In this document: positions 1 to 64,000 of the stretch, piece after piece | Layout: each line of letters begins with the position of its first letter | How positions within the stretch are numbered: position 1 is the first letter of the stretch | Virus record (IMG/VR): IMGVR_UViG_3300021963_008220 | Coordinates: 1-64,000 of that record | DNA length: 64,000 nucleotides | From: a virus | Strand: one strand, 5' to 3' | The notes under the pieces: model-generated | What the model saw: only the letters and a program-made list of their open reading frames with translations | What the model was told of the DNA's origin: nothing | The model's database searches: none | Program-made: the position numbers and the translations under genes

Positions 1-1529
1 CTGGAGCTAATGGATCTAGCGGAACCTCTGGATCTAGCGGAACCTCTGGATCTAGTGGATCTAGTGGAACCTCTGGAGCTAATGGATCTAGCGGAACCTC
101 TGGATCTAGCGGAACCTCTGGGTCTAGCGGAACCTCCGGGTCCAGCGGGATTACCGGATCTAGTGGAACTTCAGGAACATCTGGACTTGCAGGAATTGCT
201 GGCGTCAATGGTTCTAATGGAACGAGTGGAAGCTCTGGATCCAGCGGAACATCAGGAGCTAATGGATCTAGCGGAACCTCTGGAGCTAACGGATCTAGTG
301 GAACATCCGGGTCTAGTGGAACCTCTGGAGCTAATGGATCTAGCGGAACCTCTGGATCTAGCGGAACCTCTGGATCTAGTGGATCTAGTGGAACCTCTGG
401 AGCTAATGGATCTAGCGGAACCTCTGGATCTAGCGGAACCTCTGGGTCTAGTGGATCTAGTGGAAAAAGCGGATCTAGTGGAACCTCTGGATCTAGTGGA
501 TCTAGTGGATCTAGTGGAACCTCTGGAGCTAATGGATCTAGCGGAACCTCTGGAGCTAATGGATCTAGCGGAACCTCTGGAGCTAATGGATCTAGCGGAT
601 CTAGCGGAACCTCCGGGTCTAACGGATCTAGCGGATCCTCTGGATCTAGCGGAACTACCGGGACCTCTGGACTTGCTGGTATAGCTGGAATTAACGGTTC
701 TAACGGAACATCGGGAATATCTGGAGCTACTGGATCCTCCGGAACGTCGGGAACTACTGGAGTTAGTGGATCGGCTGGTACATCTGGTACATCTGGGTCA
801 GGTTTAACGATTAATAATAATGGAAGTAATCGGATAATAACAGCAAACGGAACTTCCGGACAAGTTGATGCGGAATCAACTTTAACTTACGATGGTACAA
901 CTTTCTCTTTATTGTTCCAGTCCGGAGATGAGGGAGGTGAGATTTTTCTAAACAAACCTGTTACCAATACATCTATCAACACCGGTGTTACTATTGACGT
1001 TTTTCAAAATAGACTTCGCATCTTCGAAAGTGGAGGTACTGCCAGAGGTGCTTATATTGATCTGACAACACAAACCGCTGGAGTTTCTACGAACCTTTCA
1101 CCAAATGCTTGGCTTTATGTAACAAGAAACACGAGTCAAACAATAGGATCGGGTAGCTGGGCAAATAGAGATGTTATTTTCAACAATCAAGTCTATTCTA
1201 ATAACATATCATACAACACATCAACAGGATTGGCTACATTGACTGCGGGAACCTATAGAATAACAGCAAGAATTGCGTGGAGTATGGCTGCTAATTATTT
1301 AGTACAGTTTTCTTTATTTGACAGTGCAAACACTCAGCTGGGTCCAACTACTGAACTGATACAGCCAACTTCAAGTAGTCCCAATACCAGCGATGCTACT
1401 TTTGATATGATATACGATACAGCCTCCTCTATAGACGTTAAAATTAGAACATTAAGTACTACCACAGCTTTATCCGGGGAGTACATTAGAGGGGATTTGA
1501 ATACACAGTTTATTATTCAGAAGCTTTGA
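1..1529 (+). CDS. Collagen-like fibre protein with C1q/TNF-like C-terminal domain (5' end outside window)
   Basis: One open frame (codons in phase with position 3) runs from the left edge to TGA at 1527-1529, so the N-terminus is missing. About 265 residues are uninterrupted Gly-X-Y triplets, mostly GSS, GTS and GAN, a collagen-like triple helix unusually rich in Ser and Thr and lacking proline. The last ~200 residues look like a C1q/TNF-type jelly roll (NISYNTSTGLATLTAGTYRI, then a final strand GDLNTQFIIQKL), a fold that typically trimerises collagen-like stalks. A tail or head fibre is the likely role. TTG at 912 is only an internal codon of the same frame. The repeats are nearly identical at DNA level, so length may vary by slippage. 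Ser/Thr density makes it a plausible substrate for the glycosyltransferases elsewhere in the window (inference). Confidence 0.85.
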   Translation, partial: GANGSSGTSGSSGTSGSSGSSGTSGANGSSGTSGSSGTSGSSGTSGSSGITGSSGTSGTSGLAGIAGVNGSNGTSGSSGSSGTSGANGSSGTSGANGSSGTSGSSGTSGANGSSGTSGSSGTSGSSGSSGTSGANGSSGTSGSSGTSGSSGSSGKSGSSGTSGSSGSSGSSGTSGANGSSGTSGANGSSGTSGANGSSGSSGTSGSNGSSGSSGSSGTTGTSGLAGIAGINGSNGTSGISGATGSSGTSGTTGVSGSAGTSGTSGSGLTINNNGSNRIITANGTSGQVDAESTLTYDGTTFSLLFQSGDEGGEIFLNKPVTNTSINTGVTIDVFQNRLRIFESGGTARGAYIDLTTQTAGVSTNLSPNAWLYVTRNTSQTIGSGSWANRDVIFNNQVYSNNISYNTSTGLATLTAGTYRITARIAWSMAANYLVQFSLFDSANTQLGPTTELIQPTSSSPNTSDATFDMIYDTASSIDVKIRTLSTTTALSGEYIRGDLNTQFIIQKL

Positions 1530-1584
1530 TAATCTTTAGAACTTTTCTTTTTCTTTTTGTATAATGTTTATTAACACAAATTAA

Positions 1585-1992
1585 ATGGCAGTACAAATTT
1601 ATTTACCTGAAAAAATCTACGTTGCTCCGAGTTCAATTCACGGATATGGTGTTTTTGCTAAATCCAGAATAAATGCTGGTGAAATCATAGAGGAATGTAC
1701 AATTCTCGACCTGGATCTATATAGAAATGATAGCTGTTGGCATGTCCTTGAACACTATAGATTTTTCTTCCCGAATCAAAATCCAACCAAACAAGTTATT
1801 CCGACTGGTTATGGTGCTCTCTATAATCATTCAAATAACCCCAATGCAATGTGGAAAAGCTCCGTTTCTAGGGAGACATTTTTCTTTTATGCTATTAGAG
1901 ACATAGAGCAGAATGAGGAGATTTGCACTTATTACGGAGGAGATGATTATTGGGGTCAGGGCAACCGCATGAAACCGGAAGAGTTAAAGTAA
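1585..1992 (+). CDS. SET-domain protein (putative protein lysine methyltransferase)
   Basis: The 135-residue product is little more than a SET domain. Visible are the N-terminal HGYGVFAKSRINAGEIIEE strand pair (residues ~19-37), the GALYNHSNNPNA motif that contacts AdoMet and closes the pseudoknot, and the terminal IRDIEQNEEICTYYG segment with the catalytic-type tyrosine. SET proteins transfer methyl groups from AdoMet to protein lysines. Minimal SET proteins occur in bacteria and in some large viruses. The target here is unknown; host nucleoid or translation proteins are possible. The gene follows the fibre gene after 55 bp and begins an otherwise unassigned small-gene run. Confidence 0.8.
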   Translation: MAVQIYLPEKIYVAPSSIHGYGVFAKSRINAGEIIEECTILDLDLYRNDSCWHVLEHYRFFFPNQNPTKQVIPTGYGALYNHSNNPNAMWKSSVSRETFFFYAIRDIEQNEEICTYYGGDDYWGQGNRMKPEELK

Positions 1993-2003
1993 ATATATAG
2001 AGG

Positions 2004-2429
2004 GTGATACATCTATTAGAGTATGAAAAATATAATCCGGAAGAGGAGTACAAGTCCGATTCTAGAAGATCTTTAAATCTGGATCTTGTTAGAAAAACTG
2101 TTGATTATAAAAGACTAATAGAACTTGGTTTTAAAGAAGACACTTCACACCAACAAGAAATCAACAACACCCTAAAATTCGTCAGAACCACCAATAACAA
2201 GAGTGAGAAGGGGCATGATAAAGTTTTCTATACTATTCACCCAACGGGAAAGGTTAGAAGATACAATCCGGTGAAAAACGAAGATAACCCAGGAGAAAGA
2301 ATGGAAGGCAACGGAAACGATATAAAAGATTTCGGAAAGCCTTTCAGAAGACCATCAGAGTACGGTAAGGGACTTAGATACCTTTGGCAGTATATTAAAC
2401 GTAAACAAGAAAGAGGGAACTATAGATAA
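2004..2429 (+). CDS. Small leader-bearing protein, unknown function
   Basis: The 141-residue product starts at GTG with MIHLLEYEKYNPEEE, a member of the hydrophobic/aromatic-acidic leader family shared by at least thirteen genes here. No ATG gives an equivalent start. The rest is polar and basic (IHPTGKVRRYNP, final YIKRKQERGNYR) with no recognised domain. The stop overlaps the next ATG by one base. The phrase HPTGK recurs near the start of the protein encoded at 2667, which may reflect a shared short motif. Likely a minor virion or injected protein if the leader is a capsid-targeting signal. Confidence 0.7.
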   Translation: MIHLLEYEKYNPEEEYKSDSRRSLNLDLVRKTVDYKRLIELGFKEDTSHQQEINNTLKFVRTTNNKSEKGHDKVFYTIHPTGKVRRYNPVKNEDNPGERMEGNGNDIKDFGKPFRRPSEYGKGLRYLWQYIKRKQERGNYR

Positions 2430-2665
2430 TGAGTGACTGTGGATGCGGCTCAGGTTCAGTTTATGAGCCAATTAAAAGAAAAGCTTCTAAAGAGGAGAGC
2501 AAAATCCTAAACAAATGGATAATTGATAATCTTGGTAGAAAGCTTTTAATACAGGATCCTATTTATGATATATACAATGATATAATTGGTTATATCACTA
2601 AAAATCCGGACGGTAACATCGTTAGAATTTTTAGCACCAACATAAAACAAATTTTAGAAGAATAA
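2429..2665 (+). CDS. Small protein with Cys-rich N-terminus, unknown function
   Basis: The 78-residue product begins MSDCGCGSGS, giving two closely spaced cysteines, followed by a lysine-rich segment and a small beta-rich C-terminus (DIIGYITKNPDGNIVRIF). It is coupled to the upstream gene through a TAATG overlap and ends one base before the next start, so the three genes 2004-3131 form one translation unit. No family recognised. Confidence 0.65.
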   Translation: MSDCGCGSGSVYEPIKRKASKEESKILNKWIIDNLGRKLLIQDPIYDIYNDIIGYITKNPDGNIVRIFSTNIKQILEE

Positions 2666-2666
2666 T

Positions 2667-3131
2667 ATGTTTCACCCAACAGGAAAAATGCCAAACGGAA
2701 AAACCTTAATCTGCATGATGGATGAAGAGGATGAACTGGATAACGTTATTGATGAATGTGAATCACCTTCACAGTATGTTAAAGCTATCACGGAATGGTT
2801 AAATGAAAATAATTACTGTGTAGAGTGCTGGCAGCTTAAAGAGTATCTTAAAGCTAAAGGTATGAACGAGGAGCAAGTAAATGAAGACATGGTAGCTGCT
2901 GCTCCTGCACCAGGCCTAGCTACTTTAGGAAACGTTGGAGGTATGGGAAATCCAGCTCCTCCAAGCCCAGCAGGTGCAACTAACAGCGGATTCTACAATT
3001 CTGCTAATAATGGATCTGGTGATAAGTTTACCAGTTTAACTGTTGGAACTCCAGCAGCAAAAGCAAAAAAGCACACAAAAACTATTGTGAGCTACTTGGA
3101 TTTCATAAAGAAGAAAAAGAAAAAAGCATAA
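2667..3131 (+). CDS. Protein with Ala/Pro/Gly linker and basic C-terminal SYLDF tail, unknown function
   Basis: The 154-residue product has an acidic globular part (residues 1-75), a low-complexity Ala/Pro/Gly/Asn linker (about 76-130) and a strongly basic end. The tail ends with IVSYLDFIKKKKKKA, which resembles the N-terminal leaders of neighbouring genes but sits at the C-terminus. The minus-strand gene at 29611 ends in a comparable VLSFKDFFGKN. The layout suggests a virion-associated protein; the function is not known. A strong terminator follows. Confidence 0.65.
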   Translation: MFHPTGKMPNGKTLICMMDEEDELDNVIDECESPSQYVKAITEWLNENNYCVECWQLKEYLKAKGMNEEQVNEDMVAAAPAPGLATLGNVGGMGNPAPPSPAGATNSGFYNSANNGSGDKFTSLTVGTPAAKAKKHTKTIVSYLDFIKKKKKKA

Positions 3132-3149
3132 TAAAATCCCTAATATGAC

Positions 3150-3177
3150 AAGCCCGTTCGAAAGACGGGCTTTTTTG
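3150..3177 (+). terminator. Rho-independent terminator after the 2004-3131 gene group
   Basis: Seven-pair stem AGCCCGT/ACGGGCT (3151-3157 with 3165-3171), loop TCGAAAG, followed by a run of T. Confidence 0.85.
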
Positions 3178-3184
3178 TTGCTTC

Positions 3185-3233
3185 ATAAAAGACAAAAAGT
3201 CACTTATCATATTTTAATAAAAGACAAAAAGTC
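3185..3233. repeat. Tandem 17-bp direct repeat upstream of dnaK
   Basis: ATAAAAGACAAAAAGTC occurs exactly at 3185-3201 and 3217-3233, start-to-start 32 bp (about three helical turns). The position between a terminator and the dnaK start suggests paired binding sites for a regulator. Confidence 0.7.
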
Positions 3234-3283
3234 CATATTTCCCATTCGGAACTTTATTTGACGGAGATAGTTAGAGAAAAACA

Positions 3284-3298
3284 ATTCCATTATGGAAT
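3284..3298. promoter_or_regulatory. Palindrome in the dnaK leader
   Basis: ATTCCAT-T-ATGGAAT is a perfect 7+7 inverted repeat 40 bp before the dnaK ATG. It lacks a T run, so it is more likely an operator or a small mRNA hairpin than a terminator. Confidence 0.5.
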
Positions 3299-3338
3299 CT
3301 TTTCGTAAAAATCAACTAAAAATAATAAATTTAAACAA

Positions 3339-5222
3339 ATGGCAAAAGTAATTGGTATTGACCTAGGAACAACAAATTCATGTGTTTCCGTAATTGAAGG
3401 AAGCACCCCTGCAGTTATTGTTAACTCAGAAGGAAAGAGAACTACCCCAAGTGTGGTTTCATTTAAAGATGGTGAAATTAGAATCGGAGATCCTGCAAAG
3501 AGACAAGCGATAACAAATCCAGAAAACACCGTTTACTCAGTAAAAAGATTCATTGGGTCTAATTACAATGAGATTAAGAGCGAGGCTGGTAAAATGCCTT
3601 ATAAAGTTAAGAACGAAAAAGGCGGTAAAGTGGTTGTCGAAGCAAACGGCAAAACTTACGTACCGCAGGAGATCTCTGCAATGGTTCTACAGAACTTAAG
3701 AAAAACTGCAGAAGATTATTTAGGTGAGGACGTCAAACAGGCTGTGATCACAGTTCCTGCATACTTCAACGATAGCCAGAGACAAGCAACAAAAGAAGCT
3801 GGAGAAATTGCGGGATTGGAGGTACTTCGTATTATTAACGAGCCTACAGCTGCTGCTTTAGCTTATGGATTAGATAAAGGAGATAAAGATGTTAAAGTTG
3901 CAGTGTATGACTTAGGCGGAGGTACATTCGACGTTTCTATATTAGAAATCGGATCTGGTGTATTTGAGGTTCTTTCTACAAACGGTGACACCCATTTAGG
4001 AGGAGATAACTTCGATGAGAAGATTATTGATTGGATCGTATCTGAATTTAAGGCTGAAACAGGGATCGATGCTGCTAAGGATCCAATGGCTTATCAAAGA
4101 ATTAGGGAAGGTGCGGAGAAGGCTAAGGTTGAACTTTCTGCTTCTAACGAAACCGAGATTAATCTCCCTTATTTGAGCGCAAACTCTGAAGGTCCTAAGC
4201 ATTTCGTAAAGAGATTATCTAAAGCACAATTTGAGTCTATGTGCGAGGATCTTATTAAGAGAACATTAGAACCATGTAGGAAAGCCCTAAAAGATGCCGG
4301 ATTAACAGCAGAACAAGTTGACGAGGTTATCCTGGTTGGTGGATCTACTAGAATTCCTAAAGTTCAGGAAGAGGTTGAAAAGCTATTTGGTAAAAAACCT
4401 TCGAAGGGAGTTAACCCAGACGAGGTGGTAGCTATTGGTGCTGCTATTCAAGGTGGTGTATTAGCTGGAGATATCAAAGACGTACTTTTATTAGACGTTA
4501 CCCCACTTTCTTTAGGTATAGAAACTGTAGGCGGTGTATTTACTAAGCTAATTGAGTCTAATACAACAATCCCAGTAACAAAGAGTGAGGTATTCTCTAC
4601 TGCTGCTGATAATCAACCAGCTGTTGAAATCCACGTGTTACAGGGAGAAAGATCAATGGCTATCGATAACAGATCACTTGGCAGATTCCAATTAACAGAT
4701 ATCCCTCCTGCAATGAGGGGTATTCCTAAAATTGAGGTTACCTTTGATATCGATGCCAACGGGATCATCAAAGTTTCTGCTAAAGACCAAGGAACAGGAA
4801 AAGCACAAAACATTAGAATTGAATCTGGATCTAAGTTAAGCGACGAAGAGATCGAAAAAATGAGGAATGAAGCTAAGCTTAACGAAGAAGCTGATAAGGA
4901 GAGATTGAGAAAATCTCAGGTCGTTAACACTGCTGATTCCATGTGTTTCCAAATGGAAAAAGCTATTGAAGACTTCGGTGAAAAGATCTCGGATTCCGAT
5001 AGAGAAGAGATGAAATCTAAAATCCAGGAACTAAGATCAATTAAAGATGGCGAGGATGTTGATGCTATTGAAGCTAAAATGAAAGAACTTGGTGACAAGA
5101 TGAACGAGATAGCTTCGGCTGTATATGCAGCAGCCCAGCAATCTCAATCTGAGGATTCGGCAGAAAATACAAGCGAAAGCAACGAGGAAGTTCAAGAAGC
5201 AGAGTACGAGGAGATTAAATAA
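3339..5222 (+). CDS. dnaK: DnaK (Hsp70) chaperone
   Basis: The 627-residue product is a full-length Hsp70, close to the usual ~635. The ATPase domain has [10 protein letters not shown] (residues 5-14), [13 protein letters not shown] (~188) and [13 protein letters not shown] (~330). The linker [16 protein letters not shown], the substrate domain and a helical lid follow, and the protein ends [11 protein letters not shown], like the conserved end of bacterial DnaK. It should bind unfolded clients in an ATP cycle with DnaJ; a complete DnaJ is encoded at 21840. No GrpE is seen, so a host exchange factor may be used. DnaK is rare in phages. It has its own transcription unit with repeat elements upstream and a terminator downstream. 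Confidence 0.97.
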
Positions 5223-5240
5223 GCATTTTACATAGATTAA

Positions 5241-5269
5241 AAGCCGGGATTAACTATCCTGGCTTTTTT
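5241..5269 (+). terminator. Terminator of dnaK
   Basis: Stem AAGCCGGGAT/ATCCTGGCTT with loop TAACT (one G.U pair), followed by TTTTTT. Confidence 0.85.
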
Positions 5270-5271
5270 GT

Positions 5272-5279
5272 GATATATA
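5272..5279 (+). promoter_or_regulatory. GATATATA octamer upstream of ferritin-like gene
   Basis: The octamer lies 22 bases before the ATG at 5302 and directly after the dnaK terminator. The same octamer precedes several other leader-bearing genes and may be a late-promoter element akin to the T4 late TATAAATA box (inference). Confidence 0.45.
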
Positions 5280-5301
5280 GTAATGTAAAAAAATATATCA
5301 G

Positions 5302-5874
5302 ATGAAAACATTTAAACATTTCAAGGGCGGAACTAACGAAGGTCTAGAGCTCGAAGGCATAGAAATAACATCAGCTTCTGGCGTTACCTCTCCCAAATCT
5401 CTTCCTGCTGATATTGTTGCAGTATTCGAAAAAAGACTAGCAGATGAGTATATCGCTCACTACACATATAGAAACGCAGCTAACTGGTGTAGAAACGCAA
5501 ATTATAAAAAAGCCGCTGCTTATTTCGAAGGTGAAGCAGCAGAGGAATTAGAACATGCTAAAGGACTCCAGGATTATTTGACCCAGTGGAACATTCTTCC
5601 CCAGATTCCTGCAGTAAACGTACCTAACGAATTTGATTCATTAGTCAATATTATTGACGAAGCTTACGACATCGAATATAAGTTATTGCAAAGCTATTCT
5701 GCCCTTCAGCACGCCCTTTGTGATTCACACCCAGCAACTTTCAACTTCATCCAAAAATATGTTGATATTCAGAATGAGTCAGTTGGAGCTTACTCTGATC
5801 TATTAAATGCACTCATGTTAATCAACATAGATAACAAATTAGATCTTTTGATTTTCGAGGAAAGATATTTCTAA
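5302..5874 (+). CDS. Ferritin-like diiron protein with capsid-targeting-type leader
   Basis: The 190-residue product begins with a leader (MKTFKHFKGGTNEG), then a linker to about residue 35. A ferritin four-helix bundle follows: EKRLADEYIAHYTYRNAANW, then AAAYFEGEAAEELEHAKGLQ with the E..EE..HA ligand pattern, then EAYDIEYKLLQ and FIQKYVDIQNES. These Glu and His residues match a ferroxidase diiron centre. Ferritins oxidise and store iron as oligomeric shells. A tagged copy could be carried in the virion or could manage iron during infection; neither is shown. Dps is an alternative but the helix pattern fits ferritin better. Confidence 0.85.
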   Translation: MKTFKHFKGGTNEGLELEGIEITSASGVTSPKSLPADIVAVFEKRLADEYIAHYTYRNAANWCRNANYKKAAAYFEGEAAEELEHAKGLQDYLTQWNILPQIPAVNVPNEFDSLVNIIDEAYDIEYKLLQSYSALQHALCDSHPATFNFIQKYVDIQNESVGAYSDLLNALMLINIDNKLDLLIFEERYF

Positions 5875-5887
5875 ATAGAAATTATTT

Positions 5888-6208
5888 ATGAAGCACATTA
5901 AAGGAATAAACGAAGGCATGCCATTTTTTACCACATTTAGTGGCCCGGTAACTTTCATGAATGCTGTTAAAATTTACGACAAAAATGATTTCTTTAAATT
6001 CGATAAAGAAGTTATTAAAGAATGTGGTAAATTAAAGAAAAAATACCAAGGTCCAGATGCTAAAGCATACTTCGATTCCTTAGTATCGAATTCTCCAGTT
6101 CTTGTAATTGACATGGACGAAAACAGAAAGCTTATAATAAACTACAATCAGGAAACTCAGAATTACGACATTGTCGAAGAGGAATATGGATGGGGAAGTG
6201 GATGGTAA
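5888..6208 (+). CDS. Small leader-bearing protein, unknown function
   Basis: The 106-residue product starts MKHIKGINEG, the shortest form of the leader family, ending in NEG where a T4-type prohead protease would cut. The remainder is a small mixed alpha/beta protein (SPVLVIDMDENRKLIINYN) with an acidic, Gly/Trp-rich C-terminus. It lies 13 bp after the ferritin-like gene and is probably cotranscribed with it. Confidence 0.7.
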   Translation: MKHIKGINEGMPFFTTFSGPVTFMNAVKIYDKNDFFKFDKEVIKECGKLKKKYQGPDAKAYFDSLVSNSPVLVIDMDENRKLIINYNQETQNYDIVEEEYGWGSGW

Positions 6209-6228
6209 AAAACTAATAAATTAAAATT

Positions 6229-6483
6229 ATGAAGCATATCAAATTATTCGAGAATTTTTCAGCTAAAAAATTTACTGACGCTGAATTAGAGAAAATAAAA
6301 TCCGATGTTGTAAGATTATCCCAACCCGGCTTTTTCGATCGTTGGGAACTACCTGCATATTTGGCAGAGGTAAGCGATAATGACCCTGAAACCGAGGAAT
6401 ATCTAGTTAATCTATTAAAGGACAAGGGTGTTGATTTTACCGGAACAGATTATGAAGATCCGATCTATTTTAAAAGAAGATAA
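6229..6483 (+). CDS. Small leader-bearing acidic protein, unknown function
   Basis: The 84-residue product begins MKHIKLFENFSAKKF, the clearest copy of the leader. The rest is acidic and helical with no known domain. Third leader-bearing gene in a row; the operon ends in a terminator at 6505. Confidence 0.75.
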   Translation: MKHIKLFENFSAKKFTDAELEKIKSDVVRLSQPGFFDRWELPAYLAEVSDNDPETEEYLVNLLKDKGVDFTGTDYEDPIYFKRR

Positions 6484-6504
6484 GAATAAGAAATAATTTC
6501 AAAA

Positions 6505-6539
6505 TAAAGCCGGGCCAAAAAGCTCGGCTTTATTTTTTT
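6505..6539 (+). terminator. Terminator after the 5302-6483 leader-gene operon
   Basis: Stem AAAGCCGGGC/GCTCGGCTTT (one G.U pair) with loop CAAAAA, then a T-rich tract. The T tract doubles as the upstream part of the next promoter. Confidence 0.85.
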
Positions 6540-6564
6540 ATACCGGATCCTTTCCTTATATTTG
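6533..6564 (+). promoter_or_regulatory. Host-type promoter for the glycosylase operon
   Basis: A T tract and CCG (6543-6545) are followed, 14 bases on, by TATATTTG (6557-6564), the Bacteroidota -7 element TAnnTTTG. The same spacing recurs at six other sites in the window with intact TAnnTTTG-type elements. Confidence 0.8.
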
Positions 6565-6579
6565 CAAAAAAAAGAAGAA

Positions 6580-7392
6580 ATGCCAGAAGGACCGGAAGTA
6601 AGAAGAATGGCCGAGGGATTGGCCAAAAGAATAGTTGGTAAGGACCTAACTGAGGCTGAAATACTCGGGGGTAAGTGGTTAAAGAAAGAACCTACAGGAA
6701 TTGATATTATTAGGCAGAGCCTATCAAAAGGGCCTCTCCGAGTGGAATGGGTTAAGGTTAAAGGCAAATTCATCTACGCCAAAATGGGGAATTTGTTTAT
6801 GTGGAACACTCTAGGCATGAGCGGAGGCTGGAGAGATCTTAGAGGAAAGCATTCGCATTTCGTTCTTAGACTTTCTGATTCTTCTGAGGTTTTCTTTGAG
6901 GATGTAAGAAGATTCGGTAATATCTCTTTCCACTCAGATCCCGACGAGATCCAAAAGAAGTTGAATGGAGCAGGTCCGGATATGTTGAATAGCGAGGTGT
7001 CCTTTTCTGAGTTTTATGCTAGACTATCAAAATCACCAAACAAGAATATCTGTAAAGCTATCATGGATCAGAAAGTGATCTCTGGGGTAGGTAACTACAT
7101 AAAATCAGAAGCACTGTACAGAGCTGGCATTTCACCCCACTTAAAGATCTCCGAAATCCCACAGGATAGGATGGAGAAGCTTTGCGAGTGGATAAAAACG
7201 ATAATCCGGACTTCTTACGAGCAAGGTGGAGCGACACTAGCCACATACACAGACATGGACAATAACCACGGGGACTTTGTATTCTCTTTCCATGTTTATC
7301 GCAAGGATAAAGATCCTCTGGGTAACACAGTTCTTCACGAGGTTACAGAGGACGGTAGGATGACACATTGGGTTTCTGAAATGCAAAGCTAA
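6580..7392 (+). CDS. Fpg/Nei-family DNA glycosylase with zincless finger
   Basis: Start set at ATG 6580 so that the mature protein begins PEGPEVRR, the catalytic N-terminus of Nei-type enzymes (Pro as nucleophile, Glu as acid). A TTG at 6562 lies inside the promoter. The 270-residue product has the beta-sandwich domain, the H2TH helix region (ICKAIMDQKVISGVGNY) and a C-terminal finger ending GRMTHWVSEMQ. In normal Fpg/Nei the finger has four zinc cysteines (GRxTxxCxxCQ); here they are Val, Met and non-Cys residues, while the Arg is kept. This matches the zincless finger of human NEIL1 and a mimivirus Nei. It should excise oxidised bases and nick the strand. Overlaps the next gene by one base. 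Confidence 0.9.
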   Translation: MPEGPEVRRMAEGLAKRIVGKDLTEAEILGGKWLKKEPTGIDIIRQSLSKGPLRVEWVKVKGKFIYAKMGNLFMWNTLGMSGGWRDLRGKHSHFVLRLSDSSEVFFEDVRRFGNISFHSDPDEIQKKLNGAGPDMLNSEVSFSEFYARLSKSPNKNICKAIMDQKVISGVGNYIKSEALYRAGISPHLKISEIPQDRMEKLCEWIKTIIRTSYEQGGATLATYTDMDNNHGDFVFSFHVYRKDKDPLGNTVLHEVTEDGRMTHWVSEMQS

Positions 7393-7781
7393 TGGCGGAA
7401 AGGGAAATTCTAATACAGGAGGATTACTTAGACAACCCATGGAGAATGATGGTTTGTTGCATCCTGCTAAATCAAACAAACAACAAGCAAGTAAGACCGA
7501 TTTTAAGCTCCGTATTTGAGCTTATTCCTGATCCTATATCTACTATTGGGTGTGATCCCGAAAAGCTAGCAGCGGTCATAAAAACCACCGGATTTCAGAA
7601 CGTAAAAGCATCCCGGATAATAAAGCTTAGCCAAAAATGGGTTGATGGATTTGAACATGTGAGCCAGTTACCAGGGATTGGTAAATACGGAGTAGATTCA
7701 TGGGATATTTTTATAGAGGGTAATCTATCTGTTACTCCAACTGATAAAAAATTAATAGGTTACTTGGAATATATAAAATAA
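7392..7781 (+). CDS. HhH-GPD DNA glycosylase, MBD4-like
   Basis: The 129-residue product aligns by eye with the glycosylase domain of MBD4: DNPWRMMVCCILLNQTNNK at the start, the helix-hairpin-helix LPGIGKYGVDSWDIF, and TPTDKKLIGYL with the catalytic aspartate (HPEDHKLN in MBD4). MBD4 removes T or U opposite G, the products of deamination of methylated or plain cytosine. Coupled by ATG/TAA overlap to the Nei-like gene, so the two repair glycosylases are made together. It is shorter than EndoIII and lacks the iron-sulfur cluster cysteines. Confidence 0.85.
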   Translation: MAEREILIQEDYLDNPWRMMVCCILLNQTNNKQVRPILSSVFELIPDPISTIGCDPEKLAAVIKTTGFQNVKASRIIKLSQKWVDGFEHVSQLPGIGKYGVDSWDIFIEGNLSVTPTDKKLIGYLEYIK

Positions 7782-7800
7782 AAAAATTAAATCATCAACT

Positions 7801-8163
7801 ATGAAACGAATAAAATTATACGAAGTTTTCTTTTACGGACAGGATGGAAATACTGGGTCTATGGATTCGAGCGTTCCGAATCGCGGAAAATCTGGTATGG
7901 TTTATCTTGATATGCTTCCTAAAGGTCTTAAAAATGAACTGACAAGACCTGTTAAAGATATGCTTATGAATTCTAATGCGTCAGATTGGGATGCCCTGGA
8001 TTACATCATGCCAAAAATAGAAAAATTGATGGCTAAGTCGGGACTTCAGTGGAATAGATTTCCGGGGATGATGAGTATTTCGGGTATAAAAACTATGGAT
8101 CAATTTATAAACTGGTTGGAAAAAGGATATTGCCAGGCATTAGAAGATGCTTATTTCTCCTAA
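7801..8163 (+). CDS. Leader-bearing protein, unknown function
   Basis: The 120-residue product starts MKRIKLYEVFFYGQDG, a variant of the leader family. The body is helical with no recognised motif. An AATATATA element (7768-7775) lies 25 bases upstream, a near match to the GATATATA octamer found before other tagged genes. It is convergent with the minus-strand genes to its right. Confidence 0.7.
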   Translation: MKRIKLYEVFFYGQDGNTGSMDSSVPNRGKSGMVYLDMLPKGLKNELTRPVKDMLMNSNASDWDALDYIMPKIEKLMAKSGLQWNRFPGMMSISGIKTMDQFINWLEKGYCQALEDAYFS

Positions 8164-8214
8164 ACTATAGATCCCTGTATTTAAGCTTATACCGGATTCT
8201 CTACCTACTGTTTA

Positions 8215-8319
8215 TTAGTAGACCTTCCAATTAGGGATAATGACTATGGATTTCATGTTACGCTTTTTGGCCGGCATAACATACTCGACAAATTCCTCAA
8301 ATAGCTTTATGTGTTTCAA
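8215..8319 (-). CDS. Very short leader-only peptide gene
   Basis: A 34-residue frame starts at TTG 8319, overlapping the TGA stop of the peptidase gene in a TTGA arrangement, and reads MKHIKLFEEFVEYVMPAKKR and on to a TAA at 8215. The first ten residues are almost identical to the leader of the protein encoded at 6229. It is either a tiny targeted peptide or the remnant of a longer tagged gene. The TTG start is unproven. Confidence 0.5.
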   Translation of the reverse strand: MKHIKLFEEFVEYVMPAKKRNMKSIVIIPNWKVY

Positions 8320-9314
8320 GCTTCATCTATTATTTTCAAACAAACTTCGTTAACGAATTCCTCCATGTCTTTTGGATCGATTGTGTCCACGGAGTCTGTC
8401 ATTTTGTGACAGTTGAATAGCATTTTAAAGTTTAAATATTCCCCATCCTTATTTATAACCGGGCTTTTTTCTTCAGTTACTGGAAGGGGATTGATCACAG
8501 TGCTATTTATCCCGTATTTCTTGAAGATTACCGAGTCATTGAAAGGAACATTTACAATTGGGCATTCAAATCTGTTTGCAATCCAATCTGTTAAAGGTGT
8601 TCCCATTGCACCCACGAAGAAGCTTTTTCCGCCCTTACCTGTTAGTTCCAAATTAAGAACCCATTTGCATTTAAAATCTCCGCCTTTAATTCTTTCTGCT
8701 AATCTATTAGAACCTATACCTCCAAATTCCTCGCCATCCAATATAACGACGTTTACATCTGGTCTTAGCTTCTTAATCATTAAAGCATTTATAACTGAAC
8801 ATGAATTGTCATTAGCATTATCAGAATCCTTGTTTACTATATCGTGGTGAGCCACAACAAATTTATCAGATGATCCGGGAAGTACTATATTGAAGTAGTT
8901 ATTAACGCTTCTCTTTATTTCACCAGCAATTGCTTTTAACTTTTCCGAATACTCGTCTTCCAATTGGTAGTATTGTTCCTCGTGGAAATCAATAGCTTCC
9001 TCGTCGTTTTCTAATCCCGATTCTTCAAAGTCAGCATCTAGATCTTCCACCTTCTGGCGAAACTCTTTATAAAGATCAAGTGCTTGTTTTCTTTTTTCTG
9101 GTGATAACGTATCTACGATATAACGGAAATCCCTCATCGTCATATCGTCACCAGCATTAGATTTGTCTTGTTGGAAAGTATCTAACTCGTATTTAAGACC
9201 CATTTGATCACAAAGATCAAGTAGGAAATTTACCCTTGGTGTAGGATTCTCCCCGTTTCTAAAACAGTTTCCTAAATTTTTGACTTTGCAAAAGTCGTAT
9301 ATTTTTGAGTACAT
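8316..9314 (-). CDS. M28-type metallopeptidase
   Basis: The 332-residue product has the co-catalytic zinc peptidase signature: AHHDIV (residues 155-160), DNANDN (165-170) as bridging Asp region, ILDGEEFGGIGS with the catalytic Glu pair (195-196), NLELTG, and a late His in CHKMTDSVDTID. An acidic coiled insert (about 80-135) precedes the catalytic core. Family M28 enzymes are aminopeptidases or related. There is no signal peptide, so it acts in the cytoplasm or in the virion. It is on the minus strand in an otherwise plus-strand region and has a consensus host-type promoter. Confidence 0.8.
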   Translation of the reverse strand: MYSKIYDFCKVKNLGNCFRNGENPTPRVNFLLDLCDQMGLKYELDTFQQDKSNAGDDMTMRDFRYIVDTLSPEKRKQALDLYKEFRQKVEDLDADFEESGLENDEEAIDFHEEQYYQLEDEYSEKLKAIAGEIKRSVNNYFNIVLPGSSDKFVVAHHDIVNKDSDNANDNSCSVINALMIKKLRPDVNVVILDGEEFGGIGSNRLAERIKGGDFKCKWVLNLELTGKGGKSFFVGAMGTPLTDWIANRFECPIVNVPFNDSVIFKKYGINSTVINPLPVTEEKSPVINKDGEYLNFKMLFNCHKMTDSVDTIDPKDMEEFVNEVCLKIIDEA

Positions 9315-9325
9315 ATGTTTTCTTA

Positions 9326-9358
9326 CAAATTTAGGGTATTATTACGGATAAAAAAATT
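9326..9358 (-). promoter_or_regulatory. Host-type promoter for the M28-type peptidase gene
   Basis: On the minus strand, a T tract and CCG (9347-9345) are followed 14 bases on by TAAATTTG (9333-9326), the same geometry as the plus-strand promoters. The start codon lies 11 bases downstream of the -7 element. Confidence 0.8.
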
Positions 9359-9360
9359 AA

Positions 9361-9663
9361 TTATCTTTTTTTAGAGGATCTTTCCTTAAAAGAATCCTTT
9401 ATGTAGTTGGTTATCTGAGCCCCTGATTTTTTACCCCCGTCTAGGAACTTATTGAATTTCTCAGATTTACCTTCTTCATCCAGAAAATCGTGAAAATATG
9501 ATGCCTCGAACATGGCATCAACAACCTCTGGCAGTGGTTGGTTCTGTGTTTTATAGTTTCTAGAATTGACTCTAATCTCCGAATTCTGTCCAGGAACGTC
9601 GATACTACCAGGAGAATCGAGCCATTCATTTAGGAAATCTGAAATATTTTTTAAATTTTTCAT
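9361..9663 (-). CDS. Leader-bearing protein, unknown function
   Basis: The 100-residue product begins MKNLKNISDFLNEWLD; the LNE tripeptide matches the (L/I)-x-E cleavage pattern of T4-type prohead protease. The remainder is polar with a basic end (KERSSKKR). A GATATATA element sits five bases before the ATG on the minus strand. Divergent from the polymerase gene. Confidence 0.7.
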   Translation of the reverse strand: MKNLKNISDFLNEWLDSPGSIDVPGQNSEIRVNSRNYKTQNQPLPEVVDAMFEASYFHDFLDEEGKSEKFNKFLDGGKKSGAQITNYIKDSFKERSSKKR

Positions 9664-9668
9664 CTTTT

Positions 9669-9676
9669 TATATATC
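9669..9676 (-). promoter_or_regulatory. GATATATA octamer before the 9663 gene
   Basis: Reading the minus strand, GATATATA is followed by AAAAG and then ATG. If it is a promoter the transcript would be nearly leaderless. Confidence 0.4.
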
Positions 9677-9748
9677 CTAGGCGGAAACTTAAGTTAGGAT
9701 CGGAATAAAAAGATGGTACCAGAATAAAACATACGTAAATAAAAAATA

Positions 9749-11149
9749 ATGATCGTAGACATTGAGAACAGGGGAGAATATCTTAAAGTATCACATTTCA
9801 CTGAAGAAGGCGACTTAGCTTTCTTGGATGTTCCGATTCCTGAAGAAGAAAGATTTGTTTGGGAAAAGTGCAGTCCTAGTAATTCAGCAAAAGATAAAGA
9901 ATGGAAAACTTGGACTGGTGACCCGGTCAAAAAACTCAAAACTCAGAAGTACGACAAATATAGGATGGCTCAGATTCTAATCGAGGCAGATCCTGAATTA
10001 ACAGCTCCTCTATGGTCTTACCAAACTCCTAAGAAATACTTCGTCGATATCGAGGTTGAGATCACAGAAGATATGGCGGCAGCATTAGACACAGAAAATG
10101 CTAAAAACCGTGTTTTATCAATAGGAATTGCAACAGACAAATGCAAGTTGATCATTTTAGGTCTGGACCCATTAACTCCCGAGCAACAAGCCAACATTTA
10201 CAAGAAGACCAACGAGTACTTTAAAAAGACTGGGGATGAATGGTCATTCAAATATAAGCAGTTTGAAAGCGAGTACGATATGATGTACACTTTCTTCAAA
10301 GAGCTTGGTCCTAAAATGCCAGTTATAACGGGTTGGAACTGGCTAGGATATGACTGGCCGTATCTTATTAACAGAGCAAAGAAGCTGGGGATTGATCCTA
10401 AGATCATCTCTCCTGGCGGATATCTTATAGGCAAACAGCAACTTCCTGTCCACTTACTAATGTTTGACTACTTGGAAATTTACAAGAAGTGGGACCGAGT
10501 TATCAAGATCAAAGAAAGCAATAGATTGGATTATGTAGCTGATAAAGCTATCGGGTTAAAAAAGATTGAATACAACGGAACACTCCGAGATCTATACCAA
10601 TCCAATTTTGAAGATTTCATTTACTATAACGCAGTTGACTGCGCTTTAGTTCATTATATCGACCAGAAGCTTAAGACAATGCAAACGTTCTTCAAAATAG
10701 CTATGATTAGCGGTGTGGAGATAAACAGATGCCTTTCCCCCGTTTGGTCAACTGAAATCATGATGCTCAGAAAGTTCTTAGAACGCAAACAGCTATTTGT
10801 TGTGGAAAACAGAGAGGAAGTACACGTTAAGTTTGCTGGAGGTTACGTTAAAGAACCTATCACCGGATTACACGAATGGGTAGCCTGCTATGACTTTGCA
10901 TCTCTATACCCAAACACGATGGTTCAGTGGAACATCTCGCCGGAAGCGTACAGGGGTAAAAATCCAGTAAATCCCAAGGAAGATTGGGTCAGAACAGCTT
11001 CAGGAGCATGCTTTGCTTCGGATGAAGAAAATCCTATACTTAAGATAATTATTAAGGATTTGTATGCTAAACGTCGTAAGACAAAAGACAAAATGTTAGA
11101 GCTGGAATATGAAATTGACCAGCTGAAAAAAAAGATCGGTAAAAATTAA
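9749..11149 (+). CDS. Family B DNA polymerase, N-terminal part (exonuclease plus palm motif A)
   Basis: The 466-residue product has the 3'-5' exonuclease motifs: ExoI FVDIEVE (~97-103), ExoII NWLGYDWPYLI (~196) and ExoIII YNAVDCALVHYID (~292). Palm motif A, YDFASLYPNTMVQWNISPE (~380-398), resembles T4 gp43. The protein stops in the fingers region with a lysine-rich amphipathic helix (KDKMLELEYEIDQLKKKIG). Motifs B and C are missing here and are found in the product encoded at 26351. The two proteins must associate to give an active polymerase; the end of this one and the start of the other are both predicted helices. No intein residues are seen at the junction. Confidence 0.95.
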   Translation: MIVDIENRGEYLKVSHFTEEGDLAFLDVPIPEEERFVWEKCSPSNSAKDKEWKTWTGDPVKKLKTQKYDKYRMAQILIEADPELTAPLWSYQTPKKYFVDIEVEITEDMAAALDTENAKNRVLSIGIATDKCKLIILGLDPLTPEQQANIYKKTNEYFKKTGDEWSFKYKQFESEYDMMYTFFKELGPKMPVITGWNWLGYDWPYLINRAKKLGIDPKIISPGGYLIGKQQLPVHLLMFDYLEIYKKWDRVIKIKESNRLDYVADKAIGLKKIEYNGTLRDLYQSNFEDFIYYNAVDCALVHYIDQKLKTMQTFFKIAMISGVEINRCLSPVWSTEIMMLRKFLERKQLFVVENREEVHVKFAGGYVKEPITGLHEWVACYDFASLYPNTMVQWNISPEAYRGKNPVNPKEDWVRTASGACFASDEENPILKIIIKDLYAKRRKTKDKMLELEYEIDQLKKKIGKN

Positions 11150-11189
11150 AAATAACTCCCGTCTGGCCCCCAGTCCCCGGAAATCGATC

Positions 11190-11197
11190 GATATATA
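11190..11197 (+). promoter_or_regulatory. GATATATA octamer between polymerase N-part and gp56-like gene
   Basis: Lies in a 101-bp intergenic stretch that starts with an unusually GC-rich segment (11158-11181). It is 53 bases before the next ATG. No gene is seen in this stretch. Confidence 0.35.
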
Positions 11198-11250
11198 AAA
11201 AACCCGGTGGTGGAGACCTAGACGAAAAAACCTAGTCAAAAATCACAAAT

Positions 11251-11730
11251 ATGGCAAATACAGACAACCAATGCAAAGATCTTCTCGTTGAGAATGACTA
11301 CGTAAAGTCCACGCATCATCTGGGCACTTTAATGACCCTTCAAAAGAACACTCAAGAGAAAGTGTATGGGTACGATTTCGCAAACCTCACTCTAGGGGAA
11401 ATCAAAGACTTCTGGCTTTGGAACACTAGAGCAATCGAGGATGAAATCTCCGAAGCATACGACGCTCTAGGAGGAGTTTCTAATAATGGGGAAACCTCAA
11501 TCGGCAACGCAGTTTGGAAACCTTGGAAAAGTAATCACAAGAAAGCTTACACAATGAAGATATCCGACTTGTCTCCTGAAGACGTGAAAGAACTTAAGAT
11601 GGAACTAGTGGATATCCAGCACTTCGTATTTAATATGATGATTTCCGTTGGTATGACTGCAGACGAACTTTACAACTTCTATCTCTCTAAAAACAAAGAG
11701 AATATTAGAAGACAAGAAAACAATTATTAA
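11251..11730 (+). CDS. 56: dCTPase-dUTPase, T4 gp56-like (all-alpha NTP pyrophosphatase)
   Basis: The 159-residue product resembles T4 gp56 along its C-terminal two thirds: EDEISEAYDALGGVSN, AVWKPWK, DLSPEDVKELKMELVDIQHF and ADELYNFYLSKNKENIRRQ. The Glu/Asp residues in EDEISEAY and ELVDIQHF are the magnesium ligands of the family. T4 gp56 hydrolyses dCTP and dUTP to monophosphates, keeping plain cytosine out of phage DNA and supplying dCMP for hydroxymethylation and dUMP for thymidylate synthase. Both downstream enzyme types are in this window (34994 and 50871). A dimeric dUTPase is the alternative call. Confidence 0.88.
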   Translation: MANTDNQCKDLLVENDYVKSTHHLGTLMTLQKNTQEKVYGYDFANLTLGEIKDFWLWNTRAIEDEISEAYDALGGVSNNGETSIGNAVWKPWKSNHKKAYTMKISDLSPEDVKELKMELVDIQHFVFNMMISVGMTADELYNFYLSKNKENIRRQENNY

Positions 11731-11747
11731 AAAATTAATTAAAAAAC

Positions 11748-12731
11748 ATGGAAGATTTTTATTCTATACCTGAGCCTATTTTACAGGAAAATCCCGATAG
11801 GTTTGTTTTATTCCCAATAGAACACCACGATATCTGGAAAATGTATAAACAGCAACAAGCGTGTATTTGGACAGCAGAAGAAATTGATTTAGCACAAGAT
11901 TTAAACGATTGGAGAAACAGATTAAGCGACGACGAAAGATATTTCATCAAGAACGTTTTGGCATTCTTCGCAGCTTCGGATGGTATAGTAAATGAAAATT
12001 TGGCGGAAAACTTCTTGTCTGAAGTTCAGTACACCGAGGCAAAGTTCTTTTATGGTTTCCAGATAATGATGGAGAATATTCACTCAGAAACATATTCACT
12101 TCTAATCGACACTTACATTCAGGATCCAGCAGAAAAGAACACGCTTTTACATGCTATTGATACCATACCTGCCGTTAAGAAAAAAGCTGAATGGGCACTT
12201 AAATGGATAGGATCCCCTCATTTCCAAGAAAGATTGGTGGCATTTGCTGCTGTTGAAGGTATCTTCTTTAGTGGATCTTTCTGTTCTATTTTCTGGTTAA
12301 AGAAAAGAGGACTTATGCCAGGCCTATCATTCTCTAATGAGCTGATCTCGAGAGACGAGGGTATGCACACAGATTTTGCTGTGATGTTGCATAACAATCA
12401 CTTAGCAAATAAAGTTTCCGAAGAGAGAATCAAAGAAATTATCACAAGTGCTTTGGAAATCGAAAAGGAATTTATCACCGAATCCCTTCCTGTTAGATTG
12501 ATAGGAATGAACGCAGATCTAATGAAACAATACCTAGAGTTTGTAGCAGACAGATTGCTTATGGATTTAGGTTGTTCTAGAGTATACAACTCTGAAAATC
12601 CGTTTGACTTTATGGCAAACATTTCACTACAGGGTAAAACTAATTTCTTTGAAAAAAGAGTTGGGGAATACCAAAAATCAGGAGTAATGAATAAATCTGA
12701 GGATTCATTCGACTTCGACGCTGACTTCTAA
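11748..12731 (+). CDS. nrdB: Class Ia ribonucleotide reductase small subunit
   Basis: The 327-residue product is a typical R2: [17 protein letters not shown] with the first iron ligand, the helix [15 protein letters not shown] carrying Glu, His and the radical-type Tyr, and DEGMHTDFA (~202). It ends [10 protein letters not shown], the conserved tail that docks into NrdA. It forms the diiron-tyrosyl radical for reduction of ribonucleotides to deoxyribonucleotides. Only 19 bp separate it from nrdA. Confidence 0.95.
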
Positions 12732-12750
12732 AAAATAATATAAACTAAAA

Positions 12751-15228
12751 ATGCAAGTAATAAAAAGAGATGGCTCGAAAGAGCCTGTGAGATTTGAGAA
12801 GATATCTAATAGAGTAAGAAAAATGACATACGGCTTAAATGCTGATTATGTTGATCCCATCGAAATAGCACAAAAGGTAATTGCCGGTATTTACGACGGA
12901 ATTACAACAGAAGAATTGGATAACCTTGCAGCAGAAACTGCAGCTTCATTGATTCCTAGACACCCGGATTATTCTGTGTTAGCATCAAGAATAGCAGTAT
13001 CTAAATTACACAAATCAACTAAGAAAAAATTCTCGGAAACTATTCAGGATTTATATTCTTACATTGACCCAGAAACTAATCAACCAGCTGGTTTAATTAA
13101 CGAGGAAACATACAATGCTGTAATGAAGAATAAGCAGAAGTATGATGGTGCTATTATCCATGAGAGAGATTTTAATTTCGAGTACTTCGGATTTAAAACT
13201 TTGGAGAAAAGCTACCTTTTAAAAATGAATGGTTCTCCAGCTGAAAGTCCTCAGCACATGTACATGAGAGTTGCTGCTGGTATTTGGGGAGAAGATACTA
13301 AGAACGTAATTAAAACTTACGAGCTTTTATCTAATAACATGATGACACACGCAACGCCGACATTGTTTAATGCTGGTACTAAAAAGCCACAGCTTTCTTC
13401 TTGTTTCTTGTTAACAATGGCAGATGACTCAATCGCTGGAATTTACAAAACTCTTTCTGACGTTGCAGTTATTTCTCAGAATGCTGGAGGTATTGGATTA
13501 GCTATTCATAACATTAGAAGTACAGGTTCTTATATCAAAGGAACAAATGGAACTTCAAACGGTATCGTTCCGATGTTGAAGGTATTCAACGAGACTGCTA
13601 GATACGTAGATCAAGGAGGCGGAAAAAGAAAAGGTTCATTTGCTATTTATATTGAGCCTTGGCACGCAGACATTGAAGACTTCTTGGATCTAAGAAAGAA
13701 TACAGGTAAAGAGGAATTAAGAGCTAGAGATTTATTTTTGGCACTTTGGGTTTCTGACTTATTTATGAAGAGGGTAAAAGAGAATTCGGATTGGTCCCTA
13801 TTCTCTCCTTCCGACGTTCCCGGCCTTTGGGAGCTTTACGGAGATGATTTCGAAAAAGCTTATTTAGAAGCTGAAGCTTCGGGAAAAGCAAGAAAGGTTA
13901 TTAAAGCTAGAGAGCTTTGGACTAAGGTGATAGATTCACAGATAGAAACCGGAACACCTTATATGCTTTACAAAGATGCAGCAAATAAGAAATCCAATCA
14001 ACAAAATCTAGGTACTATCAAGAGTTCAAATCTTTGTACAGAGATATTAGAATATACAGATAAAGATGAACAAGCAGTTTGTAACCTAGCTTCTATTCCA
14101 GTTAACAAGTTCTTAAAATCTACGGATGCAAGAACCTCTAAGATTAATAGAGGTAGATGCGAGGTTGATCATAAAGCTCTTTATGATGTTGCTTATCAAA
14201 CAACAATTAACTTGAATAGAGTTATTGATATCAACTACTATCCAACAGAGGAAACTAAAAGATCAAACTTTAGACATAGACCAATCGGTATCGGTATTCA
14301 AGGATTAGCTGATCTTTATGCTACCATGAGTATTCCATTTACTTCTGAAGAAGCTATGAAGACCAACGAAGATGTTTTTGAAACTATCTATTTTGCAGCA
14401 ATGACAGCTTCAATGGACTTAGCTAAAAGGGATGGTAAATACGAAACTTTTGATGGTTCGCCACTCAGCAAAGGCGATTTTCAATTTAATCTTTGGGGCT
14501 TCAACGACGATCAACTTTCTGGAAGATGGGATTGGGCTAAATTGAGAAAAGAAGTAATGAAACATGGTACTAGAAACTCTTTATTGTTAGCACCTATGCC
14601 AACTGCTTCTACTGCTCAGATTATGGGTAACAACGAAGCATTTGAACCTTTCACTTCGAATATTTATACGAGAAGAACATTAAGTGGAGAATTTATTCTA
14701 GTTAATAAGCATCTTGTTAAAGACCTTATTTCATTAGGCCTTTGGAGCGAGGATATGAAGAACCTTATTATTCTTCATAAAGGATCAGTTCAAAACATCC
14801 CACAGATTCCTCAAGAGATCAGGGACGTTTATAAAACTGTATGGGAGATCAAACAGAAAGACCTAATCCAAATGTCAGCAGACAGAGGTAAATTTATTTG
14901 CCAATCACAGTCACTTAATTTGTTTATAGAGGGTGTGAATTCTGCTAAATTAACAGCAGCACATTTCCACTCTTGGGAGCTAGGACTTAAAACCGGTATG
15001 TACTACCTAAGAACTAAATCCGCCGTTGATGCAATTGCAGGATTAGGGATAGATATGTCTAAAGCTAAAGAGTCACTTAAAAAAATGGAGGAGGTTGAGG
15101 TTGAATCAAAGAAAATTGATTTAGGTGGCATGACAAGCGAGGAATTAAGCAAAGCAGCCGAAGAGCTTGCTTCTGGTATAGTTTGTAGCTTGGATAATCC
15201 AGATGCTTGCGAAGCGTGTGGATCATAA
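12751..15228 (+). CDS. nrdA: Class Ia ribonucleotide reductase large subunit
   Basis: The 825-residue product starts with an ATP-cone (MQVIKRDGSKEPVRFEKI), continues with the ten-stranded barrel containing KPQLSSCFLLTM (~Cys 216), NLCTEILEY and QAVCNLASIPVNKF, then PMPTASTAQIMGNNEAFEP, and ends DACEACGS, the CxxC pair that passes electrons to the active site. The intact ATP-cone implies dATP feedback control. The thioredoxin encoded at 61495 could be its reductant. Arg codons are nearly all AGA/AGG. Confidence 0.96.
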   Translation: MQVIKRDGSKEPVRFEKISNRVRKMTYGLNADYVDPIEIAQKVIAGIYDGITTEELDNLAAETAASLIPRHPDYSVLASRIAVSKLHKSTKKKFSETIQDLYSYIDPETNQPAGLINEETYNAVMKNKQKYDGAIIHERDFNFEYFGFKTLEKSYLLKMNGSPAESPQHMYMRVAAGIWGEDTKNVIKTYELLSNNMMTHATPTLFNAGTKKPQLSSCFLLTMADDSIAGIYKTLSDVAVISQNAGGIGLAIHNIRSTGSYIKGTNGTSNGIVPMLKVFNETARYVDQGGGKRKGSFAIYIEPWHADIEDFLDLRKNTGKEELRARDLFLALWVSDLFMKRVKENSDWSLFSPSDVPGLWELYGDDFEKAYLEAEASGKARKVIKARELWTKVIDSQIETGTPYMLYKDAANKKSNQQNLGTIKSSNLCTEILEYTDKDEQAVCNLASIPVNKFLKSTDARTSKINRGRCEVDHKALYDVAYQTTINLNRVIDINYYPTEETKRSNFRHRPIGIGIQGLADLYATMSIPFTSEEAMKTNEDVFETIYFAAMTASMDLAKRDGKYETFDGSPLSKGDFQFNLWGFNDDQLSGRWDWAKLRKEVMKHGTRNSLLLAPMPTASTAQIMGNNEAFEPFTSNIYTRRTLSGEFILVNKHLVKDLISLGLWSEDMKNLIILHKGSVQNIPQIPQEIRDVYKTVWEIKQKDLIQMSADRGKFICQSQSLNLFIEGVNSAKLTAAHFHSWELGLKTGMYYLRTKSAVDAIAGLGIDMSKAKESLKKMEEVEVESKKIDLGGMTSEELSKAAEELASGIVCSLDNPDACEACGS

Positions 15229-15242
15229 AAAAAATTGAAAAG

Positions 15243-15869
15243 ATGGAAAGAATAAAAACTTTTGAAGATTTTACTTTAAATGAAAGAGAGCTTCCGGATA
15301 ATCAGGGTAAAATCCTGGTTATCCTCGGAGCACCTGGATCAGGTAAAGGAACTTTGTCTAAGGAGTTAAAGAAAAATTACAACTTCATACATTTGTCAAC
15401 TGGTGATATTATCAGAAATTCAGACGACGAGGATGTTAAAAAGATTATTGAAGCTGGTAATTTATTACCCGACAATATGATAATCAAAATTCTTAGAAGA
15501 GAATTGAAAAAAGTAGATCTTAGTTCTAATGTTATACTTGATGGATTTCCGCGAACCATAAAACAGGCTAAGAGACTCGACTCCCTTTTAGGCCGAATGG
15601 GATTGGGATTAAATCATGCTCTTTATTTGGATCTACCTGATAAGGTTGCCAAGGAAAGAATAAAAAAGAGAGCTATGGAAGAGGATAGAAAGGATGATGC
15701 AAGTGATGAAGTAGTTGAAAAAAGATTCAAGGAATATCACGAGAAAACATTTCCACTACTAGACTTTTACCAGAAAAGCAGAAAATTAATCAAGCTAGAG
15801 GCTGACAAGGGAAAGGATAAGGTCCTAGAACAAGTTAAGGAAAGACTTGGTTTAAAATCTAAAAAGTAA
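15243..15869 (+). CDS. adk: Adenylate kinase with capsid-targeting-type leader
   Basis: Start placed at ATG 15243, which gives the leader MERIKTFEDFTLNEREL; an upstream in-frame ATG at 15207 lies inside nrdA. The kinase begins at about residue 22: P-loop GAPGSGKGTLS, AMP-binding HLSTGDIIR, DGFPRTIKQAKRLD and a short LID with RKDDASDEVVEKRFKEY. The enzyme interconverts ATP, ADP and AMP; a nucleoside monophosphate kinase acting on modified dCMP, like T4 gp1, is conceivable but not indicated by sequence. The leader carries LNE where a prohead protease would cut, suggesting that at least part of the protein enters the head. Confidence 0.88.
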   Translation: MERIKTFEDFTLNERELPDNQGKILVILGAPGSGKGTLSKELKKNYNFIHLSTGDIIRNSDDEDVKKIIEAGNLLPDNMIIKILRRELKKVDLSSNVILDGFPRTIKQAKRLDSLLGRMGLGLNHALYLDLPDKVAKERIKKRAMEEDRKDDASDEVVEKRFKEYHEKTFPLLDFYQKSRKLIKLEADKGKDKVLEQVKERLGLKSKK

Positions 15870-15880
15870 AATTCAAGGCC

Positions 15881-16537
15881 ATGTCAGAGAGAATATCTGG
15901 GGATTTTGTGAAGTCTCTAAAAGAAAAATTGGACCGGGAGAAAGGCCAGATACAGAAAAAAAGAATCCTTTTGCAGGATTCACTTAATATAATATTAGAT
16001 TCATTTAGATCTAATTCAGATTTGGAAATAAGAACTATTAGGGATTTTGAAACTAGCGAAATATCTTGTTTTGTTGACATATACTCGCCATCCGAAATAT
16101 TCGAAGCTATAGGATCTTCACTAGAAAAATCCAATATACCCCACACAAAATCAATCCTGGGAGATTATAAATGTGTTTTTATAGTCGATTTAGAAAGCAG
16201 ATTAGTAGCTTCAGGAGCACCCCATAACGTATTTTCCATGGAGGTCTTTTCTAAAAGACTAAAAACTTACAAGATAAGAATCTCCCATTGTGATCCTAAA
16301 TTTTGCTATTCTGTTTTTGATAAAAACTACCACGAAGTAAAATTCTGGTATCATGAAAATCTTAATATTTTTACAAAATCAATAACACTTAGAGGATTGA
16401 ATAGGGATAAGAAAAAAGTGAAAATCTCGGATGATCCTTCATACGATATAACCGTATCTTTTAATGAAACTGGTGAGATGAGTAATTTTAATTTATTTCC
16501 CAAAAAGAGGGAGAAAAAACAGGGAACGGATCTATAA
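15881..16537 (+). CDS. Hypothetical protein
   Basis: The 218-residue product starts with a basic coiled helix (SLKEKLDREKGQIQKKRILL) followed by an alpha/beta region and a basic end (FPKKREKKQGTDL). No family recognised. It lies between adenylate kinase and a glycosyltransferase in the same operon. Confidence 0.65.
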   Translation: MSERISGDFVKSLKEKLDREKGQIQKKRILLQDSLNIILDSFRSNSDLEIRTIRDFETSEISCFVDIYSPSEIFEAIGSSLEKSNIPHTKSILGDYKCVFIVDLESRLVASGAPHNVFSMEVFSKRLKTYKIRISHCDPKFCYSVFDKNYHEVKFWYHENLNIFTKSITLRGLNRDKKKVKISDDPSYDITVSFNETGEMSNFNLFPKKREKKQGTDL

Positions 16538-16557
16538 TTAATAAACAATACAATTCA

Positions 16558-17826
16558 ATGAGTAAAGCCAAAAAGAAAGCAGTCCCGATGGGGAAAATAA
16601 AACCCATAACTGCATCGATGCCAAACATGACAAGATCAAATAAACAGGAGATAAGCCTATGTTTAGTTATGATCGTAAAAGACGAGGAGGACACGATAGC
16701 TAAATGTTTAAAAGCTGTTGCTCCCTACATCTCTTATTGGGTTATAGTCGATACAGGATCTAAGGATAACACTTTAAGCGTTATTAGAGAAACGATGGCT
16801 GAGCTTAATATAGAGGGTGAACTTCACGAAAGACCTTGGGTTAACTTTGAAGTTAACCGAACCGAGAGCTTGGAGTTAGCTAAGAATAAATGTGACTATA
16901 GATGGATTATAGATGCAGATGACACTTTCTATCCCGATGTGCCGGGGGTTAATCCTTTTGCAGGATTAACAAAAGAGCCAGACGGATATCAGATACTTTA
17001 TAAGCTAAATGCTTTACAATACCATAGGGTTCAGCTTGTTAAATCGAGCCAGGACTGGGTTTATAAAGGGGTTTTGCACGAGTATCTACATTTGGACAAG
17101 CCAGAAATAATTCAGGGTATAGTTCCGAATGCCCATGTTATTGCTGACATCTCCCCGCTTAAAAGAGCAGATTCATTAGAGGAGAAATATGCTAATGACG
17201 CTAAGATCTTAGAGAAAGCTTTAATAGACGAGCCAAAGAACACAAGATACATGTTCTATCTAGCTCAAAGTTATCGTGACTCCAGCCAGCACGATAAAGC
17301 AATCGAGGCTTATCAAAAAAGAATTGACATGGGGGAATGGCCTGAAGAAGTTTACTATTCGATGTATATGATCGCCAAAATAAAAGAAAAAATGGGAGCT
17401 CCCATCGAGGAAGTAACTGGATGGTATTCCAGAGCCTGGGAATATAGACCAGAAAGGCTAGAAGCAGTTTTCCACACCATGAGAAAACTTAGGGAACAAA
17501 AAAGATTCTTGATTGCCTTTGCTTACGGTGACGTAGCTATAAAAACAAGAGGAACCGGTGATATTTTATTCGTAGAGCCAGAGATTTGGCAATGGAGACT
17601 TTTAGATGAGTATTCCCTATCTGCTTACTATATCGGAAATCCTGAACTAGCTATCGAGAAAACCGCTGCTATCCTACAAGCTCCTTTCTTTAAAGATCTT
17701 GCTAAAGAGGAGAGAGATAGACTCCAGAAGAATATGGATTTCTATAAAAAAGGATATGACGAGAAGATTAAGAAGATCAAGCAGATGGAAGCAATGGAAA
17801 AAGCCCAGCAAATGCAGAGAAGGTAA
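16558..17826 (+). CDS. Family 2 glycosyltransferase with C-terminal TPR-like repeats
   Basis: The 422-residue product has a basic N-terminal extension (1-35), then a GT2 domain: LCLVMIVKDEEDTIAKCL, DTGSKDNTL, and the nucleotide-sugar DxD-type motif IDADDTFYPD. From about 215 the sequence has TPR-like helix pairs (NTRYMFYLAQSYRDSSQHDK, AIEAYQKRIDMGEWPEEVYY) and ends in a charged coiled coil. Bacterial GT2-TPR proteins often glycosylate peptides or surface glycans. A phage fibre is a possible target, which is inference. Confidence 0.8.
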   Translation: MSKAKKKAVPMGKIKPITASMPNMTRSNKQEISLCLVMIVKDEEDTIAKCLKAVAPYISYWVIVDTGSKDNTLSVIRETMAELNIEGELHERPWVNFEVNRTESLELAKNKCDYRWIIDADDTFYPDVPGVNPFAGLTKEPDGYQILYKLNALQYHRVQLVKSSQDWVYKGVLHEYLHLDKPEIIQGIVPNAHVIADISPLKRADSLEEKYANDAKILEKALIDEPKNTRYMFYLAQSYRDSSQHDKAIEAYQKRIDMGEWPEEVYYSMYMIAKIKEKMGAPIEEVTGWYSRAWEYRPERLEAVFHTMRKLREQKRFLIAFAYGDVAIKTRGTGDILFVEPEIWQWRLLDEYSLSAYYIGNPELAIEKTAAILQAPFFKDLAKEERDRLQKNMDFYKKGYDEKIKKIKQMEAMEKAQQMQRR

Positions 17827-17834
17827 GATATATA
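17827..17834 (+). promoter_or_regulatory. GATATATA octamer before the 17854 gene
   Basis: Nineteen bases separate the octamer from the ATG of a leader-bearing gene. Confidence 0.45.
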
Positions 17835-17853
17835 AAGAAAAAATTCTGAATTA

Positions 17854-18393
17854 ATGAAGCATTTATTAGAATACGAATCTTACGAAAACCCTATTACAGA
17901 GGGGGCAATTCCTGTTTATGACGAGGACGAGTTCGTAAAAAACACTAAGTCCAAGCCAGATATGGAGATAAAATGGACACAAATTCCTGCTGTTGTTGAG
18001 GGTCTTTTAAATAAAGTTGAATCTGGAGAACTTCAAACAGTAACTGTTGTAGCAGATATACCAACACAAGGTAAAAATGCTCCTGCATACGTTAGGGATC
18101 TAATGACAAAGGAGAGAGAAAGAATGGCTCAAAGACAGCAAGCTATCCACGGTAGCAGAATCGAAAGAGCTGACAGACCGGAAGAGGAAGAGTACAGAGA
18201 CGAAATTAACGTTTTCGTTGACTCTGAGTACACTATCGAAGGTGTTGTTAGAGAAGTTGGTAAAGATTATCTAATCGGTATCCCTGCTTCTTTTGTAAAC
18301 AAGGTTAAAAGAGAACCAAGTTTAAAAGAGTACTACACGGTTAAAATCGCACCACAGCAAATAATAGAAATTTACTATATTAAAGCTAAGTAA
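17854..18393 (+). CDS. Leader-bearing protein, unknown function
   Basis: The 179-residue product begins MKHLLEYESYENPITEG, in which ITE-G fits a T4-type prohead cleavage site. The body has a charged central helix (KERERMAQRQQ) and a beta-rich end (EGVVREVGKDYLIGIPASFV). No known family. Followed by a terminator. Confidence 0.7.
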   Translation: MKHLLEYESYENPITEGAIPVYDEDEFVKNTKSKPDMEIKWTQIPAVVEGLLNKVESGELQTVTVVADIPTQGKNAPAYVRDLMTKERERMAQRQQAIHGSRIERADRPEEEEYRDEINVFVDSEYTIEGVVREVGKDYLIGIPASFVNKVKREPSLKEYYTVKIAPQQIIEIYYIKAK

Positions 18394-18415
18394 TTGAAAT
18401 TTAAAATAACATCGA

Positions 18416-18446
18416 ACCCCAATATTTTTAAATGTTGGGGTTTTTT
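18416..18446 (+). terminator. Terminator after the 17854 gene
   Basis: Stem CCCCAATATTT/AAATGTTGGGG with a short TT loop region and TTTTTT tail. Confidence 0.85.
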
Positions 18447-18455
18447 GTTGAAACT

Positions 18456-18494
18456 TTGACCAATCAGGTCATATAACTTTGGCCGGATTGGTCA
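18456..18494 (+). promoter_or_regulatory. Promoter with flanking inverted repeat upstream of topoisomerase large subunit
   Basis: TTG (18456-18458) and TAACTTTG (18474-18481) fit a Bacteroidota -33/-7 promoter. TGACCAATC (18457-18465) and its exact inverse GATTGGTCA (18486-18494) bracket the -7 element with 20 bases between them, a layout expected for a repressor operator. Confidence 0.6.
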
Positions 18495-18512
18495 CATTTA
18501 ATCACAAAAAGC

Positions 18513-20300
18513 ATGAGTAAAGTTAATAAAACCATTGAAGTCCTTACCGATTTTGAACACATTATAAAAAGACCTACAATCTATGTAGGTAGTGTGAAAA
18601 GAAGCGAGGAGACACTTCCTATAATTGACGCAGGCATGATTAAGAGCGTCGTAAAGGAGCATTCGGTTGGAATGTATAAGTTATTTGATGAAGTGTTTTC
18701 TAACTCAGTAGACGAAGCTAAAAGGATGTCTACGGCTATGAAGAAAATAATCGTTGAAGTTGACGTGAAAGAAAACTCAGTTTCTATAACAGATACTGGG
18801 GACGGATTTACTAACGGCTCTACCATCAATAAAAAGAGTGGACTTAGTAATATCGAAACCGCAGTTTCTATGCTTAGAGCCGGGTCCAATTTCGATAACG
18901 ACTCAATCTCAGAAACTCTAGTAGGCACAAACGGGATGGGGGTAAGTTTAGTTAACGCTTTATCCAATATGTTCGAGATAGAAACAGCTAACGATAAAGA
19001 GGTTTATTTACAAACATGGAAATCTTTTAAAGCTTCATTAGCTAAGGTTACCTCAAGGGCAAAAAGCAGACAAACTGGAACCAGGGTAACATTTACCCCA
19101 AACAATCAGGTTTTTGATAATTCGAAATGGGATTACCAGACCATCAAATCTTACCTTTGTTTAAAGAAAAGAGTTCTCGAAACTGAGACCAAAACAGCTG
19201 GTCTTAAAATAGATTTCATCTGGAACGGTAAAACAGAAAATATAACCAGTTTACTATCTCCTGCTTGGACTGCAAAAACACCAATAGGAGAAATACTCAT
19301 CTGGGAGAAAACAACCGAATCAGGATCTTTCTCTTTTGTTAATAGTGCTCTTTGTACCGGTATACATCAGAAGATAATACTTGATAGAATCAACGGTCAA
19401 CTAGAGGATTCTTTAGGCCACCATTTCTATGATACCTTAATTATCCTAAATCTATCACCCGGAATAGTCAGATTCGGGGATCAGAATAAAACAAAGTTTG
19501 TTTCTAAGAGAGAAGAGGTTGAGCCCACCATAGCAAAACACTTCGATCCTGTTTTAGGTAAGTTTTTCAAGAGCGAGGTTTATAAAAACATCAAGAAGGC
19601 TGTTGATGCTAGAAAGAAAGAAACGGAACTTAAGAAAATCAGACGAGACAAAAAATCGATTAGGGTTAAGCATTCTAATAAGTACTTCCCTTCAGCATCA
19701 TCAAAAGCAGAAACTCTATTCATAGTGGAAGGACTTAGTGCGATGGGATCAATCCTACAAAAGAGAGATCCTAAGAAAGAAGCTGTTTATGCTTTAAAGG
19801 GTAAAATTAAAAATGCTAGAAGTTTATCGGATCTTTCAGATAACAGAGAAATACTGGAGCTCATGCAAATACTTAATTTGGATCCAGAGGGACAAAATAT
19901 ACAATGCCCATTTGATAGGGTTGTTATTGCAACAGATCAGGATCCGGATGGAGCACACATTACTTCATTACTGATCAATTTATTTTATCTCTGGTTCCCT
20001 TGGATGATAAAACAAGGAAGAATTCAGTTCTTAGAAACACCTTTGGTCACTGTTGGAGATAAGGCTAAGAAGTATTTCTATTCTCTGGAAGAGTTCAAAA
20101 AAGGAACAGGTAAATCTGATAAAGGAAACGTCAGATATCTAAAAGGGCTCGGATCTCTTTCTCTTGAAGACTGGGATTATGTTATGAAGAACAAAAGAAT
20201 TACTGTCCTTGTAGAAGACAAGAAAACTAAGTACCATTTAGATATGGCATTTGGTAAGTCTGCAATGGAGAGAAAAAAGTGGCTAAGCTCCACTGTTTAA
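18513..20300 (+). CDS. Type II DNA topoisomerase large subunit (T4 gp39/gp60-like, fused)
   Basis: The 595-residue product has the GHKL ATPase motifs FSNSVDEAK (~64), DTGDGF (~93) and GTNGMGVSLVNAL (~138), a transducer domain, and a TOPRIM domain with VEGLSAMGSI (~404) and DQDPDGAHI (~474). In T4 these functions are split between gp39 and gp60; here they are one chain. It works with the gp52-like subunit encoded at 23208 to relax or resolve DNA during replication. Confidence 0.95.
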   Translation: MSKVNKTIEVLTDFEHIIKRPTIYVGSVKRSEETLPIIDAGMIKSVVKEHSVGMYKLFDEVFSNSVDEAKRMSTAMKKIIVEVDVKENSVSITDTGDGFTNGSTINKKSGLSNIETAVSMLRAGSNFDNDSISETLVGTNGMGVSLVNALSNMFEIETANDKEVYLQTWKSFKASLAKVTSRAKSRQTGTRVTFTPNNQVFDNSKWDYQTIKSYLCLKKRVLETETKTAGLKIDFIWNGKTENITSLLSPAWTAKTPIGEILIWEKTTESGSFSFVNSALCTGIHQKIILDRINGQLEDSLGHHFYDTLIILNLSPGIVRFGDQNKTKFVSKREEVEPTIAKHFDPVLGKFFKSEVYKNIKKAVDARKKETELKKIRRDKKSIRVKHSNKYFPSASSKAETLFIVEGLSAMGSILQKRDPKKEAVYALKGKIKNARSLSDLSDNREILELMQILNLDPEGQNIQCPFDRVVIATDQDPDGAHITSLLINLFYLWFPWMIKQGRIQFLETPLVTVGDKAKKYFYSLEEFKKGTGKSDKGNVRYLKGLGSLSLEDWDYVMKNKRITVLVEDKKTKYHLDMAFGKSAMERKKWLSSTV

Positions 20301-20333
20301 ATTTTTTTACCCCGAGTATTTTTCATATATTTA
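20301..20333 (+). promoter_or_regulatory. Host-type promoter for uvdE
   Basis: T tract, CCG (20312-20314) and, 14 bases on, TATATTTA (20326-20333), one base off TAnnTTTG. The ATG at 20338 is so close that the mRNA would be nearly leaderless. Confidence 0.7.
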
Positions 20334-20337
20334 CCGA

Positions 20338-21252
20338 ATGGAAAGAAGATATGGTTATTGCTGTATAAATTTAAGTTTAGCTAAGGACAAAATCTCTACA
20401 AATAGAGGAATGGTCAAAAGGACTTTTGAAGAGAAAGGTCTTCCCTATGCTTCCGAACTTGCATTAAAAAATGTGATAGATCTTAGACAGATCTTGGAGT
20501 GGAATGACGATAACAACATAAGGATGTACAGAATGTCCAGCGATATTTTCCCTTGGTGTTCTGAGTATGAAATAAGCGATCTTCCGGATTATCCTGCCAT
20601 ATCTGAAATATTAAAATCATGCGGTGATTTTGCAAAGAGAACAGACCAGAGAATAACATTCCATCCCTCTCCATATGGGGTGCTAGCTTCAGAGAATCCT
20701 GCTGTTGTAAAAAAGGCAATAAAGGAACTTAACCAGCACGGAGAAATATTTGATCTTATGGGATTGGACAGAAATCACTTTTACCCCATCAATGTTCACG
20801 TAAACACTACCAAGCCAACTAAGGAAGCTGCAGCAATTAGATTTTGCGAACACTTTGAGCTTCTTTCAGATTCAGTAAAGTCAAGATTGGTGGTGGAGGT
20901 TGATGATAAAAAATCTCAGTACAATGCTCTTGATCTTTTCTTAACTGTACATAAGTTTATAGGCATTCCCGTTACATTTGATTATCTACATAACAAATGC
21001 AATCCCTCTCAGTATAACGAGGAGGAAGCTTTAGCACTATGCCTTTCGACCTGGCCTAAAGATATTCCCGCGATCACCCACTATTCAGATTCTAAGAAAC
21101 TCTATGAGGACTCGGGGTCTAAAGAGGTGGCTCACACTGACTGGATCTGGGGTAATGTCGAAACATATGGACTTGATTTCGATATAGAGTTTGAGGTAAA
21201 AATGAAAGATCTTGCGGTACTAAAATTCCTCGAATCAAAAAATAAGGTTTAA
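20338..21252 (+). CDS. uvdE: UV damage endonuclease (UVDE)
   Basis: The 304-residue product begins with the family pattern RYGYCCINLSL and has MYRMSSDIFPW, RITFHPSPYG, INVHVNTTKPTKEAA, LVVEVDDK, VTFDYLHNKCNP and ITHYSDSK, which supply the metal ligands of the TIM barrel. UVDE nicks 5' of photoproducts and other lesions to start repair. It is a cytoplasmic enzyme, and its size matches bacterial UVDE. Confidence 0.92.
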   Translation: MERRYGYCCINLSLAKDKISTNRGMVKRTFEEKGLPYASELALKNVIDLRQILEWNDDNNIRMYRMSSDIFPWCSEYEISDLPDYPAISEILKSCGDFAKRTDQRITFHPSPYGVLASENPAVVKKAIKELNQHGEIFDLMGLDRNHFYPINVHVNTTKPTKEAAAIRFCEHFELLSDSVKSRLVVEVDDKKSQYNALDLFLTVHKFIGIPVTFDYLHNKCNPSQYNEEEALALCLSTWPKDIPAITHYSDSKKLYEDSGSKEVAHTDWIWGNVETYGLDFDIEFEVKMKDLAVLKFLESKNKV

Positions 21253-21257
21253 TTAAT

Positions 21258-21488
21258 ATGAACGACAGAGTAGAAGATTTTGAAAAAATAATACTTGGTG
21301 ATAAAGTACCAAAGATTAAGTATACTGTCGACAACGACATAGAGTCTTCGGTAAGATATGATTTTCTGTGTGAGAATTTCGGTAAAGCTGAAGTTGATTC
21401 GGCATTAGCGAATTTGGATATGACTTTTTTAGAACTTTCAGATCTGGAAAAGTATAAGTCTATAACCGAAATTTTAAACGGGGAATAA
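21258..21488 (+). CDS. Small acidic protein, unknown function
   Basis: The 76-residue product is acidic and helical (FLELSDLEKYKSITEILNGE at the end). It sits 5 bp after uvdE and 1 bp before the next gene, so the genes are probably translated together. Its end weakly resembles the YE/YEKC small-protein family encoded at 21490, 27677, 37026 and 37291. Confidence 0.6.
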   Translation: MNDRVEDFEKIILGDKVPKIKYTVDNDIESSVRYDFLCENFGKAEVDSALANLDMTFLELSDLEKYKSITEILNGE

Positions 21489-21489
21489 T

Positions 21490-21831
21490 ATGTTTAACGG
21501 AGGAGATTTTTACTTGGATGATTTCAGCTCAGGACCTAAACATCCCCAGTTTGATTTGATCAAAAAGCATATAGAAAGAGCTGTACAAGATCTTTTTATA
21601 GAATCTCTAAGAAGTAAAACCGAAGATCTATTATACGTTTTTAAAGACGAATCTCAGATAGATGACTTCACCGAAAGAATTTTAAATTATTGGGAGGGGT
21701 TAGAAAACTATGAGATTTGTAAAGAAGTCTTAGATCTCACCAAGAATCTCAAGGAAAGATGGACAAATAGAGAATCTAGAGAAGGAGACTCTGCAGGTCT
21801 TTCTAGAATAAGAGACCTGTTTAATCATTAA
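21490..21831 (+). CDS. Small helical protein with YWEGLENYEIC motif
   Basis: The 113-residue product contains ILNYWEGLENYEICKEVLDL, a helix-turn-helix phrase that recurs in other small phage proteins in this window (37026, 37291, and loosely 27677). The pattern, aromatic pair, Glu, then [YF]E.C, looks like a single TPR-like hairpin. Function unknown. It lies just upstream of dnaJ. Confidence 0.65.
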   Translation: MFNGGDFYLDDFSSGPKHPQFDLIKKHIERAVQDLFIESLRSKTEDLLYVFKDESQIDDFTERILNYWEGLENYEICKEVLDLTKNLKERWTNRESREGDSAGLSRIRDLFNH

Positions 21832-21839
21832 TATAAAGG

Positions 21840-22877
21840 ATGCAAGATTACTACCAGATACTAGGTGTTTCCCGAGACGCTTCTCAGGAAGACATTAAAA
21901 AGGCTTATAGAAAATTAGCTATTAAATATCACCCGGATAAAACAGGGAACGACCCCGAAGCGGAAAAGAAATTCAAGTCGGCATCCGAGGCCTACGACAC
22001 TTTATCCAATCCGGAGAAAAAAGCTAAATACGACAATCCAAATCCATTTGGTGGCGGAGGTAGAAACCCATTCGAACAATTCTGGGGTGGTACGAATCCA
22101 TTCCAGTCTGGAGATTTTTCTTCCTTCTTTACTGGAGGCAGACACCAGGAACCCATGGTCAATAAGGGAAGAAATATAAACGCTGTTGTTGCACTGACTT
22201 TGGAGGAGATGATGTCAGGTACAACCAAAAAAATCAATCTAAATAGAAGAGTTCACTGCGATCCTTGTAAAGGAACTGGAGCTCAAAATGGAGATATGAT
22301 AAATTGTTCAAGCTGTGGGGGTATCGGAAGAGTAAATAAGACAATTCAGTACCAATTTGGTGAAATGGTTACACAGGAAACATGCCGAACTTGCGGTGGT
22401 CAGGGAACAAAGCCAAGAACCTCGTGTACTTCTTGCTCCGGAACGGGCACTACCAGGAAAGACGAAGAGGTTGAAGTTAATATACCAAAGGGATCGATTG
22501 CTGGAGTTTCCTATGTTCTAGCAGCTAAGGGAGACTGGGCAAAAGCCCCATCCAATCCCGGAGATCTTGTTATAACAATAGAAGAATACGTACATGCGGT
22601 TTATCGAAGAGACGGAATAAATTTAATTAGTGAAAAGCAGATTTCCTTTAAGGACATGTGTTTAGGAACCGAAATAGATATACCCAATTTAAAAGGATCC
22701 AGTTTAAGAATAAAAGTTCCCCCTGGTACTCAACCAGGAAAAATATTCAGGTTAAAGGGGAAAGGAATTCCCGAATTTAATGGATTCGGATCTGGTGATA
22801 TTTTGGTCCAGGTTAATGTAAAAATTCCAGAGTTCCTAACAGAGGAACAAATGAAAGCTATAGAATATTTTAACTAA
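21840..22877 (+). CDS. dnaJ: DnaJ (Hsp40) co-chaperone
   Basis: The 345-residue product is a type I DnaJ: J-domain with KYHPDKTG (HPD motif at residues ~30), a Gly/Phe region (PFGGGGRNPFEQFWGG), four CxxCxGxG zinc repeats between ~140 and 205 (CDPCKGTG, CSSCGGIG, CRTCGGQG, CTSCSGTG) and the substrate-binding C-terminal domains. It should stimulate DnaK ATPase activity and deliver clients; a phage DnaK is encoded at 3339. Confidence 0.96.
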   Translation: MQDYYQILGVSRDASQEDIKKAYRKLAIKYHPDKTGNDPEAEKKFKSASEAYDTLSNPEKKAKYDNPNPFGGGGRNPFEQFWGGTNPFQSGDFSSFFTGGRHQEPMVNKGRNINAVVALTLEEMMSGTTKKINLNRRVHCDPCKGTGAQNGDMINCSSCGGIGRVNKTIQYQFGEMVTQETCRTCGGQGTKPRTSCTSCSGTGTTRKDEEVEVNIPKGSIAGVSYVLAAKGDWAKAPSNPGDLVITIEEYVHAVYRRDGINLISEKQISFKDMCLGTEIDIPNLKGSSLRIKVPPGTQPGKIFRLKGKGIPEFNGFGSGDILVQVNVKIPEFLTEEQMKAIEYFN

Positions 22878-22882
22878 ACAAA

Positions 22883-23197
22883 ATGACAGCATTATTTTTA
22901 TTTATAGGATGGTCGATAACCTCGGTGATAGTAAACGGTAAGATCTTTGATCCTATTAGGAACTACTTCCTAGTAAAAAATCCATTTATCGGAAATTTGA
23001 TCTCCTGCGTACAGTGTACCAGCGTTTGGCTTGGCGCATTGATATTTTGGCCTTTGTTGGCAGTAGGAGAGGTTTCACACATATCGGAGCATCATTGGAT
23101 TAGCTACTTGGTCTATCCATTTCTACAAAGCGGCTCTGCAGTAATGCTGGAATCTTTTGTAATTTACTTAGTTAAAGGAGCATCAAGAAACAATTAA
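22883..23197 (+). CDS. Small membrane protein with CxxC-VWLG motif (DUF1360-like)
   Basis: The 104-residue product has an N-terminal transmembrane segment, ISCVQCTSVWLGALIFWPLL (a CxxC followed by a second membrane helix) and a third C-terminal hydrophobic segment. The Cys-Trp-Gly pattern resembles DUF1360 proteins found in phages and bacteria. The function is unknown. It sits between dnaJ and the topoisomerase subunit gene. Confidence 0.65.
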   Translation: MTALFLFIGWSITSVIVNGKIFDPIRNYFLVKNPFIGNLISCVQCTSVWLGALIFWPLLAVGEVSHISEHHWISYLVYPFLQSGSAVMLESFVIYLVKGASRNN

Positions 23198-23207
23198 CGA
23201 AATTAAA

Positions 23208-24614
23208 ATGTCCAAAAATTTAAACATATCAGATCAGATAAACAACCAATATAGAACGTACGCTTTGTATGTTTTACAAAGTAGAGGCATACCTAATTTT
23301 TATGACGCTTTAACTCCTGTTCAAAGATTGATCTTAGAGAATTCACCTATCAAATTTAATAAAACGATTGGGCTGGTTGGCGAAGTTATTAAAACCGGAT
23401 TATATCACCACGGGGATTCTTCTCTATCTGGAGCTATATCTAAATTGGCCAGACCTTTCGGGTGTTCTTTTAGTGTGCTCGAAGGAGACGGATTTTTTGG
23501 ATCTCCCGTAAATCCTAGTCCATCAGCTCCCAGATACACTTCGGTTAAGATAAATCCTAAGGTTAAGGAGTTTCTTTTTAAGAACTATGACCTAAACGAA
23601 AAGAACGAGGAAGGAGGGCACGATTGGCTAAACGTAGAAGTTCCGGTTGGATTGCTAACCCACGTGGTTGGAATTGCGGTTGGATACAGAAGTAACATCC
23701 TGCCAAGAAAGCTGGAAGACATTATAGAGTATTTAGACGGCTCTGTTAAGTTACTTAAACCGTACTTTAAGGATTTCTCAGGAAAGATTACGAAATTCAA
23801 GAACGAGGATAATACATGGTTATTTGAGAGCGGGTTTGACGTGGACGAGAAAAAGAAAACTATCCACATCTACGATCTACCGCCTGTCATGAGATATGAT
23901 AGCTTTATAAATAAGCTTGACAATAAACTAGAAAACAGCGGATGTGAATATAGGATAGAAAACCGGTCTCAGAGTAAATGTGATCTTATAGTTTCTCTTA
24001 GAAGCATGGACAATAACAGGTTCAAAGAGATTGTGGAGAACATCTCTAGACTATGCAAGATCATAGTTAAGGAGGATGTTATATTCATAAAGGACGGAGG
24101 GGTAATGGAATTCAACTCGGTTAAAGAATATCTTGATCATTTCAAGGGGCATCTAGAATTTGTTAAGCTTAAGAGGCTACTAAGGGATTTGGACAACTAC
24201 TCAAGAGAGCTTCAGTTCTTGGAGGCTAAGCTAAAGTTTCTCAATTTCATGATAGCAACCAAGAGAACAAACGACGAGATCATAAATTTCCTAGCCCAAT
24301 TTGAAAATTGGATTTCACAAAGGCTGCAAAGAATTGAGATCATAAGACTAAGCTCTGATCACATAAAGCAAACGGAGATAGACATTAAGGAAATAAAAGA
24401 TAAGATAGCAAAGACCAAAAAGATGGTCAAGGAACAAGAAAAGGTTCACAAGGAAGCACTTAAGAAAATTCAATCCCTTGGTAAAATCAAATCATTTAAA
24501 CCTATGAACAATCTATTTGAAACAAATCAGATGGAGGGTATAGAAGTTTACCAGGTACCGGAGGAGGACGAAGAACTTATTTCTTCAGAAGATTTAGAAG
24601 AAGATGAAATTTAA
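23208..24614 (+). CDS. Type II DNA topoisomerase medium subunit (T4 gp52-like)
   Basis: The 468-residue product matches the GyrA/ParC breakage domain: SRGIPNFYDALTPVQRLIL, YHHGDSSLSGAI, GDGFFG, and PSAPRYTSVK with the catalytic tyrosine at about residue 110. The C-terminal half is a long coiled coil and the protein lacks the GyrA beta-pinwheel, as in T4 gp52. The end is very acidic. It pairs with the large subunit encoded at 18513. Confidence 0.94.
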   Translation: MSKNLNISDQINNQYRTYALYVLQSRGIPNFYDALTPVQRLILENSPIKFNKTIGLVGEVIKTGLYHHGDSSLSGAISKLARPFGCSFSVLEGDGFFGSPVNPSPSAPRYTSVKINPKVKEFLFKNYDLNEKNEEGGHDWLNVEVPVGLLTHVVGIAVGYRSNILPRKLEDIIEYLDGSVKLLKPYFKDFSGKITKFKNEDNTWLFESGFDVDEKKKTIHIYDLPPVMRYDSFINKLDNKLENSGCEYRIENRSQSKCDLIVSLRSMDNNRFKEIVENISRLCKIIVKEDVIFIKDGGVMEFNSVKEYLDHFKGHLEFVKLKRLLRDLDNYSRELQFLEAKLKFLNFMIATKRTNDEIINFLAQFENWISQRLQRIEIIRLSSDHIKQTEIDIKEIKDKIAKTKKMVKEQEKVHKEALKKIQSLGKIKSFKPMNNLFETNQMEGIEVYQVPEEDEELISSEDLEEDEI

Positions 24615-24651
24615 TCAGAAAACCAAGCTAGAACTATTAAATAATTAAGAA

Positions 24652-25413
24652 ATGAAATTAAGAATAACAAGCATTCCAAATTTTTTAGTCTTTTTGAAAA
24701 GACTTAAATCGGTAGAAAAGAGTGTGATCCTGGAATTAGACAAGGACAATCTTTTCTCAAAAGCTCACACAGCAGACAAGTCGGTTATGAAATATTCCAG
24801 CGTATCTTTATCTGATATCCTAGAAGGAGATATTGATTGGGCAAAGTTAAAAACTGACAGAGTTAAGATAGGAATTTTGGATGCGTCTAGATTAATGGAA
24901 GCATTTAAACACTTCCGACCTGAAGAGGATGTTTATTTAGAGCTTACCACAGAAACTGTAGACGGAGAGTGTGTGTCAACTGAGATCAAACTTACTTCAG
25001 CATCATTGAACATTAGATTAAGATGTGCTGACCTTGCTTTGTTATCTTACGTTGAGGATAAGATTTTAAGCATGGTGCATTCTCAGGAAGATGCTGTTGC
25101 ACAGTTCAAAATTTATCAATCAGATTTCACTACGATACTTTCTCTCTGTGGATTGGAAACTAATTCAGAAGAAGTATTGGCATTCGAGATCAACGAGAAA
25201 AATGCACATGCATTTGGAGACTCTTTCAGATATAAGCTTAATTTGGGTGCATCGGAGATCACAACAGAAGGGTCTGTTATTTCTAACATATACAAAAACC
25301 AATTGGGTTATATGGAAGCAGAAACTTGTCAGGTTTATGTACACGATAGCAGATTGGTTATGTGTTCAGAACAGTCTTCAACATCCATTGCAATAGGATT
25401 AGTAGAAAAATAA
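24652..25413 (+). CDS. Probable sliding clamp (T4 gp45-like)
   Basis: The 253-residue product has the length and alternating beta/helix layout of gp45/PCNA-type clamps: an N-terminal helix MKLRITSIPNFLVFLKRL, KIGILDASRLMEAFKHF in the first half, and a final strand pair VYVHDSRLVMCSEQSSTS. It lies in the replication block next to topoisomerase and polymerase genes. Direct identity to gp45 is low by eye, so the call leans on context and fold pattern. Confidence 0.55.
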   Translation: MKLRITSIPNFLVFLKRLKSVEKSVILELDKDNLFSKAHTADKSVMKYSSVSLSDILEGDIDWAKLKTDRVKIGILDASRLMEAFKHFRPEEDVYLELTTETVDGECVSTEIKLTSASLNIRLRCADLALLSYVEDKILSMVHSQEDAVAQFKIYQSDFTTILSLCGLETNSEEVLAFEINEKNAHAFGDSFRYKLNLGASEITTEGSVISNIYKNQLGYMEAETCQVYVHDSRLVMCSEQSSTSIAIGLVEK

Positions 25414-25423
25414 CATTCACCAA

Positions 25424-26350
25424 ATGTCCCAAAACATATCATTCGTAACAGTATCCGACGATAGATTCGGAAGGAAGGAAGGAAAATATTCAGCAACTCA
25501 GGATTTTATTTTGGACACATTCCGAAATTCACCTATGATATTTTCCAATTTTTTCTTCTGGAAATTTAATGATATACTGTCAACGGATTTCTATAAGGAA
25601 AATAAAAAGATGCTGGACAATCCAGATCCTTCCATGAATGGCAGGTGCTACAAACCTTTTACCATATTAGAAGCACTCAAGTCTATAGAAGATGGGGATT
25701 TTTTAATCTATAACGACGTTTCACCAGAGCATTGGAGAAATCTATCTTTTGACACCTCAATTTTTAGTTTAGATGTTATAAAGAATTTGTGCAGTTCAAA
25801 CGGAGGTATTCTCACTACAGAAAGCGTTTGGATAGTGGACAATGAGGTTGCACCCCACACTCACGAGAACTTTACAACAGAGGCTTGTATGAATAGAATG
25901 GGTATGCAGAAATATCGCCATTCGATACAGCACGCTTCGGGTATGATTGTTTTACAAAAATCTAAGAAGACGGTAGATTTCGTATCAGAGTGGTTAAAAT
26001 GGAATCTTATAGATGAGTGTGCTAGTTTGTGCTCATTAGACGAGCCGGTGAAAGATTTCTATGGTGTTGATGTGGGAAGCTGCGGTAAAGTCGGTCACAG
26101 ACACGATCAATCTATTTCTGGATTACTTCTAAACGATCTGAACGGAAAGATAGTTAGAAATCCGGGAGGATTTAACTTTTTAGATTTTTGTAGAAAAGAC
26201 TTTAATTACGAGTTCATCGAAACCAATCAAGGTCCAAGTGAGTATATCTACTGGAATACATTTGATGGTAGCAATTGGGTCTACTTGAAATCACCAAGAA
26301 ATAAAGAAACACAGGAAAGAATATCAACTGACCCTACAAATTTAAGATAA
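25424..26350 (+). CDS. Putative glycosyltransferase with HRHDQS motif
   Basis: The 308-residue product has a GT-A-like plan: SFVTVSDDRFGR at the start, DGDFLIYNDVSPE in the position of a nucleotide-sugar acidic motif, and GHRHDQSISGLLLND late, a motif common in bacterial nucleotide-sugar transferases that lack close GT family assignment. The gene sits directly in front of the polymerase C-part, with stop and start adjacent. The target could be a virion protein or modified DNA; the sequence does not decide. Confidence 0.6.
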   Translation: MSQNISFVTVSDDRFGRKEGKYSATQDFILDTFRNSPMIFSNFFFWKFNDILSTDFYKENKKMLDNPDPSMNGRCYKPFTILEALKSIEDGDFLIYNDVSPEHWRNLSFDTSIFSLDVIKNLCSSNGGILTTESVWIVDNEVAPHTHENFTTEACMNRMGMQKYRHSIQHASGMIVLQKSKKTVDFVSEWLKWNLIDECASLCSLDEPVKDFYGVDVGSCGKVGHRHDQSISGLLLNDLNGKIVRNPGGFNFLDFCRKDFNYEFIETNQGPSEYIYWNTFDGSNWVYLKSPRNKETQERISTDPTNLR

Positions 26351-27499
26351 ATGACGCCAGAGGAAATCAAGGAAATACAGGATAGAATAGAAAAACTTAC
26401 CTCATTAAAGAATGAGTTAAAGAATGAAGAACAGGCCATAAAATTAACGATGAACTCTATCTACGGAGCGATCGGTAACAACTGGTTTGTCTGTTTCAAT
26501 CCTGATGTAGCCGAAGCCGTTACTCTTCAGGGTCAAGATTTGATTAAGTATTCAGAGAAAGTGTTACATAAATACTTCCACGAATACTGGCATATTGATA
26601 AAGAGCTCCACGAGAAACTTGGACTCACCACAGTTAAGAAGGTTTCTAAACCTTTAGTTGTTTATGGCGACACCGATTCCAACTATGTAACTTTTCAGGA
26701 AGTGGTAGACTCATGCGATTGGCAAGGTGATCCCAAGGATTTCATTCTTAAATTAAATGAGTTTAGGCTGACTGAATATCTCAAGAATTGTTTTGAACAC
26801 TACTCTAAAAAATGGGGTACTCAAAACTACCAAGATTTTGAGATGGAGAATCTAGCCATAAATGGAATATTTTTAGGTAAAAAGAAATACGTGACCAACC
26901 TGGTTTATTCGGATGGAATCCACATGGATCCTTTATCCCAATTAAAAACAACAGGGGTGGAAATGATTAAAGGGGGAACACCTCCTTTCGTTAGGGAGAA
27001 ACTAATCTACCTTACTAAATTCATTTTCTCCAAAGGTCGCAGTTTCGAAATTAGGGAATTTGTTAAAGAACTTAAGGACATTAAGAGAGATTTTAAAATA
27101 CAAGAGCCTAGAAACATCTCAGCGGCAATAGCTATTAATAACTATGAGAAATACATACTAAATGACGTAACTGCATTAGAAGTTACTAAGGGATGCCCTA
27201 TTCAAGTTAGAGCTGCTGCTTATCACAACTATCTTCTGAATAAATCCAAGTACAAGGACAAATACCCGTTAATCAGAAGCGGAGAAAAAATCAATTACTA
27301 TTTTGTTAAAACCAAGTCTATTCTGGATAATAACGTTTTTGCATACTCTCAGGGAACCTATCCTTACGAATATGCTCCTCCAATTGATCATGATATGCAA
27401 TTCACTAAGACCATTTTGGATCCAATTAATCGATTCATCGAGGTTATGGGATACAATAGTATAAGTCCGAACTTATTCTTAATAAATGCTTTGTTTTAA
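26351..27499 (+). CDS. Family B DNA polymerase, C-terminal part (palm motifs B and C, thumb)
   Basis: The 382-residue product starts with a charged helix (EEIKEIQDRIEKLTSLK) and enters motif B at about residue 31, KLTMNSIYGAIGNNWF, then motif C YGDTDSNYV (~104) with the catalytic aspartates and ends LFLINALF, a hydrophobic tail like a clamp-binding peptide. It has no exonuclease and no motif A; these are in the product encoded at 9749. The breakpoint is in the fingers, between motifs A and B. The two pieces lie 15.2 kb apart on the same strand with eleven or so genes between. Confidence 0.95.
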   Translation: MTPEEIKEIQDRIEKLTSLKNELKNEEQAIKLTMNSIYGAIGNNWFVCFNPDVAEAVTLQGQDLIKYSEKVLHKYFHEYWHIDKELHEKLGLTTVKKVSKPLVVYGDTDSNYVTFQEVVDSCDWQGDPKDFILKLNEFRLTEYLKNCFEHYSKKWGTQNYQDFEMENLAINGIFLGKKKYVTNLVYSDGIHMDPLSQLKTTGVEMIKGGTPPFVREKLIYLTKFIFSKGRSFEIREFVKELKDIKRDFKIQEPRNISAAIAINNYEKYILNDVTALEVTKGCPIQVRAAAYHNYLLNKSKYKDKYPLIRSGEKINYYFVKTKSILDNNVFAYSQGTYPYEYAPPIDHDMQFTKTILDPINRFIEVMGYNSISPNLFLINALF

Positions 27500-27504
27500 T
27501 ATAT

Positions 27505-27720
27505 ATGGGGTTCAATAAAAGATACGTTCCGGAGCTAGATGTACTAATGGAGAGAAGAAAAAGATATGATTCAGACGAAGAATTTCTAAATTCTGTTGTG
27601 GGAAAGGCTGATGCACTAATAGGCTCCGTGCAATCGATGGAATACCTAGATTCCATCTACGAAAAAATAAGCTCAGATGGAGACAAAAACAACGGAAGCA
27701 AGCATACTGGACAATTATGA
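27505..27720 (+). CDS. Small acidic protein, unknown function
   Basis: The 71-residue product is charged and helical (ELDVLMERRKRYDSDEEFLN). It overlaps the next frame by 44 bp, which is unusual in this window; one of the two starts may be further in, but no better start is visible. Confidence 0.5.
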   Translation: MGFNKRYVPELDVLMERRKRYDSDEEFLNSVVGKADALIGSVQSMEYLDSIYEKISSDGDKNNGSKHTGQL

Positions 27721-27946
27721 TTCCTACAGAAATTTTATACTAGAAGAAGCTGAAATAGTTTTAAGGGAAAGAAAAAGGTTTGTCCAAACCGATTCAATAG
27801 CTTCAATAACAAAGCTTTTCAACCTGGACCAGATGATAGATTTCTTCTATCTGGAAGGAGAATATGAGATTGTTCAGGATTTAACTAATTTAAAAAGAGC
27901 TATTATGATTAAGCACTTTTTAAAGGGCCAGATAAGTGATATATAG
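27677..27946 (+). CDS. Small helical protein, distant member of the YE..YE family
   Basis: The 89-residue product contains MIDFFYLEGEYEIVQDLTNL, similar in pattern to the aromatic-E-E-YE-C phrase in the proteins encoded at 21490, 37026 and 37291, but with Val in place of Cys. All are short, acidic-basic helical proteins. Function unknown. Confidence 0.55.
   Translation: METKTTEASILDNYDSYRNFILEEAEIVLRERKRFVQTDSIASITKLFNLDQMIDFFYLEGEYEIVQDLTNLKRAIMIKHFLKGQISDI
27938..27945 (+). promoter_or_regulatory. GATATATA octamer before the RimK-like gene
   Basis: Spans the stop of the previous gene and lies 22 bases before ATG 27968, the same distance as upstream of the tagged genes at 5302 and 46555. 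Confidence 0.45.
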
Positions 27947-27967
27947 GGTATAAAATAAGAAACATTG

Positions 27968-29425
27968 ATGGCCGATAAAGTATTAGATTTTTGGTCCTTT
28001 TTGAATGAGTCAAAGGGGGAAACCACTAAGGTTATAGTTCTAACTGGGAATACGAAGGGAAGTAAGACTGCTAAATCCTTTGCAGAACAGTGTGAAAAAA
28101 GGGGAGCAGAATGCTATGTCGTAGATGTAAACCAAACAGTAATGGAAAAGGTTTACAACGGACACCTCTTAAAAACAGGAGAAGAGGGAATCTTGATAGA
28201 TCCAAATTCAACAGTAATCGTGCCTAGAAGAGGGGTTATCGAAAACTCTTACACTAAGCAGCTATTAGAACAACTGGAGGCTAATAGATATTTTACAGTA
28301 AACACATTAGAATCTATCGAGGTTTGTGAAAATAAATACACAACTTCTCAATATTTAGAGGAAGCGGGATTACCCGTACCTAAGTATGCTCTGGTACCAA
28401 ACGAGGATTTCTTAGATCAATCTTTAGAACAAATAGGCGGCAAATTCCCTATTATAATGAAGCTTTTATCGGGTACACAGGGTATAGGAGTTTCTATAGT
28501 GGATTCATACGCATCTCTAAAATCTGTTTACCAAACGATCAGAAAACTTGACGAAACAAGCGAAATCTTGGTTCAAGAAAAAATTGACTCCAACTTCGAT
28601 CTAAGAATCCAAGTTATTCTTAAAAACTTCGACCCTATAAATCCTTCAGTAGACAACTGCATAATCTTAGGCTCTATGAAAAGGGAAGCTGTTGAGAAGG
28701 ACTTTAGAACAAACTACTCATTAGGTGGTTCGGTTTCTAACTACGAAATACCGGAGGATCTAGTTGAAATAGCTTGTAAGGCAGCTAACGCAGTGGGATG
28801 TCACTGGTGTGGAGTTGATATAATGATTGACAAAAAATCTAAGAAGCCTTATATTTTGGAGGTAAACTCTTCTCCAGGAACGGAAGGTATATCTAAGGCA
28901 ATAGGAAAACCAATTGTAAATGACGTTTTAGATTACCTTTTAGATAAAGCTAATTGGAGCTACTCAAACCTAGAAATAGGATATCTAGAACAAATCACAG
29001 TACCAGGTATTGGAAATATGATAGCTAAATTTGACACTGGAAACGGTGCAAAATCTTGTACTATCCATGCAGATGAAATAGAGGAAAGAGGTAAGAAGCT
29101 TATCTGGTCAGTGGGAGGAAAAAAATTCGTAAATGACATCATAGGATATTCCGATGCTGAGGTTGGTAGGGATACCCACACTAGACCAATCATACAGACA
29201 AATCTTGAATTTAATGGTATCCTAGTACCTGATGTTAAAGTTTCACCAGTCGATAGAACCGAAAAGAGCACGCCTTTCTTAGCTAATAGAGCTTTTATGA
29301 AGAGATTAGGTCTTATAGTTAATCCAAACAAGGCATTCGTTGTTACTAACGAGCCTGAGGATAAATATAGCCCGGGCAAAGCAAAAGGTGAACAACACGC
29401 TGGAATCTACTTTGAAAATAAATAA
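27968..29425 (+). CDS. RimK-like ATP-grasp ligase fused to RimB-like (PF05618-type) protease domain, with capsid-targeting-type leader
   Basis: ATG 27968 is preferred to the TTG at 27965. The leader is MADKVLDFWSFLNESKGE. Residues ~20-315 are a RimK-type ATP-grasp enzyme: N-terminal domain with VPRRGVIEN, then GKFPIIMKLLSGTQGIGVSI, EILVQEKID, and GVDIMIDKKSKKPYILEVNS with metal-binding Glu and Asn. Residues ~340-485 match the retropepsin-like domain of the ATP-dependent zinc protease/RimB family: MIAKFDTGNGAKSCTIHA and FLANRAFMKRLGL. RimK adds glutamates to ribosomal protein S6, and RimB trims them in Pseudomonas. A tagged fusion could be injected to change host ribosomes, which is inference. 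Confidence 0.85.
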   Translation: MADKVLDFWSFLNESKGETTKVIVLTGNTKGSKTAKSFAEQCEKRGAECYVVDVNQTVMEKVYNGHLLKTGEEGILIDPNSTVIVPRRGVIENSYTKQLLEQLEANRYFTVNTLESIEVCENKYTTSQYLEEAGLPVPKYALVPNEDFLDQSLEQIGGKFPIIMKLLSGTQGIGVSIVDSYASLKSVYQTIRKLDETSEILVQEKIDSNFDLRIQVILKNFDPINPSVDNCIILGSMKREAVEKDFRTNYSLGGSVSNYEIPEDLVEIACKAANAVGCHWCGVDIMIDKKSKKPYILEVNSSPGTEGISKAIGKPIVNDVLDYLLDKANWSYSNLEIGYLEQITVPGIGNMIAKFDTGNGAKSCTIHADEIEERGKKLIWSVGGKKFVNDIIGYSDAEVGRDTHTRPIIQTNLEFNGILVPDVKVSPVDRTEKSTPFLANRAFMKRLGLIVNPNKAFVVTNEPEDKYSPGKAKGEQHAGIYFENK

Positions 29426-29431
29426 TAAAAT

Positions 29432-29614
29432 ATGAGCTCACAAGAAGAAAAATCAGAAAAAATACAAGTACTTCTATCTGAAGAGGATCTAACCGATCTT
29501 AGTAGAAAGATAGCTAAGGCTGCACTAGCAAAAGGTGAAGCACCTGTATCAATCTCTCACTATGTTAGAAGACTAATTAGAAGAGATTTGGGTAAAAGCA
29601 CAAGTAAGGATTAA
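29432..29614 (+). CDS. Small ribbon-helix-helix-like protein
   Basis: The 60-residue product reads KIQVLLSEEDLTDLSRKIAK then VSISHYVRRLIRRDL, a strand followed by two helices as in RHH/CopG DNA-binding proteins. It would act as a dimer, possibly as a transcription regulator. It lies 6 bp after the RimK-like gene. Confidence 0.6.
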   Translation: MSSQEEKSEKIQVLLSEEDLTDLSRKIAKAALAKGEAPVSISHYVRRLIRRDLGKSTSKD

Positions 29615-29934
29615 TTCTTACCGAAAAAGTCTTTGAATGATAATACTCTAGGTGAGGAATCACTTAGAGTATTTTTTTGCTCCGTTTCTTCCTCTTCCTC
29701 CGGATCTTCTATCCCATCAACTCCTTCTACCCCGGATTCTCCTGGAGAATCATGTCCAGTATCTTCTGGTTTTTTCCCTGATTCCTGACCTACCTCAACT
29801 TCAGCTGTCGAATCTTCCTCAGGTTCTATTTCAAGTTCATCCCAAGATCCTTGTCCTTCTTCCCTCCCAATTTCTGGGTTTAATTGTGATGTGTCTGGAG
29901 ATATCTCGTCCCCTGATAATTGTTCGCCTTCCAT
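29611..29934 (-). CDS. Highly acidic protein with C-terminal SFKDFFGKN motif
   Basis: The 107-residue product is dominated by Glu, Asp, Gly, Ser and Pro and is probably disordered. It ends VLSFKDFFGKN, a basic-aromatic tail resembling the N-terminal leaders and the C-terminal SYLDF tail of the protein encoded at 2667. Its 3' end contains a hairpin that can terminate the plus-strand RHH gene; the two genes overlap by 4 bp tail to tail. Low codon complexity makes the call less certain, but the conserved-looking tail supports it. Confidence 0.6.
   Translation of the reverse strand: MEGEQLSGDEISPDTSQLNPEIGREEGQGSWDELEIEPEEDSTAEVEVGQESGKKPEDTGHDSPGESGVEGVDGIEDPEEEEETEQKNTLSDSSPRVLSFKDFFGKN
29641..29678 (+). 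terminator. Terminator of the plus-strand operon, inside the convergent coding region
   Basis: AATACTCTA (29642-29650) pairs with TAGAGTATT and is followed by TTTTTT. The hairpin lies within codons of the minus-strand gene 29611-29934. Confidence 0.75.
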
Positions 29935-29951
29935 TTTAGTATAGTTTAGAT

Positions 29952-29959
29952 GATATATA
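29952..29959 (+). promoter_or_regulatory. GATATATA octamer before the 29964 gene
   Basis: Four bases before the ATG of a leader-bearing gene, in the divergent region between 29611-29934 (minus) and 29964 (plus). Confidence 0.4.
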
Positions 29960-29963
29960 TTAT

Positions 29964-30281
29964 ATGAAAAAAATACTGGAATTCTCCGACTATTTAGACG
30001 ATTTAGATTTAAGCCAGGAAGAGCAGGCGGAGATCAAGAATTGGATAAAGAAATACGAGAAGTATTTTAATTTCCACGATAGCGGTAACTTTATGGATTC
30101 TGTGGATCAAATAACAACCGACGCTTTAAATCAGCTTGGCATAGACAAATCTAAAAAAGACGAGGTTCAAAGCTATATAGAAAGCCTATACGATTTATCT
30201 GACGGTATATCTGTTATTATGGCACCAGAGCCAGAGATCAATTATAATGGTATTGATCAGGTTCAAAGATTCCAATATTAA
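29964..30281 (+). CDS. Leader-bearing acidic helical protein, unknown function
   Basis: The 105-residue product begins MKKILEFSDYLDDLDLSQEE, a leader-family variant rich in acid. The remainder is helical (KNWIKKYEKYFNF) with no known domain. Confidence 0.7.
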   Translation: MKKILEFSDYLDDLDLSQEEQAEIKNWIKKYEKYFNFHDSGNFMDSVDQITTDALNQLGIDKSKKDEVQSYIESLYDLSDGISVIMAPEPEINYNGIDQVQRFQY

Positions 30282-30335
30282 ATCTAATTTTTTCTTATAC
30301 GTCAAAGATATATTGTGGGATAATAAACCAGCAAT

Positions 30336-30548
30336 ATGTCACAACCGTCCCAAACATTCGATCAGAAACCACAGAAAATAGTTGGGGTCTACCTAACTGA
30401 ACTTGGCTTTGTAATGGCCAAGATTAAAATGTCAAATTCTACCCACATGAACGTTAAAATCGCTGATATTAACGATCTTCTCCCTCCTGAATTCGCCAGT
30501 TTGCCAATTGATCTTGATGACTGGAGATTTGTCCCCTGCTGTGAATAA
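30336..30548 (+). CDS. Small protein, unknown function
   Basis: The 70-residue product has a beta-rich centre (IVGVYLTELGFVMAKIKM) and ends in CCE. The start follows an A-rich leader. No family recognised. Confidence 0.55.
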   Translation: MSQPSQTFDQKPQKIVGVYLTELGFVMAKIKMSNSTHMNVKIADINDLLPPEFASLPIDLDDWRFVPCCE

Positions 30549-30560
30549 TCCGGATAAAAA

Positions 30561-30592
30561 TTTTTTTATCCCGGGTACAGAACATACATTTG
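30561..30592 (+). promoter_or_regulatory. Host-type promoter for the lysis-type genes
   Basis: T tract, CCG (30571-30573) and, 14 bases on, TACATTTG (30585-30592). Confidence 0.8.
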
Positions 30593-30617
30593 TACTAATC
30601 TTTAAAAAAAGAAAAAT

Positions 30618-30944
30618 ATGGAAAAGTACAATTTTAACTTGAAAGACTTTACTGAGAGGTTTAAGAAATTCTTCAGCAACCTGGGTAAAGTAGCCATTAT
30701 CGTAACTGCCATGGCATCCGGCTATGCTGCATCAGAGATCTATCATAGATACGAGACGACGGTCAGCAACCGTAAGATGTTTATGGTCAGATCCAAAGAA
30801 TTTACCAAGGTGTGGGCTAACGACAAGGAGGTTTTGATTCTCGACACAAAAACAGGAACTACCCAGATTTTCGAGATGGGTGTTTTCGATCCGATCTTCA
30901 ATTTCAGGGTTAATCAGATTTACAATGATCAAAAATCTAAGTAA
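30618..30944 (+). CDS. Small membrane-anchored protein, unknown function
   Basis: The 108-residue product has a single membrane segment (KVAIIVTAMASGYAASEIYH, ~27-46) and a C-terminal soluble beta-rich part. The stop overlaps the ATG of the lytic transglycosylase gene by one base. Adjacent to a muralytic enzyme, it could be a holin or accessory lysis protein, but this is context only. Confidence 0.6.
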   Translation: MEKYNFNLKDFTERFKKFFSNLGKVAIIVTAMASGYAASEIYHRYETTVSNRKMFMVRSKEFTKVWANDKEVLILDTKTGTTQIFEMGVFDPIFNFRVNQIYNDQKSK

Positions 30945-31465
30945 TGTTCAGAGGGATATACACGATCTTGGGAGCAATGATGCTGTCTATCCTTACTTTC
31001 TTCTATTTAGAAACTAGAGAAATAGAGACAGAGGAAAAGATAGCATTGAGAGGGAATCAGATAAACGAATCTTCCCCTCCTTGCCTTCAGATGTATTACC
31101 ACATCGAGAAATATTCTGAACAATACAGAATACCCAAGAACTATGCCTACGGCGTAGCATGGAAGGAAACAAGGTATGAAGGACCGTTCCAATGGAACTA
31201 TGACCACGAGAGGGAAAGCTCAGCAGGTGCGGTTGGTCCTATGCAGGTAATGCCTTCAACAGCAAGAATGATGTGGGACGGCAAAATGATCTACAAGAAA
31301 AATCTGAAATCTGACATAAGACTAAACGTCGAAACCAGCATGAAGCTTCTTAGACACCTTTACGACAAGTACCGTGATTGGAAATTGGTTTTCGGAGCTT
31401 ACAATACTGGCAGACCAATGGTAAACCAATATGCAATTGATGTTTATAATTATAGAATTAAATAA
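30944..31465 (+). CDS. SLT-type lytic transglycosylase with N-terminal membrane anchor
   Basis: The 173-residue product has an N-terminal hydrophobic segment (GIYTILGAMMLSILTFFYL) and a goose-lysozyme/SLT domain: AWKETRYEG with the catalytic Glu (~72), AVGPMQVMPSTARMMW, NVETSMKLLRHLYDKY and VFGAYNTGRPMV. It cleaves peptidoglycan between MurNAc and GlcNAc. The N-terminal segment could be an uncleaved or signal-arrest anchor, as in some phage endolysins. A role in lysis or in wall entry is likely. Confidence 0.88.
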   Translation: MFRGIYTILGAMMLSILTFFYLETREIETEEKIALRGNQINESSPPCLQMYYHIEKYSEQYRIPKNYAYGVAWKETRYEGPFQWNYDHERESSAGAVGPMQVMPSTARMMWDGKMIYKKNLKSDIRLNVETSMKLLRHLYDKYRDWKLVFGAYNTGRPMVNQYAIDVYNYRIK

Positions 31466-31473
31466 ATGAGGAC

Positions 31474-31539
31474 ATGACATTTTTTATAGTAGCTGCTCTT
31501 ATTATTATAGGCATTTGGCTTATGAGAGACGATGATTAA
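31474..31539 (+). CDS. 21-residue membrane peptide
   Basis: A short frame reads MTFFIVAALIIIGIWLMRDD(D), a single hydrophobic helix with an acidic end. It lies 8 bp after the transglycosylase gene and just before its terminator, so it may be a lysis accessory. Too short for certainty. Confidence 0.4.
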   Translation: MTFFIVAALIIIGIWLMRDDD

Positions 31540-31545
31540 AAGTAA

Positions 31546-31573
31546 AATCCAGATAATATCTGGATTTTTTTTT
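31546..31573 (+). terminator. Terminator of the lysis-type genes
   Basis: AATCCAGAT/ATCTGGATT with loop AAT and a long T run. Confidence 0.88.
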
Positions 31574-31616
31574 GCTCTTTGGTCTATAAAATAATAACTT
31601 AAAAATTAGAGACTCA

Positions 31617-32564
31617 GTGAGACCCGATAAAGCTCTTTACGTGGATTGGTACATGCCAAGAAAAAGAAGAGGCGTTTTAAGCAGATTTAAAAAGCCGTGG
31701 GAGATAGCAATGATTATAAGATCCGCTTATTTTTCAAAGGAGATTAACGGATTGAGCCCAGTTTTATATTGCGACCCTGAGATATACGAGTATTATAAAG
31801 AAACCGGATTGGACAAATGCTTTGATGAGGTTAGACCAGTTCTCCCTACTGAGGTTGATTTTGATCCTTCCATATTTTGGTCAGCCGGAAAATTTTTAGC
31901 TATTAGGGATATAGAAGAAAGTTTTTTTATGGTGGATCTGGATGCTGAGGTTAGGTTTGAAATTGATTTTTCTGGCTGTGACGTTTTTTGCTCCCATATA
32001 GAAGGCATAAATGATAGCGATCTTATTTACTATCCTAATCCCGAATATCTAGACCCCAATAGATATTTCTCTAGAACCTATGGTATTACCTGGGACAATA
32101 AAGCATATAACACATCTCTTCTTTATTTTAAGGATCTTAATAAGGCTAAGGAATATGCTAATGAGGCTTTGAACTTTATCGCTAGTATAGACAAGATAGA
32201 CCCAGCTTTTGAAAGAGGATACACACTCCTTGCAGAGCAAAGATACCTCTATGAATTCTGCAAAGATCAGAAAATGGAGGTAAGAACTCTAATCAGCGGT
32301 CTTTATAAAACTGAGGACAAGATAAGAAAAACCGGTTGCTATTTTGAGGATTCTAATGTGGATGAAATAAGTCAGAAGGGATTCCTTCACATTTGGGGAT
32401 TTAAGAACAAGATACATAATCTAGAAGAGGAAGAGCAAATTATATTTGGTCAGCTTATATCTTCAAGATTGAATCTCAAGGATCATATAATTGAATGCGT
32501 CAGAAAGAACAGGGAATTGTATGGACCCGAAACAAATAATTTACAATCTTCTATAGATACATAA
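31617..32564 (+). CDS. Putative GT-A glycosyltransferase
   Basis: The 315-residue product starts at GTG (MRPDKALYVDWYMPRK). It has PVLYCDPEIYEYYKE early, SFFMVDLDAEVRF with a DxD-type motif in the position expected for a GT-A fold, NTSLLYFKD and AEQRYLYEFCKDQ, all reminiscent of bacterial sugar transferases. No family is certain. Immediately followed by the tmRNA gene (5-base gap). Confidence 0.55.
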   Translation: MRPDKALYVDWYMPRKRRGVLSRFKKPWEIAMIIRSAYFSKEINGLSPVLYCDPEIYEYYKETGLDKCFDEVRPVLPTEVDFDPSIFWSAGKFLAIRDIEESFFMVDLDAEVRFEIDFSGCDVFCSHIEGINDSDLIYYPNPEYLDPNRYFSRTYGITWDNKAYNTSLLYFKDLNKAKEYANEALNFIASIDKIDPAFERGYTLLAEQRYLYEFCKDQKMEVRTLISGLYKTEDKIRKTGCYFEDSNVDEISQKGFLHIWGFKNKIHNLEEEEQIIFGQLISSRLNLKDHIIECVRKNRELYGPETNNLQSSIDT

Positions 32565-32569
32565 TAAAT

Positions 32570-33011
32570 GGGCCTAACCGGAATTGATCCGCAGGCGTAG
32601 TTCTTTGAATGCAGGCAGTGTTAGTATCGGAAACACTTAAATAACCTATACACGCTATAAATGGCAAAAAATCAGTTTGGGACGTTATCAACGCGTTTGG
32701 TACTCCTGTAAACGAGGTAGAGTACGCTTACGCTGCCTAACCTCCGGAGTCTCACTTACTCTGATTAAAAAATGTGAAACGGGAAAAAGGGTTAATAGTA
32801 CCACAATCCGACAACCATCAGTAACCCCGAAATACCCTTAAGATCGCTGTTAATGGAAGTCAAAAGTGGAGGATTAGTTCTCAGTAAACCGAACCACTAT
32901 AAAATAAGGGAATTGTGAAGTTTGTTCATTTAGAAAAATGATCTAAGCCTGTGAATGAGTTCTCTGAGTTAACTGAAGGAGACGAGGGTTCGAATCCCTC
33001 TAGGTCCACCA
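32570..33011 (+). ncRNA. ssrA: Phage-encoded transfer-messenger RNA (tmRNA)
   Basis: This fills the only stretch over 300 bp without a protein gene. The 5' GGGCCTA (32570-32576) pairs with TAGGTCC (33001-33007), giving a seven-pair tRNA-like acceptor stem (one G.U), followed by A and an encoded CCA. A T-arm GAGGG-TTCGAAT-CCCTC precedes it. The 5' side has GGAATTGAT, like the conserved GGATTCGAC of tmRNAs. In the middle a frame ends with AAC GAG GTA GAG TAC GCT TAC GCT GCC TAA, a degradation tag with the YAxAA end of bacterial tags. tmRNA rescues stalled ribosomes with SmpB; smpB is not in the window, so host SmpB would be needed. Confidence 0.92.
32708..32740 (+). other. tmRNA tag reading frame (VNEVEYAYAA)
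   Basis: Aligned with the E. coli tag ANDENYALAA, the frame reads VNEVEYAYAA and TAA. The resume codon would be GTA at 32708, but it could lie one or more codons upstream in the same frame. Confidence 0.75.
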
Positions 33012-33014
33012 TTA

Positions 33015-33046
33015 AATCCTTGCCAATCAATTGGCAAGGATTTTTT
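33015..33046 (+). terminator. Terminator of the tmRNA gene
   Basis: Perfect twelve-pair stem AATCCTTGCCAA/TTGGCAAGGATT with loop TCAA and T run, four bases after the CCA. Confidence 0.92.
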
Positions 33047-33067
33047 ATGAAACAAATTTTCCGGATT

Positions 33068-33075
33068 GATATATA
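33068..33075 (+). promoter_or_regulatory. GATATATA octamer before the 33102 gene
   Basis: 26 bases before the ATG; the gene is a membrane protein without the leader, so the octamer is not limited to tagged genes. Confidence 0.4.
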
Positions 33076-33101
33076 ATAATCACTAATTAAAAATCAAAAC
33101 T

Positions 33102-33401
33102 ATGCAAATCTTAATCATCTTGTTAATCGTATTGGGTCTTATCGTTATCGGATCTCGATTCTTAAATAAAAAAGACGAGCCCGCTCAAGAACCGGCTCCG
33201 GAAGTAAAAGAAGAATATCCGGTAGTTGTTAAAGCTACGGTTCCACCAACTTCGGGTCCTTCTGTTTTAGGTTCGGTCGAAAAGCCAAAATCCATTAAAA
33301 AAGAAAAAGCTCCCAAGAAAGAAAAATCTATCTCTAAAGAGAGAGGAGCAAAGAGAGGAAGGAAACCTAAAAGTAAAGGCGACGACTTACTTTTAAGCTA
33401 A
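33102..33401 (+). CDS. Membrane-anchored protein with Lys-rich tail
   Basis: The 99-residue product has an N-terminal hydrophobic helix (ILIILLIVLGLIVIGSRFL), an acidic-Pro linker and a Lys/Arg-rich C-terminus with AKRGRKPKSKG, an AT-hook-like GRKP phrase. The layout is a short anchor with a nucleic-acid or wall-binding tail. No family recognised. Confidence 0.65.
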   Translation: MQILIILLIVLGLIVIGSRFLNKKDEPAQEPAPEVKEEYPVVVKATVPPTSGPSVLGSVEKPKSIKKEKAPKKEKSISKERGAKRGRKPKSKGDDLLLS

Positions 33402-33425
33402 GATAAACCGAAACTATAATCAGCA

Positions 33426-33458
33426 AACCTGCTAATAATAATATTAGCAGGTTTTTTT
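33426..33458 (+). terminator. Terminator after the 33102 gene
   Basis: AACCTGCTAAT/ATTAGCAGGTT stem with a short AATAAT loop and T run. Confidence 0.88.
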
Positions 33459-33470
33459 ATGCGAAAAAAT

Positions 33471-33501
33471 TTTTTTTACCCGTCGGGAGAGATTAGATTT
33501 G
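33471..33501 (+). promoter_or_regulatory. Host-type promoter for the 33536 gene
   Basis: T tract, CCG (33480-33482) and, 14 bases on, TAGATTTG (33494-33501). Confidence 0.8.
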
Positions 33502-33535
33502 CGTAAACTAAAAGGTAAACTAACTATTTATAAAA

Positions 33536-33967
33536 ATGGACCCAAAATTTCACAACTTAAAAAGAATTGCTCAGAAGTTCGGTATCAAATTCTCTAGGCT
33601 CATGAATCCTATGGATAATGGAAGAATGACACAAAGCGAAAGAGAAGCTTCAGCTATCTTTAGAAAGCTCTTAAAAGAGCCGGAGTCCGAGTTACTCACG
33701 TCTCCACTCTCGGGAAAATATTATCTCCGAGCAGAGGACAAATCGATGTTATTAGTTCTCGGTAATGGGCAAATTTCTATCGTTAATCACGTTTATGGCT
33801 ACAATGTTCCTTTATCTCAAAAGTGTGAAAGAATGCTGACTGATACTTTCCTTGATGAAGTTGAATCTAGGAGAAATCTGATGGAAGATGAGTATAAGAA
33901 CAATGTTCAACATAGCCTTAAAGCTATCATAAAAAATCTAAATGAGAAAGAGCAACAAATTCGATAA
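33536..33967 (+). CDS. Hypothetical protein
   Basis: The 143-residue product has a basic N-terminal helix (FHNLKRIAQKFGIKFSRL), a small beta-rich middle (KSMLLVLGNGQISIVNHVYG) and a charged helical end. It overlaps the next gene by 26 bp. No family recognised. Confidence 0.65.
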   Translation: MDPKFHNLKRIAQKFGIKFSRLMNPMDNGRMTQSEREASAIFRKLLKEPESELLTSPLSGKYYLRAEDKSMLLVLGNGQISIVNHVYGYNVPLSQKCERMLTDTFLDEVESRRNLMEDEYKNNVQHSLKAIIKNLNEKEQQIR

Positions 33968-34265
33968 GGTATTCCTAGTTGGACTTATACCATTATTTTT
34001 CCTAGCGGCAATTGCTGCGATGTTCGGAATTGGAATTTTCTATGCTTCGAACAAATCCAAAACTGAGGAGAAATCTGTTACACCTTCCTATTCTGAACAC
34101 GTTTGTCCTAAAAGGGAAAAGATTTATGTACATGACACAGTTTATATAAAAGTTCCACAATTGTGTAATAAACAGCACGTTCAATTGGACGAGCTCAAGA
34201 CACCTGCATCTAATTCACCTGATGCCATTAACGACACAAACGGAACAGAGAATAGAGAAAATTAG
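33942..34265 (+). CDS. Single-pass membrane protein, unknown function
   Basis: The 107-residue product has one membrane helix (VFLVGLIPLFFLAAIAAMFG, residues ~10-29) and a periplasmic-side segment with two cysteines (EHVCPKREKIYVHDTVYI, PQLCNK) and an Asn/Thr-rich end. The layout could suit a spanin-like or exclusion protein, but no motif decides. Confidence 0.6.
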   Translation: MRKSNKFDKVFLVGLIPLFFLAAIAAMFGIGIFYASNKSKTEEKSVTPSYSEHVCPKREKIYVHDTVYIKVPQLCNKQHVQLDELKTPASNSPDAINDTNGTENREN

Positions 34266-34287
34266 AAAGTTATAAAAAGACCAACCG

Positions 34288-34947
34288 ATGCCAACTTTAA
34301 TTTTTATATCAGATACACACACCAAACATTACGAAATAGATAAACAGCTTAGGGAGATCTCCGAAAATCACCCCGATGCTATATTGGTTCATTCTGGTGA
34401 TATTTCTTACAGAGGGAGAATTTGGGAAGTTGAGGAATTCGTAGAGTGGTACGCATCTTTACCTTTTAAAAATAAAATCATGATTGCTGGTAATCATGAT
34501 TTTTTGTTTGAGAAAGAAAGCGAAAAAGCTTCAGAAATATTAGAAAGGCTAGGTCAAGGTATAATCTATTTAAACGACAGCGGAATAGAAGTTGAGGGGT
34601 TGAATTTTTGGGGAAGTCCAGTAACTCCCTGGTTCCACGACTGGGCATTTAATAGGTTTGATAAGGAGATCGGATACCACTGGAACCTCATCCCCGAAAA
34701 TACCAATGTTCTAATTACCCATGGTCCTCCACATTTAACTCTGGATAGCACAAAAAGTGGTTTAAGAGTTGGCTGTCCAATACTAGCAGAAAAAATATCA
34801 AAACTCTCCAATCTCAAGATCCATGTTTTTGGACATATACATGAGGCTGCGGGAATAGTAGAAAAGAACGGGGTAATCTACGTAAATGCGAGTACCCTGG
34901 ATCTATATTACGACGTTAAAAATTCACCGATAATTTTAAGTATCTGA
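34288..34947 (+). CDS. Calcineurin-like metallophosphoesterase
   Basis: The 219-residue product has the full metal-ligand set: FISDTHTKH, VHSGDISYRG, IAGNHDFLF, LITHGPPH and VFGHIHEAAG. Such enzymes hydrolyse phosphomonoesters or diesters. Substrate unknown. It lacks a signal peptide and is about the size of stand-alone family members. Confidence 0.85.
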   Translation: MPTLIFISDTHTKHYEIDKQLREISENHPDAILVHSGDISYRGRIWEVEEFVEWYASLPFKNKIMIAGNHDFLFEKESEKASEILERLGQGIIYLNDSGIEVEGLNFWGSPVTPWFHDWAFNRFDKEIGYHWNLIPENTNVLITHGPPHLTLDSTKSGLRVGCPILAEKISKLSNLKIHVFGHIHEAAGIVEKNGVIYVNASTLDLYYDVKNSPIILSI

Positions 34948-34993
34948 TGAAATTTATTCAGCTGTTTATTCTAGAACTTTATATACTAAAAAG

Positions 34994-35779
34994 ATGGGAG
35001 GCATAAAAACTTTTTTTAAACCAAGTGAAGCTATTAAATGGTCTAAGGAGGAACTATTCCATCATGGCTACGTTGTTAAAACAGAAAGATGGCAGGGTAT
35101 AGAATCCCCTGATGATATGTGGGAAACGATGAATCATTCTTTCCAGTTTTTTATGCCCCACACTATAGAAGACCTAGTAGCCGAGATCGTACCAAATCTT
35201 CCTTGGGCAGATGAGCATTTTGAGGAGAGGGTTGGCGGACAACCCTTAAATCCACCGCCTTCCCATGTTAGATGGCCTTTTGCTCAGAAGAACAACGCTC
35301 AGTTTGGTGGACACGATAAGTTCTCTCATACTTACCCAGAAAGGATCTGGCCGAGATATGCTTCGTCAGAGCCCAATACTGTATTATCAGGAATCAGATA
35401 TGAATATGGCGATTTTGGGGATGTTCTAGATCTTATGGAAAGGGAACCGTTCACCAGACAAGCTTTTTTACCAATCTGGTTTCCCGAGGATACGGGAACC
35501 GTTCACAGGGAACGAGTACCTTGCACTTTGGGATATCAATTTATCAGGAGGGGTAACCATATGCACATGACTTACTACATAAGGTCTTGTGATTACATTA
35601 GACACTTCAGAGATGACATCTATATGGCTTGCAGAAAACTTATGTGGCTTCTAGATAACCTAAAACAAAGGGATCCGGAAAGGTGGTCCGATGTTACCCC
35701 CGGGTATTTTGTAATGCACATAACTTCGTTGCATTGCTTCAATAGCGAAAAAGGCATATTAAAGCAATCCAATATGTAA
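34994..35779 (+). CDS. Thymidylate-synthase-fold enzyme, probable dCMP hydroxymethylase
   Basis: The 261-residue product has the nucleophile region RVPCTLGYQF (Cys177), the phosphate/nucleotide segment RSCDYIRHFRDDIYMA and PGYFVMHITSLHCF, matching LPPCHYGFQ, RSCDxFLGLPFNIAS and the DVHLY region of thymidylate synthase. At the position of the conserved Asn that reads uracil (FN in ThyA) there is Asp208. In T4 gp42 the Asn-to-Asp change goes with dCMP specificity and hydroxymethyl transfer. A canonical ThyA is encoded at 50871, so this copy is free for another reaction. It would convert dCMP and methylene-THF to hydroxymethyl-dCMP. Biochemical specificity is inferred. Confidence 0.75.
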   Translation: MGGIKTFFKPSEAIKWSKEELFHHGYVVKTERWQGIESPDDMWETMNHSFQFFMPHTIEDLVAEIVPNLPWADEHFEERVGGQPLNPPPSHVRWPFAQKNNAQFGGHDKFSHTYPERIWPRYASSEPNTVLSGIRYEYGDFGDVLDLMEREPFTRQAFLPIWFPEDTGTVHRERVPCTLGYQFIRRGNHMHMTYYIRSCDYIRHFRDDIYMACRKLMWLLDNLKQRDPERWSDVTPGYFVMHITSLHCFNSEKGILKQSNM

Positions 35780-35798
35780 AAATAACCAACCAACAACA

Positions 35799-35978
35799 AT
35801 GACTAATGAAGAATTACAAGAAAAAGAAAATCACGAGAATCTAAAAAATCTAATTATACAGATCGTTAGAGAAACCCCAAACGATATGCACTTAGGTACA
35901 AAGATCCGTTTTTTCGCCGAATCATTGAAAAATGATGTAATTTTAAGTCCAGAGCAACTAGAAAGAAAAACAATCTAA
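35799..35978 (+). CDS. 59-residue protein, unknown function
   Basis: A short frame from ATG 35799 to TAA 35978 starts MTNEELQEKENHENLKNLII and is helical and charged. It has regular AGA/GAA codon use and is packed one base before the next gene, which supports it as real. Confidence 0.6.
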   Translation: MTNEELQEKENHENLKNLIIQIVRETPNDMHLGTKIRFFAESLKNDVILSPEQLERKTI

Positions 35979-35979
35979 T

Positions 35980-36264
35980 ATGGAGAGCAAAGAAGTCAAA
36001 AAATCAGAATTAATACCATTTAAGGCGCCAAGCCCAGAGATGCTCAAGTACTACGAATCTCTCTATGAAAGAAATCAAACTAAATGGATTAGGAGGTCCT
36101 CACTAGAGGTTGAACACCTAGGAGCTGAATTTGAATTTGAGGGAAAGAACCTTAAACTCATGGGGACAATTGATCCTGTTTTAATGTTAGTTAAGGACTC
36201 TGATGATAAGTACTATAGAATGAACTGTAACGCTATATCCGAGTTAGTTATAGGAAAAAGATAA
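35980..36264 (+). CDS. Small protein, unknown function
   Basis: The 94-residue product has a charged helical start and a beta-rich end (KLMGTIDPVLMLVKDSDDKY). No family recognised. Confidence 0.6.
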   Translation: MESKEVKKSELIPFKAPSPEMLKYYESLYERNQTKWIRRSSLEVEHLGAEFEFEGKNLKLMGTIDPVLMLVKDSDDKYYRMNCNAISELVIGKR

Positions 36265-36274
36265 ACCAACCAAG

Positions 36275-36499
36275 TTGCTAGAGTTCTACGTAAAATCACA
36301 GGATCCAAAATCTCATATAGAAGCTTGTTCCCTCATAAACTACTTCCATTGCGAGATCCTCACAGACAGAATCTGTGAGAGGGACGAGCCTTTTTATGGT
36401 GTATTTTACATCAGAGCCACCGAAGAAGCGTTTGAGGTTTTCACTGAATTTTCTGACGGAATAACCCTAGAATACCCCCCAGGAAAAACTCTAAGATAA
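36275..36499 (+). CDS. Small protein with TTG start, unknown function
   Basis: The 74-residue frame starts at TTG 36275, with no ATG near. It contains several cysteines (EACSLINYFHCEILTDRICE) and an aromatic beta-rich end. Spacing after the upstream gene is 10 bp. Confidence 0.5.
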   Translation: MLEFYVKSQDPKSHIEACSLINYFHCEILTDRICERDEPFYGVFYIRATEEAFEVFTEFSDGITLEYPPGKTLR

Positions 36500-36510
36500 A
36501 TCCAGAATCC

Positions 36511-36524
36511 TTTGGATATCCAAA
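36511..36524. promoter_or_regulatory. Perfect 14-bp palindrome before the 36584 gene
   Basis: TTTGGATATCCAAA is fully self-complementary, lies in the leader region and has no T tail. It is followed by a GATATATA octamer at 36533. Possible operator. Confidence 0.4.
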
Positions 36525-36532
36525 TTCACCCG

Positions 36533-36540
36533 GATATATA
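36533..36540 (+). promoter_or_regulatory. GATATATA octamer before the 36584 gene
   Basis: Follows the 14-bp palindrome; 19 bases before a possible TTG start (36560) and 43 before ATG 36584. Confidence 0.4.
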
Positions 36541-36583
36541 AGCAGTTATCTTTTGGAAATTGGGCAAAATTAACCAAAAGACA

Positions 36584-36970
36584 ATGGAAGAAAAAGACAT
36601 AACAAGCACGTTTTTGATGAAACAGATTTTGGATGAACTGAATCATCTTAAGTCCAACATGCCTAACGGTGAGTTAAAGCATCTGCAGACTAGCCTGGAG
36701 GATCTAAAAAAGGACCAAAGATCGATGAAGGATGACATATCGGATATGAAGAAAAAACTCTTAGATCCAGAGTCTGGTGTTATCGTTAAAGTTAACGAAA
36801 ACACAAAATTCAGATTGGCGGAGGAAAATAGATACGAGGATTACATGAAGGTTAACATCGACGTGGATTCTTTGAAGAAATGGCAGAGTGGGGTTAATAA
36901 AGCACTTTGGATAATTTTTGGAGCCATATTAGCTATTGCTTTAAAAGTTATTTTTGGAGTAGCTCCTTAA
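36584..36970 (+). CDS. Coiled-coil protein with C-terminal membrane helix
   Basis: The 128-residue product (ATG 36584; TTG 36560 is an alternative) has a long heptad region (LEDLKKDQRSMKDDISDMKK) and a C-terminal hydrophobic helix (ALWIIFGAILAIALKVIFG). The shape resembles phage tail-anchored membrane or holin-type proteins. No family is certain. Confidence 0.65.
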   Translation: MEEKDITSTFLMKQILDELNHLKSNMPNGELKHLQTSLEDLKKDQRSMKDDISDMKKKLLDPESGVIVKVNENTKFRLAEENRYEDYMKVNIDVDSLKKWQSGVNKALWIIFGAILAIALKVIFGVAP

Positions 36971-36992
36971 TATAAATCTGCATACACTGAAG

Positions 36993-37026
36993 ACCTCATG
37001 TTAATATATAGCATGAGGTTTTTTTA
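36993..37026 (+). terminator. Terminator after the 36584 gene
   Basis: ACCTCATG/CATGAGGT stem, loop of eleven bases, TTTTTTT. The next ATG starts at its last base. Confidence 0.85.
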
Positions 37027-37289
37027 TGGACCCAAGAAACCTAGTTATGATTTTATGCTACAAATCCAAAATAGGAAATAAAAAAGATCACCACCTTGTG
37101 AAGGAGAATGAGAAGGACATATATAATGACAACATCCTAGTTTATTCATCGATAGTTAGAGAAAAAATTAAAGATAAAGGAATAATACTAGAGTGCATAA
37201 AAATGCTTGAATATTTTGAGGACTACGAAAAATGTGAGCACCTTCTCAGAATAATAAACGAAATAGATAATTCAAAAACATCTCAATAA
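37026..37289 (+). CDS. Small helical protein of the YE..YEKC family
   Basis: The 87-residue product contains CIKMLEYFEDYEKCEHLLRI near the end, the same phrase as in the proteins encoded at 37291 and 21490. The start ATG sits at the foot of a terminator, so its transcription must come from read-through or from a promoter within the hairpin region. Function unknown. Confidence 0.6.
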   Translation: MDPRNLVMILCYKSKIGNKKDHHLVKENEKDIYNDNILVYSSIVREKIKDKGIILECIKMLEYFEDYEKCEHLLRIINEIDNSKTSQ

Positions 37290-37290
37290 A

Positions 37291-37569
37291 TTGGAAAAGA
37301 AAATAGATAGAAGGGTATTTGAGAATGCCATAGACACTATGAAGAAGTATGGTGTGAATAGCATATTGTTATCCAAGATCTATCCTAAGAGAGAAGTGAT
37401 TAAAAAATCACTACTTACCTACTATGAATCAACGGAGGAGTTCGAGAAGTGTAAATACATACAGGACTTTTTTGATGAGCTTGAAAGCGAAGCAAAAGAG
37501 TCTAAAATATACGAAGATATAGTTGGCGCAACTGGTGAAATGTTCTCAGATAAAGCCTATAATTTTTAA
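37291..37569 (+). CDS. Small helical protein of the YE..YEKC family (TTG start)
   Basis: The 92-residue product starts at TTG and contains LLTYYESTEEFEKCKYIQDF, a near copy of the motif in its neighbour. The one-base gap suggests tandem duplication and divergence. Function unknown. Confidence 0.6.
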   Translation: MEKKIDRRVFENAIDTMKKYGVNSILLSKIYPKREVIKKSLLTYYESTEEFEKCKYIQDFFDELESEAKESKIYEDIVGATGEMFSDKAYNF

Positions 37570-37650
37570 AACCCAATTATTCCGATTATATAAATTGAAA
37601 CCTTTATTATAATAGGGGATATAACATCGGAATAACCTTAACACTTGCTA

Positions 37651-39207
37651 ATGAAGTTCGAAGAATTAAGCGACGAGCAAATATCTAAAATGTCAGATAT
37701 TTATTGGAATAGAGATTTGACATGGGATCAGAGAATGAAAAGTTTAAGTGATCTAATTGGAAAATCAGAAAGAACAATTCAGAAATGGATTTCCAAACTT
37801 GGAATAACAGAAAAAGCCCTAACAGAATCCCCTCAATACATAAGAGCCAAAGAAAGAAAATTTGATAAGAAAAAGAAAAGATTCATTATCACTTGGGCTC
37901 AGAATGACACTCCAGTTCACGAGGATTTCGTTGTGAACATGGAAGCTTACGCTAGAGAAATAGATGCAGACATTCACGTCATCGCAGGAAGATATAAAAA
38001 TCCAACATCGGTTTTCGCTGACAAGAGTTACGATACTTGGCCGGATAGGATCGCAGGGTATCTTGATGCTAATCGTCACGAAGTTCATAAGCACATGTGG
38101 ATCATGTCAGACGTTAAGATCCAACCCACCGCAGTAGATCCCATGACTGGATTACAGGGGATGAGCGGAATCAATTCTTGCGTGTTCGGATCACCTAAAG
38201 TTCACATGGAAACAATTCCAGTTCTTGAAGGAAATCTACCTAAGATGATGATGACAACCGGAGCATGTACTCTTAAAAATTACACGGATTCTAAGTCAGG
38301 TAAAAAAGGAGAATTCCACCACACATTAGGATTTGTTGTCGTGGAGATCAAAGATTCAAATACATTCTTTGCTAGACAGGTCACAGCTACAGACGATGGA
38401 GATTTTTGCGATCTTTACTACAAAGTTGAGGATGGCGAAGTTTCCAAAATCAATTCGGTAGCAGCTGCCATACTCGGGGATCTGCACTATGGGCAGCATG
38501 ACGAAAGAGTTATTTCCAAAACTCTTGAGCTGTTTAAGAATCTAAAACCAGATAACGTAGTTCTTCATGACGTATTTGATGGTCTATCTATAAACCACCA
38601 CGAATCGAAAGATCCATTCATTCAGTATCAAAGGGAAATGGATGGAAGTAATTCTCTTAGAAGCGAAGTTGATTCTATGCTTAGTGGATTAAAGAGTTTT
38701 GAAGATTATAACGTGGTAATAGTCAGAAGTAACCACGACGACTTTTTAGATCGATGGCTGAAAGGAACGGATTGGAGAAAAGCTACCACTATGAAAAATT
38801 CCATCGAGTACATGGAATACAGTGCATTGCTTCTTAAAGGTCAGGCACCAAACGGGGTTATTCCATATTTAATAAACGAGAAATATCCTAAATACAGAAC
38901 TCTCGGAAGAAGTGACAGCTTTGTTATTAATGGCTGGGAATTGGGACAACACGGAGACGTTGGATCAAACGGATCTAGAGGATCTTTATTACAATTCAGA
39001 AAGCTAAATACAAAAATAGTAGTTGGACACTACCATTCGCCAGGAAGAAAGGACGGAGCGCTTGCTGTTGGAACTTCAACTAAGCTAAGGGTTAATTATA
39101 ATATTGGACCAAGCGGATGGCTACAATCTCATGTACTGATTCACCATGATGCGAAGGCTCAACACATCAATTTTATCAAGGGCGAATTCACCACACTTAA
39201 ACCATAA
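37651..39207 (+). CDS. HTH plus metallophosphoesterase-type protein
   Basis: ATG 37651 is preferred to TTG 37645. The 518-residue product starts with a helix-turn-helix segment (KSLSDLIGKSERTIQKWISK, ~31-50). Metallophosphoesterase motifs appear in the C-terminal half: ILGDLHYGQHDERV, DVFDGLSINHH, VRSNHDDFLDRW and VVGHYHSPGRKDG. The combination of a DNA-binding head and a metal phosphoesterase suggests a nuclease acting on DNA; phage T5 A1, involved in host DNA breakdown, may be comparable, but this is from memory and not tested. Confidence 0.7.
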   Translation: MKFEELSDEQISKMSDIYWNRDLTWDQRMKSLSDLIGKSERTIQKWISKLGITEKALTESPQYIRAKERKFDKKKKRFIITWAQNDTPVHEDFVVNMEAYAREIDADIHVIAGRYKNPTSVFADKSYDTWPDRIAGYLDANRHEVHKHMWIMSDVKIQPTAVDPMTGLQGMSGINSCVFGSPKVHMETIPVLEGNLPKMMMTTGACTLKNYTDSKSGKKGEFHHTLGFVVVEIKDSNTFFARQVTATDDGDFCDLYYKVEDGEVSKINSVAAAILGDLHYGQHDERVISKTLELFKNLKPDNVVLHDVFDGLSINHHESKDPFIQYQREMDGSNSLRSEVDSMLSGLKSFEDYNVVIVRSNHDDFLDRWLKGTDWRKATTMKNSIEYMEYSALLLKGQAPNGVIPYLINEKYPKYRTLGRSDSFVINGWELGQHGDVGSNGSRGSLLQFRKLNTKIVVGHYHSPGRKDGALAVGTSTKLRVNYNIGPSGWLQSHVLIHHDAKAQHINFIKGEFTTLKP

Positions 39208-39208
39208 T

Positions 39209-39787
39209 ATGTTAGACACATCAAAGTATGAATTTATTGCAGGAGTAGACGAGGTGGGAAGAGGTTGTTTGAGCGGACCCGTTGTTGCAGCAGTAGTTAT
39301 TCTCCCTAAGGGTTTCTCAGATTCGAGAATCAAAGATAGCAAAGCTATAAAGAGTCTTAAGAAAAGAGAGGAAGTAGAAGCATTAATAAAGGAAAATGCT
39401 ATAGCATGGGGAATAGGCGCAGCATCTCCTCAGGAGATAGATCAGATTAATATTTTGCAGGCAACTTTTTTAGCGATGAAAAGAGCTATAGATTCTTGTA
39501 AGATTGAACCTGATTTTCTCTATGTTGATGGCGATAAATTTCCGGGACATAAAAACATACCTTATGAATGCGTGATAAAGGGAGATTCTAAAGTTCCTTG
39601 CATTTCTGCAGCATCAATACTAGCTAAAGTTCATAGAGACAGATTGATGAAATCAATAAGCCAAGAATTCTCTCACTATCTATGGGAGAAGAATGTTGGA
39701 TATGGAACTCCAGATCATATCTCAGCAATAAGAGAAAGAGGAATAACCAAACATCACAGAAAAACTTTTTGCCAAAACTTTATATAA
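39209..39787 (+). CDS. rnhB: Ribonuclease HII
   Basis: Start set at ATG 39209, just after the upstream stop, giving 192 residues; a frame open further upstream overlaps the previous gene. Motifs: AGVDEVGRGCLSGPVVAA with the catalytic Asp-Glu, KDSKAIKSLKKRE, LYVDGDKF, KGDSKVPCISAASILAKV and YGTPDHISAI. The enzyme removes RNA from RNA-DNA hybrids and single ribonucleotides in DNA. It would process replication primers; T4 uses a different, FEN-like Rnh. Confidence 0.95.
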   Translation: MLDTSKYEFIAGVDEVGRGCLSGPVVAAVVILPKGFSDSRIKDSKAIKSLKKREEVEALIKENAIAWGIGAASPQEIDQINILQATFLAMKRAIDSCKIEPDFLYVDGDKFPGHKNIPYECVIKGDSKVPCISAASILAKVHRDRLMKSISQEFSHYLWEKNVGYGTPDHISAIRERGITKHHRKTFCQNFI

Positions 39788-39788
39788 A

Positions 39789-40073
39789 ATGGAAAATAAT
39801 GATTCTTTAATGAAAGGGACTCCTGCTAAGATAGCAGATCCTAACGAACGATTCGAAGATGCAGAGTGGGTTTTTCAATTCGATGACGAAGAACCGATAG
39901 TATTTGCCTGGAGCGACAGCTCAGGAGAACCCGGGGATGTCACGATCACATTAAAACCTAACAAATCTAGTAGAATAACTTTCACCAGCATAAATGGACT
40001 GAAAGTTCTAAGCCTTTACTCCAGACCTATTACCGAGGAGACTAAAAAAATGAGAGCAGGTCAACTAAAATAA
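39789..40073 (+). CDS. Small beta-rich protein, unknown function
   Basis: The 94-residue product is acidic with predicted strands (EDAEWVFQFDDEEPIVFAWS, SSRITFTSINGLKVLSLYS). It lies one base after rnhB. No family recognised. Confidence 0.6.
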   Translation: MENNDSLMKGTPAKIADPNERFEDAEWVFQFDDEEPIVFAWSDSSGEPGDVTITLKPNKSSRITFTSINGLKVLSLYSRPITEETKKMRAGQLK

Positions 40074-40107
40074 AAAAGTTGTATGGTTATATACAACTAA
40101 AAAACAA

Positions 40108-40569
40108 ATGCAGAACTATATCTTAAATGCTGAATTAATATCCAATAGAAAATTTACCTCTGAGGAGATAGCGGATATTAAGCTTAAGATGGAACTAGTA
40201 GAAGATTCTATCTTGATATACAATATCTTTATAGATTGCATGGAAACCAATTTTAATGGGTGCCTGGAAATCTATGTTGAAGATCTAGAATTAGAAAGCG
40301 ATCTTCAGAACGATTTAGAAAAAATCGTAAAAGAACTTGATTCGATTATACCTGGAGGATTATCAAACGATTCTAAAATAGAATGGGCTTCTACTCTACC
40401 TTCTATAAACACTGTTTGGTATAAAGACAATAATAATTGGGTAGAAAGAGTTACCGAAGTTGAAAGAGAATTTTTTGATGAATCCGAATGGGAAGATGAT
40501 GATTATGACAATTCTTTCGGTGGCTATAATGACTATGCAAATGGTCAAGAAGGAGATGATTTCTGGTAA
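40108..40569 (+). CDS. Acidic protein, unknown function
   Basis: The 153-residue product has an alpha/beta body and a very acidic, Gly/Tyr-rich C-terminus (DESEWEDDDYDNSFGGY). A TATATAC element lies 16 bases upstream. No family recognised. Confidence 0.6.
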   Translation: MQNYILNAELISNRKFTSEEIADIKLKMELVEDSILIYNIFIDCMETNFNGCLEIYVEDLELESDLQNDLEKIVKELDSIIPGGLSNDSKIEWASTLPSINTVWYKDNNNWVERVTEVEREFFDESEWEDDDYDNSFGGYNDYANGQEGDDFW

Positions 40570-40594
40570 TTTTACCGGTGATTATATATAAAAC

Positions 40595-40617
40595 GTATTG
40601 AAGGGTGCCTTACGTAC
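40595..40617. repeat. Left copy of inverted repeat flanking gene 40697-41518
   Basis: GTATTGAAGGGTGCCTTACG-TAC. The reverse complement of 41524-41546 reads GTATTGAATGGGTGCCTTTG-TAC, matching with one single-base gap on each side and one mismatch. Between this copy and the gene lies a leader containing repeated AGCAAT units (40634-40670). Confidence 0.7.
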
Positions 40618-40696
40618 TTAGTGTCCCGGGTCAGCAATGGCCTTAGAGTTGTTAGCAATAGCAGCAATGGGATTTTAAAAAAAAGAAAAAGGTAAA

Positions 40697-41518
40697 ATGA
40701 AAAACAACACAATCGGGGTACACAGTACTCCAAAACCACAAGCTTGGGTAGCCGTATCCAACAACAGACAAAAAATCTACGGCGCAAAGGATGATCTAGT
40801 TTATCTAGACAATGGACAAGAGTTTCAGATCGAGCTCTACAATCCAACATCAGAATCCTATCTAGCTAAAATCTATCTTAACAACAAGTTGATCAGCAGT
40901 TCTGGTTTAATTATTAAACCTGGGCAAAGATACTTCTTGGATCGTTACATTGACGAGAAGAAGAAATTCTTATTTTCTTCTTATGTTGTTGAAGATACAG
41001 CAGAGTCTAGAGAGGCAATCAAAAACAACGGTAAGGTAAAGGTCGAGTTCTATCCGGAGCACACCAGCTACAGCTGGAGTCCAATTTCAACTGGAACAGT
41101 CTATGTTCCTTACAATCAAACATGGACGACAAATCCAACCTGGACGACCACTCCAGGAAATCCTGTTATTTTCGGGGGTACAACAACTAACGAAGTTTAT
41201 CTATCTAGCACGTCAAACATAGGAGGCAATGCTTCCTATACATCAGGATCTGGTATTTCCTTTACAAATTGCTCAGCCGCGGGTTCGCTAGAAACGGGAA
41301 GAGTAGAGAAAGGCGGAAAATCGGACCAAAGTTTCGGTCAGGACTCTGGTAGTTACTCTTGGTATTGCAGCTACACGTCAGAATACCAAATCCTACCAAG
41401 ATCAGTTAAACCAGTAGAGGTTACTGAACTTAGGGAATACTGCACTGGTTGTGGAACCAGAGCAAAGAAAAAAAGCTGGAAATTTTGCCCTAACTGTGGC
41501 GAATCTCTAGATCAATAA
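40697..41518 (+). CDS. Beta-rich protein with C-terminal zinc ribbon
   Basis: The 273-residue product has an N-terminal beta domain (DNGQEFQIELYNPTSESYLA, then LIIKPGQRYFLDRYI), a Thr/Trp/Ser-rich low-complexity middle (~135-215), and a C-terminal zinc ribbon YCTGCGTRAKKKSWKFCPNC. The N-terminal domain looks like a virion or surface-exposed jelly-roll type. It may be a structural protein, but the zinc ribbon is unusual for that. The gene alone is bracketed by 23-bp inverted repeats. Confidence 0.65.
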   Translation: MKNNTIGVHSTPKPQAWVAVSNNRQKIYGAKDDLVYLDNGQEFQIELYNPTSESYLAKIYLNNKLISSSGLIIKPGQRYFLDRYIDEKKKFLFSSYVVEDTAESREAIKNNGKVKVEFYPEHTSYSWSPISTGTVYVPYNQTWTTNPTWTTTPGNPVIFGGTTTNEVYLSSTSNIGGNASYTSGSGISFTNCSAAGSLETGRVEKGGKSDQSFGQDSGSYSWYCSYTSEYQILPRSVKPVEVTELREYCTGCGTRAKKKSWKFCPNCGESLDQ

Positions 41519-41523
41519 ATTTC

Positions 41524-41546
41524 GTACAAAGGCACCCATTCAATAC
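41524..41546. repeat. Right copy of inverted repeat flanking gene 40697-41518
   Basis: Begins five bases after the stop codon. It abuts the T tract of the promoter for the 41601 gene. Confidence 0.7.
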
Positions 41547-41575
41547 TTTTTAAACGAAATTTTATTCTATCTTTG
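41547..41575 (+). promoter_or_regulatory. Host-type promoter for the glycosyltransferase operon
   Basis: T tract and ACG (41554-41556) are followed 14 bases on by TATCTTTG (41568-41575), the shared spacing with CCG changed to ACG. Confidence 0.75.
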
Positions 41576-41600
41576 CAGTAGAACCTATAAACACAAAACA

Positions 41601-43535
41601 TTGAGAGTTTTTTATATTGTACCGTATTTGTCTACCGGTGGAATGCCGGAGTATCTAAAGAACAAAATAGACAAGATTAAGAATGATGCAGAGGTTTGGG
41701 TTTTTGAAAAAACCCACGAGAAGACATATAATACAATCAGGAAGAGAATTGAATCTATTATAGGACAGGAAAGAATAGTTGTCTGGGGAGAAAAACCAGA
41801 AGACATTCTAATAAAGTCTATAAGAGAAATGAAGCCTGATGTTATACACTTCGAGGAACCATGTGAGCAATTTCTCAGCAAGCATCTGCTTGAATTAATA
41901 TTCACTGAGGATAGGGAGTATAAGATATTTGAAACCATGCACGATTCATCTGTTTCTTCTAAGGAAAAGATATACCTTCCAGATAAGTTTATAGTTGTTA
42001 GCCCGTGGCAGGTTAATCTTCTAAGGGATCTTAATGTTCCCATAGAAGTGGTTGAACACGAGATATCACAAAAACCAACCAGAGAATATAACCAAAGCAG
42101 AGAAAAATTGGGATTAGATCCCAATAAAAAACACGTGGTTCAGATAGGTATATTTACGCCTAGAAAGAATCAAAAGGAAACAGCTGAGTTAGCAAGAATC
42201 CTACCTGAGATTGATTTTCACTTCGTGGGTACTTTAGCAGATAACTTTAAATGGTATTGGGAGCCAATCATCTCAAATCTTCCGTCTAATTGTAAAGTGT
42301 GGGGTGAAAGAGATGATGTGGATTTATTTTATCAAGGTGCAGACCTTATTATATTTCCATCAATCCCTCTTTTTAATGACAAGGAAACTAGTCCATTAGT
42401 TATTAAGGAAGCAATATCGTGGAAATCTCCACTACTGCTAAGAAATCTCCCCGTCTATGTTGACATGTACCAGGAATCTGAACATTTAAAATTCTTTGCG
42501 AGTGATTCAAAAGACGAGATAGCAAATCAAATTAGAACTATTCTATGTTCAATACCAAACGAAAAAACAACCAATAAAAAAAACATGTTTATACACAGAT
42601 TTACACCAAGCGAAAATAAGATTGATATAGTTTACATAGGTGACAATGACAATTTAGAATTCTTACACTGTGACGTCAGAATAAAAGATATCGATACCGG
42701 TGCTACCATTTATGAATGTCCGATAGGATTTACTCTCGGAAATTCATATTGGGTGATTCCTATTCCTATCCACATTTACGATTTCCAGAACAATCCCAAT
42801 TTCGGTGGATTCCGTATAGAGTATAGACAAGGTGAATCGGTTATACATACATCCGAATTAAGACTACGAAATGTCAGCAAGAAAATTTGTAGACTAGATA
42901 CTAAAGATCCCATATTCAGAAACTATGAAGAGTTCTTTACTGATAGAATATACGATCCAATGACAGATAGCATATTTAGAAAAAAGGTTGCTATTGATGT
43001 TGGAGCTAACGTTGGATTATTTACTGAATATTGTTTAGACACCGGATTCGAAAAAGTTATTTCGATAGAACCAAATCCTCTTGCAGCTAACGAATTTAGA
43101 AAAATGCACTCTGATAATCCAAATGTAACTCTTCATGAAATGGCTTTGACCGGAGATGGGGTGGACGTTAATCTTAGTGTAAATCCAGGAAACACACTTG
43201 TTTCCAGCATATCCAAATCAATAAGCGACAACACAGTTACTGTTAAATCTGAAACTTTGGATTCGCTTATAGAAAGAGTTGGTGAGGTTGATCTACTAAA
43301 GATTGATATAGAAGGAGCAGAGTATGATCTGATAGCAAAGACTTCGGAGGAAACCCTAAAGAAAGCTTCCAACATAATTTTAGAATTCCATGACAACCCG
43401 GACGGAAAAGTTCTTGCAATTCTCAAAAAACTGGAATCTGCTGGATTTACATACCAGATGCACGACGAGTCAATAAAAAGACTTGTTGATGCTTTTGAAG
43501 ATCATGGTGTAATATTTGCTAAAAAAATTAGATAA
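41601..43535 (+). CDS. Glycosyltransferase (GT4-like) fused to FkbM-type methyltransferase
   Basis: The 644-residue product starts at TTG (MRVFYIVPYLSTGGMPEYL). Residues ~1-330 form a GT-B glycosyltransferase: VIHFEEPCEQF, VQIGIFTPRKNQKETAELA and IFPSIPLFNDKETSPLVIKE with the sugar-nucleotide Glu motif. A beta-rich linker follows. Residues ~455-640 are an FkbM methyltransferase: AIDVGANVGLFTEYC (~465), ISIEPNPLAANEF and LLKIDIEGAEYDLI. It would transfer a sugar and O-methylate it. The stop overlaps the next ATG by one base, so the two giant enzymes are made together. Confidence 0.85.
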   Translation: MRVFYIVPYLSTGGMPEYLKNKIDKIKNDAEVWVFEKTHEKTYNTIRKRIESIIGQERIVVWGEKPEDILIKSIREMKPDVIHFEEPCEQFLSKHLLELIFTEDREYKIFETMHDSSVSSKEKIYLPDKFIVVSPWQVNLLRDLNVPIEVVEHEISQKPTREYNQSREKLGLDPNKKHVVQIGIFTPRKNQKETAELARILPEIDFHFVGTLADNFKWYWEPIISNLPSNCKVWGERDDVDLFYQGADLIIFPSIPLFNDKETSPLVIKEAISWKSPLLLRNLPVYVDMYQESEHLKFFASDSKDEIANQIRTILCSIPNEKTTNKKNMFIHRFTPSENKIDIVYIGDNDNLEFLHCDVRIKDIDTGATIYECPIGFTLGNSYWVIPIPIHIYDFQNNPNFGGFRIEYRQGESVIHTSELRLRNVSKKICRLDTKDPIFRNYEEFFTDRIYDPMTDSIFRKKVAIDVGANVGLFTEYCLDTGFEKVISIEPNPLAANEFRKMHSDNPNVTLHEMALTGDGVDVNLSVNPGNTLVSSISKSISDNTVTVKSETLDSLIERVGEVDLLKIDIEGAEYDLIAKTSEETLKKASNIILEFHDNPDGKVLAILKKLESAGFTYQMHDESIKRLVDAFEDHGVIFAKKIR

Positions 43536-45892
43536 TGAGAATAGCACAAATAACCCCAGGGGTAATTCCTATCCCGCCGAATGGATGGGGGGCTGTTGAA
43601 AAGATAATTTGGGAATACACTAAGGTTCTAAGAAATCTTGGTCACGAGGTTGAAATACTTTATACCGATGATGTTAGACCTGGTGAATGGGACATAGTTC
43701 ACGTTCATATGGCTAATCTGGCTTTGATTCTTAAAGAAAGAGGAATACCTTATATCTTTTCACATCATGATCACCATGCGCATCATTTAGGAAAGGATTC
43801 GGAAGTTTATAAAAACAATCTCGAAGCTATGAAGGGATCTGTCCTTTCATTTGTTCATGCAAAATATTTAGTGGAGTATTTTGGATCACTTCCTCAGTTA
43901 AGATATCTTAGCCACGGTGCAAACCTTGATGACTATAAGTTTAAGGATAGGTCTAAGGATCTTCTCCAGAACGGGACAAGTTTAGTTATGATGGCAAACA
44001 ACGGTCTTTTAGGAAACCCGCTGTTTGACAGAAAGGGATTTATCCCGGGTATAGAATGTGCAAGAAATTTGGATCTTCCGATAACTATAATTTGTCCAAG
44101 TAAAAACAACAAAGAATTCTTTGAGAAAAATTCATCAGCAGCAAACTATTCTAAGTTGAATATCCTATATGATGTTGACTATGAGAATACTTTAGCTGAA
44201 TTGGATAAGCATCACATCTTTATGAATTTAGGAGGAATCGAGGCAGGACATCCCAATCTAACTGTTACTGAAAGCATATCAATGGGTATTCCCGTTGTTG
44301 GATTAATGGAATCAGATCTGGTTGGAATGAGAAGAATAGAATCTGTTGATTCGACAGAGATGATGAAGGGTGTAAAGGACGTGATCTCATCTTACCCTCA
44401 ATATGTTTTAGGATGCAAAGAACAGAGGGAGCTAATTTCATGGGAAGTTATTGTTTCTAGAATGCTCATGGACTATGCTTCATTTGGCAAGATATCACAA
44501 AAGGACCTTATCCTGAATGATTATAAATCTGTATCGAAGAAGGTCAGAAAAATAGAAGACAATGGATTTTATTGCTGGTTCAAAAGGAATCCACATTTTT
44601 ACAAAGGATCATACCCAGAGTGCGGCGGACAATCTATATTCTTTAGAGATGCAAGAACCAAAGCTGTTAAGGGATTTCTAAATAGTGGTAAAAGCAAAAG
44701 ATCGTGGATAACAATTCCTGATGTCACCCACGAATATGTTGACTGGGAGATTGTTATAAAGGACGGTGACGAAGTTCTCAAAACGATAAAGATGAATCTG
44801 GAAAATGAGCATGTTCTTATTGAGCAGGGTAACATTAGAAGATCTGATCTCGAGGACATAGTCAAGGACTTTTTGTCCATGGCAAAGTGTATACCTTCTA
44901 TATCGGAGAACTCAAATTATCTGGCAGGTCTAAAGACTCCCCACTTTAAATACAAGGGTGGAGACGAATCAGGCTTTTATAGAGTTTTAAACACGGACCA
45001 AATAATAGATTTATTTAGTCCAAATTACGTCAAGTTACCGAATCCCCTTATAATCCTCCGGACCTCAGCTTTGGGTGACACCATATCATTTATGCCATAT
45101 GCTGATGAGTATGCTAGAAGACTGGGTATTAGATGTAATGTCGTAGCAAATTTCGGATTTCTATACACTGATTTATATCCAAATGTGAATATAATACAAA
45201 TGCCGGATGATTTAAGCGTGTATACGGACATTATATGCTGTGACTATATCTATGACTTACCTTTACAGTTAGGCTTCGCTAAACAGCTAGGATTAGCCGA
45301 TATGGGCAAGTTAAGACCCCAACTTAAGGGATCAGGTAAACCTTCGCCCTTAAATAAGAGATATGTTTGCTTCTCCAGCCATAGTACAGCTCAGGCTAAG
45401 CACTGGAATAACAATAACTCTTGGGAGAAGTTATGCGATATGCTGACTAAGAAGGGGCTAACCCCCGTTTGCATAGACAGATACTATAGCTTTGGTATAG
45501 AAGGAAACTGGAATGAGATACCCAACAACTGTCTAAATAAGACTGGAATGGAGCTAGCAGACATGATGCACTGGATAGAACACTGCGAATTCTTCGTAGG
45601 TTTATCTAGCGGCCTATCCTGGGTTGCACACGCTTTGGGTAAAAAAGTGGTGGTGATATCGGGGGTAACCAAAAAAGATAATGAATTTGATGAAGATTGT
45701 ATAAGACTCCATAAGGAAGAAGTCTGCAATTCTTGCTTCAACTATCCCGAAAAATTCCCATTTAATGCAGGAGATTGGTTGTGGTGTCCCGAACACAAAG
45801 GAACTCCTAGACAGTTCGAGTGCACAAAAAAGATATCTGCTAAGCAGGTAATGGATGCTATAGAGGCTAAAGGCTGGGACAGGATAAAGTAA
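43535..45892 (+). CDS. Bifunctional glycosyltransferase: GT4-like N-terminus and BAHT-type heptosyltransferase C-terminus
   Basis: The 785-residue product begins with a GT4-like domain (RIAQITPGVIPIPPNGWGAV, then FMNLGGIEAGHPNLTVTES ~230). The C-terminal ~300 residues are a GT9-type domain: LIILRTSALGDTISFMPYAD, AQAKHWNNNNSWEKL, FVGLSSGLSWVAHALGKKVV, and a Cys cluster CNSCFN (~730) with WLWCPEHKGTPRQFECTK (~750-765). The four cysteines and the CPxHKGTxRQFEC phrase match the iron-finger of bacterial autotransporter heptosyltransferases such as TibC, which O-glycosylate Ser residues of surface proteins with heptose. A phage Ser/Thr-rich fibre is the obvious candidate acceptor (inference). Confidence 0.85.
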   Translation: MRIAQITPGVIPIPPNGWGAVEKIIWEYTKVLRNLGHEVEILYTDDVRPGEWDIVHVHMANLALILKERGIPYIFSHHDHHAHHLGKDSEVYKNNLEAMKGSVLSFVHAKYLVEYFGSLPQLRYLSHGANLDDYKFKDRSKDLLQNGTSLVMMANNGLLGNPLFDRKGFIPGIECARNLDLPITIICPSKNNKEFFEKNSSAANYSKLNILYDVDYENTLAELDKHHIFMNLGGIEAGHPNLTVTESISMGIPVVGLMESDLVGMRRIESVDSTEMMKGVKDVISSYPQYVLGCKEQRELISWEVIVSRMLMDYASFGKISQKDLILNDYKSVSKKVRKIEDNGFYCWFKRNPHFYKGSYPECGGQSIFFRDARTKAVKGFLNSGKSKRSWITIPDVTHEYVDWEIVIKDGDEVLKTIKMNLENEHVLIEQGNIRRSDLEDIVKDFLSMAKCIPSISENSNYLAGLKTPHFKYKGGDESGFYRVLNTDQIIDLFSPNYVKLPNPLIILRTSALGDTISFMPYADEYARRLGIRCNVVANFGFLYTDLYPNVNIIQMPDDLSVYTDIICCDYIYDLPLQLGFAKQLGLADMGKLRPQLKGSGKPSPLNKRYVCFSSHSTAQAKHWNNNNSWEKLCDMLTKKGLTPVCIDRYYSFGIEGNWNEIPNNCLNKTGMELADMMHWIEHCEFFVGLSSGLSWVAHALGKKVVVISGVTKKDNEFDEDCIRLHKEEVCNSCFNYPEKFPFNAGDWLWCPEHKGTPRQFECTKKISAKQVMDAIEAKGWDRIK

Positions 45893-45928
45893 GTTTCCAA
45901 AGATAAATAGTAGTAAAAACCAAAACGA

Positions 45929-46516
45929 ATGAAAAAAATCACATTTTTACTATTATTACTACCAATACTATCATTTGGACAAACCCTTAGAGATTCGGTT
46001 AGAGTAAAAACCCCAATATATGAAGTTGTATATAGCGAAAAATTAGAGCAGCCAACTTGGATCCAGTACACAGTACAGTGTCCAAATGGTGCAGCTTCTA
46101 GGGCAGGCATGGATTTTTACACCAACGATTCGATAAAAACCTCAGATAATGCGGATTATATCAAGAATCTTTACGACAAGGGGCATTTAGCTCCAGCAGC
46201 TGATTTTAATTGTACCAAGGAGCTTCTATATCAAACTTTTAGTTATTTAAACTGTGCATTACAGAACCAGTATCTAAACAGAGGAGTATGGAGAATGCTA
46301 GAGGAATATGAGAGAGAATTAGCTAAAACTGAGAAAGTAACTGTTACAATAACAATGGGTTTCGATAAAAATTCGATCAAATTGCCTACAGGAGCCACGG
46401 TACCAAGCGGATTCTATAAAACAATCTATTTAGAGAAGTCAAAGAAAACTATAAAATACTACTTTGCTAACGAAGCACCAAAAAAACCTAAATTCTCGGA
46501 TTACATAATTAAATAA
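45929..46516 (+). CDS. Secreted DNA/RNA non-specific endonuclease (NUC family)
   Basis: The 195-residue product starts with a signal peptide (KKITFLLLLLPILSFGQ). The catalytic phrase YDKGHLAPAADFN corresponds to the DRGH motif with His as base, and NCALQNQYLNRGVWRMLE supplies the metal-binding Asn and Glu-containing helix of the family. It should cut DNA and RNA in the periplasm or outside the cell. Possible roles: destroying incoming rival phage DNA, or recycling DNA from lysed cells. Arg is replaced by Lys in the DRGH motif, as in some active members. Confidence 0.85.
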   Translation: MKKITFLLLLLPILSFGQTLRDSVRVKTPIYEVVYSEKLEQPTWIQYTVQCPNGAASRAGMDFYTNDSIKTSDNADYIKNLYDKGHLAPAADFNCTKELLYQTFSYLNCALQNQYLNRGVWRMLEEYERELAKTEKVTVTITMGFDKNSIKLPTGATVPSGFYKTIYLEKSKKTIKYYFANEAPKKPKFSDYIIK

Positions 46517-46524
46517 TCTGAATA

Positions 46525-46532
46525 GATATATA
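46525..46532 (+). promoter_or_regulatory. GATATATA octamer before the 46555 gene
   Basis: 22 bases before the ATG of a leader-bearing gene. Confidence 0.45.
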
Positions 46533-46554
46533 CATAAACATAAAATACATAAAA

Positions 46555-46941
46555 ATGGAAAGAATTGTATCATTTGACGACTTCAGAAAAAAAGCTAGCG
46601 AAATAGCAGAAGACGATCACATGGAAGGAGGAGATGAAAAACAGCACTACATGTTTTTCGCAAACCTAACTTCTATCAAGCACTACATAGACGAAATCCT
46701 CAAAATGGATCCAAAAGAAGTTGATAATCATCTTAGAAATGGTCACGATTGGGCTGCTGATCATATTGCTACGTCTAAAGACGATATTCAAGAAGTTGCT
46801 GATTGGATCAGAAACGAAATGGAGGGTCACAGTAAAGAAGAACCAGGCGAAGAGATGGGAATGATAGAGCCCGAAAATGTTGAGGTTGAAGTTGAAGACG
46901 ACGAGAAGGAAGAGGGCGACGAAGACGAGGACGAAGAATAA
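46555..46941 (+). CDS. Leader-bearing protein with highly acidic tail
   Basis: The 128-residue product begins MERIVSFDDFRKKASEIAED, a leader-family member. The body is helical with several His, and the last ~30 residues are nearly all Glu and Asp. Acidic, tagged proteins fit T4-like internal head or scaffold-associated proteins; a scaffold role is also possible. Confidence 0.7.
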   Translation: MERIVSFDDFRKKASEIAEDDHMEGGDEKQHYMFFANLTSIKHYIDEILKMDPKEVDNHLRNGHDWAADHIATSKDDIQEVADWIRNEMEGHSKEEPGEEMGMIEPENVEVEVEDDEKEEGDEDEDEE

Positions 46942-46961
46942 TCTAAATTTAATTTATATTT

Positions 46962-46991
46962 AAAGCCAGATATTAATATCTGGCTTTTTTT
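46962..46991 (+). terminator. Terminator after the 46555 gene
   Basis: AAAGCCAGATAT/ATATCTGGCTTT with a TTA-type loop, followed by TTTTTT. Confidence 0.88.
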
Positions 46992-47036
46992 GTGGAACAT
47001 TGCAGAGGGCGTTAACTATGAAAATAAAATATCATT

Positions 47037-47672
47037 ATGGAAATAAGATTTGCTGACACTTTTGCCGATAGTATTAAAACACTGATAAGACACAATACCT
47101 GGTGGTATAAAACATATTCCCTATTCAGATACGATATTCCAAGATTTATCAAGAATGTTTGGAAGTTTAGAAAACCCCTAGCTGATCACTACTGGTGGGA
47201 TCACCATGCTATGCTAAAGTTTATGGAGGTTGGATTTGATGACATGGCGGAAAAAATAGAAAAACATGGACTTGAGGTAGACATCAGCAGACTAAAGAAG
47301 GTTAAAGCCATGAAGAGAGCTGCAGAGCTTATCAGAAACTATAACCAGGATCTTTATATTGAGATGGCTGAGAAAGAGCTGGGAAAGGTCGTATTGCATG
47401 ATTGGGAATTTGAAGAGGCTGAGGATAAGCCAGGATACTCTAGATTGGTTGACAAAGAAACCGAAGAGGAGAAAGACCATAACAGAAAAGTATTTGAGAG
47501 AGCCCGCGAAATAGGGGAGCAAGAATGGAATGAGTTGTGGAGAATCCTAAAAGGTCAGGACTACGAAGAATACAAAAAGATCTCCGAATCACTAACAGAA
47601 GAAGAACGCAGAGAAGAGGACCACTACTATAAGTGGTTCGACGGAACAGATCTTCGCGGATGGTGGGACTAA
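47037..47672 (+). CDS. Conserved phage protein, unknown function
   Basis: The 211-residue product begins MEIRFADTFADSIKTLIRHN and continues with a Trp/Arg/Tyr-rich helical section (RYDIPRFIKNVWKFRK). The look is of a conserved phage protein but no function is known to me. It is soluble, charged and Trp-rich, with an amphipathic N-terminus. It ends LRGWWD. Confidence 0.65.
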   Translation: MEIRFADTFADSIKTLIRHNTWWYKTYSLFRYDIPRFIKNVWKFRKPLADHYWWDHHAMLKFMEVGFDDMAEKIEKHGLEVDISRLKKVKAMKRAAELIRNYNQDLYIEMAEKELGKVVLHDWEFEEAEDKPGYSRLVDKETEEEKDHNRKVFERAREIGEQEWNELWRILKGQDYEEYKKISESLTEEERREEDHYYKWFDGTDLRGWWD

Positions 47673-47681
47673 AAAATACAA

Positions 47682-48287
47682 ATGGAAGACATCAAGCACA
47701 ACGAAAAAAGTATACAGAAGAATCTCGAGAAAAGATTCGATAGTGGAAACATAAAGTACACCGTGGGTAATCTGTATCTATTTAAGGATAATTGGGAAAC
47801 AGATTTCTTAGTGGTTCAGAAAAGCGGATACTGTTACGAGATAGAAATAAAAACCAGTAGATCCGATTTCTTCAATGATTTCAAGAAGGAGAATAAACAC
47901 CTTATATTAAACGAGGGCGTTTATATGAAGAAGAAATATAGGTACCATACAGACCCAGAAACAAAGAAAAGAACATCCGAACAATATTATGATCGGACTG
48001 AATGGAAATTCAGACCGAATAAATTTTACTACTGCGTACCGGAGGGTCTAATCAAGGCGGAAGAAGTCCCAGATTATGCTGGACTGATGTATGTAAATTC
48101 CTATGGAATAGTTACCACAATAAAGGAAGCTAAGTTTATTCACAAGGAGAAGCTGGAATTGACCAAAAAGCTCTGTGATAAGTTTTACTACTATTGGAAA
48201 AATACCAGAAGAGATCTTATTATCATGGAGAATGAAAATAAGAAATTAAATAAATTGAACGAAAACTTTAAAAAAATGCAGAATTAA
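47682..48287 (+). CDS. PD-(D/E)XK-like nuclease-fold protein
   Basis: The 201-residue product contains WETDFLVVQKSGYCYEIEIK TSRSDF, in which Asp in ETDFLVV and the EIEIK phrase give the D...ExK nuclease core, followed by DFFNDFKKENKH. It resembles MmcB-like or phage repair nuclease-type proteins. The C-terminus is a charged coiled coil. Target unknown. Confidence 0.65.
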   Translation: MEDIKHNEKSIQKNLEKRFDSGNIKYTVGNLYLFKDNWETDFLVVQKSGYCYEIEIKTSRSDFFNDFKKENKHLILNEGVYMKKKYRYHTDPETKKRTSEQYYDRTEWKFRPNKFYYCVPEGLIKAEEVPDYAGLMYVNSYGIVTTIKEAKFIHKEKLELTKKLCDKFYYYWKNTRRDLIIMENENKKLNKLNENFKKMQN

Positions 48288-48288
48288 T

Positions 48289-48319
48289 TTTTTAATTCCG
48301 CGATACACGGTTATATTTG
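48289..48319 (+). promoter_or_regulatory. Host-type promoter for the 48325 gene
   Basis: T tract, CCG (48298-48300) and, 14 bases on, TATATTTG (48312-48319). The ATG follows at 48325, giving a very short leader. Confidence 0.8.
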
Positions 48320-48324
48320 CAAAA

Positions 48325-48657
48325 ATGAGTGAAAAGAGAAAAAAGAATACACCAACCATCAGTAAAATAGTAAAGGAATATAAAGACGCCACCACAACGG
48401 AGATATGGGAAGGTGTAAGAGATAATTTTCTTTATGGTTTTATTGGAGCTACCTTAGTTGTTTTTATAGCGACCAGAGTGGACATTGCGGTACTTGTTGG
48501 TTATCTAATTTATTACATGTACGTAGGAAGGATAGTTAATAGACCAAAGTATGTAACATCACTAGGAAAACTTATAGTTTTTCCCGTTCCCTCGGCACTT
48601 GGTGCTTTTATGGGATATAAGCTCTCGTATATTATGATAAGTTATCTCAATCCGTAA
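48325..48657 (+). CDS. Small integral membrane protein, unknown function
   Basis: The 110-residue product has a basic cytoplasmic start and about three hydrophobic segments (FLYGFIGATLVVFIATRV, IAVLVGYLIYYMYVG, SALGAFMGYKLSYIMI). It has no known family. An early expressed inner-membrane protein could take part in exclusion or host takeover, which is speculation. Confidence 0.6.
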   Translation: MSEKRKKNTPTISKIVKEYKDATTTEIWEGVRDNFLYGFIGATLVVFIATRVDIAVLVGYLIYYMYVGRIVNRPKYVTSLGKLIVFPVPSALGAFMGYKLSYIMISYLNP

Positions 48658-48668
48658 ATTTACAAAGA

Positions 48669-49406
48669 ATGTTCATAAAAAACCAAACCCCCTATTTAGG
48701 AAAGATCGAATTAAAATTTGAAAAGTCCCCCTGGTACTCATCAGGAAGCAACAGGCTTAATAAGGTTCACTTGAATCTTGGATTCACAAAATTGGTCTCA
48801 AGGATCAAGCTAAAAAGAGATTTGAATGGACCCATTCCGGATCCTCAGAAGATCGAGTTAATCAACAAATATACAGGGGGAATAATAGGTAAACATACTT
48901 TCCATAATGATGAACACATTTTGGAAAATTCTTTCCTAGCTCCAGACGGAACATATCTAGGTGATCTTTCCGAAGGCTGGAGATACTACAAAAACAGAAT
49001 GATAGTAACACAGAAAAAACCCCACGGGGTAGCTTTAGTAATGGAAAAAGATTTCTTCCATATGTCTCTAGATAGAAGAGGTATCGTTGAGGACTACTTT
49101 TCTGTTTTCGTCAAGGGATATTATGGTTACAGTCACAGAGGAGGAAATACTTTCAGATTAGGTGACAGATTATTTGACGAGAATTATGTCCCAGTAGAAT
49201 CTGATTACAGCAAAGAAGAATGGGCTAAGTATAAAAAGAAAGCCAATGAATCTGAGATCAGAAATCGGAAAGATGGATGGCTAAAGGACGGAGATGAGTT
49301 TGAGATTGCTTCTATTATACCCTTTAATAGAAGAGGCAATATAACGATACAAACGTGGGAGCAAGCTGAACAAGCTGCGATTAATATTTCAAATTATTTG
49401 AGTTAG
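48669..49406 (+). CDS. Hypothetical protein
   Basis: The 245-residue product is beta-rich and basic (LGKIELKFEKSPWYSSGSNR at the start). It contains DGTYLGDLSEGWRYYKNRM and KDFFHMSLDRRG. No family recognised. It lies 11 bp after a membrane protein gene and 27 bp before the AAA ATPase gene. Confidence 0.6.
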   Translation: MFIKNQTPYLGKIELKFEKSPWYSSGSNRLNKVHLNLGFTKLVSRIKLKRDLNGPIPDPQKIELINKYTGGIIGKHTFHNDEHILENSFLAPDGTYLGDLSEGWRYYKNRMIVTQKKPHGVALVMEKDFFHMSLDRRGIVEDYFSVFVKGYYGYSHRGGNTFRLGDRLFDENYVPVESDYSKEEWAKYKKKANESEIRNRKDGWLKDGDEFEIASIIPFNRRGNITIQTWEQAEQAAINISNYLS

Positions 49407-49433
49407 AGAACTATAAACGTAAAACAAATAATA

Positions 49434-50435
49434 ATGGCAGATAGAAAAATTAAAGAAAAAATAATTCAAAAACTAAAACAACTGAAAGATATGGAAATTG
49501 AGATGGAAAACGTTTACAGCACCGAGGAGCAGGAACCTTTAGACGAGTTGGAAACAGAGAAAAAAATTGATTTCGCCCAGTGGTCAGTAATGGGAGACGG
49601 CAGCTATATCGCAGCTCCTAAAGCGGAGAAAAAACTTCCCGCAGGTTTATATGAGTTTGAGTGGAACAACAGGGCCAACGAATGGTGTGTAATGAGACAA
49701 GCAATCAACACCGATGAGCTCTATGAGCTTCCGACAACTGAGATTGGTGAGATTCTAACAGACATAAAATCTTTCTGGAAAAAATCCGAGCTATATAAAT
49801 CATACAAGCTTATGCACAAAAGAGGGATTTTACTATACGGGGATCCTGGCTGTGGTAAGTCTGGTATTTTACAGCTTTGTATGATGCACATCATCAAAGA
49901 TCTATCCGGTGTTGTGATCAACATTAAAAATGAGGATTCTATTAAAGCTTATGTTGAGATGGTTCCTAAGTTGAGACAGATCGAACCAGATCGCCCATTA
50001 GTTGTTATTATTGAAGATATTGATAGCGTTGCTGGGGATAGTAATTATTCCACTTCTGTGTTGCTTAATATACTTGATGGTATTAAGCAGATCGAAAATG
50101 TTGTTTACATAGCAACAACAAACTACCCCGAAAAATTGGAGGAGAGAATCACAAATAGGCCTTCACGTTTCGATAGAAGATACTACGTAGCTCCGCCTTC
50201 GAGAGAAGTTAGAAAGGCTTATCTTTTGAATAAGATTGGAGAAAACAAAATCGACATAGACATTGAAAAATGGTTAGACGATACAGAGGATCTTTCTATG
50301 TCACACTTAAAAGAACTTTTCATCTCTGTAGTACTGTTAGATAACAAATACGAGAATGCTATAGAGCATCTAAATGGGATGAAGAAAAAACCCAGAGGGA
50401 AAAAAGAAAAAGAACTTGGATTCGGATCACGCTAA
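49434..50435 (+). CDS. AAA+ ATPase
   Basis: The 333-residue product has a coiled N-terminus and an AAA+ module: Walker A GILLYGDPGCGKSGIL, Walker B LVVIIEDIDSVAG, sensor 1 VVYIATTNYPEKL and an arginine-finger-like ERITNRPSRFDRR. It resembles BCS1/FtsH-type AAA domains without a protease. It may remodel proteins or DNA complexes. Ends in a basic tail. Confidence 0.85.
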   Translation: MADRKIKEKIIQKLKQLKDMEIEMENVYSTEEQEPLDELETEKKIDFAQWSVMGDGSYIAAPKAEKKLPAGLYEFEWNNRANEWCVMRQAINTDELYELPTTEIGEILTDIKSFWKKSELYKSYKLMHKRGILLYGDPGCGKSGILQLCMMHIIKDLSGVVINIKNEDSIKAYVEMVPKLRQIEPDRPLVVIIEDIDSVAGDSNYSTSVLLNILDGIKQIENVVYIATTNYPEKLEERITNRPSRFDRRYYVAPPSREVRKAYLLNKIGENKIDIDIEKWLDDTEDLSMSHLKELFISVVLLDNKYENAIEHLNGMKKKPRGKKEKELGFGSR

Positions 50436-50452
50436 ATAATAGAATAGAGGTA

Positions 50453-50647
50453 ATGAAACTGGAATTACAGTACAAAAATTATTTAAAAAATAATCCGGAA
50501 TCGAAATTAACATTTGAGAGGTGGGTGATTGAAATAATGAGTCCTGTATTACAGAAAGCTCTATCAGAGTCGGTAAATCAAGATCCCGGTGTTGTTTGGT
50601 TTGATACAGAAACTGGAAAATTAAATACAGAAAATGATGAGAATTAA
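50453..50647 (+). CDS. Small protein, unknown function
   Basis: The 64-residue product is helical (KLELQYKNYLKNNPESKLTF at the start) with an acidic end. It overlaps the next gene by 14 bp. Confidence 0.55.
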   Translation: MKLELQYKNYLKNNPESKLTFERWVIEIMSPVLQKALSESVNQDPGVVWFDTETGKLNTENDEN

Positions 50648-50870
50648 AATAAGATTCGTAAAGAGAAAGAACGATTATCTAATTCAGAGAAAATCGTTCA
50701 TGGGTTGGAAGTATATTGGCTACACCGTAGACATGGGATATGGATCGTTCCGGTATTTTTACTGCCAAGACACCAAGGAAAAATTGCTTGATGAGGTATT
50801 GGAAAAGTACTACGAAGTCGATAAAAGATTTGTAGAAGTAACTGAATATCCACCTATTAAAATTTACTAA
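50634..50870 (+). CDS. Small basic protein, unknown function
   Basis: The 78-residue product is basic and aromatic (MRIKIRFVKRKNDYLIQRKS) with strands that could form a small beta sheet. It ends directly before the thymidylate synthase ATG with no gap. Confidence 0.55.
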   Translation: MMRIKIRFVKRKNDYLIQRKSFMGWKYIGYTVDMGYGSFRYFYCQDTKEKLLDEVLEKYYEVDKRFVEVTEYPPIKIY

Positions 50871-52058
50871 ATGAACAACATAGACAAACAATACCAGGAG
50901 TTACTTCGAGATATCTTGGATAACGGTATAGAGAAAAAAGACAGAACTGGTACGGGTACCATTTCAGTATTTGGTAGACAAATCCGTCATAAAATGAGTG
51001 AAGGATTTCCCTTACTTACAACCAAGAAGATGGCTTGGAAGACTATGGTGACCGAGTTATTATGGTTCTTACGTGGTGATACTAATATCAAGTACCTACT
51101 CGATAATAACTGTCACATCTGGAGTGGTGATGCTATCAAGAATTACGAAAAGCACAATGGCGTAATTGATTGGGGACCTTTTACAACAAAGGAAGAAGCT
51201 TTTGTTGAGTCAATGAAGGATGAAGGGTTTGCTAAACAGTGGGGTGAGCTAGGTCCGATATATGGTAAACAATGGAGAAGTTGGACTAAATATCGCTTCC
51301 ATGGGACAGTTAGAGATAACGGTGGTTATGATATATCAGCAATAAATGCACCAATTGATCAAATCCAAAACCTAATCAACGACCTTAAAACAAATCCCGA
51401 CTCAAGACGATTGATGGTTAATGCTTGGAATGTAGGTGAATTAGACCAAATGGTACTTCCACCTTGTCATTATGGATTTCAAGTTTATACAAGAGAGTTA
51501 AGTTTGGAAGAGAGGAGAAAATTAGCAAATCACGATTCAGAATTTATCTCACCAATCACAGTAGAATCTTGGGATAGAGCTAATATACCAACCAGAGCAA
51601 TCTCTTTAATGTGGAATCAACGTTCAGTAGATACATTCTTAGGTTTACCATTTAACATTGCCTCTTATGGTTTGTTACTTGAAATCATTGCCAAGACGGT
51701 TAACATGGTTCCTGACGAGCTAATTGGTAACTTGGGTGATGTTCACTTATATTCAAATCACATTGAACAAGCGAAAGAACAGATTGGCAGAGAGATGACT
51801 TGGGAAGAACAGGTACAGTGGGTTATGCGAAACACTGATGTCGAGATGGAGAATCTATACATTGTAGAAGAAATTGCAAAGGACACAACGCCAAAGCACA
51901 CCAGACAGCCTTATCCGTTACCTAGGTTAAAACTCAACCCTATATTCTTAGCTAATTTGGAGCACAAAGGATTTGACGAGGCAGTTAACGGTCAGGTTAA
52001 TTTCGAATTAGAAAATTACCAATCACATCCCGCAATCAAAGCTCCTTTATCAAATTAA
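50871..52058 (+). CDS. thyA: Thymidylate synthase
   Basis: The 395-residue product is a ThyA with all catalytic motifs: KKDRTGTGTISVFG, LPPCHYGFQVY (Cys ~198), NQRSVDTFLGLPFNIAS with the uracil-reading Asn, and NLGDVHLYSNH. It is longer than the usual 264-residue form because of insertions: one before GPIYGKQWRSW and one after FQVYTRELSLEE, plus a C-terminal extension. It makes dTMP from dUMP. CGN codons for Arg appear more often than in nrdA or dnaK, hinting at a separate origin; this is by eye only. Confidence 0.95.
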   Translation: MNNIDKQYQELLRDILDNGIEKKDRTGTGTISVFGRQIRHKMSEGFPLLTTKKMAWKTMVTELLWFLRGDTNIKYLLDNNCHIWSGDAIKNYEKHNGVIDWGPFTTKEEAFVESMKDEGFAKQWGELGPIYGKQWRSWTKYRFHGTVRDNGGYDISAINAPIDQIQNLINDLKTNPDSRRLMVNAWNVGELDQMVLPPCHYGFQVYTRELSLEERRKLANHDSEFISPITVESWDRANIPTRAISLMWNQRSVDTFLGLPFNIASYGLLLEIIAKTVNMVPDELIGNLGDVHLYSNHIEQAKEQIGREMTWEEQVQWVMRNTDVEMENLYIVEEIAKDTTPKHTRQPYPLPRLKLNPIFLANLEHKGFDEAVNGQVNFELENYQSHPAIKAPLSN

Positions 52059-52060
52059 CC

Positions 52061-52288
52061 ATGGAATCTAAAAATAGAACAACTCTCCAGGATCTAATAG
52101 AATCAGTTAAGGAAATTGAATCTAGAGGAATAACTTTAACCATGAAAGGTGTTGTATCTATGTTGGAAAATAGCCTACCCAAGGAGAAGAAAAACATAAG
52201 GGATGCCTATGATAAAGGTGAATTTAACCAAGGTTGTAATGGAGATTCAGAGGAGTATTACAATAAAGAATACGGAGAATTAAAATGA
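52061..52288 (+). CDS. Small acidic protein, unknown function
   Basis: The 75-residue product is charged and helical (LQDLIESVKEIESRGITLTM). It overlaps the next start by 4 bp. No family recognised. Confidence 0.55.
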   Translation: MESKNRTTLQDLIESVKEIESRGITLTMKGVVSMLENSLPKEKKNIRDAYDKGEFNQGCNGDSEEYYNKEYGELK

Positions 52289-52659
52289 AAATAGCAGTTA
52301 TTGCACACGACGGAAAAAAGGCTGATATGGTTGCCTTTGTAATGAAGAGACTTGACTTCTTCAAGAAGGTTGATATAGTAGCAACAGGCACAACGGGTAA
52401 ACACATCACCCATGCTGGATTGGAAGTTAATTGCTTAAAATCTGGACCTATGGGAGGTGACGCTCAAATAGCATCAATGGTTTCTGATGGAGAAATAGCT
52501 GCCGTGGTATTCTTTGTTGATCCACTAGACGTACATCCGCATCAGGTCGATGTGAGCATGTTGCTTAGAATCTGCAATGTTTACAACACCCCTTTAGCCA
52601 CAAACTATTCAACTGCATCATTGATGATAGATGGATTAAAATACAGAGATAAAGAATAA
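52285..52659 (+). CDS. mgsA: Methylglyoxal synthase
   Basis: The 124-residue product matches MgsA throughout: MKIAVIAHDGKKADM, ATGTTGKHI, LKSGPMGGDAQIASM with the catalytic Asp59, FFVDPLDVHPHQVDV with active-site His and Asp, LLRICNVYNTPLATN. It converts dihydroxyacetone phosphate to methylglyoxal and phosphate, bypassing lower glycolysis and making a reactive dicarbonyl that attacks proteins and guanine. All catalytic residues appear intact. It heads a small metabolic cassette with a thioesterase, cytidylyltransferase, LpxH-like enzyme and glycosyltransferase. Finding it in a phage is unusual. Confidence 0.93.
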   Translation: MKIAVIAHDGKKADMVAFVMKRLDFFKKVDIVATGTTGKHITHAGLEVNCLKSGPMGGDAQIASMVSDGEIAAVVFFVDPLDVHPHQVDVSMLLRICNVYNTPLATNYSTASLMIDGLKYRDKE

Positions 52660-52662
52660 AGA

Positions 52663-53094
52663 ATGGAATTATTAAACACGCACCCAATCAAAAAATCTGA
52701 TTTGGGATTTCACGGAAACCTATTTGGTGGAAAATTATTAGCATGGATTGATGCTGCAGCAGCAGGGTATTCTATGCAATTATGCGACACTCCCCGAATG
52801 GTAACTGTACTCATAGATAAATGCTATTTTGAAAAACCCGCAAAGGAGGGTCAGCTGGTTAAGGTCTACGGGATACCAACAGATATCGGTCACACTTCTA
52901 TAACTCTATACATCGAGGCAAGGGCTCACAACGTTTACACTGGCAGACAGATAGTGGTGCTCAAAACACACATTAAGTTTGTTCATATAGATGAAGAGGG
53001 CAATCCAATTCCAATTGGCGAGAAGGGGAGAAATTCAGTTGCACGGATGATAGAGGGAAACAAAGATCTTATAGAATCAATAAAAACAAAGTGA
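52663..53094 (+). CDS. Hotdog-fold acyl-CoA thioesterase
   Basis: The 143-residue product shows the YciA/acyl-CoA thioesterase pattern: FHGNLFGGKLLAWIDAAAAG with the catalytic Asp in the central hotdog helix, VTVLIDKCYFEKPAKEGQLV, and a beta-sheet end. Such enzymes hydrolyse acyl-CoA to fatty acid and CoA. It sits 3 bp after mgsA. Confidence 0.85.
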   Translation: MELLNTHPIKKSDLGFHGNLFGGKLLAWIDAAAAGYSMQLCDTPRMVTVLIDKCYFEKPAKEGQLVKVYGIPTDIGHTSITLYIEARAHNVYTGRQIVVLKTHIKFVHIDEEGNPIPIGEKGRNSVARMIEGNKDLIESIKTK

Positions 53095-53095
53095 T

Positions 53096-53494
53096 ATGCT
53101 CGGAGTAATAGCTGGTAATTTTGACGTGATCCATCCAGGATACATTTATATGTTTAGCGAATGTAAAGCTAACTGCAAAGAATTTGTTGTTTTGCTGCAC
53201 GAGGATCCCACAATAGAAAGACCGGAAAAGTGCAAACCGGTTTTATCAGTGGAAGAGAGGACTGATATACTTTTATCACTTAAGCAAATAGATAATGTAA
53301 TTACATATAGGAGTGAATCAGATCTTTATGAAATTCTAAAAAAGATGAATCCCGATGTTAGATTTCTAGGAGATGATTATATAGGGAAATCTTTTACTGG
53401 TGATGATCTAGAAATATCAATTCACTATCTGAACAGAGATCACGGATGGTCAACAACAAAATACAAAACTCTAATAGCTGAAAGCTTAAAATAA
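53096..53494 (+). CDS. Cytidylyltransferase-like nucleotidyltransferase (TagD type)
   Basis: The 132-residue product has GNFDVIHPGYIYMF in place of the usual GTFDxxHxGH, with Tyr where the second His belongs, and WSTTKYK in place of the ISTT loop. Residues for CTP and phosphate binding (EERTDILLSL, VRFLGDDY) look kept. Relatives activate glycerol phosphate or other alcohol phosphates with CTP. The His-to-Tyr change may alter or impair catalysis. One base overlaps the next gene start. Confidence 0.75.
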   Translation: MLGVIAGNFDVIHPGYIYMFSECKANCKEFVVLLHEDPTIERPEKCKPVLSVEERTDILLSLKQIDNVITYRSESDLYEILKKMNPDVRFLGDDYIGKSFTGDDLEISIHYLNRDHGWSTTKYKTLIAESLK

Positions 53495-53859
53495 TGAACA
53501 AAGAACAAAAAGCACAATCGATAATCGGGCCACTTGGAGCTATTATCTCACATTCAAAAAGCGGTTACCGAGAAAGATATCCGGAAAACCTTTCAATTTT
53601 CAATGCAAACATCTGCACAGCCAACGAGAAGATATGGTGGGGTGATTTGGATGTTACTCTAAGTCAAACATTCATAGCAGATCTGGCATTTATTCTGAAT
53701 GAAGATCTTTACGTTCTATATGAGATGGACGGAAGATTCGAAAATGAGGAGAAACCTAAGGTAGATAAATATGCAGTTAAATTCTTTTATGATGGAGGTA
53801 TTGAGTTATCTAAATCTTTAACTGAATACTATGACAACAATCTAAGGATAAAAAAATGA
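53494..53859 (+). CDS. Hypothetical protein
   Basis: The 121-residue product contains ICTANEKIWWGDLDVTLSQ and an acidic beta-rich end. It overlaps both neighbours by a few bases, so it belongs to the same cassette. No family recognised. Confidence 0.6.
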   Translation: MNKEQKAQSIIGPLGAIISHSKSGYRERYPENLSIFNANICTANEKIWWGDLDVTLSQTFIADLAFILNEDLYVLYEMDGRFENEEKPKVDKYAVKFFYDGGIELSKSLTEYYDNNLRIKK

Positions 53860-54557
53860 AAGCAGAAAAAGTAAAAGCCCTATTTATATCGGACGTCCAC
53901 TTGGGTAGCAAGGGATCTAATTCCGGCAAACTTTTAGAAACACTAAAAATGTATGAGCCAGAGGAACTTTTTATAGTTGGGGATTTTATTGACGGATGGC
54001 TTCTTAAAAAAAGACATTACTGGACACAGCAAAACACAAACCTAATTAGAAAAATTCTTTCTTACAGTAAAAACGGAACAGCGGTTACCTACATTACAGG
54101 AAACCATGACGAATTTTTAAGACATTACGTTCCTTTATTTCTCGGAGATAACATAAAGGTTGTTGATGAGGCAGAGTTCAATGGATATTACATAACCCAC
54201 GGGGATCTTTATGACGGGGTAGTTAAATTAAAATGGTTGGGTGTTTTGGGCTCAGTAGGTTACGAGATAGCCATAAGTGCTGACCGATTTATGAAAAGGC
54301 TTGGGTACAAAAGATCACTGAGTAAGTATTTAAAAAATAAAGTCAAAGGAGCGGTAAAATTCATAACTTCTTTTGAAAAGCAATTAGTTTTTCAAGCTAA
54401 GAAAAGAGGATGCTCCGGAGTTATTTGCGGTCACATACACACTGTCGCAAATACGAACATAGACGGAATCCACTATCTTAATTGCGGAGACTGGATAGAA
54501 AATAATAGCTATATACTTTATGATAAAGGATCGTTTGAGCATCGTTATTCCATGTAA
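53856..54557 (+). CDS. LpxH-like metallophosphoesterase
   Basis: The 233-residue product resembles UDP-2,3-diacylglucosamine hydrolases: FISDVHLGSKGS, VGDFIDGW, TGNHDEFLRHY, ITHGDLYDG and CGHIHT. A basic central helical insert (YKRSLSKYLKNKVKGAVK) matches the lipid-facing cap of the LpxH group. In the host such enzymes act on lipid A precursors. Here it may alter envelope lipids, in line with the adjacent glycosyltransferase. Confidence 0.8.
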   Translation: MKAEKVKALFISDVHLGSKGSNSGKLLETLKMYEPEELFIVGDFIDGWLLKKRHYWTQQNTNLIRKILSYSKNGTAVTYITGNHDEFLRHYVPLFLGDNIKVVDEAEFNGYYITHGDLYDGVVKLKWLGVLGSVGYEIAISADRFMKRLGYKRSLSKYLKNKVKGAVKFITSFEKQLVFQAKKRGCSGVICGHIHTVANTNIDGIHYLNCGDWIENNSYILYDKGSFEHRYSM

Positions 54558-55245
54558 GAATGAGGAGAATTATATAAGGAGAACTCTGGACGAGATCTCC
54601 CTTCAGTTTGGTATAAGAGGAACAAGTGTTATAATTGCAGATGGAGGTTCCACCGATTCCACCCTTTCAAAAATAAAAGACTTCATAAATTCAGAGGACA
54701 ATAATCTGGACGTGGAAATTATAAAGGGCGGGAGTGTCTCAGTGGGTAGAAACCGAGGGGCATCCTTGGTTAAAACTCCTCTTATATTATTTCTAGATGC
54801 AGACATAACGTTTACTGATTTACTTGCCATACAAAATGCTCTAGATTATCTCGATAAAAATCCTAATATAGAACTTATAGGAACTACCCCCGAATATATG
54901 GGGGAATTTGATTTAGCAGCAAGTCTTATATTTTTCTTCAATAACATAACAGCTAAAATAATGTCCATTGCGGATCCTTTTGCAGTTGGAGCATTCATGT
55001 TGATATCAAGAAAAAAATTCGTGGAGATAGGAGGGTTTGATGAGGAAGTACATCAGTCAGAGGATTGGCTATTGAGCAGGCAGATAAAATCAAAAAACTT
55101 TAAACTCATTCCGAATCTAATAACCCAGGATAATCGGAGATTTAAAAAATTCGGTTACATTAAGATGCTCAAAATGGTTATCAAGAACTGGTTTAACAGA
55201 GGGAACAAAAAACACTTTCATAAAGATCAAAAATACTGGGAATGA
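54520..55245 (+). CDS. Family 2 glycosyltransferase
   Basis: The 241-residue product reads RLSIVIPCKNEENYIRRTLD, IIADGGSTDSTL, VGRNRGASLVKTPLILFLDA (DADITF motif) and FVEIGGFDEEVHQSEDWLLS, a complete GT2 core. The ATG at 54520 gives a 38-bp overlap with the LpxH-like gene; a TTG at 54535 would start directly at the GT2 strand and is an alternative. The C-terminus is basic and may touch the membrane. Confidence 0.85.
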   Translation: MIKDRLSIVIPCKNEENYIRRTLDEISLQFGIRGTSVIIADGGSTDSTLSKIKDFINSEDNNLDVEIIKGGSVSVGRNRGASLVKTPLILFLDADITFTDLLAIQNALDYLDKNPNIELIGTTPEYMGEFDLAASLIFFFNNITAKIMSIADPFAVGAFMLISRKKFVEIGGFDEEVHQSEDWLLSRQIKSKNFKLIPNLITQDNRRFKKFGYIKMLKMVIKNWFNRGNKKHFHKDQKYWE

Positions 55246-55667
55246 TAATAAACATACAACTAGAAGACTTAGAACACGAATTTATACCATACTTCAAATT
55301 CAGATCCATAACCGCTCTATCACTGGACTATGCTACAAATGCTATCCACGGGTATCTTGGCGACAAGGAGGTAATAGTCTTCAGGTTTAAGGATTATGGA
55401 TTTATCCACGATAACAGATTCAATACATGCTCACTCTCCTACGGTGAAGCAGGGATAACCATAGAAGTAAGAAAAACTATGGATAGACCGCTATCTCAGG
55501 AGGATAGAATAAAATGGTTCTTTGCAAATTATTACGAGACTGGTATGGAACTATCGAGTTTGCTAATAAGCATGAAGGACACCGATTTAGATAACCTCTT
55601 ATGGTATGATCAAAAAATAGATATACCTAAGAGCTCATTAGAAGCCGCTAGACGCACGCAAAATTAA
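55242..55667 (+). CDS. Hypothetical protein
   Basis: The 141-residue product begins IINIQLEDLEHEFIPYFKFR and is an alpha/beta protein. It overlaps the glycosyltransferase by 4 bp and precedes the carbamoyltransferase by 5 bp. No family recognised. Confidence 0.6.
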   Translation: MIINIQLEDLEHEFIPYFKFRSITALSLDYATNAIHGYLGDKEVIVFRFKDYGFIHDNRFNTCSLSYGEAGITIEVRKTMDRPLSQEDRIKWFFANYYETGMELSSLLISMKDTDLDNLLWYDQKIDIPKSSLEAARRTQN

Positions 55668-55672
55668 ATACA

Positions 55673-57361
55673 ATGGTAAGCTTAGGATTTTCAGTAGGAC
55701 ACGATAAAGGCTGTGTAATCATAGTAGACGGAGAGGTTAAAGTGGGTATATCTCAGGAGAGGCTCACGAGAGTGAAACATGACGGTGGATATAGCACGGT
55801 TTTACCGGTAGAAGCTATAGATTACTGTCTACAATATCTCGGTTTGGAGTATTCCGACGTCGACAGATGGACTTTTAATACAGTAGAGGATGACGATGTT
55901 GTAGCGGATTCTTTCGAGAAGACCTTTGGCATCGATAGAAGTAGACTCCACTTTATACCCCACCACCTAGCTCACGCATACTCGACCTTTTACAGCTCTG
56001 GATTCTCAGAAGCTGCGGTTGTTGTTGCTGACGCAATGGGGAGTGTTTTGAAAAGAGGTAGTAATGCTCTAAAATGGTTTGGGCGGGAATGGCCAGGTAC
56101 TGAAGATTACGAATATGCAGAGGGTATAACTATTTACAAGTTCGCTCCTGGTGAGGACAAAGAGGTTTATAAAAAATGGATAAAGTACCCAATGATGCTT
56201 GACGGAAATTCGGAAACATCCATTGGTGAACAATACGGAAAAGGATCACTCCAACTTGTGTATGATCCTAAGACTAATTCTTGGCCGGCAGGAAAACTTA
56301 TGGGACTAGCTTCATATGCTGATCAGGAATGGGTTAAGCAAATTCCTTCTCACACGACTTTAAGCGATAGTGAAATATTTATACCTTCAGTTAAGATAAT
56401 GCCAGAGGTAGATTATAGGTCAGATTTCTATTCTAAAGCAAATGTTGCTGGTCTATATCAAAGAGACCAGGAGCAAAATTCAATTCATCTGGTTGGGATG
56501 GCTAAGAGATTAACAGGGTCAGAGAATGTTTGTGTTGCGGGGGGATCTTTTCTAAACTGCAACACAAACGAGATGATAATAAAATCTGGTTTGTATAAAG
56601 ATCAGTACTTCGTTCCCTGTTCAGACGACAGCGGTATACCATTAGGATGTGCTTGGTGGGGTTACGTTAAAAGCGAGAGAGCACCTAAAGGAAAGTACCT
56701 TAATCCTTACATGGGCAGGTCATATTCAGATCTCCAGATAAAAGATGCTATCGATAAAGCTTCAGCTGAATTTGAATTTGGTGATTTGGTTAATGTTGAC
56801 CTGTACCGGGATAAATCTGAGCAGATCAGAAACGTAGCTTCAATCATTAATCAAAATAAAGTTATCGGTCTATTCCAGGGAGGATCTGAAATTGGTCCGA
56901 GAGCTTTGGGTAACAGATCGATAATAGCTTCACCGAAATGTGTATGGATGAAGGATCACATAAATCACGATATTAAATTAAGAGAGTGGTATAGACCATT
57001 CGCACCATCAGTTCTTTTTGATAGGCAAAAAGATGTTTTCGATCTGGATGTTTATTCTCCTTACATGATGGTGACTGCGAGAGTCAAAGAAGAGTGGAAA
57101 TCTAGAATACCTTCTGTGGTTCATATAGATGGAACTTCTAGATACCAATCGGTAACGAAAGAATCGAATCCATATTACCATAGGCTGATTTCCGAATTTG
57201 AAAGTCTGAGTGGAATACCTCTTGTACTAAATACTAGTTTTAATGGTCCGGACGAGCCAATAGTTGAATCTCCTTATCACGCTATCAGAACGTTCTGGAA
57301 AAGAAATCTCCATGCACTCTGCATAGGTAACTATGTGATTACACGAAAGCCAAATCAATAA
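55673..57361 (+). CDS. NodU/TobZ-family carbamoyltransferase
   Basis: The 562-residue product has both domains of the family. The N-terminal Kae1-like domain has GFSVGHDKG, ISQERLTRVKHDGG, PHHLAHAYSTFYSSG (metal-binding His set, ~96) and GLASYADQEW. The C-terminal YrdC-like part has GLFQGGSEIGPRALGNRSI (~400-418), REWYRPFAPSV and LNTSFNGPDEPIV. Relatives transfer carbamoyl groups from carbamoyl phosphate via carbamoyl-AMP to hydroxyl groups. A related phage enzyme was reported to carbamoylate 5-hydroxymethylcytosine in DNA. With the hydroxymethylase-like enzyme encoded at 34994 this fits cytosine hypermodification; carbamoylation of a glycan or small molecule is the alternative. Confidence 0.93.
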   Translation: MVSLGFSVGHDKGCVIIVDGEVKVGISQERLTRVKHDGGYSTVLPVEAIDYCLQYLGLEYSDVDRWTFNTVEDDDVVADSFEKTFGIDRSRLHFIPHHLAHAYSTFYSSGFSEAAVVVADAMGSVLKRGSNALKWFGREWPGTEDYEYAEGITIYKFAPGEDKEVYKKWIKYPMMLDGNSETSIGEQYGKGSLQLVYDPKTNSWPAGKLMGLASYADQEWVKQIPSHTTLSDSEIFIPSVKIMPEVDYRSDFYSKANVAGLYQRDQEQNSIHLVGMAKRLTGSENVCVAGGSFLNCNTNEMIIKSGLYKDQYFVPCSDDSGIPLGCAWWGYVKSERAPKGKYLNPYMGRSYSDLQIKDAIDKASAEFEFGDLVNVDLYRDKSEQIRNVASIINQNKVIGLFQGGSEIGPRALGNRSIIASPKCVWMKDHINHDIKLREWYRPFAPSVLFDRQKDVFDLDVYSPYMMVTARVKEEWKSRIPSVVHIDGTSRYQSVTKESNPYYHRLISEFESLSGIPLVLNTSFNGPDEPIVESPYHAIRTFWKRNLHALCIGNYVITRKPNQ

Positions 57362-57570
57362 TTATTTCTGTCAGGAAAAAGAGGATCAGGAGCTACAGGT
57401 TCCTGATTTTTTTTGTTCGCCAAATACGCCATTGCTGTTTGACCTAACTGATCCTCGAAGCTAGGCATCTTAAAAGGTTCTTGAATGACATTAACACCGT
57501 TTACTATATCTGGATTCATTGCCTCCAGTCTTTTAGCTATATGATCTAAATATTCCTTGCTCGGTCTCAT
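57355..57570 (-). CDS. Small protein on the minus strand, unknown function
   Basis: The 71-residue product reads MRPSKEYLDHIAKRLEAMNP and has a Pro/Asp-rich end (PVAPDPLFPDRNNY). It is convergent with the carbamoyltransferase gene and overlaps its stop. On the minus strand GTATATAAAGA precedes the ATG closely. No family recognised. Confidence 0.6.
   Translation of the reverse strand: MRPSKEYLDHIAKRLEAMNPDIVNGVNVIQEPFKMPSFEDQLGQTAMAYLANKKNQEPVAPDPLFPDRNNY
57384..57414 (+). terminator. Terminator of the carbamoyltransferase operon, inside the convergent gene
   Basis: ATCAGGA pairs with TCCTGAT around a GCTACAGGT loop and is followed by TTTTTTTT. The hairpin falls within codons of the minus-strand 57355-57570 gene. 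Confidence 0.75.
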
Positions 57571-57586
57571 TCTTTATATACCTAAA

Positions 57587-57618
57587 TTTTTTATCTCCGT
57601 AAATTATGTCTACATTGG
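57587..57618 (+). promoter_or_regulatory. Probable weaker host-type promoter for the 57650 gene group
   Basis: T tract, CCG (57597-57599) and, 14 bases on, TACATTGG (57611-57618), one base off TAnnTTTG. Confidence 0.55.
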
Positions 57619-57649
57619 AACAAAATAAGGAATCCCCGTTATAAATCAT

Positions 57650-58021
57650 ATGGAACTTGCAACGTTTTCTCAAATAGTACTCAAGCTTAAAGCTCATGAT
57701 GAAAAGATCAATAAGCTTTATAAAATGGGTGTCGATATCATAGATTTCCAAGAAGATCTCCGCTCTATCATAACCTTATTGATCAAAGAGGTATATGGCG
57801 AAGAAGGCGAAGATTGGTTTAGTTGGTTTTGCTATGAAGCTGACTATGGTGAAAAAGATTGGAGCAAGCATGACTGCTACAAAATGATTGATGGGGTGAT
57901 GACAAAGATCAGAGATGCAGGAGAGCAAACTCACGGGGCATTTGACGAAGACGGAAATCCAATTTGCTATTCAATCGAGTCAACCTGGGAATATTTAGAA
58001 AAAAACTATAGAATTAAATAA
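57650..58021 (+). CDS. Conserved-looking phage protein, unknown function
   Basis: The 123-residue product is helical then Trp-rich (FSQIVLKLKAHDEKINKLY, EDWFSWFCYEADYG). It is acidic. It opens a compact run of small genes to 59318. No domain is certain. Confidence 0.6.
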   Translation: MELATFSQIVLKLKAHDEKINKLYKMGVDIIDFQEDLRSIITLLIKEVYGEEGEDWFSWFCYEADYGEKDWSKHDCYKMIDGVMTKIRDAGEQTHGAFDEDGNPICYSIESTWEYLEKNYRIK

Positions 58022-58022
58022 T

Positions 58023-58214
58023 ATGAGCGGAGAAGTAGAAATGGACCATTGCGATTTTTGCCAAGAAATCAAATCGGTGGAAAGAACTTACCTGAGACCT
58101 AGTAAGTATGTTAAATCCGATGATCAAACGATGAATCAGCACCTATACAACGAAGGATGTTATTTCATAATTATCAAAACTTGTTTCGATTGCGGAACAC
58201 CTAAGACTTCGTAA
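58023..58214 (+). CDS. Small zinc-finger-like protein
   Basis: The 63-residue product has CDFCQEIKSVERTYLRP near the start and CFDCGTPKTS at the end, two CxxC pairs that could bind one zinc. Probably a nucleic-acid or protein adaptor. It lies one base after the previous stop. Confidence 0.6.
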   Translation: MSGEVEMDHCDFCQEIKSVERTYLRPSKYVKSDDQTMNQHLYNEGCYFIIIKTCFDCGTPKTS

Positions 58215-58215
58215 T

Positions 58216-58560
58216 ATGAGTGGTGGAGCTTTTGAATATAACCAGTACAAGATCGGCTACATAGCAGATCAGATTGAACACGAGATCGAAAAGAGCGGAA
58301 GACCTAAAACTCAAGAAGAACTTAAGGAAGAAAGCTGGAGAGGTCCGGATTGGTATGAGCAGTACCCCGAATACTTGAACCACTATAAGTATCCAGATGA
58401 GGTGATCGAAGAATTTAAGAATGCGGTTAAACATCTTAGAGTAGCAGAGATCTATGCTCAAAGAGTGGATTGGCTACTAAGCGGAGATGATGGTGACGAG
58501 ACATTCACGAAAAGACTAAAAGAAGATCTGACAAAATTGGAAAATAGAGACAATGCTTGA
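58216..58560 (+). CDS. Conserved phage protein (MSGGAFEY type), unknown function
   Basis: The 114-residue product begins MSGGAFEYNQYKIGYIADQI, a start I associate with small proteins of many phages, followed by a charged helical body with a WRGPDWYEQYPEYL phrase. Function unknown. It overlaps the next gene by 8 bp. Confidence 0.65.
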   Translation: MSGGAFEYNQYKIGYIADQIEHEIEKSGRPKTQEELKEESWRGPDWYEQYPEYLNHYKYPDEVIEEFKNAVKHLRVAEIYAQRVDWLLSGDDGDETFTKRLKEDLTKLENRDNA

Positions 58561-58744
58561 TATACAAGAGAAAATCGAAAAACAAGGGTTCTTAAGGGAA
58601 CCAACTGAGGATAGAATTGCTCTTTATGAGTTAATGAGGAAAAAGTATCCTAAAGGAAAAAAAGAAATGCAGCTAAGGCTTGCCATGGAAATTAGTGACG
58701 ATAGGATAGCTAATTACGTTGACATTTTTAACTCGACTAAATAA
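58553..58744 (+). CDS. Small helical protein, unknown function
   Basis: The 63-residue product is charged and helical (IALYELMRKKYPKGKKEMQL). It could be a small HTH-like adaptor, but nothing decides this. Confidence 0.5.
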   Translation: MLDIQEKIEKQGFLREPTEDRIALYELMRKKYPKGKKEMQLRLAMEISDDRIANYVDIFNSTK

Positions 58745-58745
58745 A

Positions 58746-59318
58746 ATGAAAATAATATTTTTAGATCACGACGGAGTAATCTGTTTGTCCTCCGAGTGGG
58801 GCGGACGTTACAAGAAACAAGAAAAATGGGGCGGACGTAAACTATCTATGTCCAATAGGGAAATCCCATTAGAGTACCGATTTGACAACTTCAATAAAAA
58901 AGCGGTTAAAGTTCTTAACGAAATCTTAGGAGAAACTGGTGCTGAAATTGTTGTGTCATCCGATTGGAAATTACATGCAACACTTGAAGAACTTGGTAAC
59001 TACTACGAACAACAAGGGATTATTAAAAAACCAATTGCATTAACCAAAAATTTAGGACAATGTACTTGGTATAACGATCAGATTTGGATTTGGTCACCCA
59101 GATGGGATTCGGAGATGACTAGAGTTATTGAGATGACTCAATACCTACACGATCATCCGGAAATTACACATTGGGTTTCTGTTGATGACCTTGATATGGG
59201 TAAGAATGGAGAGGATTGGAAAAATTGGGGAATTGATAATTTTGTACTGACGCCAAGTTCAAACGAAGGGATCAAACAATCAGGAATAAAGGAAAAGATT
59301 TTAAAATACCTAAAATAA
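58746..59318 (+). CDS. HAD-like phosphatase-fold protein
   Basis: Start set at ATG 58746, right after the upstream stop, giving KIIFLDHDGVICLSSEWGG with the HAD motif I DxDG; a frame open from 58719 overlaps the previous gene. Motif II-like VVSSDWKLHATL and a late SVDDLDMG give the acidic pair. Length 190 residues. Likely a nucleotide or sugar phosphatase; the substrate is unknown. Confidence 0.75.
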   Translation: MKIIFLDHDGVICLSSEWGGRYKKQEKWGGRKLSMSNREIPLEYRFDNFNKKAVKVLNEILGETGAEIVVSSDWKLHATLEELGNYYEQQGIIKKPIALTKNLGQCTWYNDQIWIWSPRWDSEMTRVIEMTQYLHDHPEITHWVSVDDLDMGKNGEDWKNWGIDNFVLTPSSNEGIKQSGIKEKILKYLK

Positions 59319-59323
59319 GGAAA

Positions 59324-60067
59324 ATGATAAAAGCAATTAAAAAAATATTTTCAAGGGGAAAAAAATCAGAGATTAACGTGGTAATGAGTTCTTCTGATGG
59401 ACTTGATGATACATTCCTTTTTGACTTTAAAAACTATCAATCGGGATATAGAGGAAACGGGGTTACTCTAACCACAACTTTCATGAATTTCAGTGGTTCT
59501 GATGGCAGTAGCGATAATGATAGTCCAGTAGATGCTGACAAAAAGCCAAAGAAGATTGCGGTTAAGCCAATCGACGTTATTAATGAGTTGGAAACTATTC
59601 CGACCCCTTGGACTTTATCTAACCTCCAGGACAAGATAGAGATCCTTGAATATAAGAGGGATTTGATCACTCAGAAGTATTCAAAGAGAGAGGTTGAGGC
59701 TATGATTGAACGTTTAGAAAACAGAAAGAAATGGGATAAGTTCAGAAAGTTCTTTGATGGATACCAGAACACAACGGACGAAAAGATAGATGTTCTATTG
59801 GACAAGTATGATTTGGTTATGAAAACATCAGACCTATTCGTTCCTGAATTTCCTGATATTGCAATTCAAACGATGAAGAGCTACAGTGACCACATGATGA
59901 AGCTTTGCAAAAAGAAACCGGTATTCTACGTTATTGCGGAACCTGATAAATTCAGGAAGGCGTACGAAAAAAGAGATCCAATCTTATTGGTACAAAGTCC
60001 ATTTGGATTCTACTGGCAAATATTGGGAGCTTGGGATAAAGAAATGATGCTTTTGAGCGAGCTTTAA
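59324..60067 (+). CDS. Hypothetical protein with coiled-coil centre
   Basis: The 247-residue product has a basic start (IKAIKKIFSRGKKS), a Ser/Asp/Gly-rich low-complexity segment, a coiled coil (KIEILEYKRDLITQKYSKRE) and an alpha/beta end (KKPVFYVIAEPDKFRKAYEK). No family recognised. Confidence 0.6.
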   Translation: MIKAIKKIFSRGKKSEINVVMSSSDGLDDTFLFDFKNYQSGYRGNGVTLTTTFMNFSGSDGSSDNDSPVDADKKPKKIAVKPIDVINELETIPTPWTLSNLQDKIEILEYKRDLITQKYSKREVEAMIERLENRKKWDKFRKFFDGYQNTTDEKIDVLLDKYDLVMKTSDLFVPEFPDIAIQTMKSYSDHMMKLCKKKPVFYVIAEPDKFRKAYEKRDPILLVQSPFGFYWQILGAWDKEMMLLSEL

Positions 60068-60078
60068 TACTGTCAAGG

Positions 60079-60086
60079 GATATATA
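60079..60086 (+). promoter_or_regulatory. GATATATA octamer before the 60091 gene
   Basis: Four bases before the ATG of a leader-bearing gene. Confidence 0.4.
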
Positions 60087-60090
60087 ATCC

Positions 60091-61476
60091 ATGGCAAATC
60101 TGATACACAACTTTGATTCGTTTGTAAGATTAAATGAATCGAAAAGCGACGGTACGAGCATCATAATTGGTGACTCATGTACCCCTATAATCTTTAAAAG
60201 ATCTAAGACACTTACCATGTTGGGTAACACTGGATCAGAAAAAAGCTTATGGAAAAGCGGAATGGGTGTTAAATGGTTAAAGGATGCTGTTTCAAAATAT
60301 CAGGTTACGCCAAGTGTTAAAGACGTTGTGATAAACATTGGAACTAACGGAGCTTTTAATCCCAAAGACGATATTAAAGGTCTTATGACCGAATTAAGAA
60401 GAGTTTTCCCGCAGGCTAAATTCTGCGTGATTCAAGGGTCTTGGGGCTGGGGATATAACGTATCGATAACAGAGGATAAGGTTAAAAAATACTACGATAT
60501 ATTCAGAGCAGAAGGTGTTACTGTGATAGAACCACCAATCGGCAAGGTAAAAGATCCACACACAAATTTGCCAGTTTATGATGTGATAGCTAAGGCAATC
60601 GATGGATGGATAACAAATCAATCCGGATACATCCAAACCACAGATTTAAGTAAAGGAAATTCAGCAACCAGTCAAATCATTTCTAGACCAGGGGATCCAT
60701 ACAGATACAAGGTGGAAAATGACCATTGGTTAGCCAAGAAGGACAGTCAAGCAAGATGGTATGAAATCACGGGAGCAGATTTTAAACCACCTTATCAGGT
60801 TTCTGTTGACATACTTGACAAGGAAAATCCTAACATGAGATCTAAGAGTGCTCCAAAAAGAAGTGGAGCGGCTTCAGTTGATAACGGAACCAATGGAACT
60901 TCTGTTGTAACGTCAACAGATTCAGAGGAGGATACAAATCTACCCCCACTATTAATAGGAAATCTTCCGATTAAACTTACCGGAAGCTATAAAGTTCCAA
61001 GAGTGATTCTAATGAAAGCCGATGCATTGCATGCTTTCGACAGAAGAAAACTTGATGGATTTGGGGGTTACATGTTAAGAGGAGGACCTATTCCTAATAG
61101 ATGGAAATCGAACGTTAAGCTCGATCAGGGAAGAGGAATCAACCAAGTTCTAGAAGAATTGATCTTATCAGGAATTAAACCAGACGTAACAGAAATCAAG
61201 ATAAAAGTTAACGATGATTACAGCGTTAATTGGGAAGCAACAATAGATAAAAGCACAGACGGTAAAGCTTATGCTGGGGTTTCTACCAGAGGATCAGCCG
61301 GGGATAACGCTGACGAAAGAGCTATCGAACAGCTACCAAAAATGAAATCAAAAAAACCAAATGCTTCCGATTGGAAAATGGTTTTAGATTTTAACATAGA
61401 AAAACCAATAAAGATCAGACAATATTTCTATAAGTATACTGACTCTAGCGGATTAAAAGACCTTACGGGAAAATAA
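60091..61476 (+). CDS. SGNH-hydrolase-like protein with capsid-targeting-type leader
   Basis: The 461-residue product starts ANLIHNFDSFVRLNESKSDG, a leader with LNE-S as probable cleavage site. An SGNH/GDSL-type domain follows: SIIIGDSCTPIIF (block I Ser), VVINIGTNGAF (block III Asn) and KVKDPHTNLPVYD with the DxxH catalytic pair of block V. The second half has a Pro/Ser linker and a beta-rich domain ending in YFYKYTDSSGLKDL. SGNH enzymes are esterases or acyl hydrolases acting on sugars and lipids. With a leader it would be carried into the head or host. Confidence 0.75.
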   Translation: MANLIHNFDSFVRLNESKSDGTSIIIGDSCTPIIFKRSKTLTMLGNTGSEKSLWKSGMGVKWLKDAVSKYQVTPSVKDVVINIGTNGAFNPKDDIKGLMTELRRVFPQAKFCVIQGSWGWGYNVSITEDKVKKYYDIFRAEGVTVIEPPIGKVKDPHTNLPVYDVIAKAIDGWITNQSGYIQTTDLSKGNSATSQIISRPGDPYRYKVENDHWLAKKDSQARWYEITGADFKPPYQVSVDILDKENPNMRSKSAPKRSGAASVDNGTNGTSVVTSTDSEEDTNLPPLLIGNLPIKLTGSYKVPRVILMKADALHAFDRRKLDGFGGYMLRGGPIPNRWKSNVKLDQGRGINQVLEELILSGIKPDVTEIKIKVNDDYSVNWEATIDKSTDGKAYAGVSTRGSAGDNADERAIEQLPKMKSKKPNASDWKMVLDFNIEKPIKIRQYFYKYTDSSGLKDLTGK

Positions 61477-61494
61477 ATTAATAAAAATAGAAAA

Positions 61495-61779
61495 ATGGCA
61501 AAAGTACAAGTATTAGATTTTTACGCTGAATGGTGCGGACCATGTAAAGCTATGGGACCAGCAATCGAGTCTTTGATGACTGAATATAATGTCGAAGGTT
61601 CTGAGGTAGAGATTAAAAAGGTGAATGTAGACAACGAGCCTGAGCTCACACAGAAATACAACGTTAGAGGAATTCCAACTCTTATCTTTTTAAAGGACGG
61701 AGAGCAAGCTACGAAAATATCGGGTAACCAATCAAAAGCAAAGATCACCGAAATGATTAACGAGGTGTTAGAAGCATAA
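61495..61779 (+). CDS. trx: Thioredoxin
   Basis: The 94-residue product is a compact thioredoxin: VLDFYAEWCGPCKAMGP with the redox CGPC at residues 14-17, VNVDNEPELTQKYNVRGIPT with the cis-Pro, and a C-terminal helix. It can reduce the NrdA disulfide. It is a little shorter than E. coli thioredoxin (108). Confidence 0.95.
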   Translation: MAKVQVLDFYAEWCGPCKAMGPAIESLMTEYNVEGSEVEIKKVNVDNEPELTQKYNVRGIPTLIFLKDGEQATKISGNQSKAKITEMINEVLEA

Positions 61780-61796
61780 CAACTTTAATAATCCAC

Positions 61797-61831
61797 AAAA
61801 AAGCCTAGTAAAATAAATTACTAGGCTTTTT
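61797..61831. terminator. Bidirectional terminator between thioredoxin and the minus-strand AdoMetDC-like gene
   Basis: AAAAAGCCTAGTA pairs with TACTAGGCTTTTT around AAATAAAT. A-run and T-run on both sides let it serve both strands. Confidence 0.88.
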
Positions 61832-61837
61832 TGTTTA

Positions 61838-62248
61838 TTAAGCTACTGTATATTCTATCTTCTTTTGCTCTACAACTGTCATACTTTCGCCGTTTCTATC
61901 AATGCGAATGTATTCACAAGAAATAAGGCCAAACTCGTCTAGATGTTCTAAAACCTCTTCTGCTGTGAACTCTGAGCATGAGTAGATATCAAACTGAAAC
62001 ATTGCAGGGGAATTGCGATCCCAAACGTGGATAGCTGCGTGTGAAGTTGCTAAGGTAACAGTTCCAGTGATTCCCTCGTTTCCTGGTTCATCAACGTAAA
62101 TGGATGAGGGTCCGGCGACAACAACCATTCTCACTTTTTCGACTAGTCTTTTAAGCCAGTCATTTAAAAATTCTTCCTCTTTAGGAGGTAAGCTCACGTA
62201 TCCTTTAACAATTAAATGTAGGTGGTTAGGCAAGAATGGTTCTTTCAT
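61838..62248 (-). CDS. S-adenosylmethionine-decarboxylase-like protein (SpeD/SpeH family)
   Basis: Start chosen at ATG 62248 (EPFLPNHLHLIVKGY); a longer frame to 62323 would overlap the next gene. The 136-residue product has ITGTVTLATSHAAIHVWDRN, in which Ser-His corresponds to the ESH self-cleavage site that creates the pyruvoyl group, and FDIYSCSEFTAEEVLEHL with the catalytic-type Cys. Thr replaces Glu before the Ser. SpeD makes decarboxylated AdoMet for spermidine. Cyanomyoviruses carry speD genes. Polyamines could help DNA packing. Confidence 0.8.
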   Translation of the reverse strand: MKEPFLPNHLHLIVKGYVSLPPKEEEFLNDWLKRLVEKVRMVVVAGPSSIYVDEPGNEGITGTVTLATSHAAIHVWDRNSPAMFQFDIYSCSEFTAEEVLEHLDEFGLISCEYIRIDRNGESMTVVEQKKIEYTVA

Positions 62249-62279
62249 ATATTCTATTTTTTTTATCGTATATATTAAA

Positions 62280-63605
62280 TTAGAACCAATTTTTAGGATT
62301 CCATTTAGATTTACTAGCTTCATTAGCAGCTCTATTAAGTTCGTCCTGTGCAGCTCTTGCCTGTCTGTCTAGTTCTTCTTGTGCAGCTCTTGCTTGTCTG
62401 TCTAGTTCTCTTTGTGCTGCTTCCGCAGCTTCTTGAGTTTCTCTAGCTTTTCTGTCAAATTCTCTCTGAGCAGCTTCTGCAGCTTCCTTAGCTTGTCTAT
62501 CCAATTCTCTCTGAGCAGCTTCCGCAGCTTCTTGAGTTTCTCTAGCTTTTCTGTCAAATTCTCTCTGAGCAGCTTCTGCAGCTTCTTTAGCCTCTTGGGC
62601 TTGTTTATCTAATTCTCTCTGAGCAGCTTCTGCTTGTTCTTTTGCAATTCTCTCAGCTTCACCATTTGCAATTGCATTACCTAAATCGATAGCTGGGTTT
62701 AAATCAAGATTAACATCAATATCAGCATCAAGACCAACTAATAAAGCTGCCTCTCCGCTAATTCCGATACTAACTTCTCCATCATTATATGTTGCATGGC
62801 CTTCACCTTCTGCACCAACTTGTAATCCTACACTAGCTCCTACTTCTCCACTTGCTTCTGCACCTCCGATAGGAGTATCTACACCAACGCTTCCCCCCGC
62901 TTCGACACCTACGCTAGCTCCTGCCATTGCACCACCTGAAGCTGATACACCATGTTCTCCTACTGAAGCATCAGCATGAACACCAGCGTGAGCTTCTGCA
63001 TAAGCACCTGCGTGTCCTTCTGCATTTGCTTCCACTGCTACTTCTCCTATTGGGGTATCGATACCAGCTTTGCCGTTTGCTTCTCCGCTTGCTTCTACTT
63101 CCACTCTAGCTTCAACGCTTGCTCCGACTCCGATTTTAGCATCCGAACCATCCCATCCTGCTTCAGCGTGAGCTTCTGCACTTGCATCTGCACTTGCATG
63201 AGCTTCTGCATGAGCATCTACTTCTGCACCTATACTTACCCCGCCACCTAAATCTTGGTTAGCGTGTGCTTCCGCGTTTGCTTCGGCGTTAACTTCAGCA
63301 TGTACATTAGCTTCTGCCGATGCGGAAGCCATTGTTCCGTCGATACCTGCTTCTGCATGTGCGCTTGCACTTGCACTTGCATCGTAAGATGCGTTTGCAC
63401 TTGCACCTACTTCTTCATTTCCAGTTTGAGCAGAAACGCTATCATTAACTTCTACTGAAGCACTAGCACCTGCGCTAACCTCTTCTGTATTATTAACTGG
63501 TTTAGCAGCCTCCCATGATGCCCATGGGTTAACTGGTTTAGGAGTATTATCCATCTCATGATGAGCATTCCATGGATTGTGATGATTTTTGTTTTCTTTT
63601 GACAT
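62280..63605 (-). CDS. Ala-rich repeat protein with C-terminal coiled-coil repeats
   Basis: The 441-residue product starts with NPW motifs (NPWNAHHEMDNTPKPVNPWA). Residues ~45-300 are an alternating Ala-Glu/Asp-His-Gly pattern (EAHAEA, ADASAEAHAEAG, GASVGVEAGGS) typical of beta-solenoid or elastic low-complexity proteins. From ~335 about five 17- to 18-residue repeats of the RELDRQAKEAAEAAQREF type form a long coiled coil, and the end is WNPKNWF, echoing the N-terminal NPW. Role unknown; a long fibrous virion or packing protein fits. All forward-strand frames here are its antisense. Confidence 0.8.
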   Translation of the reverse strand: MSKENKNHHNPWNAHHEMDNTPKPVNPWASWEAAKPVNNTEEVSAGASASVEVNDSVSAQTGNEEVGASANASYDASASASAHAEAGIDGTMASASAEANVHAEVNAEANAEAHANQDLGGGVSIGAEVDAHAEAHASADASAEAHAEAGWDGSDAKIGVGASVEARVEVEASGEANGKAGIDTPIGEVAVEANAEGHAGAYAEAHAGVHADASVGEHGVSASGGAMAGASVGVEAGGSVGVDTPIGGAEASGEVGASVGLQVGAEGEGHATYNDGEVSIGISGEAALLVGLDADIDVNLDLNPAIDLGNAIANGEAERIAKEQAEAAQRELDKQAQEAKEAAEAAQREFDRKARETQEAAEAAQRELDRQAKEAAEAAQREFDRKARETQEAAEAAQRELDRQARAAQEELDRQARAAQDELNRAANEASKSKWNPKNWF

Positions 63606-63621
63606 GATTTATTTATTTATT

Positions 63622-63921
63622 TTATTTTGTTTTTAATTCTTCGATTGCATCCTCACAATACTTATCTCTCTGATCCTGTAGGTAGTTTATTCTGCCCAGC
63701 ATGATTGCTTTATCTTCCTTCACTGTCTGCTCTATGTAAGCTTTTTGTTCCTCGTATAGTTTTTGCCAATATGCTACTCGCTCTTCCATCATTTTACCTT
63801 GGTACCAAATTATACCAACCATAGCTATAATGGTGAATGATTGTTCTTTGAGTTTTGAAAGAAATGTATCAGCAAATCCATTCATTGGACTTTGTTGATT
63901 TTGCGGTTCTTTTTTTTCCAT
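63622..63921 (-). CDS. Membrane protein with C-terminal coiled coil
   Basis: The 99-residue product has one hydrophobic segment (SFTIIAMVGIIWYQG, ~28-42) and a long charged coiled coil (WQKLYEEQKAYIEQTVKEDK). It lies 16 bp upstream of the Ala-rich gene on the same strand and may be its partner. The layout would fit a holin-associated or fibre-anchoring protein. No family recognised. Confidence 0.6.
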   Translation of the reverse strand: MEKKEPQNQQSPMNGFADTFLSKLKEQSFTIIAMVGIIWYQGKMMEERVAYWQKLYEEQKAYIEQTVKEDKAIMLGRINYLQDQRDKYCEDAIEELKTK

Positions 63922-63970
63922 GTTGTTAATTTATTTTTTTATACGAATCTAGAATCCGTTAGTTGTATTA

Positions 63971-63998
63971 TTGTAGAAAACCAAACCCGTTACATTTG
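63971..63998 (+). promoter_or_regulatory. Possible promoter at the right edge
   Basis: TTG (63971-63973) and TACATTTG (63991-63998) have a Bacteroidota-like -33/-7 spacing. Any gene it serves would lie outside the window. Confidence 0.4.
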
Positions 63999-64000
63999 TT

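What the first reader, a model, noticed from the sequence alone, without database searches (positions are those of the whole stretch)
27968..29425. RimK-like ligase fused to a RimB-like protease domain, tagged for the head
Seen: leader, ATP-grasp domain and retropepsin-like PF05618-type domain in one chain. Known: RimK adds glutamates to ribosomal protein S6; RimB is a protease that opposes it in Pseudomonas. Inferred: a writer and an eraser of a ribosomal modification in one injected protein, a functional analogue of T4 Alt (packaged, modifies RNA polymerase) but aimed at translation.
Basis: partly seen in the sequence, partly recalled or inferred. Interest (0 to 1): 0.85.

Follow-up and report, generated by a model that had tools for sequence, protein, structure and literature searches.

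The report
Head-tagged phage RimK–RimB fusion enzyme
A large T4-type phage carries one protein that combines an enzyme adding glutamate tails with a protease that cuts such tails, behind a short tag of the kind that sends proteins into the phage head, so it is probably shipped into the host with the DNA to alter a host protein, perhaps the ribosome.

Summary
Window 27968–29425 encodes 485 aa: a 14-residue leader, a RimK-type ATP-grasp ligase and a C-terminal RimB/RloA-type retropepsin, with no catalytic residue missing. In 88 non-redundant full-length relatives the ATP-grasp residues and the DTGN motif are invariant, and the two arginines that bind poly-glutamate in RloA are kept (88/88 and 86/88).

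The fusion itself is not new. Monier et al. 2008 reported marine phage RimK with a C-terminal DUF785 and proposed an effect on translation.

What appears new is the head link, which rests on four lines. (1) The leader ends in FLNE|S, like the putative maturation site of the relatives' own capsid protein (SLNE|S). Their scaffold repeats carry a similar motif, and the strict motif occurs in 60/88 relatives. (2) A GATATATA box precedes the gene in 25/25 family members. The same box precedes the prohead protease–scaffold gene. (3) Other leader-bearing genes carry it too. (4) The YerA41 homologue (33% identity) was found in virions by mass spectrometry.

Packaging is therefore likely but unproven for this phage. 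Ejection, ligase activity and the substrate (S6 or other) are inferred. Leaders are missing or altered in some clades, so packaging is not universal. I file it as a new variant of a known kind.

The parts
27938..27945 (+). GATATATA promoter-like box, first base 30 nt before the ATG
   Evidence: Present 24-34 nt before the start in 25/25 distinct upstream sequences of the window family; 34 in the 134-kb record against 7.2 expected, 31 of them just before an ORF; also before the prohead protease-scaffold gene in 6/6 relatives
27968..29425 (+). RimK-RimB fusion protein, 485 aa (RimKB)
27968..28009 (+). Head leader, residues 1-14 (MADKVLDFWSFLNE), predicted prohead-protease cut after Glu14
   Evidence: N13 and E14 invariant in 25 family members; strict motif in 60/88 relatives against 0/1166 interior windows; same P3-P1' residues as the putative capsid-protein site (S)LNE|S of relatives; residues 1-17 disordered in the model
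28028..28318 (+). Pre-ATP-grasp domain (RimK_N-like), residues 21-117
   Evidence: PF18030 E 2.7e-4, below the gathering score; aligned to RimK structures
28328..28936 (+). RimK-type ATP-grasp domain, residues 121-323
   Evidence: PF08443 E 3.4e-33; catalytic residues invariant in 88/88
28973..29353 (+). RimB/RloA-type retropepsin domain, about residues 336-462
   Evidence: profile hits 9g59, 2pma, 9g58; fold match
29033..29044 (+). DTGN active-site motif, residues 356-359
   Evidence: invariant in 88/88 full-length relatives
29354..29422 (+). Disordered C-terminal tail with conserved KGxxHAGIxFE, function unknown
   Evidence: invariant G474, G479, I480, F482; pLDDT below 50; absent in Mosig and YerA41

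Best explanation
RimKB is a late-expressed internal head protein of a T4-type jumbo phage. Its leader carries it into the prohead core and the prohead protease cuts after Glu14, leaving the enzyme in the head (inferred; a relative was found in virions). It enters the cell with the DNA (inferred). There, with host ATP and glutamate, the RimK domain adds an alpha-linked poly-glutamate tail to a host protein C-terminus, and the retropepsin domain, working as a dimer, trims the tail to a set length and may stimulate the ligase as RimB does. Ribosomal protein S6 is the leading but unproven substrate. Shown by computation: both folds with intact active sites, the leader and its match to the phages' own maturation sites, and the shared promoter-like box. 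Not shown: cleavage, ejection, either activity, the substrate.
For: Fold and active sites. RloA residues R114 and R137, whose mutation hurts poly-Glu cleavage most (PMC12239564), correspond to R406 (86/88) and R430 (88/88). Leader: in all distinct window-family members, 60/88 overall, also in Pelagibacter phage Mosig and Methylophilales phage Melnitz. N-terminal motif in the 134-kb record: 8 found against 0.16 expected. Relatives with records up to 430 kb encode an S77 prohead protease fused to a scaffold with Y-S-K-Y-L-A-E-N repeats and a gp23 capsid protein with an SLNE|SAG site. GATATATA box; association of leader with box, Fisher p 1.9e-5. Virion: YerA41 g112 'Ribosomal protein modification protein' starred as detected by LC-MS/MS (PMC7354516); the record annotates the homologue as 'structural protein'. 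T4 precedent: about 10-residue capsid-targeting sequence (PMC9958956) cleaved off by gp21 (PMC10229621); Alt cut at ITE-6 (PMC5694885).
Against: Several clades lack the Glu of the leader (LEKFVFKG group L101-L108, L112-L117, L049, YerA41) although LEKFVFKG phages keep the same capsid and scaffold sites, so cleavage and perhaps packaging are not universal. YerA41 g112 is scored as a middle-phase gene and 63 phage proteins were found in that preparation. No leader cleavage has been seen by mass spectrometry. Phage proteins have N after DTG where RloA and retroviral proteases have A. The ligase lacks two poly-Glu contacts of Pseudomonas RimK: R8 is G27 and S68 is I91. The tested bacterial RimBK hybrid did not glutamylate S6. 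The prohead protease was not found in the window's own 134-kb fragment.
Confidence: 0.55

Rival explanations
1. The enzyme is made and acts in the cytoplasm during infection, like the leaderless cyanophage RimKs, modifying S6 or another protein to favour phage translation; the copies in the head are by-standers or a minor pool.
For: Cyanophage RimK proteins have no leader; Melnitz has only the ligase; some clades lost the leader's Glu; the gene lies beside DNA polymerase or regA in several phages; YerA41 g112 is scored as middle phase.
Against: Leader conserved with variable flanks in all window-family members, and promoter-like box shared with the prohead protease-scaffold gene.
Confidence: 0.2
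2. It works during head assembly or inside the particle: it glutamylates or trims phage core proteins, with no host target.
For: Leader and box place it with the core; in some relatives the gene lies within about 7 kb of the capsid gene; a Glu-rich phage protein with EEEEE is encoded next door at 29611-29934.
Against: The Glu-rich neighbour is found in only 9 of 40 loci; ATP is not expected in a mature head; characterised RimK homologues act on cellular S6 or cofactors.
Confidence: 0.15
3. The ligase acts on a small molecule or carrier protein (as MptN, CofF or LysX do), with the retropepsin as a regulator.
For: The MptN model scores higher (127.8 bits) than the S6-ligase model (98 bits); none of the equivalog cut-offs is reached.
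Against: A linked poly-Glu-type retropepsin with conserved poly-Glu arginines points to poly-Glu chains; the best folds are RimK structures including the RimK-RpsF complex 5zk6.
Confidence: 0.1

Closest known systems
Marine phage RimK with C-terminal DUF785 (Monier et al. 2008, PMC2530865)
   Same: Same two domains in the same order, T4-like gene neighbours, same proposal that it acts on translation
   Different: Leader, head targeting, promoter and the retropepsin/poly-Glu nature of DUF785 are not mentioned in the passages I read; the window family is found in larger (jumbo) phage records
RimBK hybrid of Desulfotalea psychrophila (PMC11957791)
   Same: RimB and RimK domains in one chain; protease part cuts poly-Glu S6
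   Different: Domain order reversed (B then K); no head leader described
RimK + RimB of Pseudomonas; RloA periplasmic retropepsins (PMC12239564)
   Same: Same folds, DTG, poly-Glu-binding Arg residues
   Different: Separate proteins in bacteria; DTGA instead of DTGN; RloA is secreted
Haloarchaeal RimK/LysX-family protein with C-terminal DTG domain (Salinirubellus, L068)
   Same: K then B order in one chain (also noted by Monier for Halobacteria)
   Different: Cellular, no head leader, DTGA
T4 internal head proteins and Alt
   Same: Short N-terminal leader ending in hydrophobic-x-Glu, cut by the prohead protease; packaged and ejected enzyme as a concept
   Different: No sequence or fold relation; Alt is an ADP-ribosyltransferase acting on RNA polymerase (own knowledge)
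YerA41 g112 / YerA41_066 'structural protein'
   Same: 33% identical full fusion, found in purified virions (PMC7354516)
   Different: No FxxFLxE leader recognisable

Membership tests
RimK-family alpha-L-glutamate ligase | TIGR00768 subfamily score above the curated cut-off | tested here: met
   150 against 143.4 bits
RimK-family alpha-L-glutamate ligase | ATP-grasp lysines, Mg ligands and acidic/Asn residues intact | tested here: met
   K123, K165, D284, E298, N300, R213, R239, R247, N249 in 88/88
S6 (RpsF)-L-glutamate ligase proper | PRK10446 equivalog cut-off | tested here: not met
   98.3 against 331 bits
S6 (RpsF)-L-glutamate ligase proper | Adds Glu to S6 C-terminus | not testable with these tools
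   needs biochemistry
PF05618 / RimB-RloA retropepsin | Pfam gathering score | tested here: not met
   13.2 against 27 bits for the single sequence
PF05618 / RimB-RloA retropepsin | Homology to solved members at profile and fold level | tested here: met
   E 2.7e-9 to 2.1e-7; Foldseek top hits 2pma, 9g59, 9g58
PF05618 / RimB-RloA retropepsin | Catalytic D-T-G and poly-Glu-contact residues (RloA K46, R114, R137) | tested here: met
   D356-T-G 88/88, R406 86/88, R430 88/88, K354 73/88; numbering from PMC12239564
PF05618 / RimB-RloA retropepsin | Cuts poly-glutamate as a dimer | not testable with these tools
   needs biochemistry
RimBK hybrid (D. psychrophila type) | RimB domain N-terminal to RimK | tested here: not met
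   order is K then B
Marine phage RimK-DUF785 | ATP-grasp followed by DUF785 in T4-like phages | tested here: met
T4-type internal head protein with capsid-targeting leader | Short N-terminal leader ending in hydrophobic-x-Glu | tested here: met
   FWSFLNE|S, conserved
T4-type internal head protein with capsid-targeting leader | Prohead protease and gp23 capsid in the same phage, with matching sites | tested here: met
   in 10 of 11 related records for each family, matching sites where read; protease not found in the window's own fragment
T4-type internal head protein with capsid-targeting leader | Present in the virion, leader removed, ejected into the host | not testable with these tools
   virion presence reported for the YerA41 homologue; nothing for this phage
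T4 Alt | ADP-ribosyltransferase domain | tested here: not met
   no such Pfam hit

The most novel reading that the evidence does not exclude
Many large aquatic T4-type phages eject, with their DNA, a self-contained poly-glutamate ligase/protease that re-tunes the host ribosome (S6) before any phage gene is read: a virion-delivered editor of translation.
Probability: 0.3. Interest if true: 0.87.

Novelty: new variant of a known kind. Interest (0 to 1): 0.62.

Why it matters
RimK–DUF785 has been known in phages since 2008, with no evidence in the papers I read about when it acts. The head leader, the promoter-like box shared with the prohead protease gene and the unconnected virion detection in YerA41 turn it into a testable prediction: a glutamylation enzyme delivered with the DNA. 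It would also give RimB-type retropepsins, newly recognised in bacteria, a viral role, and would point to the remaining leader-bearing proteins of these phages as candidate ejected proteins.

Tried and rejected
A single-sequence Pfam search for the protease domain (E 0.085, below cut-off) was replaced by a family profile. Prohead protease in the window's own record: not found; the record is a 134-kb fragment and relatives reach 434 kb, so related records were used. Idea that leaders co-vary with protease specificity (LEKFVFKG clade): rejected, those phages keep SLNE|S and YSEYLAEN. Apparent K–B fusion in Vibrio megaplasmids (H31, H37): the RimK frame ends about residue 305, so it is not a fusion in one frame. 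Cellular origin of L049 (Paludibacteraceae MAG): the contig looks like phage (a 589-aa ORF beside the gene resembles a baseplate protein by eye, no domain search run), probably mis-binned. T4-type TATAAATA late promoter: not enriched at this gene; GATATATA found instead. Phage-encoded S6 as substrate: none in 12 records. PADLOC: no hit. YerA41-based viral scan: no relatives. A wider search of one bacterial phylum was not possible.

Full report
What is there. The ORF at 27968–29425 encodes 485 aa. Residues 21–323 are a RimK-type ligase (PF08443 E 3.4e-33; TIGR00768 above its cut-off; best PDB folds are RimK structures, target-normalised TM 0.89). Residues from about 336 form a domain that Pfam alone does not accept. 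A profile of 22 relatives reaches the solved DUF785/RloA proteins (E 2.7e-9, 5.9e-8, 2.1e-7), and an AlphaFold model of the domain is closest to Lpg0085, RloA2 and RloA and then HIV protease. The finding's coordinates and anatomy are therefore confirmed.

Active sites. I extracted 199 relatives from IMG/VR and phage records and kept 90 non-redundant ones; 87 full-length ones plus the window protein give 88. R87, K123, K165, R213, R239, R247, N249, D284, E298 and N300 are invariant in 88/88, as are D356-T-G-N and R430; R406 is kept in 86. By counting from the catalytic Asp (D48 of RloA), R406 and R430 correspond to RloA R114 and R137, and K354 to K46. In the RloA model these residues touch poly-glutamate, and R114A and R137A have the strongest effects on cleavage (PMC12239564). 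In the ligase, R87 and N300 match the poly-Glu contacts R64 and N262 of P. aeruginosa RimK, and R213 matches R189 by the D-[ILV]-R motif; R8 and S68 are not kept (G27, I91) (PMC10092738). The protein therefore looks like a competent poly-Glu ligase with a poly-Glu protease, but not a copy of the S6 ligase (PRK10446 98 against 331 bits).

The leader. All window-family members begin with a short variable stretch followed by a motif close to [FY]xx[FY][LI]NE[AS] (N13 and E14 invariant in 25). The strict pattern occurs at the N-terminus of 60/88 relatives and in none of 1166 interior windows of the same proteins. In the 134-kb record the pattern is found at 8 N-termini against 0.16 expected from interior frequency. 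The motif was chosen after seeing RimKB, so one of the eight is not independent. In related records (217–430 kb) an S77 prohead protease domain is fused to a scaffold region made of 14-residue repeats such as YSKYLAENLDKNIS, and the gp23-type capsid protein has ...YHSLNE|SAGAYNSLG ahead of the Gp23 domain. FLNE|S of RimKB thus matches the putative maturation site of these phages' own capsid protein; that site is read from sequence, not measured. In T4 the capsid-targeting leader is about 10 residues (PMC9958956) and is cleaved off by gp21 (PMC10229621), and Alt is cut at ITE-6 (PMC5694885).

The promoter-like box. GATATATA stands 24–34 nt before the start in 25/25 distinct upstream regions of the family. 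In the record it occurs 34 times (7.2 expected from a first-order model), 31 times just before an ORF start. It is enriched before genes whose product begins with a head-type leader (14 of 28 against 22 of 176, Fisher p 1.9e-5) and lies before the prohead protease–scaffold gene in 6/6 relatives. I infer a late promoter shared with head genes; expression was not measured.

Virion evidence. YerA41 carries a 33% identical full fusion, annotated 'structural protein'. The YerA41 paper lists g112, 'Ribosomal protein modification protein', with the asterisk for LC-MS/MS detection in particles (PMC7354516). I identify g112 with YerA41_066 from gene order after the two ribonucleotide reductase genes (g109 and g110; 063 and 064). 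That preparation contained 63 phage proteins, so carry-over is possible.

Against universality. LEKFVFKG-clade proteins (L101–L108) keep the aromatic motif but lack the Glu, although their phages keep SLNE|S and YSEYLAEN. YerA41, L049 and L112–L117 lack the strict leader. Cyanophage RimKs have neither leader nor protease.

Prior art. Monier et al. 2008 found more than a hundred marine phage-like RimK homologues, several with DUF785 at the carboxy side, noted the same order in Halobacteria and the reverse in some bacteria, and proposed an effect on translation (PMC2530865). Salinirubellus confirms K-then-B in haloarchaea. A bacterial RimBK hybrid (reverse order) is a working poly-Glu protease that did not glutamylate the S6 tested; RimB also stimulates RimK (PMC11957791). 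The fusion is therefore known. The head leader, the promoter link and the connection to virion data are what I did not find in the papers searched.

Mechanism. Most likely the enzyme is loaded into the prohead core by its leader, cut free after Glu14, and ejected. ATP and glutamate in the host would switch the ligase on, and the retropepsin, which needs two chains for its two Asp, would trim or set the length of the tail. Steps shown computationally: folds, active sites, leader, site match, box. Steps inferred: cleavage, ejection, activities, substrate. S6 is the leading candidate from family knowledge only.

Noticed in passing
window 32570-33011 (+): One-piece tmRNA gene with tag peptide EVEYAYAA in the phage.
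   Followed up: no
window 5302-5874 (+): Ferritin-like protein (PF00210 E 5.3e-19) that starts MKTFKHFKGGTNEG, a head-type leader, with GATATATA 30 nt upstream: candidate packaged ferritin.
   Followed up: partly
whole record G000, e.g. 9361, 17854, 29964, 46555, 60091, 93810, 123648, 126213, 130042: About twenty proteins, mostly without any family among those tested, share a leader-like N-terminus and often the GATATATA box: a likely set of internal head (ejected) proteins.
   Followed up: partly
window 29611-29934 (-): Glu-rich protein on the minus strand, opposite to its neighbours, with EEEEE and a C-terminus RVLSFKDFF that resembles the leader motif; relatives (9 of 40 loci) keep a similar C-terminal motif.
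   Followed up: partly
window 29432-29614 (+): 60-aa protein directly downstream of RimKB, conserved in 35 loci at about 77% identity; weak transcriptional-regulator hit (phrog_536, E 0.029); some relatives carry leader-like N-termini.
   Followed up: no
window 29354-29422 (+): Disordered C-terminal tail of RimKB with conserved KGxxHAGIxFE; could be an interaction or self-modification site.
   Followed up: no
L050-L057 (related jumbo-phage records): Prohead protease and scaffold are one polypeptide, the scaffold part being 14-residue repeats each holding a cleavage-like motif YSxYLAEN.
   Followed up: partly
G000 103136-103702 (L046): A shorter gp23-like protein (296 aa); the relatives have a full gp23 capsid gene elsewhere and several also carry such a short paralogue.
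   Followed up: no
window 26351-27499 (+): ORF matching only the C-terminal part of a family B DNA polymerase (phrog_262 positions 492-840 of 856): the polymerase gene seems split.
   Followed up: no
L049 (JAKSNF010000036.1): Contig binned as a Paludibacteraceae MAG carries RimKB near a 589-aa ORF that looks like a phage baseplate protein: likely a mis-binned phage.
   Followed up: partly
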